Shown here one piece after another: positions 1-36,311 of a stretch of 36,311 nucleotides of DNA (positions are counted from its first letter, which is position 1; each line of letters starts with the position of its first letter). The notes beneath the pieces are model-generated. The model made no database searches, had not been told where the DNA came from, and saw only the letters and a list, made by a program, of their open reading frames with translations. This DNA comes from Bacteroidota bacterium (GTDB taxonomy: Bacteria; Bacteroidota; Rhodothermia; Rhodothermales; JANQRZ01), in the NCBI GenBank assembly GCA_038746285.1, contig JBCDKT010000039.1, positions 1-36,311 of the forward strand, read 5' to 3'. The translations under genes were made by a program, and so were the position numbers.

Positions 1-63
1 CCCCACTCTCCCCACTCTCCCCACTCTCCCCACTCTCCCCACTCTCCCCACTCTCCCCACTCT
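1..63. repeat. 9-bp minisatellite, 7 copies
   Basis: Seven perfect tandem copies of CCCCACTCT, followed by a CCCCGCCCC stretch that runs into the start codon at 73. The unit resembles the C-rich arms at 5887, 31489 and 36201, so this is probably the right end of the same dispersed element, with its core cut off by the window edge. The minus strand has regularly spaced G-runs with G-quadruplex potential. Confidence 0.9.
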
Positions 64-72
64 CCCCGCCCC

Positions 73-762
73 ATGCGCCCGCGCATCGGTATCACGACCT
101 CACTCAACGATGGGGAGCAGCGGCTCGACCGGCGCTACGTGCTGGCGGTGGAGCGCGCAGGCGGCCTGCCGCTGATCGTGCCGATGCTGGAGACCGACGA
201 CGCGGCGGAGGCGTTCGCTGCGCTGCTCGGCGGACTCGTCGTCACCGGCGGCCCGGCGGTCACGGACGGCCTAGTGGGGACGCTTCCGGCCGACATCGAG
301 GAAACTGCCCCGGCTCGTCTCGCGTCTGACACCCGGTTGCTCGCCTCCTTCCTTACGGCCCGTCGCCCCGTGCTCGGCATCTGCTACGGGATGCAACTCG
401 GCAACGCCCTTGCCGGCGGCACGCTCTACGCCGACGTGGAGGCACAGCAGGCGGGGGCCGCCGCGCACAGCCAGAAGCGCGGTGCTGCCGACCACCCCAT
501 TGTCCTCGAATCCGCTAGCTACCTCGGCCAGCTGCTCGGCCCCGAACCCCTCTCGGTGAACACGCGACACATCCAGGCCGTAGAAGCGCTCGGATCCCGC
601 CTCCGGGTGGCGGCTCGCGCACCCGACGGCGTCGTGGAAGCCATCGAGAGCGACGACGGCCTGTTCGTCGGCGTGCAGTGGCACCCGGAGCGGATGGGCG
701 CGTCGATGACCCCGCTGTTCCGCGATCTCGTCCAGAAGGCCAGCCGCTCGGCCTCGGCCTAA
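73..762 (+). CDS. Class I glutamine amidotransferase-like (peptidase C26) hydrolase
   Basis: A 229-residue protein of the class I glutamine amidotransferase fold, closest in pattern to the gamma-glutamyl-gamma-aminobutyrate hydrolase (PuuD-like) group, which cleaves gamma-glutamyl amide bonds in the cytoplasm. The nucleophile elbow GICYGMQ places the catalytic Cys at about residue 104. VQWHPE near residues 202-206 supplies His and Glu of the triad. The N-terminal MRPRIGITTS is typical of the family. Length is slightly short of the usual 235-255. The start lies only nine bases after a C-rich minisatellite and no ribosome binding site is visible. No polyamine genes are nearby, so the substrate is open. 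Confidence 0.82.
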   Translation: MRPRIGITTSLNDGEQRLDRRYVLAVERAGGLPLIVPMLETDDAAEAFAALLGGLVVTGGPAVTDGLVGTLPADIEETAPARLASDTRLLASFLTARRPVLGICYGMQLGNALAGGTLYADVEAQQAGAAAHSQKRGAADHPIVLESASYLGQLLGPEPLSVNTRHIQAVEALGSRLRVAARAPDGVVEAIESDDGLFVGVQWHPERMGASMTPLFRDLVQKASRSASA

Positions 763-848
763 CTTTTGATGCACCGAGCACCCGATTCCCCACCGCACGA
801 CCGTTTTCTTCCCGTCAGGCTCTCCCTCTCTAGGCCCTCCCCAACCTC

Positions 849-2678
849 ATGTCAGACGTTCCTTCTGAGCCCCCCCGCCCCGCCAAGCGCTCGGTCGCCG
901 ACTACCTCACCGACCCGAGCGCGCGCCGCATCGAGTGGCTAGCCCTGCTGTTCCTCGTCGCCTTCGGTGTGTTCGCCCTCGTGATTACGCGGGCCGACCT
1001 CGTCGCTCAGGACGTGCCGCCGAGCGCGCAGACCGACGAGGAGCCCACCGAGCCCGGGGTCGCCGAGCCCGTCGTGCGCGGGCCGTTCACGTTCGCGTCG
1101 CTCGACATCCACCCGGACCGGACCTACGCCTCCTACCTCTCGAACGCGTTCATCCAGTCGGCCGACTCCAGCTCGGAGGACGTAACGCTCGACGACTTCC
1201 GCGCCCAGCTCGACATCTACGAAAAGCGCCAGGGCGTCGACGACAACTTCTCGATCCGCGTCCTCGACAACCGGACGGCGCAGACGCTGGAGGTCTTCAC
1301 GCTCCGCGAGATGCGCGACCGCTACGAAGAGACCGGCGAGGCGAACTGGGACGTCGTTGACCAGGCGCGGCGCGGGGCGACCAACCAGCTCGTCCGCAAG
1401 TGGGTCGCGCGCGGCGTCCCTAAGCCCGCCGTCTCGATCCGCTGGGGCCGCGCCAACCAGGTGCAGGAGGCCCGCGGGCGCGACACCCCGACGATCGAGT
1501 ACGAGGTCCGCTACGCTCGCCAGCTTGGCCTGAGCCTGCTCGCGACGGAGATCGGGACCGTCGAGACGTTCAACCAGGACTGGATGGTCTCGCCCGTCGG
1601 CGCGCGTGGCCGGTACCAGATGATGCCGGACATCCTCGACCTGTTCGACGTGAACACGTACGCGCTCCCGGCGCAGGCGGGCACGGTGGACGTGCGCGAG
1701 GAGCTCAACCCGCTCCTCTCGCTCCAGGGCTCGTTCCTGCTCGTGCGCGGCTACGCCAACGCAGTCGGGCACGAGATCCCCGGCGTCTCGGCCTACCACA
1801 CCGGCCCGGGCAACATCTTCCACCTCTACCAGACCTTCCTTCGCGCCAACGCCGGCGAAGAAAATCTCCCCAGCAAGAGCGTCACCGACGCCTACATGTG
1901 GGGCGTCACCGACGGCTTCACGCGCGTCCGCAAGCAGTCGTCCTTCGGGCCACACTCGCGGGCCTACGTGCTCCAGGCGTACGGCTCACTCCGCGCCGTC
2001 GAGGACCTGGAGATCGACCCCGACCGGACGCTCAAGACCGAGCAGGTCAGCCTCAGGCCCGGAGTCAGCGTCACGCTCCGCGACCTCCTCGGCGCGCTCG
2101 AGCCGCACGGCGGCCGCCTCGACTGGGGCCCGGACAACGACTACCCCAACCTCTACAGCCGCTTCCGGGCGATCAACCAGCACGTGAAGCTCCCGGTCTC
2201 GGGCAGCGAGGAGACGGTCGGCGTGCCCGTGGCGGGCAACGTCACGCTCACGCGCGCCGTCGACGGCAAGCGCGTCCGCTTCTTCCTCCCCTACGGGGCC
2301 TCGGAGGTGCTGACCCAGATCGGGAACGACCTGCTCGACGAGGAGGCGATGATCCGGTTCGACGAAGACGTGTTTGCCGACCCGGCCCGGACCGGCGAGC
2401 AGACGCAGTACGACCGCGCCTACGAGCGCCTTGTGCAGGACACCGGCCGCTTCGGGTTCAGCACGGCCAACAAGCGCCGCCTCGACGCGCTCCACACGCG
2501 CTTCCAGCAGCTCGCCGCCGACAACCCGACGCCGTACCGCCGGGCGCAGGCCAAGATCATCACGATCCACCGCCGGACGTGGGGCACAGCCGCGTTCCGC
2601 GAGCTAGCGGCGACCGTGGACAACGTCCTCGCCTCACGGGCCGCACCTACGTCGGCCGCGACGGCGACCACGCCGTAG
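849..2678 (+). CDS. Membrane-anchored lytic transglycosylase-like protein
   Basis: A 609-residue protein with a short cytoplasmic N-terminus and one membrane segment at about residues 30-51, followed by a Pro/Glu-rich linker; the rest should be periplasmic. Residues about 225-330 resemble an SLT transglycosylase domain: a Glu-bearing helix (TEIGTVET, candidate catalytic E234), SPVGARGRYQMMP (248-260) and VSAYHTGPGNI (313-323), which match the E...SPxGAxGxxQxMP...AYxxGPG pattern of the family. Such enzymes cleave the glycan strand of peptidoglycan. The C-terminal half (about 380-600) has no domain I recognise. It begins 86 bases after the amidotransferase and is followed by a hairpin at 2723-2750. 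Confidence 0.72.
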   Translation: MSDVPSEPPRPAKRSVADYLTDPSARRIEWLALLFLVAFGVFALVITRADLVAQDVPPSAQTDEEPTEPGVAEPVVRGPFTFASLDIHPDRTYASYLSNAFIQSADSSSEDVTLDDFRAQLDIYEKRQGVDDNFSIRVLDNRTAQTLEVFTLREMRDRYEETGEANWDVVDQARRGATNQLVRKWVARGVPKPAVSIRWGRANQVQEARGRDTPTIEYEVRYARQLGLSLLATEIGTVETFNQDWMVSPVGARGRYQMMPDILDLFDVNTYALPAQAGTVDVREELNPLLSLQGSFLLVRGYANAVGHEIPGVSAYHTGPGNIFHLYQTFLRANAGEENLPSKSVTDAYMWGVTDGFTRVRKQSSFGPHSRAYVLQAYGSLRAVEDLEIDPDRTLKTEQVSLRPGVSVTLRDLLGALEPHGGRLDWGPDNDYPNLYSRFRAINQHVKLPVSGSEETVGVPVAGNVTLTRAVDGKRVRFFLPYGASEVLTQIGNDLLDEEAMIRFDEDVFADPARTGEQTQYDRAYERLVQDTGRFGFSTANKRRLDALHTRFQQLAADNPTPYRRAQAKIITIHRRTWGTAAFRELAATVDNVLASRAAPTSAATATTP

Positions 2679-2702
2679 CCGGCCATCGAGGATTATGTCA
2701 CC

Positions 2703-2757
2703 GTAGGGGCTTGGTTAATACTGTAGGGGCTTGGTTAATCAAGCCCCTACGCGTTTT
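2703..2757 (+). terminator. Duplicated GTAGGGGCTTG repeat with 11-bp hairpin, possible terminator
   Basis: Bases 2703-2722 and 2723-2742 are near-identical 20-bp direct repeats beginning GTAGGGGCTTGGTTAAT. The second copy forms a perfect 11-bp stem (2723-2733 with 2740-2750) around the loop GTTAAT. A weak T run, GCGTTTTC, follows on the plus strand. It sits between the convergent ends of the transglycosylase-like gene and the MOSC gene, where a terminator is expected. The GTAGGGGC ends are shared with the hairpin pair at 28568-28642, so it may equally be a member of a dispersed palindrome family. Confidence 0.55.
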
Positions 2758-2771
2758 CATGCCGAGTGGCA

Positions 2772-3340
2772 TCAATCCGCGATGCGCTCGATCCGGTCGC
2801 CGAGGCGGATCGTGCCGCCGCGCTCGACGACGAACAGAGCCCCTCGGTACCGCTGCTGCCGGACGACGGCGAAGGCTTCGGGGCTGGTCCGCTCGCGGAA
2901 AACGGAGCACGGGCGGTGCGCACGCTCAGACCGGGCCAGCACCACCTCCTCCCCCACCCGCACCCGGTCGCCCGGTTCGAGGGCGGCGAGGTCGAACCCT
3001 TCGGTGATGAGGTTGTCGCCGACGACGATGGGATCGACGCCGAGCACGCGGAGGGTGTCGAGCGCGACGGCCGACACCTCGCGGCCGGGGACGTGCTTGC
3101 CGAGGTAGAACGACTTGCGCCCGTGGTCGCCCGCGAAGCCTTTGCCCGGCACCGCCTGGACCGACTCGCGCTCGGCGTGCTCGTGCGGACGCGGGGTCTC
3201 GACCAGCATTGCCACGCGACCGGACGGCCCGAGGCGGTGCTCGTCCAGCTCCGCCACCCACGCCTCGACGACCGCGAGGTCCGGGTTCGACGGGACCGGC
3301 GCGGGACGCTCCGACACGCGACTGCCAATACCCGATTCGC

Positions 3341-3344
<4 letters not shown>
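2772..3344 (-). CDS. MOSC domain protein (first of two)
   Basis: A 190-residue MOSC-domain protein, a fold related to the C-terminal domain of molybdenum cofactor sulfurase and to YiiM-type proteins. Family hallmarks visible are VPGKGFAGD in the N-terminal third, VVGDNLITEGFDL in the middle, and a C-terminal block with CSVFRERTSPEAF, which carries a candidate functional Cys, then GDRIERI. I chose the ATG at 3344 because its A, T and G overlap the ppk1 stop as ATGA, implying translational coupling. The open frame extends further upstream, but that part is composition-driven shadow of ppk1. The substrate is unknown and no molybdopterin genes are near. Confidence 0.82.
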
Positions 3345-5632
<2,288 letters not shown>

Positions 5633-5694
5633 AACGGCGGGCCTCGTCGGGTGGGAGCGGCAACATACGACACGGTGGGACGGGGGGGCGCCTG

Positions 5695-5938
5695 CGGCGC
5701 GGAATGGGAGGAATGGGAGGAATGGGAAGTTCGGCGTGGAGAGCAGGGAGGGAATGAAGGGATGAACAGGAGCACAGAGGGTGGAGCCTGGACCGCTATC
5801 CTCGACCCTCCATCTTCCATCCTCCCGCTTAGCGCGCGTTGGCGCGGAGCGCGAGGGTCTCGTTAACTTTCTCGGCTTTTCTTTCCACCCCTCCCACCCC
5901 TCCCACCCCTCCCACCCCTCCCACCCCTCCCACTCACC
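5695..5938. repeat. Dispersed element copy: G-rich arm, core, C-rich 9-bp repeat
   Basis: This fills the 306-base gap between dnaG and ppk1. A G-rich arm of GGAATGGGAGGAATGGG type (about 5695-5730) is followed by a TTCGGCGTGGAG segment (5730-5741), then unremarkable sequence to 5837. The core is at 5838-5886 and includes GTTGGCGCGGAGCGCG and CGTTAACTTTCTCGG. Five copies of the 9-bp unit ACCCCTCCC follow (5887-5931), reaching eight bases from the dnaG stop. Bases 5861-5888 are identical over 28 bases to 36175-36202, and 5695-5717 are identical over 23 bases to 36101-36123. No gene or promoter could be supported here. Confidence 0.85.
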
Positions 5939-7846
5939 CTACGCCGACGCCTCGCTGCCCCACTCCAGGAACTCGCGCCGCTCGATCTGCCCTTTGAGCT
6001 GCTGGAGCTGTTGCATCTCCCGCTGCAAGTCAGTCAGGTCCTCCCCGGCCTGCTCGGCGGCGTAGGTCTTGCGGACGACGAGGTCGATAGCCTCGCCGAC
6101 GCGGTCGAGCTTGAGGAGCGTCATCGCGCTCGCGGCCGACTCGTAGGGTTCGCCGTTGAGTTCGGGCACGCCGACCCCGGCCAGCTTCTGCCAGTTCTGC
6201 GAGACCGCGTGCCGGTCCACGAGCACGCCGGCGGCGATCTGCTGCACCGCCGGCCCGAACGCGCCGCCAACGAACGCCTCGCGGTCGATGGGGCCGGCCT
6301 CGTACTGCTTCAGGAGGTGCTGGACGAGGTCGCGCACCGGTCCTTCGGAGAACTCGTCGAGCCCCATGCGGCCGAGGACGTGCTCGACCATCGGGCGGCC
6401 GTGCTCCAGCATCAGCCGGACGAGCGCGCCCTCCTCGGGCCGCATCTCGAAAAAGACCGGCGTCGGCCCGTCGTCCTCCGGCAGCGGCGGCTCGGGGCGA
6501 GGCACCGAGCGCGGCGTGCTCGCCCCGCTCTTGACGAGGTCGCGGAACTGCATCCGCAGGTGGATGTCCGGCACGCCGAGCTGCTCGGCCGCGACGCGGA
6601 TGTAGCCGTCCTGCGCCACCGTGTCGGGAATCTGGGCGACCGAGTCGAGGACCGAGCGCGCCGCCTCGGCCTGGCCCTCGGGGGTGCTGAGCGTCCCGGC
6701 CCGCCGCGCGGCGGCGACCTTGAAATGCACGAAGCTCTGGCGGTGCTTCTGGAGGTAGTTGCGGAAGGCCTCGCCGCCGAACTGCTGCACGAACGAGTCC
6801 GGGTCCGAGCCCTCGGGGAGTGCGACGACGTAGGCCGCGAGCCCTTCGCGCAGGATAAGGTCGATGCCTCGGAGCGCGGCGGCGGCCCCGGCTGAGTCGG
6901 CGTCGTAGAGCAGGAGGACGCGCTTGGCGTAGCGCCCGAGCGCCTTCACCTGCTCCGGCGTGAGCGCCGTCCCGCTGGAGGCTACCACATGCTCGACGCC
7001 TGCTTGGTGGAGCGAGATCACGTCGGTGTAGCCCTCGACGAGGATCACCTCCTCCTCGCCCCGGATGGCCTGCTTGCCCTGGAACAGGCCGTAGAGCACG
7101 CGGCTCTTGCTGTAGACCCGCGTCTCGGGCGAGTTGATGTACTTCGGCGGGACGTAGTCGCCGGTCGGCGGCGCGCTGTCGGGGAGGACGCGCCCGCCGA
7201 AGCCGAGGACCTTGCCGACGTGCGAGAGGATTGGGAACATAGCCCGCTCGCGGAAGCGGTCGTGGAAGCCGTCGCCGTTTTTGTTCGGGAGCACGAGGCC
7301 GGCCGCGTCGAGCACCTCGGGCTTGACCTGGGCCGCCTCAGCGGCTTTCAGCAGTCCGTCCCACGCGTCGGGTGCGAAGCCGAGCCCGAACTTTTTGATC
7401 GTCTCCGGCGAGAGACCGCGCCCTTCGAAGTAGGCCAGCCCGCGCTGCCGGCCGGTGTCGGTGCGGGTGAGCTGCTCGTAGTACCACCGCGCCGCGAAGC
7501 GGAGGGCGTGCAGCGCCGACTCCTTCTCGTCGGCGTGCGGGTCGCCCGCGCCCTCCTCGGGCAACTCGATCCCCGCTTTCTCGGCGAGCATCCGCACGGT
7601 CTCGACGAACCCCAGCCCCTCGACCTCCATCAGGAACGAGTAGACGTTCCCGCCCTTCCCGCAGCCGAAGCACTTGAAGATGCCCATCGACGGGTTGACG
7701 TTGAACGACGGCGTCTTCTCGTTGTGGAACGGGCAGAGCCCCTTGAAGTTGGAGCCGGCCTTTTTGAGCCGCACGTAGTCGCTCACCACGTCCACGATGT
7801 CGGTGGCGGCTTTGACCTCTTCGACCTTGTCGTCGGGGATGCGCAT
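5939..7846 (-). CDS. dnaG: DNA primase
   Basis: DnaG synthesises RNA primers at the replication fork. Its 635 residues show the standard order. The CHC2 zinc-binding domain has CPFH (C38, H41) and CFGC (C59, C62). The RNA polymerase core follows, with a Toprim fold: EGYTDV (E271) and LYDADSAG (D315, D317), the metal-binding acidic residues. The C-terminal region from about 430 is the poorly conserved helicase-interacting part and ends in a Gln/Glu-rich helix. Start MRIPDDKVEEVKAATDIV matches the family's usual N-terminus. It is of normal length. The stop codon TAG at 5939-5941 lies directly against the C-rich repeat. The MOSC gene upstream is 64 bases away. Confidence 0.97.
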   Translation of the reverse strand: MRIPDDKVEEVKAATDIVDVVSDYVRLKKAGSNFKGLCPFHNEKTPSFNVNPSMGIFKCFGCGKGGNVYSFLMEVEGLGFVETVRMLAEKAGIELPEEGAGDPHADEKESALHALRFAARWYYEQLTRTDTGRQRGLAYFEGRGLSPETIKKFGLGFAPDAWDGLLKAAEAAQVKPEVLDAAGLVLPNKNGDGFHDRFRERAMFPILSHVGKVLGFGGRVLPDSAPPTGDYVPPKYINSPETRVYSKSRVLYGLFQGKQAIRGEEEVILVEGYTDVISLHQAGVEHVVASSGTALTPEQVKALGRYAKRVLLLYDADSAGAAAALRGIDLILREGLAAYVVALPEGSDPDSFVQQFGGEAFRNYLQKHRQSFVHFKVAAARRAGTLSTPEGQAEAARSVLDSVAQIPDTVAQDGYIRVAAEQLGVPDIHLRMQFRDLVKSGASTPRSVPRPEPPLPEDDGPTPVFFEMRPEEGALVRLMLEHGRPMVEHVLGRMGLDEFSEGPVRDLVQHLLKQYEAGPIDREAFVGGAFGPAVQQIAAGVLVDRHAVSQNWQKLAGVGVPELNGEPYESAASAMTLLKLDRVGEAIDLVVRKTYAAEQAGEDLTDLQREMQQLQQLKGQIERREFLEWGSEASA

Positions 7847-7910
7847 GGGAAGGCTCCTGCGGAGCCTGCGGTTGGGGCGACTGAGGAGTACGCGCGGGGC
7901 GGCGCTGCGT

Positions 7911-8399
7911 TCACACCGGCCGGACCGCGTCGCCGACGCGGAGCGTGCCTTCGGTCAGCACCTCGGCGCGGAGGCCGCCGCGCCGGACGAGGGCGTCGAA
8001 GATCGCCTCCTGCCCGGTCACGCGCACGAGGTACTTGCAGGGCGCGCAGACCCGCACGCCGCACAGCCGCACCGCGCCGACGGTGAAGACCTGCTTCTTC
8101 CACTCGGCCAGCGGCACGCCGCGCACGACGAGGTTGCGCCGGTGCTCCCCCGCCGAGAGGTGCACCCCGAACTCGGCCTCGGCCGCGGCGAGCGCGTCGG
8201 CGTCGATGAGGGTCACCTCGCGGAGCGGTCCGGGCCAGCGGCTGAACGCGCCCTCGCCCTTCCAGTAGCGGTCCCCCTCCAGCCCGCGCCCCGGCACGGC
8301 CCGCACGGCCTCGACCGACTGCACCGGGGCCTTCGCTGTGGGCGCGATGAAGATCGCTTCGAGCGCGCCCGCTTGGGCCGGATTGCCTGGTGAGGTCAT
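7911..8399 (-). CDS. MOSC domain protein (second of two)
   Basis: A 162-residue MOSC-domain protein. VPGRGLEGDRYWKGEG, LIDADALAAAE, SAGEHRRNLVVRGVPL and the Cys-containing CGVRVCAPCKYL block are the family's characteristic segments; CAPCKYL contains the likely functional cysteines. The product of the family is a sulfur-carrier or reductase-type oxidoreductase module, but the substrate here is not evident. The ATG at 8399 is preferred: the longer open frame (to 8462) runs through the terminator hairpin at 8419-8453 and is not protein-like. It differs clearly in sequence from the MOSC protein at 2772-3344, so the two are not a recent duplication. It precedes dnaG on the same strand by 64 bases. 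Confidence 0.85.
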   Translation of the reverse strand: MTSPGNPAQAGALEAIFIAPTAKAPVQSVEAVRAVPGRGLEGDRYWKGEGAFSRWPGPLREVTLIDADALAAAEAEFGVHLSAGEHRRNLVVRGVPLAEWKKQVFTVGAVRLCGVRVCAPCKYLVRVTGQEAIFDALVRRGGLRAEVLTEGTLRVGDAVRPV

Positions 8400-8418
8400 G
8401 CCGCAACATACGCCCCAC

Positions 8419-8453
8419 AAAAAAGCCGCCCAGTCTGCGCGAGACCGGGCGGC
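8419..8453 (-). terminator. Intrinsic terminator
   Basis: On the minus strand a 12-bp stem (GCCGCCCGGTCT with AGACTGGGCGGC, one mismatch) with a 5-base loop is followed by six T. It lies 30 bases after the stop of the Ig-like lipoprotein gene and separates that gene from the second MOSC gene. Confidence 0.9.
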
Positions 8454-8482
8454 CAGAGCCACGGCGTCCTACCCCCGAAGGC

Positions 8483-9982
8483 TCAGAAGTCTTCCGTGAC
8501 GAGGTCTTGCGTCAGCCCCTCGCCGAGCGGGGAGCGCGTGAGCTGCAAGTTGCCGTTGGGGCTGCTGACGCTGATCGTGATCGTCTCCACCTCGGGCGGC
8601 AGCGGGAGGTCGTCCTCGCCCTCCTCGTCGCCCTGCACGACGGCAAACGTGAACCGCGTCGTCCCGCTCCCCGGGCAGAGGTAGTCGCCGAGGACGACGT
8701 TGACGTCGCCGACGGCCTCGACGTTCACGCCGTCGGCAGCGACGGTGATCACGGAGCCCGGGGCGAGCGGGTGGCCGAAGAGGTCGGACACCGTGTAGCG
8801 GTACCCCTGGAGTTCCAGCCCTTCGGTTACCAGGTCTATCGTCGTCTCCGCAGAGAACAGGATCAACCCGTTGGTCTCGATCTGCTCCTGGTTCATGTCT
8901 GCGGTGCTGGCCGTGATCACCCCGTAGCCTCGGGGGTCGGCGTCGGGGCAGGCGGCGGGCGGCGTGCCCGCGTTGAAGGGGGGAGCCGAGAGCAGCGTGA
9001 CACTGGCCTGCCCGAGTGCATTGGTTTGGGCGGCCCCTTCGATGATGCCCGTGCTCGTCGTGAAGTAGACCGCAGTCCCAGGCTGCACCGGGTTCGCGTA
9101 GATGTCCCCGACGACCGCCTCGACGGTCCTCGAAACGTTCAGAACCTCGTAGCCCGGAACGTTACGCTCCGCGATGCCGATGCCGAAGTGGGCCTGGTCC
9201 GGCAGGCCGCCGGTGATCGTGATGATGACGGGAAGCGAGGCGATCTCGACGCCGTCGCTGTTGGTCGCGGTGGCGCGGATCTGGACCGTCCCAGCGACGG
9301 TGCCGCTGGAGAGCGTGGTCTGGACCCGGCCCGAGGCGTTGGTCTCGTCGCTCGCGGGCGCGAGGAACTCACCACCGCCGGGACCGCTAGCGATCGCAAA
9401 GTTGACGGTGATAGCGTTGTCCGTGTCGACTGGGTTGCCGAAGGCGTCGAGCACGACGAACGTGAGCGTCGCGGTCTCGTCGGCTCCCGCGCTTCGGACG
9501 GCGATGGTCGTCGAGGAGCGGTCGACGAGCGTGATGCTGGCCCCGGGGCCGGAGCCTTCGTCCGCGCCGTCATCGACGCCGCCGCCGGTGTCCCCACCGC
9601 CGCCGTCGTTGCCGCCGTCGTCCTCGCTGTTTCCCCCGAGTCGGGTGAGCACGATCGAAGGCACCGGGGTGACCTGGTCGATGAAGACGGTGACGCTGCG
9701 CGGCGAGGCTTCCACGAAGTCGTCGGCGAACACGCCGAGGGCGATGACCGTCCCCGAACTGTCCACCTGAAGGTCGAGCGCGTAGTTACCCGACCCGTCC
9801 GTGACGGTCGAAGCGCCGAACTCCGCCGCGACGACGTTGGCGCCGCCAATGGCGCTTCCGCTGCTGTCGGTCACGCGTCCGGAGATCGTAGCGGTGCCGC
9901 TCTCGTCGGTCGAGTCGCAGCCGGCGACGAGCACGCCGAGCAGCAGCGTGCAGGGCAAGAGAAAGCGAGATAGGGTATGCAT
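8483..9982 (-). CDS. Surface lipoprotein with carboxypeptidase-regulatory-like and Ig-like (Big_1-type) domains
   Basis: A 499-residue predicted lipoprotein. The signal peptide ends in the lipobox LVAGC (C22). Residues about 30-112 form a carboxypeptidase-regulatory-like beta-sandwich (ISGRVTDSSGSAIGGANV...DGSGNYAL). A Gly/Asp-rich linker (about 116-145) follows. Then come two or more Ig-like repeats of the bacterial Ig-like domain 1 kind, recognisable from AFGNPVDTDNAITVNF...ETNASGRVQTTLSSGTVAGTVQIRA and YANPVQPGTAVYF...TNALGQASVTLLSA. Proteins of this make-up are usually outer-membrane or cell-surface adhesins or structural proteins; the ligand is unknown. It is a single-gene unit with its own terminator at 8419-8453. 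Confidence 0.8.
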   Translation of the reverse strand: MHTLSRFLLPCTLLLGVLVAGCDSTDESGTATISGRVTDSSGSAIGGANVVAAEFGASTVTDGSGNYALDLQVDSSGTVIALGVFADDFVEASPRSVTVFIDQVTPVPSIVLTRLGGNSEDDGGNDGGGGDTGGGVDDGADEGSGPGASITLVDRSSTTIAVRSAGADETATLTFVVLDAFGNPVDTDNAITVNFAIASGPGGGEFLAPASDETNASGRVQTTLSSGTVAGTVQIRATATNSDGVEIASLPVIITITGGLPDQAHFGIGIAERNVPGYEVLNVSRTVEAVVGDIYANPVQPGTAVYFTTSTGIIEGAAQTNALGQASVTLLSAPPFNAGTPPAACPDADPRGYGVITASTADMNQEQIETNGLILFSAETTIDLVTEGLELQGYRYTVSDLFGHPLAPGSVITVAADGVNVEAVGDVNVVLGDYLCPGSGTTRFTFAVVQGDEEGEDDLPLPPEVETITISVSSPNGNLQLTRSPLGEGLTQDLVTEDF

Positions 9983-10163
9983 GGAAGGAGGCGTCTTGGG
10001 CTAGGACAAGGCGGAGGGGGTGATTCGCACCGCCGTGGGGGTGGACATCGGCCCGGACCCCGATGGGGCGGACCATAGGGCGTATCGTCCGCCAGAAGAC
10101 CAACCTTTATCCGCCGCGCCATTTCTCTTCCCCCGCGTCGCACCTCGTGCCCCAGGACCACGC

Positions 10164-10203
10164 AAAAACGCGCAGGAGCAGCCGTCCAGCCGCTCCTGCG
10201 CGT
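10164..10203 (-). terminator. Intrinsic terminator after M16 remnant
   Basis: On the minus strand a perfect 12-bp stem, ACGCGCAGGAGC with GCTCCTGCGCGT, and a 12-base loop are followed by a run of five T. It is 41 bases beyond the stop of the truncated peptidase gene. Confidence 0.88.
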
Positions 10204-10244
10204 CGGTCTGTCTTCGCTGCGCGCCTGGCCCGACGCAGCGCTGG

Positions 10245-10754
10245 CTAGAACAACGCCTGCTCGAACACGTCTTCCACGGACACGGTGCGGATCGCTTCGC
10301 GGCCGATGCCGAGTGGGTACTGCTGGATCACCTCATACTCGACCATGATCTCGCTGGGCTTGGGCGCGTTGTAGGTGATCGGCGACGGGGTGTCCTTGGC
10401 GAGGCGCGCGGGGAGGTCTTCGGCGTCGGGGGTGACGACGACGAGCGCCAGGCCGTCGGTCCGCAGGTGCTCACGCAGGACGTAGTTCACGTCGTCGAGC
10501 GTGAGCGCCTGGAGCCTCTTGCGGACGAACTCCGCAAACGGCGGGTTGGCGTAGAACCGCGAGTCGAGCGCGTAGCCGATCTGACGCCCCTGGCTCTGGG
10601 TGAGCACGTTGACGTACTTCAGGAGGTAGTTGCGCGTGGCCTCGAAGTCGCCCTCGGTGAGCCCGTCGCGCACTAGCTTGTCGGGCTCGTACTTCGCCGC
10701 CCGGACCGCGAAGCGGGTCTGCTCCGGCGGCACCGGACTGAGCCAGATCGTCAA
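10245..10754 (-). pseudogene. C-terminal remnant of an M16 (insulinase-type) zinc peptidase
   Basis: The open frame encodes about 169 residues matching only the last part of M16 family peptidases: PVPPEQTRFAVRAA, LVRDGLTEGDFEATRNYLLKY, GYALDSRFY and the terminal DVNYVLREHLRTDGLALVVVTPDAEDL. The HxxEH zinc-binding half and the remaining family sequence (normally over 400 residues in total) are absent. The only start available is a TTG at 10754, and the homologous reading ends abruptly at about 10749. Upstream sequence in any frame does not continue the family. The gene keeps its stop and its terminator, so it looks like a 5' truncation, not decay by point mutation. Confidence 0.82.
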
Positions 10755-10806
10755 CGGCGCGCAGCGGCAGTTCGACTACGTCCGCCAGGTGCAGGAGCAG
10801 GGCTAA
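10747..10806 (+). pseudogene. Short 3' gene fragment facing the opposite way
   Basis: Read on the plus strand, these 60 bases encode IVNGAQRQFDYVRQVQEQG and a TAA stop. Codon choice is like that of real genes here (G/C third positions, amphipathic helix), and a hairpin followed by T-rich sequence lies 28 bases downstream. There is no start codon and no extension upstream, because the M16 remnant begins on the other strand. I cannot identify the parent protein. Confidence 0.45.
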
Positions 10807-10833
10807 GCGCTTTCCGCCCGCTAGACTTTCCGA

Positions 10834-10866
10834 GGCTCGCAGCCGGTGGGGCTGCAAGCCTTTCTT
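10834..10866 (+). terminator. Probable intrinsic terminator on plus strand
   Basis: An 11-bp stem (GGCTCGCAGCC with GGCTGCAAGCC, one mismatch), a 5-base loop and a TTTCTT tail. The only plus-strand coding sequence it could serve is the fragment ending at 10806. It lies 116 bases before the OsmC start. Confidence 0.6.
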
Positions 10867-10982
10867 GTCGTACAACTCTCGAGGCCCGAGTGTGGCCAGG
10901 CGGTTTGACCGCATCGTGAAGCGCGGCAGGGCCGGCAGCAGTAGCTTGCAACCCGTCCTTTGCTCACCGTCTCCCTGTCTTC

Positions 10983-11450
10983 ATGGAACCGTCCCTCCCC
11001 GCCGACTTCGCCGAGGTCTTCGACCACCGCGTCACGGTCCACACGCCCACCTCCGGCTTCCGCAGCGGCGTTGCCATCCGCCAGCACGCGCTCGTCGCCG
11101 ACGAGCCCGAGGAGGTCGGCGGGACCGACCAGGGGCCGACGCCCTACGACCTCCTCGGGGCCGCCCTCGGGACGTGCACCGCGATGACGCTCCGGATGTA
11201 CGCCGACCGCAAGAAGTGGCCGCTCGAAGGCGTCACCGTCCAGGTCGAGCACGACCGCCTCCACGCCCAAGACTGCGCCGAGTGCGAGACCGAGGAGGGC
11301 CACATCGACCGCCTCCGCCGTACCCTCACCCTCGACGGCCCGCTCTCGGACGAGCAGCGCACCCGCCTCGTCGAGATCGCCGACCGCTGCCCCGTCCACC
11401 GCACCCTCGAAGGCGAGATCGTGATCGAGACCGGCGTAGCCGGGGCGTAG
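10983..11450 (+). CDS. OsmC/Ohr family protein
   Basis: A 155-residue OsmC-family protein. Members reduce organic or fatty-acid hydroperoxides through two cysteines. GPTPYDLLGAALGTCTAMTLRMYADRK carries the peroxidatic Cys (C65, in GTCTAM) and DRCPVHRTLEGEI the second Cys (C136), in their usual positions. An extra CAEC pair at about 98-101 lies in the loop between them, a feature of one OsmC subgroup. The start at 10983 gives a normal N-terminus. Cytoplasmic. It opens a plus-strand run that includes the ergothioneine genes, so a shared antioxidant theme is plausible but inferred. Confidence 0.9.
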   Translation: MEPSLPADFAEVFDHRVTVHTPTSGFRSGVAIRQHALVADEPEEVGGTDQGPTPYDLLGAALGTCTAMTLRMYADRKKWPLEGVTVQVEHDRLHAQDCAECETEEGHIDRLRRTLTLDGPLSDEQRTRLVEIADRCPVHRTLEGEIVIETGVAGA

Positions 11451-11550
11451 CGCGCTACGACGCCACGGCGTAAAGGCGAGCGGCGCTTCTGCCGATGTCC
11501 TGCGTACGCTAAGCCCTGTGGCTGCCTTCCTGGACTCTACGCTCACTGCC

Positions 11551-12612
11551 ATGCGCTGCTCCCAGATCCTGCTCCTCGCCTGCCTCGCTCTCGCCGCCTG
11601 CGACACGGCGGCAACGGATCCACCGCCTGGTGACGAGGCCCCGGTCCCGCGTGGCTCGCGGGTCCTCACTATCCAGATTGTCGAAGCCGAGGTCGAGTCC
11701 TACGACGAGGCGCTGAGCGTAGCCGAAGACCTCGGGGCCGAAGCGGTGACGCTCTCGCTCACCTGGCAGCGCCTGGAGCCCGAGCCGGGCACGTTCGACC
11801 TCAGCCTGCTCGACGTGGCCGAGAGCTACTTCCCCGCCGCCGGGCTCAAGCTCGACCTCATGATCGGTCCCGTCGATACGAACAACGACGTCCGGCCCAG
11901 TGACTTGCAGGACCTGCCCTTCGACCATCCCGAAGTGATCGGCCGGTTCGAGGCGCTTCTAGACGCCGCGCTTCCCCGCATCCCGAGCGTGGAGCTGACG
12001 TTCCTCGCCCTCGGGAACGAAGTCGACGCCCTCCTCGCCGACGCCGACGCGTGGGCCGCCTACACGGTCTTGTACGAAGCCGCCGCCGAGCGCGCCCGTG
12101 CGCTACGTCCCGGCACAGACCTGGGCGTCAAGGTGACCTCGGACGGGCTGACGGGCGGCACGCGGGCGCTCGCCCAGAGGCTCAACGCCGGCAGCGACGT
12201 CGTCCTGACCACCTACTATCCGCTCGCCGACGACTTCACGGTCCGCCCGCCGACCGTCGTGCGTGCCGACTTCGACGCCATCGCAGCAGCCTATCCCGAC
12301 CGGCCGGTGTACCTAGCCGAGGCCGGCTACCCGGCCAGCCCGCAGTGCGAGAGTTCGGACGCGATGCAGGCGGCGTTCGTCCGCGAGCTCTTCCGCGCGT
12401 GGGACGACCACGCCGACCAGTTCCGGGGCATCTCGTACTCCTTCCTGACAGACTTCTCGCCTGCCTCGGTCGGCGAGTTTGAGGTGTACTACGGCATCTC
12501 GGACGAGCGCTTTCTCGGCTTTCTGGGCAGCCTCGGCCTTCGCAGCTACGACCGGAGCGAGCGGCCGGCCTTCGCCGTTTTCCGTGACGAAGCGGCAGCC
12601 CGAGGGTGGTAA
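11551..12612 (+). CDS. Lipoprotein with TIM-barrel glycosidase-like domain
   Basis: A 353-residue predicted lipoprotein: signal peptide with lipobox LAAC (C17), short Pro-rich linker, then one barrel-like domain. LTWQRLEPEPGTFDLSLLD (about 70-88) is the strand-2 region typical of clan A glycoside hydrolases. LALGNEVDAL holds the Asn-Glu pair expected of the acid/base (E157), and VYLAEAGYP the candidate nucleophile (E257). These two Glu are 100 residues apart, as in the clan. The specific GH family and substrate cannot be told. The ATG at 11551 is preferred over a GTG at 11518 because only the former puts the signal peptide at the N-terminus. Confidence 0.75.
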   Translation: MRCSQILLLACLALAACDTAATDPPPGDEAPVPRGSRVLTIQIVEAEVESYDEALSVAEDLGAEAVTLSLTWQRLEPEPGTFDLSLLDVAESYFPAAGLKLDLMIGPVDTNNDVRPSDLQDLPFDHPEVIGRFEALLDAALPRIPSVELTFLALGNEVDALLADADAWAAYTVLYEAAAERARALRPGTDLGVKVTSDGLTGGTRALAQRLNAGSDVVLTTYYPLADDFTVRPPTVVRADFDAIAAAYPDRPVYLAEAGYPASPQCESSDAMQAAFVRELFRAWDDHADQFRGISYSFLTDFSPASVGEFEVYYGISDERFLGFLGSLGLRSYDRSERPAFAVFRDEAAARGW

Positions 12613-12682
12613 GGGCCTGCGAAGGCAGAACGCACGGCACGGTGCGGCGTAGGACTCCCGTCTCTTCCCCCTCTCCGCTCCC

Positions 12683-14029
12683 ATGCCTATCCTCACCCCT
12701 GACGCTGCCGTCTCGCGCAACGCCTACCTCGCGCTCCCGCTCGCCGAGCAGTACCGCGCGGTCCGCGCCTTCACCGAGCACCTCACCGAGCCGCTCACGA
12801 CCGAGGACTACGTCGTCCAGTCGATGGCGGACGTGAGCCCGACGAAGTGGCACCTCGCCCACACGACGTGGTTCTGGGAGACGTTCGTCCTCCGCGAATA
12901 CGCCGAGGACTACACGCTCCACGACGAGGCCTACCCGTTCCTCTTCAACTCGTACTACGTCCAGGCGGGCGAGCGCCACTGCCGGGCGCAGCGCGGCTAC
13001 CTCTCGCGCCCCACCGTCGACGAGGTCTTCGCCTTCCGCGCCCACGTCGACGAGGCGATGCTCCGCCTCCTCGACGGGCTGCCGGGCGACGACGACTCGG
13101 CGCTCGGCGAGGTCGTGCGCGTGGGGCTCAACCACGAGCAGCAGCACCAGGAGCTGATGGTGACGGACATCAAGCACGTCTTCTCTGTCAACCCGCTCCG
13201 TCCGGCCTACCGCGAGCGGTCGGTGACGCCTGCCCCGGACCCCGGCGCGGTGCAGTGGGTCGCCTTCGACGCGGGGCTCCACGAGATCGGCTACCTACCG
13301 GAGCGCGACGGGCCGTTTACGTTCGACAACGAGACGCCGCGCCACCGGGCCTTCGTCGAGGCGTTCGCGCTCGCCGACCGGCTCGTGACGTGCGGCGAGT
13401 TCATGGACTTCATGGCCGACAGCGGCTACGAGCGCGCCCCGCTCTGGCTCTCCGAGGGCTTCGCGGCCGTCCAGGCCAACGGGTGGTCCGAGCCGTTCTA
13501 CTGGGAACGGCGCGACGATGGGACCGGCGGCGGTCCCCAGTGGCACCACTTCACGCTCGCCGGGATGCGGCCTGTCGATCCCCACGCGCCCCTCACGCAC
13601 ATTTCGTACTTCGAGGCCGACGCCTTCGCCCGCTGGGCCGGGGCGCGCCTCCCGACGGAGTTCGAGTGGGAGGTCGCCAGCGAGGGCGTCCCGATGACCG
13701 GCAACTTCGCCGAGGACGACGTGCTCCACCCGGTGCCGCCGGAGCCGGACGCACCAGGCGGCGACGGGGCCCCGGCCGCGCCCCGGCTGCGCCAACTCTT
13801 CGGCGACGTGTGGGAGTGGACCCGGAGCCAGTATTCTCCGTACCCCGGCTACAACCCGCTCCCCGGCGCGCTCGGCGAGTACAACGGCAAGTTCATGTCG
13901 AACCAGTTCGTGCTGCGCGGCGGAAGCTGCGCCACGAGCCGCACGCACGTCCGCCGGACCTACCGCAACTTCTTCCCCGCCGACGCGACGTGGCAGTTCA
14001 CCGGCCTCCGCCTGGCGAAAGACCGCTAG
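12683..14029 (+). CDS. egtB: EgtB-type iron-dependent sulfoxide synthase (ergothioneine biosynthesis)
   Basis: EgtB joins hercynine to a thiol (cysteine or gamma-glutamylcysteine) using O2 and a three-His iron centre. The 448 residues contain an N-terminal DinB-like helical domain with WHLAHTTWFWE (H60) and HEQQHQEL (H151, H155), giving the expected HX...HX3H ligands. A C-terminal formylglycine-generating-enzyme-like domain follows (about 195-446), with LPTEFEWEVA, GDVWEWT and FVLRGGSCAT. The end, RNFFPADATWQFTGLRLAKD, lacks the DYP-Arg pattern I recall from mycobacterial gamma-glutamylcysteine-using enzymes, which suggests a cysteine-using type. It lies 39 bases before egtD; there is no egtA or egtC. 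Confidence 0.92.
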   Translation: MPILTPDAAVSRNAYLALPLAEQYRAVRAFTEHLTEPLTTEDYVVQSMADVSPTKWHLAHTTWFWETFVLREYAEDYTLHDEAYPFLFNSYYVQAGERHCRAQRGYLSRPTVDEVFAFRAHVDEAMLRLLDGLPGDDDSALGEVVRVGLNHEQQHQELMVTDIKHVFSVNPLRPAYRERSVTPAPDPGAVQWVAFDAGLHEIGYLPERDGPFTFDNETPRHRAFVEAFALADRLVTCGEFMDFMADSGYERAPLWLSEGFAAVQANGWSEPFYWERRDDGTGGGPQWHHFTLAGMRPVDPHAPLTHISYFEADAFARWAGARLPTEFEWEVASEGVPMTGNFAEDDVLHPVPPEPDAPGGDGAPAAPRLRQLFGDVWEWTRSQYSPYPGYNPLPGALGEYNGKFMSNQFVLRGGSCATSRTHVRRTYRNFFPADATWQFTGLRLAKDR

Positions 14030-14032
14030 GTC

Positions 14033-14132
14033 CAGTTTCTAGTTTTCAGTTCCTCGTTTCTGCTTCCCATGCCCACTCCTCCCGCTACCGCTTCCCCTCA
14101 ACGAGAAACCAGAAACGAGAAACTAGAAACGG
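14033..14132. repeat. Imperfect inverted repeat spanning the egtB-egtD junction
   Basis: Pyrimidine-rich 14033-14061 (GTTTCTAGTTTTCAG, CCTCGTTTCTG) is the near reverse complement of purine-rich 14101-14132 (GAAACCAGAAACGAG, AAACTAGAAACGG). The arms flank the egtD ATG at 14069, so the mRNA can fold the start region into a loop. The right arm is translated as [13 protein letters not shown] in EgtD. Confidence 0.75.
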
Positions 14133-15055
14133 AACGCGAGGCGTTTCTCCGCGATGTCATCGCCGGCCTGTCCGCCTCGCCCAAGTCACTCCCCTGCAAG
14201 TATTTCTACGACGAGATCGGCTCCGTCCTCTTCGACCAGATCACAGAGACCGAGGAGTATTACCCGACTCGGATGGAGCTTGCGATCATGCAGGCGCACG
14301 TCGACGAGATGGCAGCGCAGATCGGGCCGGGCGCAGTGCTCGTCGAGTACGGCAGCGGGTCGAGCCTCAAGACGCGCGTCCTACTCGACCATCTCGGCAG
14401 CCTCGCGGCCTACGTCCCGATCGACATCTCCGGCGAGCACCTCTTCTCCGTCGCCGAGCAGCTCCGGGCGGCCTACCCCGACCTTCCCATCCTTCCTGTC
14501 GCCGCTGACTACACGGCCGCCTTCGACCTGCCCGACCTGCCCGCGGGCAAGCGCGTCGTCTACTTCCCCGGCTCGACGATCGGCAACTTCGACGAGGCCC
14601 AGGCGGCGGCGTTTCTGGACCAGGCGGCCCGCATCGCCGAACCCGGCGGCGGCCTCCTGATCGGCGTAGACTTGAAGAAAGACCCGGCCGTGCTCGAGGC
14701 GGCCTACGACGACGCAGCCGGCGTCACCTCAGCCTTCAACCTGAACCTCCTCGACCGGATCAACCGCGAACTCGGTGGCACGTTCGACCGGGACCGGTTC
14801 GCGCACCGGGCCGTCTGGAATGAGGACAAGAGCCGCATCGAGACGTATCTCGTCAGCCTCCGCGACCAGACCGTTGAGGTAGACGGTAAGACGTTCCGCT
14901 TCGGCGAAGACGAGGCGATGCACACAGAGAACTCGCACAAGTACACGGTTGAGGGCTTCGCGGCCTTCGCGGCGCGGCACGGGCTCGCGGTGCGGCAGTG
15001 CTGGACCGACCCGGCCGACCTCTTCAGCGTGCAGTATTTCGAGGTGGGGGCGTAG
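14069..15055 (+). CDS. egtD: L-histidine N-alpha-methyltransferase (EgtD)
   Basis: EgtD trimethylates the alpha-amino group of histidine with SAM to make hercynine, the substrate of EgtB. The 328 residues show [24 protein letters not shown] (about 45-68), the SAM loop [13 protein letters not shown] (91-103), [19 protein letters not shown] (165-174) and the substrate-pocket segment [10 protein letters not shown] (284-293, with Glu and Ser conserved in the family). The first 23 or so residues, up to [11 protein letters not shown], are encoded by a repeat and are not family sequence; conserved homology starts near [13 protein letters not shown]. No alternative ATG lies nearer, so the annotated start stands. 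It forms a unit with egtB. Confidence 0.95.
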
Positions 15056-15084
15056 CTTCTTCCCTCGCACGCACCGCTCGAGGG

Positions 15085-15846
15085 ATGGCCAAAAAGAAGA
15101 AGCCGAAGATCGTGCTCGGTCTCGACATCGGCGGGACCGGGATCAAGGGAGCCCTCGTCGACACGCGCACGGGCGAGCTCGTCGCCCGACGCCACCGCAT
15201 CCCCACGCCGCAGCCGGCCACGCCGAAGGCGGTCGCCCGGACGGTGGTCGAGATCGTGGAGCACTTCAAGTGGCAGGGCCGGATGGGCTGCACACTCCCG
15301 GCCCGCGTCCGAGGCGGCGTCGCCGAGACCGCCGTCAACATCGACGAGGCGTGGGTCGGAAAGAAAGCGGCCAAGCTGTTTGGCAAAAAGACGGGCCTCC
15401 GGGTCTGCCTCCTCAACGACGCCGACGCCGCAGGTCTGGCCGAGGCGCGCTTCGGTGCCGGTAAGGGCAAGAGCGGCACGGTCGTCGTCCTCACCTTCGG
15501 CACGGGCGTCGGCAGCGTGGTGATCGTCGACGGCACGCTCGTCCCCAACACCGAGTTCGGCCAACTCTGGCTCAAGGGCACGACGCTCGAAAAGTGGTCG
15601 GCCAACTCGGTCCGCGAGCGGGAATCCCTGTCATGGGAGGCCTGGGCCGAGCGCGTGCAGGACGCCCTCGACCACATCGAGTACGTCATCGCCCCGGACC
15701 TGATCGTCATCGGCGGCGGCGTGAGCAAGCCGCACCGCTGGCAGGAGTACGGCAAGCTCCTCAGGACCGACGCGAAGCTGGTCCCGGCGCGCCTCGCAAA
15801 CGAGGCCGGCATCATCGGGGCCGCGTGGTACGCCCGGAAAGGATAG
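15085..15846 (+). CDS. ppgK: Polyphosphate glucokinase (ROK family)
   Basis: PPGK phosphorylates glucose to glucose 6-phosphate using polyphosphate (and often ATP) as donor. The 253-residue protein starts [22 protein letters not shown] with the phosphate-binding DIGGTGIKG loop, and has NDADAAG with the catalytic Asp (D112). The segment [20 protein letters not shown], followed by TEFGQL, is the pattern that separates PPGK from ordinary ROK glucokinases. It lacks the Cys-rich ROK zinc motif, as do other PPGKs. The ATG at 15085 is chosen over upstream in-frame codons that overlap egtD. It follows egtD by 29 bases. With ppk1 at 3341 the genome has both a maker and a user of polyphosphate. Confidence 0.9.
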
Positions 15847-15947
15847 GCTGGATTGCAGAGGACCGGTTAGTTGGGAGTCGCGGCACTTCTCGCGGCAGCG
15901 GAGGTTTCACCGCATGCCTCTCCTCTCGCTTGTCTCTCCTCTCGATC

Positions 15948-16295
15948 ATGTCATTTTTCGACCGCCTCCGCCAGCACCTCCTCGCCTCCGACGCCGACGC
16001 CCTGGCCGACCTCTACCAGAGTGACGCCGTGATGCTCTCCTTCGAGTTCGGTGCCAGGAGCGGACGCGACGCCATCCGCGACCAGTACGCCAACTTCCTC
16101 GACTTCCACGGCTCGATCTCGTCCGTCGAGGTCGACCGCCAGGCCGAGCACGGGAACGACCTCTTCGTCGAGTTCACGATGGCGAGCGAGCGCGGCACGT
16201 TCCAGCTCGTCAACGCCTTCGTGCTGGCGGACGGCCAGGCAACGCGGCACTTCTCGAACGTCATCCAGGGCGAAGTGGAGGCCGATGCCGCGTGA
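15948..16295 (+). CDS. SnoaL/NTF2-like small protein
   Basis: A 115-residue protein with the cone-shaped NTF2-like fold pattern: an N-terminal helix (DRLRQHLLASDADALADLYQSDAVMLSFEF), GRDAIRDQYANFLDF, and alternating beta strands ending in QATRHFSNVIQGE. Such proteins act as small isomerases, hydrolases or binding proteins, and no specific activity can be assigned. The ATG at 15948 is the only start consistent with the fold; the open frame upstream is a shadow of ppgK. The leader carries a direct repeat of CTCTCCTCTCG. It converges with the SPOR lipoprotein gene at a distance of 16 bases. Confidence 0.75.
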   Translation: MSFFDRLRQHLLASDADALADLYQSDAVMLSFEFGARSGRDAIRDQYANFLDFHGSISSVEVDRQAEHGNDLFVEFTMASERGTFQLVNAFVLADGQATRHFSNVIQGEVEADAA

Positions 16296-16311
16296 CGGTC
16301 AGCGTAGTGGT

Positions 16312-16845
16312 CTACTCCTGGATAATCACCTGATCTGGGACGATGAACGCTTGCTGGAAGCGCCTCCGCACGAGCGGTAGCGCCGCCTCGGCTTCGCGCC
16401 GGTACTCGAACGCCCCGAGCCGGACCCGGTAGTACGGCCGGTTGAAGTCCACGTCCGCGTCGAGCCCCAGGGGCATCACCTCGACCGCGTCCAGGTCGTT
16501 CTGGACGACGCGCCACCAGCCGGTGGCCTCGTCGCGGATGTCTTCGGCGGCCCCCTTTTCCGCCGAGGAAAACACCTGGATCCGGTAGCCCTGCACGACG
16601 CGCGGCCCCGTGGTTTCGGGCATCGAGATCGTTCCCGCCATCAGCGCCTCCGGCACGTCGTGCTGGACCTCGGCGCTGGGTTCGGGCGGCTCCGCATCGT
16701 AGGATGACGGGTCGAAGGTCTCGTAGGCCGGGGGCCCTCGCTCGTCGTCGGGCGGAGGCGGCGTGGGATCCACGGTCTCCTGAGAGCCGCTGCACGCCAT
16801 CAGGGCGAGCGCAGCGAAAAACGCGAAGGGGAAAGCTCTCGTCAT
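16312..16845 (-). CDS. SPOR-domain lipoprotein
   Basis: A 177-residue predicted lipoprotein: MTRAFPFAFFAALALMAC is a signal peptide with lipobox LMAC (C18). A Pro/Glu-rich linker follows (about 22-85). The C-terminal part, from VQGYRIQVFSS to LVRRRFQQAFIV, has the sequence pattern of a SPOR domain (YRVRLGAFEYRREAEAALPLV), which binds denuded peptidoglycan glycan strands. Location would be the outer membrane facing the periplasm. The start at 16845 is chosen for the signal peptide; the frame is open further upstream through a repeat-containing spacer. It is downstream of deoC with a 61-base gap. Confidence 0.85.
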   Translation of the reverse strand: MTRAFPFAFFAALALMACSGSQETVDPTPPPPDDERGPPAYETFDPSSYDAEPPEPSAEVQHDVPEALMAGTISMPETTGPRVVQGYRIQVFSSAEKGAAEDIRDEATGWWRVVQNDLDAVEVMPLGLDADVDFNRPYYRVRLGAFEYRREAEAALPLVRRRFQQAFIVPDQVIIQE

Positions 16846-16868
16846 AGGTTGCACGTTGTAGTTGAGAC

Positions 16869-16904
16869 CGTCCACCGTCTTCTGTCCACCGTTCACTGTC
16901 CTCC
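16869..16904. repeat. Degenerate GTGGACAGAAGACGG-type repeat
   Basis: On the minus strand these bases read as a run of GGACAG/GGACGG-like units directly after the deoC stop. Bases 16874-16893 on the minus strand match 18 of 20 bases with 31423-31442 on the plus strand, which is part of the G-rich arm of the dispersed element there. Confidence 0.6.
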
Positions 16905-16906
16905 GC

Positions 16907-17761
16907 TCAGTACCCGTCGCCGCCGGACGCCGTGCCCTGCACAATCGCCACCGACGCGCTCGCGCCGATGCGCGTGGCTCCGTGGGCAACCATCTCGCGG
17001 GCGTCTTCTATAGAGCGGATCCCGCCGGAGGCCTTCACGCCCATCCGGTCTCCCACCACGCGGCGCATGAGGGCCACGTCCTGCGGACTTGCCCCGCCGG
17101 TCGAGAACCCGGTCGAGGTCTTGACGAAGTCAGCCTCGGCGTTCTGCGCGAGGACGCAGGCGACGACCTTCTCTTCGTCGGTCAGGAGTGCGGTTTCGAG
17201 GATCACCTTGACGGTGGCTCGCCCTCCCGAGGCGTAGCGCGCCGCCTCGACGACGGCCCGGATGTCGGCCTCGACTTGGTCGTAGAGCCCGCTCTTGAGG
17301 AAGCCGACGTTGAGTACCATGTCGAGTTCGTCGGCTCCGTCACGGTAGGCTTGCTCGGCCTCGGCCGCTTTGACCGGTGCCCGGCTCGCGCCGAACGGGA
17401 AGCCGAGGACGGTGCAGACAGCCGACGTTGCGCCGCGCAGCATGTCGGCGGCGAGCGGGACGTAGCACGGGTTGACGCAGACGCTGGCAAAGCAGTAGGT
17501 CCGCGCCTCCTCGCAGAGCGACCGGATGGCGTCGGCCGTGGTCTCGGGCTTGAGGACCGTGTGGTCGATCATCCGCGCAATCGGCGGGGCGAGCGCGCAC
17601 GCCTCCGACGCCGACCCGTTGGCTGAGGCCCGCATCCCGACGCGCGCCGCGCCGACGCCGAGCATCCGCTCCAGCGCCCGCTGGAGTTCGCCGGCCGAGA
17701 CGCTGCCGGGCGTCCACCCGGCCAGCCGCCGTTCGAGTTCGTCCTGTTCCTGTTCGGTCAC
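16907..17761 (-). CDS. deoC: Deoxyribose-phosphate aldolase
   Basis: DeoC cleaves 2-deoxyribose 5-phosphate to glyceraldehyde 3-phosphate and acetaldehyde in nucleoside salvage. The 284 residues hold the catalytic set of the class I aldolase barrel: [14 protein letters not shown] near the start, [10 protein letters not shown] (D147), VKVILET (K185), the Schiff-base Lys in [15 protein letters not shown] (K214) and [10 protein letters not shown] (K243). The first 60 or so residues (an acidic helix and a Gly/Ala/Ser stretch) extend beyond the roughly 220-250 residues usual for the family. No other deo genes are nearby. A 33-base gap separates it from the small gene upstream. Confidence 0.96.
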
Positions 17762-17794
17762 GTCGCCTGTTCTAGCTAGCGCAGGTTAGTTGTC

Positions 17795-18016
17795 TCAGGT
17801 GTGAGCGAACAAGTCCTCGGTAGCGTCTAGTCGCCGCCTTAGGTCACCACTGAGCGCACCTATGCGCTCGTTCAACTCAGCCAGGAAGATAGCGGCTGCG
17901 CCGACGACTTGGGCATCTAAATCGGGGTGCCCGCCCAGCACACGGGCAGTTCCCTCGGCCCTCTCCCACTCGCTTCGTGCCGGGGCCGGATTGTCTCCGA
18001 GCGAAGAGCTAGACAT
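17795..18016 (-). CDS. Small hypothetical protein, 73 residues
   Basis: I do not recognise this protein. It begins MSSSSLGDNPAPARSEWERAEG and its second half (LDAQVVGAAAIFLAELNERIG, then LSGDLRRRLDATEDLFAHT) looks like two amphipathic helices, with no signal peptide or membrane segment. GC is lower than in flanking genes (35 of 60 bases in 17821-17880). It lies between the NtrC-type regulator and deoC on the same strand with short gaps (74 and 33 bases), which favours a real gene. Confidence 0.5.
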   Translation of the reverse strand: MSSSSLGDNPAPARSEWERAEGTARVLGGHPDLDAQVVGAAAIFLAELNERIGALSGDLRRRLDATEDLFAHT

Positions 18017-18090
18017 AATCGTCAGGGCGTCGTTGATGGGGTGTCAACGTTCGGAGCGGCTGCATGTTGCCGAGCCTGACCCGCAGTCTG

Positions 18091-19476
18091 TCACGCGCTC
18101 TCTAGCTCTTCGTCGAGGTTGTACTTGCGGCGCTTCTCCCAGAGCGTCTTCTTCGAGATGCCGAGGATGCGGGCGACCTCGGCGTAGGACGTGTCGGTCG
18201 TCGAGAGGATGTGGCGGATGTACTCGTGCTCCAGGTCTTCGAGCGAGCCGCCGCTGCGGAAGCGGAAGTAGCCGTCGGCCCCGGCGTCCTCGAAGCCCTC
18301 AGTCTTGAGCAGCGCGATGTCGCCCGAGTCGAGCGTAGCCCCGCGCGTAAAGATCATCGCGCGCTCGAGCACGTTGCGCAACTCGCGGACGTTACCGGGC
18401 CACGCGTGGTCGAGAAGTTTCTGCTCGGCGGCCTCGGTGAGGGTCTCGACGTTTCGCTTGAGCTCGCGGTTGAAGTGCTCGATCACCTCGTTCGCTATCA
18501 GGAGAATGTCCTTCCCCATCGTGCGCAGCGCGGGCAGGCGGAGCGAGACGATGTTGATGCGGAAGAAGAGGTCCTTGCGGAAGGTCTTCTCGGCGACGCT
18601 CTCCTCCAGGTTGGCGTTGGTCGCGCAGACGATCCGGGTGGCGACGCGGATGTCGTCGGTCCCGCCCACGCGGCGGAAGGTGCGGCTCTCGAGGAACGAG
18701 AGGAGCTTCGCCTGGAGCGGCATCGACATCGAGTCGATCTCGTCGAGGAAGAGCGTCCCGCCGTCGGCGATTTCGAGGAGGCCGAGCTTGCCGGCGCGCG
18801 CGTCGGTGAAGGCCCCCTTCTCGTAGCCGAAGAGCTCGGACTCGAGGAGGTTGTCCGGGAGCGCGGCGCAGTTGATCTCCATGAACCGGCCGGCGTTCCA
18901 GTCGGAGTTGTAGTGGATCGTCTTGGCGACGAGGTTCTTGCCGGTCCCGGTCTCGCCCCGGATGAGGACGATGGTATTTGGGATGTCCGAGAGCGTCTCG
19001 ATCGTCTCGCGGACCTTCTCGATCTCCGGGCTCGTCCCGACGATCTTGTCTACCTCGTGGGCCTTCTTGCGCTCGCGCTTGATCTGCTTGAGTTCGACCT
19101 TGTCCGAGTAGAGGTCGAGCGCCTTTGCGAGCAGGGCGCGCATCTCCTCCAGGTTGACCGGCTTCTGGAGGTAGTGGAACGCCCCGAGCCGCATTGCCTC
19201 GACGGCCGTCTGCACCGACGAGTGCGCGGTCATCATGATGATCGGGACCGTGACGTCGCGCTCCCGGAGGGCTTCGAGGAGCTCGATGCCAGTCATCTGC
19301 GGCATCATGAGATCCGTCAGGACGAGGTCAGGGACCGCGCCGCCGTCGAGCTTTTCGAGCATCGCGACGGGACTGACGAACGCCTCGGCGTCGTAGCTGT
19401 CCCGGCGCAGGACGGTGGCGAAGAGTTCACCGATCTTGGGGTCATCGTCTACGATGTAGATTGCCTTGTTGCTCAT
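18091..19476 (-). CDS. NtrC/AtoC-type sigma-54-dependent response regulator
   Basis: A 461-residue two-component regulator acting on sigma-54 RNA polymerase. The receiver domain (1-120) has the phospho-acceptor D55 in LVLTDLMMP, T83 and K105. The AAA+ domain (about 145-370) has Walker A GETGTGKN (174-181), Walker B TLFLDE (241-246) and the sigma-54-contact loop as GAFTDA (221-226) in place of GAFTGA. A Fis-type helix-turn-helix is at the C-terminus (YAEVARILGISKKTLWEKRRKY). No sensor kinase is adjacent, so the partner and targets are unknown. It is divergent from the small lipoprotein gene at 19660, with a 183-base shared upstream region. Confidence 0.95.
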   Translation of the reverse strand: MSNKAIYIVDDDPKIGELFATVLRRDSYDAEAFVSPVAMLEKLDGGAVPDLVLTDLMMPQMTGIELLEALRERDVTVPIIMMTAHSSVQTAVEAMRLGAFHYLQKPVNLEEMRALLAKALDLYSDKVELKQIKRERKKAHEVDKIVGTSPEIEKVRETIETLSDIPNTIVLIRGETGTGKNLVAKTIHYNSDWNAGRFMEINCAALPDNLLESELFGYEKGAFTDARAGKLGLLEIADGGTLFLDEIDSMSMPLQAKLLSFLESRTFRRVGGTDDIRVATRIVCATNANLEESVAEKTFRKDLFFRINIVSLRLPALRTMGKDILLIANEVIEHFNRELKRNVETLTEAAEQKLLDHAWPGNVRELRNVLERAMIFTRGATLDSGDIALLKTEGFEDAGADGYFRFRSGGSLEDLEHEYIRHILSTTDTSYAEVARILGISKKTLWEKRRKYNLDEELESA

Positions 19477-19659
19477 CGCGGAGTGTGGTGGCTTAGGGCC
19501 TATGCTGCAGGGTAAGAGGGTCGGGACGACAGGGCCTGGAGATCAGACGCTATGAAAGATAAACCGTTTCCATTCGTAACCATCATCTTTCCAAAACCTG
19601 CCCGTCGCGGGTGATATTCCATTACCGTTGACAACCAAGCGTCACGCTGAACCGGTCTA

Positions 19660-20028
19660 ATGCGTCTCTCCTTTTTGCTTATCGGCACCCTCGCGCTATT
19701 CTTTACTGCCTGCGAACCGGACGCCGTTCCGCTCCCCGTGCTGGACGTTCCCGACCTCCGCACGACGACGATTGCGGGGCTCGACTCCCTCGCCGGGGCC
19801 GAGGTCTCGGTGAGCGGTCGCGTGCTCGATCAGCCGGCCGGGACCCGCACCCTGGTGCTCGACGACGGGACCGCGCTGATCCGGGTGACGCTGCCCGAGA
19901 CGCCGCCCGGCCTCGTCGGGCACCGCCTCTTCGTGCGGGGGACCGTGAGCGAGGACGGCGGCGAGCCGTTTCTCGACGCCGAGGAGTGGCTCTACGACTC
20001 GACGGCAGTCTCTGTCCGTTCGGACTAG
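19660..20028 (+). CDS. Small lipoprotein with OB-fold-like domain
   Basis: A 122-residue predicted lipoprotein: signal peptide MRLSFLLIGTLALFFTAC with lipobox FTAC (C18), then one small beta-barrel-like domain (about 38-118) with the strand pattern LAGAEVSVSGRVLD...RTLVLDDGTALIRVTLP...GHRLFVRGTVS. This resembles the OB fold of nucleic-acid- or oligosaccharide-binding proteins, but the match is by pattern only. It would face the periplasm or lie on the outer membrane. It is divergent from the response regulator. No reliable promoter could be placed in the 183-base region. Confidence 0.65.
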   Translation: MRLSFLLIGTLALFFTACEPDAVPLPVLDVPDLRTTTIAGLDSLAGAEVSVSGRVLDQPAGTRTLVLDDGTALIRVTLPETPPGLVGHRLFVRGTVSEDGGEPFLDAEEWLYDSTAVSVRSD

Positions 20029-20154
20029 GCAGGCAACCGTTCAGGCCGAAGCGTTTGATTGCGCGCAGCGCGAGGGCTATCGTTCCCTTGCAGCCGCACT
20101 ACGCGGCGGTGGGGACAGCCCCGCAGGGCGCCCCGGACTTATCGGCCAGGACCT

Positions 20155-20424
20155 ATGGAGTACACATCGGCTCACCTCTCCGAGAACTCCGGGGGAAACC
20201 CTCTCGAAGGACTCGTCAGCGAAGACATCTACCAGCGCCTCGTCGAGCACAACCTGCTGAGCGAGAAGGGCGTCCGCGACTTCCGCATCCGCGAGGCTTT
20301 CCGCGCGATGCGCCACCGGGACACCCCGGCCTACGAGGCCATCGAGGCGCTCCGCGAGGAGTATCCATACCTCCAGTTCGACACGATCCGCAAGATTGTT
20401 TACGGGCTGCGCAATAAGAAGTAG
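20155..20424 (+). CDS. Small conserved-looking hypothetical protein, 89 residues
   Basis: The function is unknown. The protein begins MEYTSAHLSENSGGNP and is otherwise helical and highly charged: VSEDIYQRLVEHNLLSEKGVRDFRIREAF, MRHRDTPAYEAIEAL, and a basic end, LQFDTIRKIVYGLRNKK. The last part has the look of a helix-turn-helix or nucleic-acid-binding helix, with no membrane segment. I chose the ATG at 20155; the earlier in-frame ATG at 20059 precedes sequence that is not protein-like. It is followed by two strong hairpins, which suggests a well-expressed short transcript. Confidence 0.7.
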   Translation: MEYTSAHLSENSGGNPLEGLVSEDIYQRLVEHNLLSEKGVRDFRIREAFRAMRHRDTPAYEAIEALREEYPYLQFDTIRKIVYGLRNKK

Positions 20425-20464
20425 CCCGCGCCGTTTTAGCTACGAACCTCAAGGGGGAAGGGAG

Positions 20465-20560
20465 CCAGCCGGGCCCGCCCGAACGATGGGAGCCCGGCTG
20501 GTAAAGAAGAAGCGCGCAGAGGGTGGCATGGCACGCCCTCTGTGCGCTTCTTCGTTTGTT
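20465..20560. terminator. Double-hairpin terminator between convergent genes
   Basis: Two hairpins lie 41-128 bases after the small gene's stop. The first is a perfect 10-bp stem, CCAGCCGGGC (20465-20474) with 20492-20501. The second is a 19-bp stem (20507-20525 with 20534-20552; two wobble pairs) followed by a T-rich CGTTTGTTGTT. It is placed to stop plus-strand transcripts, and possibly minus-strand ones coming from rlmB. Confidence 0.8.
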
Positions 20561-20574
20561 GTTGGGTTGCTCGC

Positions 20575-20700
20575 TCTCGGCTGTCAGCTTCTGGCTTTCG
20601 GGACTGCGCCAGGGCGCATCAGCGTCCTTCTGCTTTCAGCCCGGTGATTCACCGCCGGGCAGAGGTGGAGCCAACAGCCGAAAGCTAAGAGCCGATAGCC
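20575..20700. repeat. Long imperfect inverted repeat downstream of rlmB
   Basis: The left arm (about 20575-20601, CTCGGCTGTCAGCTTCTGG) is the imperfect reverse complement of the right arm (about 20671-20700, CAGCCGAAAGCTAAGAGCCG). The right arm overlaps the end of rlmB. Between them lies a smaller hairpin, GCCCGG with CCGGGC, at 20639-20660. It occupies the space between the terminator and rlmB; I see no gene in it. Confidence 0.6.
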
Positions 20701-21461
20701 CCTCGCCCCCGCACCGCCGCGAACAGGGCAATCCCCGTCGCCACCGAGGCGTTGAGCGACTCCGCCGGTCCGCGAAGCGGAATCGAGACGAGGTAGTCGC
20801 ACGCCGCGCGCACCCGAGAGCGCAGCCCTCTTCCCTCACTCCCGACCACGAGCGCGACGGGCCGGTCCCAGTCGAGCGTCCAGACGGTCTCCTCGCCCGC
20901 GCTGTCGAGGCCAGCGACCCAGTACCCGCGCTCTTTGAGTTGGAGGAGCGCGTCGGCGAGGTTGGTGACGCGGGCGACGGGGATGCGGGGCGCGGTGCCG
21001 GCGCTCGCCTTGAGCGTCGTCGCACTCAGCGGGGCCTGGTTCCGGTCGGGGACGATCACGCCGGAGGCCCCGGCGGCGACCGCGCTGCGCAGGATCGCGC
21101 CGAAGTTGTGCGGGTCCGAGATCTCGTCGAGCACGACGAGCACGGGCTGGGCCTCGCGCACCGCGTCCGGCGTCGGCGCAATCGCGTGCAGCATTGCTTC
21201 GAGGTCGGCGTAGTCGAGGGCCGCGGCGAGGGCGACGACGCCCTGGTGGGTCACGCCCGGCGCGAGGCTGCTCAGCTTCGCCTGCGGCACGAACTGCACC
21301 GGCACGTTCGCCGCCGCCGCCGCCCGCCGGACCTCTTCGAGCGCCCGCGTCGGGCTGCCCTTCGACTTGGCCAGGAGCACCTTCTCGATACTCCGCTCGC
21401 CGCGCTCCAGCGCCTCGCGGACGGGGTTGCGTCCGGCGATGATGCCCGTCGTGTCAGCCAT
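20685..21461 (-). CDS. rlmB: 23S rRNA (guanosine-2'-O)-methyltransferase, RlmB type
   Basis: A 258-residue SPOUT-class (TrmH family) enzyme that 2'-O-methylates a guanosine of 23S rRNA (G2251 in E. coli). The N-terminal substrate-binding domain starts GIIAGRNPVREALERG. The knotted catalytic domain has VLDEISDPHNFGAILRSA, ALVVGSEGRGLR and IPLRGPAESLNASVATGIALF, the three SPOUT motifs. The ATG at 21461 overlaps the end of the decarboxylase gene by eight bases, so it is read from the same transcript. The final codons run into an inverted repeat, giving an unusual VRGRGAIGS end. Confidence 0.93.
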   Translation of the reverse strand: MADTTGIIAGRNPVREALERGERSIEKVLLAKSKGSPTRALEEVRRAAAAANVPVQFVPQAKLSSLAPGVTHQGVVALAAALDYADLEAMLHAIAPTPDAVREAQPVLVVLDEISDPHNFGAILRSAVAAGASGVIVPDRNQAPLSATTLKASAGTAPRIPVARVTNLADALLQLKERGYWVAGLDSAGEETVWTLDWDRPVALVVGSEGRGLRSRVRAACDYLVSIPLRGPAESLNASVATGIALFAAVRGRGAIGS

Positions 21462-22866
21462 GCAGGGCCTCCGTGCGCACGCGCCCGGCAACGTCTTCGA
21501 GGCGGTCGGTGAGGGTCCCGACGTAGTGCTCGTGCTCGGGCTTCATCAGAACCGAGCGCAGGATGCGAACGTGCCCGATGTCGGCTTCGAGGTCGGGAAA
21601 GCGGGTGCGGAGGGCTGCAGCAGGGACGCGGTAGAGGCTCAGGAAGACAGGGTCGTCTTCGTCCTGCATGGCGAGGTCGAACAGCCGCTGGCTCGCGGCG
21701 TCGACCGCCGAGAGCGTCGCCTCTTCGGTTCGCGGGAAAAAGGTGACGATGTCGAGCTCGGGCTCCAGGTAGAGGTCGAACGCGCTCGACGTATCCAGCC
21801 TGCCGGCGAAGGCGCGGGCGGCGCGGAGGCACGCGGTGAGGACCGGGCCGAGCCCATCGCCGGGGCGAAGCGGGAGGGCGCGGAGCGTAAGCCAGAGCGC
21901 CCCGGCCGCCGCGCCGGGCCGCGAGCATTCGAGCGAGATCTCGCCCAGGTGCAACTCGTCCGAGGTGAAGTAGGTGTAGGGCGAGTCGTGCCGGTAGAAC
22001 CGCCCGACGCTGGGGTCGCGGAAGAGCACGCAGCCGCAGCCGTAGGGCTGCAGCCCGTGCTTGTGCGGATCGACGACGACGGAGTCGCACGCGGCGAGGG
22101 CGCGGAAGGCCTCGGCGGGGAAATCGCCGGGCGCCTCGCTCCCGGGCTGCGCCAGCAGGCTGAAGAACCCGCCGTAGGCTGCGTCGGCGTGGAGGCGGAC
22201 GCCGTAGCGCTCGCGCAGCGCCAGCGCCTCGTGGATCGGATCGACCGACCCCAGCCCCGTTGTGCCCGGGGTGAGAACGACCGTCCCGACGCGGCCCGTC
22301 TTGAGTTCGGCTTCGAGCGCGCCCAGGTCGAGGTGCCCGCGCCCGTCCGTCGAAACCGTGACCGTGCGCAGGCCGAGGACTTCGGCCATCCGCCCGTGGG
22401 TGTAGTGGGCGTCGGCGCTAAAGGCGATGGCTTTGCCCGGATGGACGTGCCGCGCCACCCAGAGCGCTTCGAGGTTCGCCATCGTCCCACCGCCCGTCAG
22501 GTGCCCGAGGGTGTCGTCTGGAAGCCCGAACATCGCCGCGAGGTCGGCGACGACCTCTTTCTCCATCTGCCCCGTCGGCGGGCCGCCGTCGAGGGCGTGG
22601 TTGTTGGGATTGATCCGCATCGCCGCAGCGTAGGCCGCGACGGCGACCGGGTGCGGCGGCTTGAGCATCTGCCCGACGTAGCGCGGGTGGAAGAACGGGT
22701 AGTTGCCGCCGAGCCGGTCGAGGTACTCCCCGAGCGCGGCGTCGAGGCGGTCGGTGTCGACGGCCGTGGCGGGGTGCCGCTCGAACGGGCCGTACGAGGC
22801 CTCCCACTCGGTGACGCGCGCGAGCGCGCGCGCGACGAGGTCGGCAGTGTCGGGGTGCGTCTTCAT
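21454..22866 (-). CDS. PLP-dependent group II amino-acid decarboxylase
   Basis: A 470-residue enzyme of the glutamate/aromatic amino-acid decarboxylase family. Visible are HPRYVGQM (60-67), HLTGGGTMANLEAL (122-135), ADAHYTH with the cofactor-stacking His (H154), LTPGTTGLGSVDPI (198-211), HADAAYGGF with the PLP Asp (D228) and VDPHKHGLQPYGCG with the Schiff-base Lys (K269). Substrate cannot be assigned from sequence; aromatic amino acids, glutamate, aspartate and 2,4-diaminobutyrate are all used in this family. The ATG at 22866 overlaps the stop of the TlpA-like gene as ATGA. The stop lies inside rlmB. The longer open frame upstream is a shadow. Confidence 0.88.
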   Translation of the reverse strand: MKTHPDTADLVARALARVTEWEASYGPFERHPATAVDTDRLDAALGEYLDRLGGNYPFFHPRYVGQMLKPPHPVAVAAYAAAMRINPNNHALDGGPPTGQMEKEVVADLAAMFGLPDDTLGHLTGGGTMANLEALWVARHVHPGKAIAFSADAHYTHGRMAEVLGLRTVTVSTDGRGHLDLGALEAELKTGRVGTVVLTPGTTGLGSVDPIHEALALRERYGVRLHADAAYGGFFSLLAQPGSEAPGDFPAEAFRALAACDSVVVDPHKHGLQPYGCGCVLFRDPSVGRFYRHDSPYTYFTSDELHLGEISLECSRPGAAAGALWLTLRALPLRPGDGLGPVLTACLRAARAFAGRLDTSSAFDLYLEPELDIVTFFPRTEEATLSAVDAASQRLFDLAMQDEDDPVFLSLYRVPAAALRTRFPDLEADIGHVRILRSVLMKPEHEHYVGTLTDRLEDVAGRVRTEALHG

Positions 22867-23957
22867 TCTCCCAGCAGGCTTGCGAGCGTCCGCTCCAGGT
22901 TGGCCCCGCGCAGGTTCGTGCTCGACGTGATGAGAATCGTGCCGTCCGGCCCGACGAGGATGGGCTTCGGCACGGCGCGGACCTCGAACGCCTGCGCCAT
23001 CCCGCCGCCGAACCCGTCGCCGTTCCAGACGTGGAGCCACGGCATCGGAAAGCGCTCGGCGCGGAAAGCCTCAACAATCGACGGACTGTCGTCCATCGAA
23101 ACCGAGACGATCTCGAAGCCCCGGCCGGCGAAGCGCTCGTAGGCCGCGTGCAGGACGGGCATCTCGCGGATGCACGGCAGGCACCACTCGGCCCAGAAGT
23201 CGACGAGGTAAACGCTCCCGAGCAGCGAGGCGCGCGAGACGAGGGCGCCCCCGCCGAGGCGCGGCACGGCGAACTCGGGCACTGGCGCTCCGGGGCGCAC
23301 CCGCGTCGCGTAGCGCTGGAACACGCCCCAGGCGATGAGGCCCGGCTCGGTCTCGTAAAACCGGTCGGTCTGGAGGAGGTCGAAGTAGCGCTGTGCCCGG
23401 CCCTCGCTCTGCGCCGCGTGCGCTGTTTCGAGGCCGTGCAGCAGGACGTAGGCTTGCACCGCCCGGTCGGGGTGCTGCTCGTAGATGCTGCGCCCGGCCT
23501 CGGCGGCAGCGCTCGGATCGGCGAGTGTGGCGAGGGCGAGGGCGCGCTTGACGAGCGCCGGCCGGTGCGACCACAGCGCGCCCGCCGGCCCGATGGCGTC
23601 GAGGGCCTGCATCCCGAGCGCCGCGTTTTTGTCGGCCAGGTCGGTCTCGACGGCGACGTAGCTCAGCAGCAGCGCCTGCCGCACGTCGGGGTCGGTCTCG
23701 GCCTCAACCGCGGCGGCGAGGCGGGCGTCGTCGGCCGCGAGGTCGAAGGGCGTGAGCGCCGCGCCGAGGGCCGCTTGCCGGGCCTCGGCCGGCTCTCCCT
23801 CGGTGGCGGCGAGCGCTTCGCGCCGGGCCGCCTCCACCCGCTCGCTGCGCGCGTCGAGGTCGCGGAGCACCTCGCTTCGCTCTGCCGAGTCGGCCTGCGC
23901 GAGCGCGGCGGGCGCGAGCAGCAGGGCGAGGAGACCAGCGAGGACGGGGCGTGTCAT
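22863..23957 (-). CDS. Periplasmic TlpA/ResA-like thiol-disulfide oxidoreductase
   Basis: A 364-residue exported protein. Residues 1-20 are a signal peptide ending APAALA-Q. A helical, Ala/Glu-rich region of about 200 residues follows, with no domain I know. The C-terminal thioredoxin-like domain (about 222-362) has the redox pair in DFWAEWCLPCIREMP (C259, C262) and the cis-Pro segment AVPKPILVGPDG. Proteins of this form reduce or exchange disulfides in the periplasm, for example in cytochrome c maturation; the partner is unknown. Its start overlaps the lgt stop and its stop overlaps the decarboxylase start, both by four bases. Confidence 0.88.
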   Translation of the reverse strand: MTRPVLAGLLALLLAPAALAQADSAERSEVLRDLDARSERVEAARREALAATEGEPAEARQAALGAALTPFDLAADDARLAAAVEAETDPDVRQALLLSYVAVETDLADKNAALGMQALDAIGPAGALWSHRPALVKRALALATLADPSAAAEAGRSIYEQHPDRAVQAYVLLHGLETAHAAQSEGRAQRYFDLLQTDRFYETEPGLIAWGVFQRYATRVRPGAPVPEFAVPRLGGGALVSRASLLGSVYLVDFWAEWCLPCIREMPVLHAAYERFAGRGFEIVSVSMDDSPSIVEAFRAERFPMPWLHVWNGDGFGGGMAQAFEVRAVPKPILVGPDGTILITSSTNLRGANLERTLASLLGE

Positions 23958-24919
23958 GACGTGGCCGGTACCGGGTCGGCGGCGCGGCGGCGCGTGGTGA
24001 GCGCCAGCCCAGCGGCCCCCGCGAGCACGATCAGGACCGCGATGAACTGCGCCTGCGACAGCCCGATCCACGACAGCTCCGGGTTGAGGCGGATCGTCTC
24101 GATCAGGAAGCGCTCGACGCCGTTAAAGACGAGGTAGAGCGAGAACAGCCAGCCCGCCTTGAACGGGTGCGTCCGCAGCGCCCACAGCACCCCGCAGAGG
24201 ACGGCACCGAGCGCGAACTCGTAGAGCATGGTCGGGTAGACCCCCGTCGCGCCCTGGCAGACCTCGGTGGACATCCCGTTGCGCTCCATCTTGGCAATCG
24301 TGTCGGTCACCACGTCCACGTTGAGGATGTTACGCGGGAACGTCTCGCTCCAGAGGAAGCCGGGGATCCAGCCTGGCTTGTCGGCGAGGTTCGAGCAGAT
24401 GCCCCAGTCGCCGTCACCCGAGAGGTAGCACCCGATCCGCCCGATGCCGTAGCCGAGGATCAGCCCCGGCGCGAGCGCGTCGGCGACGAGCGGGACGCGG
24501 AGGCCCTTTTTCTTGGCGTAGTAGGCAATCGCGAGGCCGGCGCAGATCAGCCCGCCGTAGAAGGTCAGCCCCGAGGTCGAGAACAGCATGCCGACCGGGT
24601 CGAGGACGAAGCGCTCCCAGTAGTCGACGATGTGGAACAGCTTCGAGCCGGCGACGCCGAAGACGGCCGCGAGCGTCAGCATCGTCCAGACCAGCACCGA
24701 CGGGCTCGCCTTGACGGTCTTCACCCGTCCGTTCTTGCCCGGCTCTTTCACCTCCACCGCCTTCAGCCGACCGACCACGTAGAGCCGGTCCAGCTCCTTC
24801 CGCGTCAGCCACGCTGCCGTCAGGAGTGCGACGGCCACCATCAGCCCGAACGAGAACAGGGGAACGGGGAACTCGAACCCGAAGAGGTCGGGGAAGATGT
24901 CCGTGACGCGGGGATACAT
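23954..24919 (-). CDS. lgt: Prolipoprotein diacylglyceryl transferase
   Basis: Lgt attaches diacylglycerol to the lipobox Cys of prolipoproteins in the inner membrane; the lipoproteins predicted in this window would be its clients. The 321 residues contain seven or so hydrophobic segments. The key signatures are VAGSKLFHIVDYWE, FYGGLICAG and the Lgt motif as GYGIGRIGCYLSGDGDWG. Cys in place of the Asn of the E. coli motif and the SGDGDWG form are what I recall from Bacteroidota enzymes. A basic cytoplasmic loop, VEVKEPGKNGRVKTVK, lies between the first two segments. It heads a four-gene overlapping operon and lies 77 bases after hisS. Confidence 0.94.
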   Translation of the reverse strand: MYPRVTDIFPDLFGFEFPVPLFSFGLMVAVALLTAAWLTRKELDRLYVVGRLKAVEVKEPGKNGRVKTVKASPSVLVWTMLTLAAVFGVAGSKLFHIVDYWERFVLDPVGMLFSTSGLTFYGGLICAGLAIAYYAKKKGLRVPLVADALAPGLILGYGIGRIGCYLSGDGDWGICSNLADKPGWIPGFLWSETFPRNILNVDVVTDTIAKMERNGMSTEVCQGATGVYPTMLYEFALGAVLCGVLWALRTHPFKAGWLFSLYLVFNGVERFLIETIRLNPELSWIGLSQAQFIAVLIVLAGAAGLALTTRRRAADPVPATS

Positions 24920-24996
24920 GGCGGAGGCCGACGGTCGGGTGGCGGATGTCGAATGATACGGTTCGCCAGCAGAACGCCGGAGACCGGACGATCATT

Positions 24997-26328
24997 TCAC
25001 TCGTCGCTCGTCGCCCGTTGTTCGTCGCTTGCCAGCGCGCTGGCGAGGTCGGCGAACGGGACGCTGCGCTGCTCGCCGGTGTCCATGTCCTTGACCTGCG
25101 CGGCCTCGGCCGCGAGTTCGTCCTTGCCAATGATGACGGCCGTGCGGGCGTTCTGGCGGTTGGCCTCTTTCATCTGCGCCTTCAGCGAGCGCCCCCGCAC
25201 GTCGAGCCCGACCGCAAGGCCCGCCCGCCGCAGCCGGTGCGCCGCGGCGAAGACCCACCGCTCGGCCTCGTCCCCGAGCGCGACGAGGAACGCCGCCGGA
25301 TCGGGCCGATCAGGAAGAGGGATAGACTGCGCGTCGAGCGCGAGGAACAGCCGCTCGAACCCGGCCGCGAACCCGACTGCCGGCACGGCCTGCTTGCTCC
25401 CGACCGCCTCGGCGAGGCCGTCGTAGCGCCCGCCGCCCGCGAGCGCGCTCTGCGCCCCGAGGTCGTCGCTCTCCAGCTCAAACGCCGTCTGCGTGTAGTA
25501 GTCCAGCCCGCGCACGAGCCGGGGGTCCTCGGCGAAGTCGATCTCCAGGCTCGTGAGGAGCATCTTGACCGTCTCGTAGTGTCCGCGGCTCGCGTCGTCC
25601 ACGAAGTCGATCAGGAGGGGCGCGTCCTCCAGCAGGGTCTGCTCGTCGGGGCTCTTGGTGTCGAGGATGCGGAGCGGGTTCGTGTCGAGGCGGCGGCGGC
25701 TGGTCTCGGAGAGGGCGTCGGCGTGCGGGGCGAGGTGGGCGCGGAGCGCCTCGCGGTAACGCGGCCGGCTCGCGGCGTCGCCGAGGGTGTTGACGCGGAG
25801 CCGCGTCCCGGTGATGCCGAACGCCTCGTAGACGGCGACCATGCAGGCGATCGTCTCGGCGTCGGCGCGGGGGTCGTCGGTGCCGAGCGTCTCGGTGCCG
25901 AACTGGTGGAACTGGCGGAAGCGGCCCCGCTGCGGGCGCTCGGCGCGGAAGCACGGGCCGACGTAGTAGAGCTTCTGCGTCCCACCGCGTTGCTGCAGGT
26001 GGTGCTGGAGGTACGACCGCATGACCGGTGCCGTGATCTCGGGCCGGAGGACGTAGTCGGTGCTTCCCTTGGTGAAGGCGAACATCTCCTTCTGCACGAT
26101 GTCCGTCGTCCCCCCGACGCCGCGCGCGACGAGGTCGGTCGGCTCGAAGACCGGCGTGCGGATCTCCTGAAAGCCGAACCGCTGCATCACGCCGCGCACC
26201 GTCGCCTCGACGTGCCGCCACGCCGCGCTGCCATAGACCGTCGCCCCGCCCGCGTCGTAGGCATCGGGCAGGATATCGAACGTGCCGGGGATGTTCTGGA
26301 AGTTCACTTGTCTTTTGTCAGTTGTCAT
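24997..26328 (-). CDS. hisS: Histidyl-tRNA synthetase
   Basis: HisRS charges tRNA-His. The 443 residues hold class II motif 1 (FGFQEIRTPVFEPTDL), motif 2 (YYVGPCFRAERPQRGRFRQFHQ), the His-specific LVRGLDYYT and ALAGGGRYDGL, motif 3 (GFAAGFERL) and the C-terminal anticodon-binding domain (VGLDVRGRSLKAQMKEANRQNA). Length is normal. Both ends are built from short repeats: the start codon and MTTDKRQ come from a TGACAACTGACAA-type repeat, and the C-terminal ASDEQRATSDE from an ACGAACAACGGGCGACGAGCG-like one, so these few residues are unlikely to be ancestral. The start overlaps the gene upstream by 11 bases. Confidence 0.96.
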   Translation of the reverse strand: MTTDKRQVNFQNIPGTFDILPDAYDAGGATVYGSAAWRHVEATVRGVMQRFGFQEIRTPVFEPTDLVARGVGGTTDIVQKEMFAFTKGSTDYVLRPEITAPVMRSYLQHHLQQRGGTQKLYYVGPCFRAERPQRGRFRQFHQFGTETLGTDDPRADAETIACMVAVYEAFGITGTRLRVNTLGDAASRPRYREALRAHLAPHADALSETSRRRLDTNPLRILDTKSPDEQTLLEDAPLLIDFVDDASRGHYETVKMLLTSLEIDFAEDPRLVRGLDYYTQTAFELESDDLGAQSALAGGGRYDGLAEAVGSKQAVPAVGFAAGFERLFLALDAQSIPLPDRPDPAAFLVALGDEAERWVFAAAHRLRRAGLAVGLDVRGRSLKAQMKEANRQNARTAVIIGKDELAAEAAQVKDMDTGEQRSVPFADLASALASDEQRATSDE

Positions 26329-26330
26329 TG
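26308..26330. repeat. TGACAACTGACAA-type repeat at the hisS start
   Basis: On the minus strand this reads CAATGACAACTGACAAAAGA. It contains both the TGA stop of the gene at 26318-26851 and the ATG start of hisS. It is a short quasi-tandem repeat (TGACAACTGACAA) unlike the coding sequence around it. Confidence 0.5.
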
Positions 26331-26851
26331 GTCGACCGGCAGAGACGATCGCTTAACTCCTTTAGCGTGTCCGCTCTCGAGGCCACGCGCGTTTCGACCT
26401 TCAAGCCTGAGGCAATACACTCGAATGTGGAATCGTGGAACGTGAATACGAAATGCCGAAGCTGTTCGAACCGCTCTGGCCGATGATAAGGGTGTACCGC
26501 GTTCATTCGCTCTAGTCGGCGCACCCACGACGAATGCTTTACCTCAAACGCGCTGTAGGGACGTAACCCACGTTCTGCCAGCGGGTGTCCCTCGAATGCT
26601 TCGTCATTCGGCGGCCCGAACATCGATGCGTAGCACGAAGAAAACGACACAATCGCCGAAGGCTCAGACGAAGAAGTGAGACTCGCGACACGAACCGTAC
26701 TTCCGCCCCACCTCTCTGGCCCATTCTGTACATAATAGAGGAGGTGCAACGTGTGCTCATCACTGAGAACAACAGGAAGGGGCGCACCGACCGATGACTG
26801 CGGCACTTCACCTAGTTCGACGACTCGATCCTGCTCGTCTATCTGATACAT
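26318..26851 (-). CDS. Conserved-looking hypothetical protein of low GC
   Basis: A 177-residue soluble protein with no recognised domain name. It resembles a family of hypothetical proteins I recall with the segments VPQSSVGAPLPVVLSDEHTL, MFGPPNDEAFEGHPL, RGLRPYSAFEVKHSSWVRRL and ERMNAVHPYHRP, then HFVFTFHDSTFECIASG. The density of His, Asp, Ser and Trp suggests an enzyme or ligand-binding protein, but that is a guess. Base composition is unlike its neighbours: 28 of 60 bases are G or C in 26401-26460, against 41 of 60 in 25621-25680 in hisS. This points to recent acquisition. It sits between the EIIA gene (5 bases) and hisS (11-base overlap). Confidence 0.82.
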   Translation of the reverse strand: MYQIDEQDRVVELGEVPQSSVGAPLPVVLSDEHTLHLLYYVQNGPERWGGSTVRVASLTSSSEPSAIVSFSSCYASMFGPPNDEAFEGHPLAERGLRPYSAFEVKHSSWVRRLERMNAVHPYHRPERFEQLRHFVFTFHDSTFECIASGLKVETRVASRADTLKELSDRLCRSTNDN

Positions 26852-26856
26852 GTAAA

Positions 26857-27348
26857 CTATACTGCCAACTCAGCCTCGGCCTCGCGGAAGAGGTCGAGCA
26901 CCTCGGACGGCGAGACGGCGGCGAGGAGGGCGTCGCGGAAGGCGGGGCGGTTCATCAGGCGCGAGATGCGGCCGAGCAGCTTGACGTGGTGCCCCCGCTC
27001 CCCCTCCGGGCCGACGAGCAGAAACAGCAGCCGCACCGGCTCGCTGTCGTGCGACTCGAACGGGACCGGCCCGGCGGTCGTGGCGAAGGCGGCGACGGTC
27101 CTGCGCACGTCCGTCGTCCGGGCGTGCGGCAAGCCGAGCCCGAGGCCGACGCCCGTCGATAGCTTGGCTTCCCTCGCGAACACGTCCTGCCGCACGCGGT
27201 CGAGGTCGCCCACCTCGTCGTGCCCGTCGAGGAGGTCGATGAGCGCGCCGAGCACGGTTGGCTTGTCCGCGCCCTCCAGCCCGACACGGACGGTCGTGGG
27301 GCTCAGCAGGTCAGCGATGGAGAGGGTGTCAGGCACGGCGTCCGGCAT
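26857..27348 (-). CDS. PTS fructose-type EIIA domain protein (PtsN-like)
   Basis: A 163-residue single-domain EIIA of the fructose/mannitol (PTS_EIIA_2) type. The phospho-acceptor His is in GVGLGLGLPHARTTDV (H75), with the family's REAKLSTGVG just before and VRLLFLLVGPEGERGHHVKLLGRISRL after. No permease, HPr or enzyme I gene is adjacent, so a regulatory role like that of PtsN is more likely than sugar transport. The start at 27348 gives a normal N-terminus (SIADLLSPTTVRVGLEG). Upstream lies a degenerate copy of the dispersed repeat element. Confidence 0.9.
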   Translation of the reverse strand: MPDAVPDTLSIADLLSPTTVRVGLEGADKPTVLGALIDLLDGHDEVGDLDRVRQDVFAREAKLSTGVGLGLGLPHARTTDVRRTVAAFATTAGPVPFESHDSEPVRLLFLLVGPEGERGHHVKLLGRISRLMNRPAFRDALLAAVSPSEVLDLFREAEAELAV

Positions 27349-27397
27349 GGCGGGCGAAATATACGCGCCGGGGGTAGGAGCGTTCGCGAAGGGTTGG

Positions 27398-27494
27398 TTC
27401 GGCGTGGAGGGAAGGGAGGGGAAGGAGGGAGAAGCACCGGCGCGGAGTTCGACGGCCTCGGTACCTTTCTTGGCTTTGCTTTAGACGCCCTCCA
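27398..27494. repeat. Dispersed element copy, degenerate
   Basis: The rluD-EIIA spacer holds TTCGGCGTGGAG and a G-rich arm (GGGAAGGGAGGGGAAGG, about 27405-27431). The core follows (27439-27483: CGGCGCGGAGTTCGACGGCC, then CGGTACCTTTCTTGGC), and then a poorly repeated C-rich end, CCCTCCATCACCCTTCCACC, which runs into the rluD stop. Confidence 0.7.
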
Positions 27495-28559
27495 TCACCC
27501 TTCCACCGCCCGCAGCCGGTCGAGGACGTACTGCATGTCGGCGGGCAGCGGAGCGGCGAAGTCGAGCGCCTCGCCGGTCGCCGGGTGCGTGAAGCCGAGC
27601 GTGGCGGCGTGGAGCGCCTGCCGGGGCATCGTCTCGAACAGGTTGCGGAAGAACTGCCGCCGCTTGCCGGAGTCGAGGCCGCTGCGGATCGCGGTGCCGT
27701 CGTAGATCTCGTCGCCGAGGATGGGGTGGCCGAGGTGGCGGGCGTGGACGCGGATCTGGTGGGTCCGCCCGGTCTCCAGCCGGAACCGCGCGAGCGCCGT
27801 GTGCCGCAGCGCCTCGACCGTCTCGAAGTGCGTCACGGCGTGTTTGCCCCGCTCCTCCGGCACGACTGCCATCTTGCGCCGGTCGCGCGGGTCACGCCCG
27901 AGGTGCGTCTCGACCGTGCCGCTCGGCGGGTCGGGCCGGCCCCAGACGAGGGCGAGGTAGCGGCGGCGGACGGTCCGCTCCATGAACTGCCGGGCGAGGG
28001 CCGCGTGCGCCGCGTCGTTCTTCGCCACCACGAGGAGGCCGGAGGTGCCTTTGTCGAGCCGGTGGACGATCCCGGGGCGGACCGCCACGTCGCCCTCGAA
28101 GCGGGGCGCGGCCGTGGCGGTCGAGAGGCCGACCTCGTCGTCGTTCTCCTCGTCTTCCTCGAACGACAGCGTGCCGCCGCCGACGTGGTGCAGGAGGGCG
28201 TTGACGAGCGTACCCGTCCGGTTCTTGTGCGCCGGGTGGACGACGAGCCCGGCGGGCTTGTTGACGACGAGCAGCACCTCGTCCTCGTACTCGATGTCGA
28301 GCGGGATCGGCTCGGGCTGCGCCTCGATGGGCGGCGGGCGGTGGAAGACGACCTCGATCCGGTCGCGGGCGGCGACGGGCGGCGAGACTTTCGTCTGGAC
28401 CGTCCCGTTGACGGTCACGTCGCCGGCCTTGATGCCGCGCTGCACCTTCGCGCGCGAGGCGTTCGGGAAGTGCTCGGTGAGGTACACGTCGAGCCGCTGC
28501 CCGGCGTGGTAGCCCTCCGGCACCTCGACCACGACGACAGTTTGCTGTGTCTCTTCCAT
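27495..28559 (-). CDS. rluD: 23S rRNA pseudouridine synthase, RluD family
   Basis: This enzyme isomerises uridines of helix 69 in 23S rRNA (1911/1915/1917 in E. coli). The 354 residues have an S4 RNA-binding domain (about 15-75: GQRLDVYLTEHF, ASRAKVQRGIKAGDVTVNG) and the catalytic domain with HRLDKGTSGLLVVAKN (catalytic D169), ETGRTHQIRVHARHLGHPILGD and ALHAATLGFTHP. An acidic insertion of about 28 residues (131-158, rich in Glu and Asp) interrupts the region between the HHVGGG segment and RPGIVHRLD; it is not usual for the family. The ATG at 28559 is preferred, since the open frame upstream runs through a hairpin repeat. Confidence 0.92.
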   Translation of the reverse strand: MEETQQTVVVVEVPEGYHAGQRLDVYLTEHFPNASRAKVQRGIKAGDVTVNGTVQTKVSPPVAARDRIEVVFHRPPPIEAQPEPIPLDIEYEDEVLLVVNKPAGLVVHPAHKNRTGTLVNALLHHVGGGTLSFEEDEENDDEVGLSTATAAPRFEGDVAVRPGIVHRLDKGTSGLLVVAKNDAAHAALARQFMERTVRRRYLALVWGRPDPPSGTVETHLGRDPRDRRKMAVVPEERGKHAVTHFETVEALRHTALARFRLETGRTHQIRVHARHLGHPILGDEIYDGTAIRSGLDSGKRRQFFRNLFETMPRQALHAATLGFTHPATGEALDFAAPLPADMQYVLDRLRAVEG

Positions 28560-28567
28560 GCCCGAAA

Positions 28568-28642
28568 GTAGGGGCAGACCGGTGCGTCTGCCCGACTGCA
28601 CCGCCGCGTTGGAAACGGGCGACCACACGGGGTCGCCCCTAC
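28568..28642. repeat. GTAGGGGC-ended double hairpin
   Basis: A 75-bp unit bounded by GTAGGGGC (28568-28575) and its reverse complement GCCCCTAC (28635-28642). Inside are two perfect 8-bp stems: GGGCAGAC/GTCTGCCC (28572-28579 with 28586-28593) and GGGCGACC/GGTCGCCC (28617-28624 with 28631-28638). The TAG stop of the aminotransferase gene lies in the right end. It resembles paired REP-like palindromes and shares its ends with the hairpin at 2703-2750. Confidence 0.8.
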
Positions 28643-29802
28643 GATTGCTGGCCCACCAGCCCTGCGGCAACCGTCGTCTTGCCTGCGTCGGCGACGGCTT
28701 CGAGCGCGCGGTCTACCTCGTCGGGTGTGTTGTACCACGTCGGCGCGAGGCGGAGCTTGCGGTCGCGCACAGCGAGGGCGATGCCGCGCTGCTGGGCGAG
28801 GTCGAACACCGCCTCGGGGTCGGGGTGCTCGGCGGCGACGATGCCGGAGGCGTGCCAGTCGTCTTCGGAGCCGTAGCGCCGCAGCCCGAGCCGGTCGAGC
28901 CCGGCGGCGACCTGGGCGCTCCGCTCCAGGACCTGCGCCTCGCACCAGGCGCGCCCGGCCTCGAGGTGCAGCCCGACGGCCGCGTCGAGCGCGACGATCC
29001 CGGCATGGTTGAGCGTCCCGCCTCGGAAGCGCTGGGCGTCGTCGTAAAAATCGGTCGGGTACGAGAGGAAGTCGTTCCAGTCGAGCGGCCCGTTGAGCCA
29101 GCCGCGCACGGGGCGAAGCCGGGTTTGGAGCGCCTCGGTGACGTAGAAGAACGCGGTACCCTGCATCCCCATCACCCACTTGTGCCCGCCGCACGCGAGG
29201 AAGTCGACGGGCAGGTCCGCCACGTCGATGCGGAGCGCGCCGACGCCCTGGATCCCGTCGACGCAGAAGAGGATGCCCCGGTCGCGGCAGAGCGACCCGA
29301 TGGCCGCGAGATCGGCGCGGAAACCGGAGAGGAACTGCACCCAGCTGACCGAGACGAGCCGCGTCTCCGGCCTAAGCGTCTGCTCGACGGCGTCGAGGGT
29401 GAACGCCCCGCGCTCGTGCGGGACGAAGTCGAGCTCGACGCCGCGCGCGCGCAGGCCGAGCCAGGGGTAGACGTTGGCCGGGAACTCGCAGCCCGGCACC
29501 GCGATCCGGTCGCCCGGCTGCCAGTCGAGCCCCTGGGCGAGGACGTTCAGCGCCGCCGACGTGTTGGGCGCAAACTCGACCCGGTCTGCCGGCGCACCGA
29601 GGAGGTAACCGAGACGTTCGCGGGCACGCTCGACCGTCGGGGCCACGTCGAAGTAGTTGTTCGGGTTCGTCCGGTGCCGCTGGCCGAGGAACGTCCCGAC
29701 GGCGTCCATCACGGGCTGGCTGAGCGGCCCGGTCGAGGCGTGGTCGAGGTAGGTCCACTGCTCGGTGTGCGGGAAGTGGCGGCGGAGATCGGCGAGGGGC
29801 AT
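28639..29802 (-). CDS. Class V aminotransferase-fold PLP enzyme
   Basis: A 387-residue PLP enzyme of the class V group (cysteine desulfurase / isopenicillin N epimerase-like). YLDHASTGPLSQPV (18-31), FAPNTSAALNVLA (77-89), FCVDGIQGVGAL with the PLP Asp (D182) and ACGGHKWVMGMQGTAFFYV with the Schiff-base Lys (K208) are clear. The mobile Cys loop of NifS/SufS desulfurases is not seen near the C-terminus, so a desulfurase role is less likely. EgtE, the third ergothioneine enzyme, also belongs to this fold, but distance from egtBD and lack of other evidence make that only a possibility. The stop codon is provided by a palindromic repeat. Confidence 0.85.
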   Translation of the reverse strand: MPLADLRRHFPHTEQWTYLDHASTGPLSQPVMDAVGTFLGQRHRTNPNNYFDVAPTVERARERLGYLLGAPADRVEFAPNTSAALNVLAQGLDWQPGDRIAVPGCEFPANVYPWLGLRARGVELDFVPHERGAFTLDAVEQTLRPETRLVSVSWVQFLSGFRADLAAIGSLCRDRGILFCVDGIQGVGALRIDVADLPVDFLACGGHKWVMGMQGTAFFYVTEALQTRLRPVRGWLNGPLDWNDFLSYPTDFYDDAQRFRGGTLNHAGIVALDAAVGLHLEAGRAWCEAQVLERSAQVAAGLDRLGLRRYGSEDDWHASGIVAAEHPDPEAVFDLAQQRGIALAVRDRKLRLAPTWYNTPDEVDRALEAVADAGKTTVAAGLVGQQS

Positions 29803-29940
29803 GACGGTGGGACGGAGGACGGAGGACGGAGGACGGAGGACGGAGGACGGAGGACGGAGGACGGAGGACGGAAAGGTAGGCGCGGAGCGTGACGGTCTCG
29901 GTAGATTTCTCGGTTTTTATTCCACTCCTCCCACTCCTCT
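29803..29940. repeat. Dispersed element copy with 7-bp G-rich array
   Basis: This fills the spacer between the symporter and aminotransferase genes. The G-rich arm is about nine copies of the 7-bp unit GACGGAG (29811-29873), starting just outside the aminotransferase start codon. The core is at 29875-29920 (GGTAGGCGCGGAGCGTGACG, then CGGTAGATTTCTCGG). A short C-rich arm, CCACTCCTCCCACTCCTC, reaches to within about six bases of the symporter stop. Confidence 0.88.
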
Positions 29941-29945
29941 CTTGC

Positions 29946-31397
29946 TCACCGGTGCCGTAGTCCGAGCAGCGTGCCGAGGGCGACGGTCAGTCCGGCACCG
30001 GCGGCGGTGTAGAGCGGCCACGCGAGTCCGCCCGTCTGGACGCCGACGCCGAGTGCGACGAGCGTCACGGCGTACGCCACGAGGGCCTCGCGCTGCTGCG
30101 CCCGCCGGCTCACCAGGCCGAGCAGAAACGCCCCGAGCAGGCCGCCGTAGGTGAACGAGGCGATCCCGAGCCCGAGCTCGACCACCGGGTCCGTCATCGA
30201 CTCGAACAGTGCGGCGAAGCCCATCAGCCCGACGCCCCACCCGAGCGTCGCCCACCGGCTGAGGCGGAGGTCGTCCTCCTCCGAGCGCGGTGTGCGCCGT
30301 GCGCCACGTAGGTCGAGTACGGTCGAGGAGGCAAGGGCGTTGAGCGAGGACGAGAGCGTGCTCATCGCCGCCGCCACAATCCCGGCCAGGAGCAGCCCAG
30401 CGAGGCCCGCCGGCATGGCCTCCACGATGAACTTCGGGAACACCTCGTCGCCCCGGCTGAGGCCGAGGTCCGCGAGGTCGGCCCCGCCGTAGTAGCTCCA
30501 CAGGAGGAGCCCGACGAGCAGGAAGAGCGCGAACTGCCCGACGACGGCGATCCCGCTCCCGACGAGCGCCCGCTGTCCGTCGCGCAGGCTCCGGCACGCC
30601 AGCAGCCGCTGCACGACCAGTTGGTCTGCCCCGTGCGAGGCCGCCGAGAAGAACGCTCCGCCGAGGACGGCCACGACGAGCGTGTAGGGCGTCGCCACCC
30701 ACTCGTCAAACGGCAGGTCGAAGCCCAGGTCGATGATCTGCGTCTTACCCGCCGCGCGCGCCGTCGCCCACCAGTCGCCCGGCACGTCGCCGAGGAGCAG
30801 GCCCACGGCGAGGAGCGCGCCGCCGACGTAGACCCCCATCTGCACCACGTCCATCCACACGACCGCCTTGATCCCGCCGACGAAAGTATAGGCCACGGTG
30901 ACGAGGCCGATGGCGACGATGATCGCGGCGTAGGAGACCTCCAGCCCGGCCGCGGCAGCGATGACCTTGAGCGGGATCGCCGTAGCGAAGAGGCGGACGC
31001 CGTCGGCGAGGAGGCGGGTGCCCATGAACGTGAGCGAGGCCGCGACCTGCATCCGAGGCCCGAAGCGCGCCCCGAGGAACGCATAGGCCGTCACCTGTTC
31101 CCCGTCGAAGTAGCGCGGCAGCAGGAGCACTGCCACGGCGATGCGCCCGAGCAGAAATCCGAACGTGAGTTGCAGGAAGAGGAGCGACCCGCCGTAGGCT
31201 ACGGCCGGCACCCCGATCACGGTCAGCGTGCTCGTCTCCGTCGCGACGATCGAGAAGAGGACGGCCCACCACGGGAGGTCGCGCCCGCCGAGGAAGTAGT
31301 CCGTCGTCGTCTGCTGCCGCCCGCCCGCCCACAGCCCGAACCCCAGCACCCCGACGAGGTAGACGACGAGCACCACGTAGTCGAGGCCGGTCAGCAT
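29946..31397 (-). CDS. Sodium:solute symporter (SSS) family transporter
   Basis: A 483-residue inner-membrane protein with about 13 hydrophobic segments and the hallmarks of the sodium:solute symporter family: N-terminal LDYVVLVVYLVGVLGFGLWAG, then the DYFLGGRDLPWWAV block, IVATETSTLTVIGVPA, AYTFVGGIKAVVWMDVVQ and, in the middle, HGADQLVVQRLLACRS, followed by AMSTLSSSLNALASS, which carries Ser residues at the sodium-site position. The solute is not determinable; sugars, sialic acid, amino acids and inositol are carried by relatives. Length is within the family range. It is flanked on both sides by copies of the dispersed repeat. Confidence 0.93.
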   Translation of the reverse strand: MLTGLDYVVLVVYLVGVLGFGLWAGGRQQTTTDYFLGGRDLPWWAVLFSIVATETSTLTVIGVPAVAYGGSLLFLQLTFGFLLGRIAVAVLLLPRYFDGEQVTAYAFLGARFGPRMQVAASLTFMGTRLLADGVRLFATAIPLKVIAAAAGLEVSYAAIIVAIGLVTVAYTFVGGIKAVVWMDVVQMGVYVGGALLAVGLLLGDVPGDWWATARAAGKTQIIDLGFDLPFDEWVATPYTLVVAVLGGAFFSAASHGADQLVVQRLLACRSLRDGQRALVGSGIAVVGQFALFLLVGLLLWSYYGGADLADLGLSRGDEVFPKFIVEAMPAGLAGLLLAGIVAAAMSTLSSSLNALASSTVLDLRGARRTPRSEEDDLRLSRWATLGWGVGLMGFAALFESMTDPVVELGLGIASFTYGGLLGAFLLGLVSRRAQQREALVAYAVTLVALGVGVQTGGLAWPLYTAAGAGLTVALGTLLGLRHR

Positions 31398-31411
31398 GGT
31401 TCGGTGAGACG

Positions 31412-31565
31412 GAAGACTGTGGGACGGTGGACAGAGGACGGTAGGCGCGGAGCGCGACGGCCTCGGTAATTTGTTCGGTTTTTATTCCACTCCTCCCACT
31501 CCTCCCACTCCTCCCACTCCTCCCACTCCTCCCACTCCTCCCACTCCTCCCACTCCTCCCACTCC
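31412..31565. repeat. Dispersed element copy with 9-bp C-rich array
   Basis: This fills the spacer between the DUF6913-like and symporter genes. The G-rich arm is GACTGTGGGACGGTGGACAG and GGACGG (31412-31439). The core is at 31440-31488 (GGTAGGCGCGGAGCGCGACG, then CGGTAATTTGTTCGG and TTTTTATTCC). Eight and a half copies of the 9-bp unit ACTCCTCCC follow (31489-31565), ending 11 bases from the stop of the next gene. Confidence 0.92.
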
Positions 31566-31575
31566 GGACCCGTCC

Positions 31576-32109
31576 TCACACCACTGGCGGCTCGATGCGG
31601 GCGAGGGTATCATGGAGCGCCCAGAGCGTCGAGGCGAACGAGTCGCCCGGGGCCACCATGAGGTCGAAGAACGGCTCAGCAGCCTCGGCGTAGAGGCCGA
31701 TGCGGAACGCTGCTGGGGAGGCCCCGGTGAGTGTCGCCGCTGCGAGGTCGAACTCCGGCGTGAGGCAGAACGCGAGGTCCGGCTCCGTCTGCCACAGGGC
31801 GCCGGCGAAGGCCGGCTTCGGCAGCCCGAGCATGGTGAGCGCCTTGTCATCCATCCGCTTGACCCGCCCGATGAAGTCGGCCGGCGCGTAGGGCACGAGG
31901 CTCGACGGCACGACGGGCACGATCTGCCGAGACGGAATCCCCAGGTCGTTGAGGAAACGCCACGCCTCCTTCGCCTCGATCTCCTCCGCCGGCAGGACGA
32001 CGAGCGCGCGCCGAGCGGCCGGGTTGGGGTTCCAGGGCCGGACCGTCCGCCGCTCGGTGAGCTTGAGGGCGCTCCGTCGGGCCAGCCGGGTTTTGATCGC
32101 GTCGAGCAT
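31576..32109 (-). CDS. DUF6913-like protein
   Basis: A 177-residue soluble protein. It matches by pattern the small Bacteroidota family I know as DUF6913: a basic N-terminal helix (MLDAIKTRLARRSALKL), an ALVVLPAEEIEAKEAWRFLN strand-helix unit, then LAFCLTPEFDLAAATLTGAS and AAFRIGLYAEAAEPFFDLMV, where a predicted hydrophobic strand and FDLMV lie near the end. Function is unknown for the family. It is upstream of the symporter gene on the same strand but separated by a repeat element, so an operon link is uncertain. Confidence 0.7.
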   Translation of the reverse strand: MLDAIKTRLARRSALKLTERRTVRPWNPNPAARRALVVLPAEEIEAKEAWRFLNDLGIPSRQIVPVVPSSLVPYAPADFIGRVKRMDDKALTMLGLPKPAFAGALWQTEPDLAFCLTPEFDLAAATLTGASPAAFRIGLYAEAAEPFFDLMVAPGDSFASTLWALHDTLARIEPPVV

Positions 32110-32119
32110 GTTATCGCTG

Positions 32120-32250
32120 AAAAGCAGAACGATTTGTCATCCCGGCCCCCGAGCCGGACCGCGCAAGCGGCGGCCCCAGCCCATCCACCGGCTCCGGCAC
32201 CCCATGGATCCCCGCCTGCGCAGAGAGGACGAGGCTGGGAGGTCTGTGAT
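32120..32250. repeat. Possible degenerate dispersed repeat upstream of DUF6913-like gene
   Basis: The 166-base spacer between ligA and the DUF6913-like gene is not coding. It contains GTCATCCCGGCCCCCGAGCC near 32137 and CCATGGATCCCCGCCTGCGC near 32203, sequences of the kind that recur between genes in many genomes, with small internal stems (CCGGC/GCCGG). Only one copy is present here, so the repeat status is inferred. Confidence 0.3.
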
Positions 32251-32275
32251 TCGCATCGTACGCGTCCGCCAAAAC

Positions 32276-34444
32276 CTACGCTCGTTCGGGTTTCTCCTCG
32301 CCGAGCATTTCAAGCAACGCCGCTTCGCTGACGACCTCAACATCCAGGCGCTCCGCCTTGTCCAGCTTCGACCCGGCGTTGGACCCGGCGACGAGGTAGT
32401 CGGTCTTAGTGCTGACGCTGCTGGTCACCTTGCCGCCCGCGCCGGCGATCTTCTCCTTCGCCTCGGCGCGGCTGAGCGTTGGCAGCGTGCCGGTCAGCAC
32501 GAACGTCTGCCCGGCCAGTGGCCCCTCGGTCGGCGCTTCGGTGTAGACAGGCTCTTCCGGCAAGCGGTCCGTGTTTACGCCGAGGGTGTTGAGCGCTTCC
32601 ACGACGGCCTGGTTCGGCGCGTGCCCGAACCACTCGGCCACGCTCCGCGCCGTCTCCGGGCCGATCCCGTGGATGGCTTCGAGGTCCTCCTGCGGAGCTG
32701 CAGCCAGGGCACCGAGGTCGGCGTGGTGCTCGGCGAGGAGTTGGGCGACCGTTGCGCCGACGAACCGGATGCCGAGGCCGAAAAGGAGCGAGCGCAAGGG
32801 CCGGCCCTTCGAGGTCTCGATCCCGGCAAGCAGATTCTCGATCTTTTTCTCCTTGAACCCGTCGAGCGCAGCCAGCGCCTCGGGCGTGAGACGGTAGAGG
32901 TCGTCGAGCCGGCGCACGAGGCCCGCCTCGACGAGTTGGACGGCCACCTTCTCGCCGAGGCCGACGATGTCCATCGCCGCGCGCGAGGCGTAGTGCTCGA
33001 CGAGCCGGATGGTCTGGGCCGGGCACGCCGCGCTCACGCAGTAGAACTCGGCCTCGCCCTCGATCCGGGCGATGGGTTCGTCGCACGCAGGGCACGTCTC
33101 CGGCATCGTCCAGGCCGTCTCCTCCCCTGTCCGCGCCGCCTCCACCGGGCCGACGACCTGCGGGATCACGTCGCCCGCCCGCTTGACGACGACGCGGTCG
33201 CCGATGCGGATGTCGCGGCCGGCGATGTAGTCGGCGTTGTGGAGCGTGGCTTTGGAGACCGTCACCCCGCCGATGCCGACCGGGTCGAGGAGCGCCAGCG
33301 GCTTGATCGCCCCGGTCCGTCCGACGTTGAGATCGATGCCGGAGAGCCGGGTCGTGGCTTCGCGGGCGGGGAACTTGAAGGCGATCGCCCAGCGCGGCGC
33401 GTTCGCCACGGCCCCGAGCGCATCCTGGAAGTCTGCCCGGTCGATCTTGACCACGACGCCGTCGATCTCGTAGTCGAGGTCGTCACGCCGCGCGCGTTGC
33501 TCGTCGCAGTGGCGGACCACCGCCTCGATGTCCTCGAACCGCCGCGCGTGCTCGTTGACCGCGAAACCGAGGCCGCGTAGCCAGGCCAGCGTCTCGTGCT
33601 GCGTGCCGGGCGCGGCCACGCCCTCGGCCGGCCCGAGGCCGTAGGCGAAGAACCGCAGCCCGCGCGAGGCCGTGACCCGGGGGTTGAGTTGGCGGAGGCT
33701 GCCGGCGGCGGCGTTGCGGGGGTTCGCAAACGTCTTGCTCCCCTCCGCGGCCAGCGCGTCGTTGAGCCGCTCGAAGGTGGGCTTCGGCAGGTACGCCTCG
33801 CCTCGCACCTCGATGCGCACAGGCTCGGCCGGGGCGGCATCGAACAGCGAGCCCTGGTCCCCCGCCGCCTGCGGTTCGGGCGTCGCCGCGAGGCGAAGCG
33901 GGACAGCACGGATCGTGCGGACGTGCTCGGTCACGTCCTCCCCGACCTGCCCGTTGCCGCGCGTCGCACCGAGCGCGAGCTGTCCGTCGGCGTAGGTGAG
34001 CGCGAGGGCGAGGCCGTCGATCTTCGGCTCAGCGACGAGGGCAGGCTGCACGTCGCCGAACCGCTCCGCCAGCCCTTTCCGGGCACGCTCGTACCACGCC
34101 CGCAGTTCGTCCGCGTCGAACGCGTTGCCGAGCGAGAGCAGCGGCTCGGGATGCTGGACCTTGCCGAAGGCCTCGAGCGGCTCGCCCCCGACCCGCCGCG
34201 TCGGGGAGTCTGGGGTGGCGAGGTCGGGGAAGCGCGCTTCGAGGGTCTGGAGCGCGCGGAACAGGCGGTCGTACTCGGCGTCGGCGATGACGGGCGCGTC
34301 GAGGACGTAGTAGCGGTGCCCATGCTCCCGGAGCAGCGGCGCCAGCCGTGCGGCCAGGTCTTCGGCTGCCGCCGCGTCTGCCTGCTCTAGGTCGGTCCCG
34401 CCGAGGTAGTGCAGGACGGCCTCGGTGTCCGCGACGAGGTTCAT
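32276..34444 (-). CDS. ligA: NAD-dependent DNA ligase
   Basis: LigA seals nicks in replication and repair. The 722 residues show domain Ia (YYVLDAPVIADAEYDRLFRAL), the adenylation site EPKIDGLAL (K141), TRGNGQVGEDVT, VEVRGEAYLP-like and NPRNAAAGSLRQL segments, DGVVVKI, the OB fold (GRTGAIKPLALL), four zinc Cys (CPACDEPI and CVSAACPAQ), helix-hairpin-helix repeats, and a C-terminal BRCT domain (LAGQTFVLTGTLPTLSR). An Ala/Pro-rich insertion in the adenylation domain (about 187-207) contains QGSLFD, which resembles a sliding-clamp-binding peptide. The ATG overlaps the stop of the RodZ-like gene as ATGA. Slightly longer than the usual 670-690. Confidence 0.97.
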   Translation of the reverse strand: MNLVADTEAVLHYLGGTDLEQADAAAAEDLAARLAPLLREHGHRYYVLDAPVIADAEYDRLFRALQTLEARFPDLATPDSPTRRVGGEPLEAFGKVQHPEPLLSLGNAFDADELRAWYERARKGLAERFGDVQPALVAEPKIDGLALALTYADGQLALGATRGNGQVGEDVTEHVRTIRAVPLRLAATPEPQAAGDQGSLFDAAPAEPVRIEVRGEAYLPKPTFERLNDALAAEGSKTFANPRNAAAGSLRQLNPRVTASRGLRFFAYGLGPAEGVAAPGTQHETLAWLRGLGFAVNEHARRFEDIEAVVRHCDEQRARRDDLDYEIDGVVVKIDRADFQDALGAVANAPRWAIAFKFPAREATTRLSGIDLNVGRTGAIKPLALLDPVGIGGVTVSKATLHNADYIAGRDIRIGDRVVVKRAGDVIPQVVGPVEAARTGEETAWTMPETCPACDEPIARIEGEAEFYCVSAACPAQTIRLVEHYASRAAMDIVGLGEKVAVQLVEAGLVRRLDDLYRLTPEALAALDGFKEKKIENLLAGIETSKGRPLRSLLFGLGIRFVGATVAQLLAEHHADLGALAAAPQEDLEAIHGIGPETARSVAEWFGHAPNQAVVEALNTLGVNTDRLPEEPVYTEAPTEGPLAGQTFVLTGTLPTLSRAEAKEKIAGAGGKVTSSVSTKTDYLVAGSNAGSKLDKAERLDVEVVSEAALLEMLGEEKPERA

Positions 34445-35469
34445 CGGGCGGTGCGTGCGAGCGAGTCGAGCACGGCCTGCCCGCCCTCAGCACTGATGCG
34501 GACGACCTGGCCGTCGGAGGGCGTCCACTCGAGACCCTGGAGGGCGAGGACGGCCCCGTCGTACTCGCCCCCGCCGGTCGTGCCGGCTTCCGTCTCGCCC
34601 CAGACGGCGATCCGCTGCTGCGCCGTGAACGAGGTACTCTGGCCGGGCTCTACCCAGTGCGGGCGGCGGGCATCGTCGTCCACCTGGACGCGGAAGTTCT
34701 CGAGCGGCTCGTCGGTGGCGGTGACGGTGAGCTGGATCGGGGTCTGGAACGCCGGCGCATTCGCGGGCGCGGCGGGTTCGGCTACGGCGGCCGTGTCAGC
34801 TTCGGCGGGCGCAGCGGCCTGGGCCGTGTCGGCCGGCGCTGGCCGGGCCTCGGCGATCTCCGGCTCCGGGCTGGGGTCGCGCAGCAGGAACCACAGCACG
34901 GCCGCGATCACCACCACGGCCGCGACGGTGCTGCCGATGATGACGCCCCACGACTTCTCGATGGGGCTGGCCGTGGAGGCGGCGGCCTTCGCCGTCTGCA
35001 CCCGGCGCTTCGGCATGTGCTCGGCGGTGCGCTCGGTGACGGGCGGCGCGACTTCCTTTTTCGCTGGGGGCTCGGAGAGGGCCGCGACGGCCGGGGCCGT
35101 GTCGGGCGAGGTCGGTGGCGGCGGCGTCTGCGGTAGCGGAGCCTCGCTCTCGCCGTCGACGTACAGCCGGCGCAGGCTGCCGTCGTAGGTCCCGGCCTTC
35201 ATCGCGTCAAACGCGTCGCTCACCTCCTTCGGCGCGACGCCGAGCGCCTGGGCGTAAGATTTCAGGAGGTTGCGGAGGTAGACTTCGTTGTAGTTCGGGT
35301 CCCCGACCAGCTCGCCCGCCTCGAAGCGGCGCAGGATGTCGCTGGGCATCCGGGTCTCTCGCTGGAGCGCGTCCAGCGAGAGGTCGTTCGCCTCGCGGAT
35401 CGCCTGGAGGTCGTGCTCTATCCTGGGGCCGGACGCGGGGGGAAGAGGGGCGGAGGGGTCGGAAGCCAT
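34441..35469 (-). CDS. RodZ-like helix-turn-helix membrane protein
   Basis: A 342-residue bitopic protein with the RodZ layout. A cytoplasmic Cro/CI-type helix-turn-helix (about 16-80: LQAIREANDLSLDALQRETR, followed by EVYLRNLLKSYAQALGV) is followed by a Pro-rich linker, one membrane segment (about 174-197), a Pro/Ala/Glu-rich periplasmic linker and a C-terminal beta-rich domain (about 240-330, DUF4115-like). RodZ links MreB to the cell-shape machinery. Confidence in the layout is high, in true RodZ function moderate. It is translationally coupled to ligA by a four-base overlap. Confidence 0.82.
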   Translation of the reverse strand: MASDPSAPLPPASGPRIEHDLQAIREANDLSLDALQRETRMPSDILRRFEAGELVGDPNYNEVYLRNLLKSYAQALGVAPKEVSDAFDAMKAGTYDGSLRRLYVDGESEAPLPQTPPPPTSPDTAPAVAALSEPPAKKEVAPPVTERTAEHMPKRRVQTAKAAASTASPIEKSWGVIIGSTVAAVVVIAAVLWFLLRDPSPEPEIAEARPAPADTAQAAAPAEADTAAVAEPAAPANAPAFQTPIQLTVTATDEPLENFRVQVDDDARRPHWVEPGQSTSFTAQQRIAVWGETEAGTTGGGEYDGAVLALQGLEWTPSDGQVVRISAEGGQAVLDSLARTAR

Positions 35470-35556
35470 GGCCGTGCAGAAGGGTCAGGCCGGAAAATAC
35501 ACACCCGAAGACTGTGTAGCGAGGCGGCGGCTGGGTGGCGCGCGGCGCGCGCCGGC

Positions 35557-35589
35557 AAAAAAAGCCCGGCCTCGCGGAGAAGCCGGGCT
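35557..35589 (-). terminator. Intrinsic terminator of the tRNA gene
   Basis: On the minus strand an 8-bp stem, AGCCCGGC with GCCGGGCT, is followed by a run of six or seven T. It lies 20 bases beyond the 3' end of tRNA-Pro and before the RodZ-like gene. Confidence 0.9.
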
Positions 35590-35609
35590 CGGGGGAGCGC
35601 ACGAGGCGC

Positions 35610-35686
35610 TGGTCGGGAAGACAGGATTTGAACCTGCGACCGCTCGGCCCCCAGCCGAGTGCTCTACCTGGCTGAGCTACTTCCCG
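35610..35686 (-). tRNA. tRNA-Pro (anticodon GGG), CCA encoded
   Basis: The minus strand folds as a complete cloverleaf: acceptor CGGGAAG/CTTCCCG, D stem GCTC/GAGC, anticodon stem CTCGG/CCGAG around the loop CTGGGGG, which gives anticodon GGG, a 5-base variable loop, and T arm GCAGG-TTCAAAT-CCTGT with one G-T pair. Discriminator A (35613) is followed by an encoded CCA (35612-35610). It reads the proline codon CCC. An intrinsic terminator follows at 35557-35589. Confidence 0.97.
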
Positions 35687-35730
35687 ATGACGGACCCGGG
35701 ACGGGTCCGGTGCTCAATATAGCCTGCTGC

Positions 35731-36054
<324 letters not shown>

Positions 36055-36100
36055 CGGATCGGGTGCGGGTCCGCAGTTAAAGTACGACGTTAAGCGCCTT

Positions 36101-36300
36101 CGGCGCGGAATGGGAGGAATGGGGAGAACGGGCGGAATGGGAAGAAGGGACGTTGGCGCGGAGCGCGGTGGTCCCGTTAACTTTCTCGGCTTTTCTTTCC
36201 ACTCTCCCACTCTCCCACTCTCCCACTCTCCCACTCTCCCACTCTCCCACTCTCCCACTCTCCCACTCTCCCACTCTCCCACTCTCCCACTCTCCCACTC
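36101..36300. repeat. Dispersed element copy with 12 x 8-bp array
   Basis: Upstream of the merR gene. The G-rich arm begins CGGCGCGGAATGGGAGGAAT (36101 on). The core is at 36152-36200 (GTTGGCGCGGAGCGCGG, CGTTAACTTTCTCGG). Twelve perfect copies of the 8-bp unit ACTCTCCC follow (36201-36296) plus a partial one. Arms and core match the copy at 5695-5938 over exact stretches of 23 and 28 bases. The gene beyond the right end is outside the window. Confidence 0.93.
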
Positions 36301-36311
36301 CTCCCCCGTGC

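What the first reader, a model, noticed from the sequence alone, without database searches (positions are those of the whole stretch)
26318..26851. Low-GC conserved-looking gene wedged between EIIA and hisS
G+C is about 47% over 26401-26460 against about 68% in hisS. The gene overlaps hisS by 11 bases and follows the EIIA gene by 5, so it is tightly fitted despite foreign composition. It has strong internal motifs (FGPPNDEAFEGHPL, ERMNAVHPYHRP) typical of a real, selected protein of unknown function.
Basis: partly seen in the sequence, partly recalled or inferred. Interest (0 to 1): 0.5.

Follow-up and report, generated by a model that had tools for sequence, protein, structure and literature searches.

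The report
Wandering cassette gene lodged beside hisS
A small foreign gene sits between two ordinary bacterial genes; its relatives are scattered over many phyla, in some cases as mobile integron cassettes, and it may encode a protein that protects the cell from toxins of rival bacteria.

Summary
An intact 177-codon ORF (26318-26851, minus strand) is the low-G+C point of the window (55.4% against a mean of 69.3%). It starts 5 nt after the EIIA stop; its 11-nt overlap with hisS depends on which hisS start is used.

No convincing relative was found in 39 related genomes, nor a significant match to known families or PDB sequences. Yet 22 loci encode relatives at 44-61% identity in at least seven phyla. 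In L027 the relative is the second cassette of a complete integron (intI, attC-gene-attC); L031 and L022 have weaker attC-like sites on both sides.

The window's genome has an integron integrase elsewhere, but no attC was found beside this gene. In the one same-genus genome held, the EIIA-hisS gap has a different low-G+C ORF, weakly like immunity protein Imm32; the same-family genome has a 53-nt spacer.

Function is inferred: an orphan immunity protein. One acidobacterial relative directly follows an Rhs protein whose C-terminus resembles those of haemagglutinin (CdiA-type) toxins, and the predicted fold weakly resembles an immunity protein. Lateral origin is firm, cassette delivery likely, immunity plausible but unproven.

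The parts
26318..26851 (-). ORF of 177 aa, the acquired gene (P0001)
26307..26849 (-). segment (543 nt) that stands in place of an unrelated 260-nt segment in the same-genus genome G001; flanks align on both sides
26850..26865 (-). left junction shared letter for letter with G001: GCAGTATAGTTTACAT, which includes the EIIA stop codon
26857..27348 (-). PTS EIIA-2 (ptsN-like) gene just upstream
   Evidence: EIIA stands before hisS in 17 of 20 hisS loci, own included
24997..26328 (-). hisS as listed from its upstream ATG (MTTDKRQVNFQ...)
26305..26307 (-). GTG codon aligned with the hisS start of G001 and G002; likely native start
26308..26327 (-). run of degenerate 7-nt units (TGACAA-like) across the gene stop and the first hisS ATG

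Best explanation
The ORF was acquired by the genus or species from a widely wandering single-gene family that travels, at least in part, as integron cassettes. It became lodged as a promoterless passenger in the EIIA-hisS gap, where read-through from EIIA could express it, and its attC site is no longer recognisable or was never there. It most likely encodes an orphan immunity protein: it would bind and neutralise the C-terminal toxin domain of an Rhs or CdiA-type polymorphic toxin delivered by a neighbouring cell. Shown: foreign composition, patchy distribution over phyla, cassette form in another genome, an integrase in this genome, a different occupant at the site in the sister species. Inferred: delivery by the integrase, expression from the EIIA promoter, and toxin neutralisation.
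For: Composition. No convincing match in 39 relatives (17 of them ring at E <= 1, best E 0.002 over 71 residues). In 395 genomes of the phylum, own included, the profile rings in four: the window, one full-length divergent relative, one copy with three stops and one fragment. 22 relatives at 44-61% identity, by record title and treekit lineage in Acidobacteriota, Verrucomicrobiota, Planctomycetota, Pseudomonadota, Cyanobacteriota, Chloroflexota and Spirochaetota. There is one per genome in 21 of 22, and two fragments on two contigs in the other. Phyla are mixed in the tree. Gene G+C is below the rest of its locus in 21 of 22. Cassette form: L027 has intI, an OmdA/DUF1801 cassette, attC, the relative, attC, and further attC-bounded units. 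Over all 22 loci, 9 of 44 flanks have an attC-like hairpin at control frequency under 0.05, where about 2 are expected. The window genome has IntI at 456.6 bits against a cut-off of 265. Alternative occupant in G001: P0004, G+C 51.5% in a locus of 64.7%, Imm32 E 1.4e-5, 25.3 bits against a cut-off of 27. G000 has no match to it or to Imm32, and G001 has none to the window's ORF at E 1e-5. Immunity: in L037 the relative starts 22 nt after an Rhs protein whose last 101 aa match five plasmid records, two of them annotated haemagglutinin-type proteins. I opened four of the five: in all four a small ORF follows in the immunity position, and in three an RNA 2'-phosphotransferase stands next to it, as in L037. 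The AlphaFold model has pLDDT 87.6. The two structural matches that stand out are 5v77_B (Z 5.9, rmsd 3.5, 88 aligned) and the immunity protein of 8owu (Z 5.8, rmsd 4.5, 96 aligned); the next entry is at 3.4.
Against: No attC-like site above control flanks the window gene (best 0.178) and none the G001 ORF. In 15 of 22 loci no flank is under 0.05. A toxin gene next to a relative was recognised at only one of 22 loci, plus a 20-codon remnant at a second. No known immunity family matches the members scanned. The fold matches are in the range that may mean only a common arrangement (the tool's own note); Foldseek E-values are only 0.011 and 0.096. The plasmid immunity-position ORFs are not shown to be the same family (best hmmsearch E 0.22; profile comparison probability 4.8%, P 0.008; in a local repeat 2 of 200 column shuffles scored as high). 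The strongly conserved polar block is more like a ligand-binding or catalytic site than a fast-changing immunity interface.
Confidence: 0.45

Rival explanations
1. Lateral gene acquired without any integron: illegitimate or homology-assisted replacement of the spacer by a stray fragment; the cassette form in other genomes is only one of several ways in which the family travels.
For: No attC at the window site or in G001; in 15 of 22 loci no flank has an attC-like hairpin at control frequency under 0.05. Some relatives are fitted a few nt before a thiolase-like gene (L024, L033, by eye). IntI matches reach the cut-off in only 8 of 22 genomes with the gene, two of these with a stop inside.
Against: Integrases over the cut-off in 17 of 40 genomes of the window and its relatives; cassette form shown in L027; two different small ORFs with low G+C at one site in sister species.
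Confidence: 0.35
2. The protein is an enzyme or ligand-binding protein useful by itself (for example in detoxification or RNA repair), not an immunity protein.
For: Polar residues N82, D83, E84, H89 invariant in A1 and H120, H123, H133, H139, D140, E144 nearly so, over many phyla (N82 is C in L040). RNA 2'-phosphotransferase next to one relative (L037).
Against: No match to any enzyme family by sequence. Rhs-linked position in L037; one of the two structural matches that stand out is an immunity protein.
Confidence: 0.3
3. Ancient gene of the lineage that was lost in all relatives and has drifted to low G+C.
For: Vertical keeping seems to occur locally elsewhere (L024 and L033 share the place before a thiolase-like gene, by eye).
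Against: Absent from the same-genus and same-family genomes; nearest rows in the tree are from other phyla; composition far from the host's.
Confidence: 0.04
4. Assembly error, contamination or a spurious ORF.
For: Genome is in 134 contigs with 2.56% estimated contamination.
Against: Both flanks continue into EIIA and hisS that are syntenic with G001 and 85% and 92% identical in protein; the ORF is a full-length member of a conserved family.
Confidence: 0.02

Closest known systems
Integron gene cassettes (including insertions outside the integron at attG sites, Loot et al. 2024, seen only as a reference entry in PMC11023631 and as a cited statement in a passage of PMC12444791)
   Same: Single ORF of low G+C, patchy over phyla; a relative lies between attC sites in an integron (L027); integrase present in the genome
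   Different: No attC is recognisable beside the window gene and no clear recombination core can be named at the junction
Immunity proteins of polymorphic toxins (CdiI/RhsI, names recalled; [quoted passage not shown]
   Same: Small protein; one relative follows an Rhs toxin-type C-terminus; weak fold likeness to the 8owu immunity chain
   Different: No known Imm family matches; very conserved sequence; no toxin gene beside it in the window
Imm32 (PF15566)
   Same: The different ORF at the same site in the same-genus genome scores E 1.4e-5 to it
   Different: That ORF is unrelated in sequence to the window gene and falls under the Pfam cut-off (25.3 against 27 bits)

Membership tests
Integron gene cassette | ORF with its own attC recombination site at the 3' end | tested here: not met
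   No attC-like hairpin beyond control in the 220-nt flanks of the window gene (a home-made scan); gene stop directly abuts hisS
Integron gene cassette | Members of the family lie between attC sites in an integron | tested here: met
   L027: intI, attC on both sides, gene stop inside the attC core; L031 and L022 with attC-like sites on both sides, the second side weak (control frequency 0.004/0.087 and 0.068/0.047)
Integron gene cassette | Integron integrase in the host | tested here: met
   TIGR02249 456.6 bits, cut-off 265, in the window's genome
attG-type insertion | Junction at a G-TT core with the attC-side sequence next to it | tested here: inconclusive
   A GTT lies at the left junction (TAGTTTAC) but it is shared with the other occupant's site in G001, so the cut point cannot be placed; the feature itself is recalled
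Polymorphic-toxin immunity protein | Encoded directly downstream of a toxin C-terminal domain | tested here: inconclusive
   Met in L037 (22-nt gap after an Rhs protein) and by a 20-codon remnant in L039; not met in the window; none recognised in the other 20 loci, of which only the nearest ORFs were read
Polymorphic-toxin immunity protein | Match to a known immunity family | tested here: not met
   No Imm family at E <= 1 in Pfam for the 22 members of A1; no NCBIfam match for P0001
Polymorphic-toxin immunity protein | Fold of a solved immunity protein | tested here: inconclusive
   8owu_E Z 5.8, rmsd 4.5, 96 aligned; below Z 8, which the tool says may mean only a common arrangement
Polymorphic-toxin immunity protein | Neutralises a toxin | not testable with these tools
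   needs a growth assay
Known anti-phage defence protein | Match to a PADLOC model | tested here: not met
   0 of 22 members of A1 at E <= 1

The most novel reading that the evidence does not exclude
The EIIA-hisS gap of this genus is a landing site where integron-borne orphan immunity genes of unrelated families replace each other, so that a housekeeping operon gives them a ready promoter. The window's gene belongs to an undescribed immunity family against an Rhs/CdiA toxin type that is regularly accompanied by RNA 2'-phosphotransferase, which may undo the damage done to RNA by that toxin.
Probability: 0.2. Interest if true: 0.65.

Novelty: new member of a known kind. Interest (0 to 1): 0.42.

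Why it matters
It gives a testable family to a gene that looked like an orphan. The family is spread thinly over at least seven phyla and, in part, travels as integron cassettes. It also gives a case of two different foreign small ORFs held at one site in a housekeeping gene pair of sister species. If the immunity role is right, it links integrons to the spread of orphan immunity genes and points at a toxin type that goes with RNA 2'-phosphotransferase.

Tried and rejected
Searches for a known family: Pfam, NCBIfam, PHROGs, PADLOC, PDB sequences, phage records and viral contigs gave nothing usable. BNR_2 at E 0.1, and single-member matches such as Adeno_PIX at E 0.0078, were rejected as chance. 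Fold search against viral proteins: best E 0.053. No PDB chain reached Z 8.

A first, strict attC scan missed the obvious L027 sites and a second was noisy (48 hits against about 20 in shuffles). The second, the only one run on L067, did not flag the attC-like repeats that I read by eye beside the integrase of the window's genome. Only the flank scan with 527 control windows and the direct reading of L027 are used. In one search the nine flanks under 0.05 include L030, whose hit lies 106 nt off inside another ORF, and L035, with one side at 0.047; I lean on neither.

The four divergent Paraburkholderia plasmid relatives (three opened) showed no toxin or attC context that I could read. The Rhs C-terminus was found in no other of 396 genomes of the phylum of L037. 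Its AlphaFold model is too poor to search (pLDDT 50.8), so I made no fold search with it. Sequence kinship between the window family and the plasmid immunity-position ORFs was tested and is not shown (in one search the highest shuffle score, 126.8, looks like an artefact of the program). P0004 finds no plasmid match and no clear relative in the loci held, so that its family travels as a cassette is not shown. Neighbours of the relatives were read for the two nearest ORFs on each side and ten proteins, nine of them neighbours at seven loci, went to Pfam; this is no systematic search for toxins.

Paper searches for the motif and 5v77, for cassettes with immunity proteins, for PIM7 and for KptA with toxins listed no paper on this family by title or abstract start; this is not proof that none exists.

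Full report
WHAT IS THERE. The window carries, on the minus strand, an EIIA-2 gene (27348-26857), the ORF in question (26851-26318) and hisS (26328-24997). The ORF is 177 codons, uninterrupted and single in its genome. It is the compositional low point of the window: 55.4% G+C against a mean of 69.3% (sd 3.2) for 534-nt windows sampled every 50 nt, and third-position G+C 60.5% against 93-94% in its neighbours. The quoted 47% for 26401-26460 is right (46.7%). The 11-nt overlap with hisS depends on the hisS start. Relatives G001 and G002 begin MTFQNI, which aligns with VNFQNI in the window, so GTG 26307-26305 is the likely native start and the upstream ATG lies in a short degenerate 7-nt repeat.

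NEIGHBOURHOOD IN RELATIVES. Among 20 hisS loci (own genome and 19 others; one of 21 genomes gave none) EIIA was found before hisS in 17. By the measure the spacer runs from -2 to 152 nt in 15 of them; it is 266 nt in the same-genus genome G001 and 549 nt in the window. G001, whose HisS is 92% identical, shares 16 nt at the left junction letter for letter and the hisS start region on the right. Between them it has 260 nt with a different 78-aa ORF (P0004, 51.5% G+C in a locus of 64.7%), which resembles Imm32 at E 1.4e-5, 25.3 bits against a cut-off of 27. G002, same family, has a 53-nt spacer. The window's genome shows no match to the G001 ORF or to Imm32, and G001 none to the window's ORF (at E 1e-5; best E 0.28). 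So the gap took up different foreign ORFs in two sister species, or one replaced the other. Only one other genome of the genus and one more of the family were among those searched.

THE FAMILY. A scan of genome contigs (one genome for each of 84,980 species) confirmed 22 relatives out of 106 candidate stretches, at 44-61% identity. By record title they belong to Acidobacteriota, Verrucomicrobiota, Planctomycetota, Pseudomonadota, Cyanobacteriota, Chloroflexota and Spirochaetota; two titles give no phylum. Each genome has one copy, except one with two fragments on two contigs. MFGPPNDE and HPL are invariant in the 22 rows of A1 (window and 21 relatives), and S108, W109, N117, H120, H123, H133, H139, D140 and E144 are nearly so; L040, left out of A1, has C for N82. 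In 395 genomes of the window's phylum the profile rings in four: the window, one full-length divergent copy, one copy with three stops, one fragment. In a tree of 22 proteins (5 of 19 inner branches well supported), Acidobacteriota and Planctomycetota each need at least 2 changes on well-supported branches; the nearest rows to the window are a gammaproteobacterial and two acidobacterial ones. Labels are still more clustered than chance (10 changes against a shuffled mean of 13.3, as low in 0 of 200). Gene G+C is below that of the rest of the locus in 21 of 22 (mean difference 6.3 points). This is lateral travel with local vertical keeping: L024 and L033 hold the gene at the same place before a thiolase-like gene (by eye).

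THE VEHICLE. L027 reads as a textbook integron. In order it has intI (420.9 bits; G046:C3:2592-3527), a first cassette (OmdA/DUF1801), an attC of about 63 nt, the relative, whose stop codon lies inside the next attC core, that attC, and then further attC-bounded units; the repeat occurs five times in all. A home-made flank scan against 527 control windows finds attC-like hairpins on both sides of L027 (control frequency 0.008 and 0.028), L031 (0.004 and 0.087), L022 (0.068 and 0.047) and L023 (0.047 and 0.008), and on one side of L038 (0.008). In all, 9 of 44 flanks are under 0.05, where about 2 are expected; in 15 of 22 loci neither flank is. Integrase matches over the curated cut-off occur in 8 of the 22 genomes, two of them with a stop inside; in 17 of 40 genomes of the window and its relatives; and in the window's own genome (456.6 bits; C27:8944-9900). 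There the integrase lies beside GCATAAC...GTTATGC repeats that look to me like attC sites, though my own scan did not flag them. Against delivery, neither the window gene nor the G001 ORF has an attC-like flank above control. Delivery by the integrase, followed by loss of attC, is therefore inferred. Insertion of cassettes at non-integron attG sites is described by Loot et al. 2024, of which I saw only the reference entry in PMC11023631 and a citing passage in PMC12444791.

THE LIKELY JOB. The AlphaFold model is good (pLDDT 87.6, pTM 0.84). Foldseek's best PDB matches are 5v77 (uncharacterised, Neisseria; E 0.011, probability 0.99) and 8owu chain E (complex of polymorphic toxin PT7 and immunity protein PIM7; E 0.096, probability 0.84). 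That chain E is the immunity partner is my reading of the entry title; no call states it. Re-alignment gives Z 5.9 (rmsd 3.5, 88 aligned) and Z 5.8 (rmsd 4.5, 96 aligned), then a drop to 3.4 for the next entry; by the tool's own note such Z values can be a common arrangement only.

Context gives the stronger hint. In L037 the relative starts 22 nt after an 876-aa Rhs protein (RHS_repeat E 5.2e-32, Rhs_assc_core E 1.3e-18) and is followed at once by RNA 2'-phosphotransferase (PF01885, E 1.3e-34). L039 keeps the last 20 codons of that Rhs end just before its relative. The Rhs C-terminus matches five plasmid records at 36-42% identity, two of them annotated haemagglutinin-type proteins. I opened four of the five. 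In all four a small ORF follows in the immunity position, and an RNA 2'-phosphotransferase stands next to it in three (annotated in L115 and L116, my reading of the frame in L118; not seen in L117). The relative in L037 thus sits where those loci have their putative immunity gene. Sequence kinship between the two is not shown: best hmmsearch E 0.22, hhalign probability 4.8% with P 0.008, and in a local repeat 2 of 200 column shuffles scored as high. At the other 20 loci I recognised no toxin gene among the nearest ORFs, as expected for orphan immunity genes but also for a different function.

VERDICT. What it is: a member of a wandering single-gene family without a match in the family libraries searched, which includes a genuine integron cassette. 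The best functional guess is an orphan immunity protein. Ordinary in kind, but a good case with two testable claims: occupation of one housekeeping gap by different foreign ORFs, and an immunity family for a toxin type that goes with RNA 2'-phosphotransferase.

Noticed in passing
G000 contig C27, locus L067 about 6390-9900: The window's genome has a full-length integron integrase with attC-like repeats upstream of it and genes between them, one read as a Fic-type protein; repeats and gene names by eye only.
   Followed up: partly
L115, L116, L118, L037: RNA 2'-phosphotransferase (KptA/Tpt1) stands beside a haemagglutinin- or Rhs-type C-terminus of one kind and its immunity-position gene in four loci; same strand in L037, opposite strand in the other three.
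   Followed up: partly
window 26308-26327: Run of degenerate 7-nt units (TGACAA-like) at the hisS start; 2 matches against 0.14 expected.
   Followed up: no
L024 and L033, just before a thiolase-like gene: The family member is fitted a few nt before the same gene in two genomes, so it seems to have been kept vertically as an operon gene there.
   Followed up: no
L107 (G299) 1483-2040 minus: A divergent full-length member in another family of the same phylum, near an aspartate carbamoyltransferase-like gene (by eye).
   Followed up: no
L112 5004-5453, L113, L114: Divergent Paraburkholderia plasmid members at 33-40% identity; of the three opened only that of L112 is listed as a gene.
   Followed up: partly
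L110 (G001 C2:223169-223309): The same-genus genome has a second Imm32-like stretch, over the Pfam cut-off (31.4 bits), in a 257-codon open frame elsewhere.
   Followed up: no
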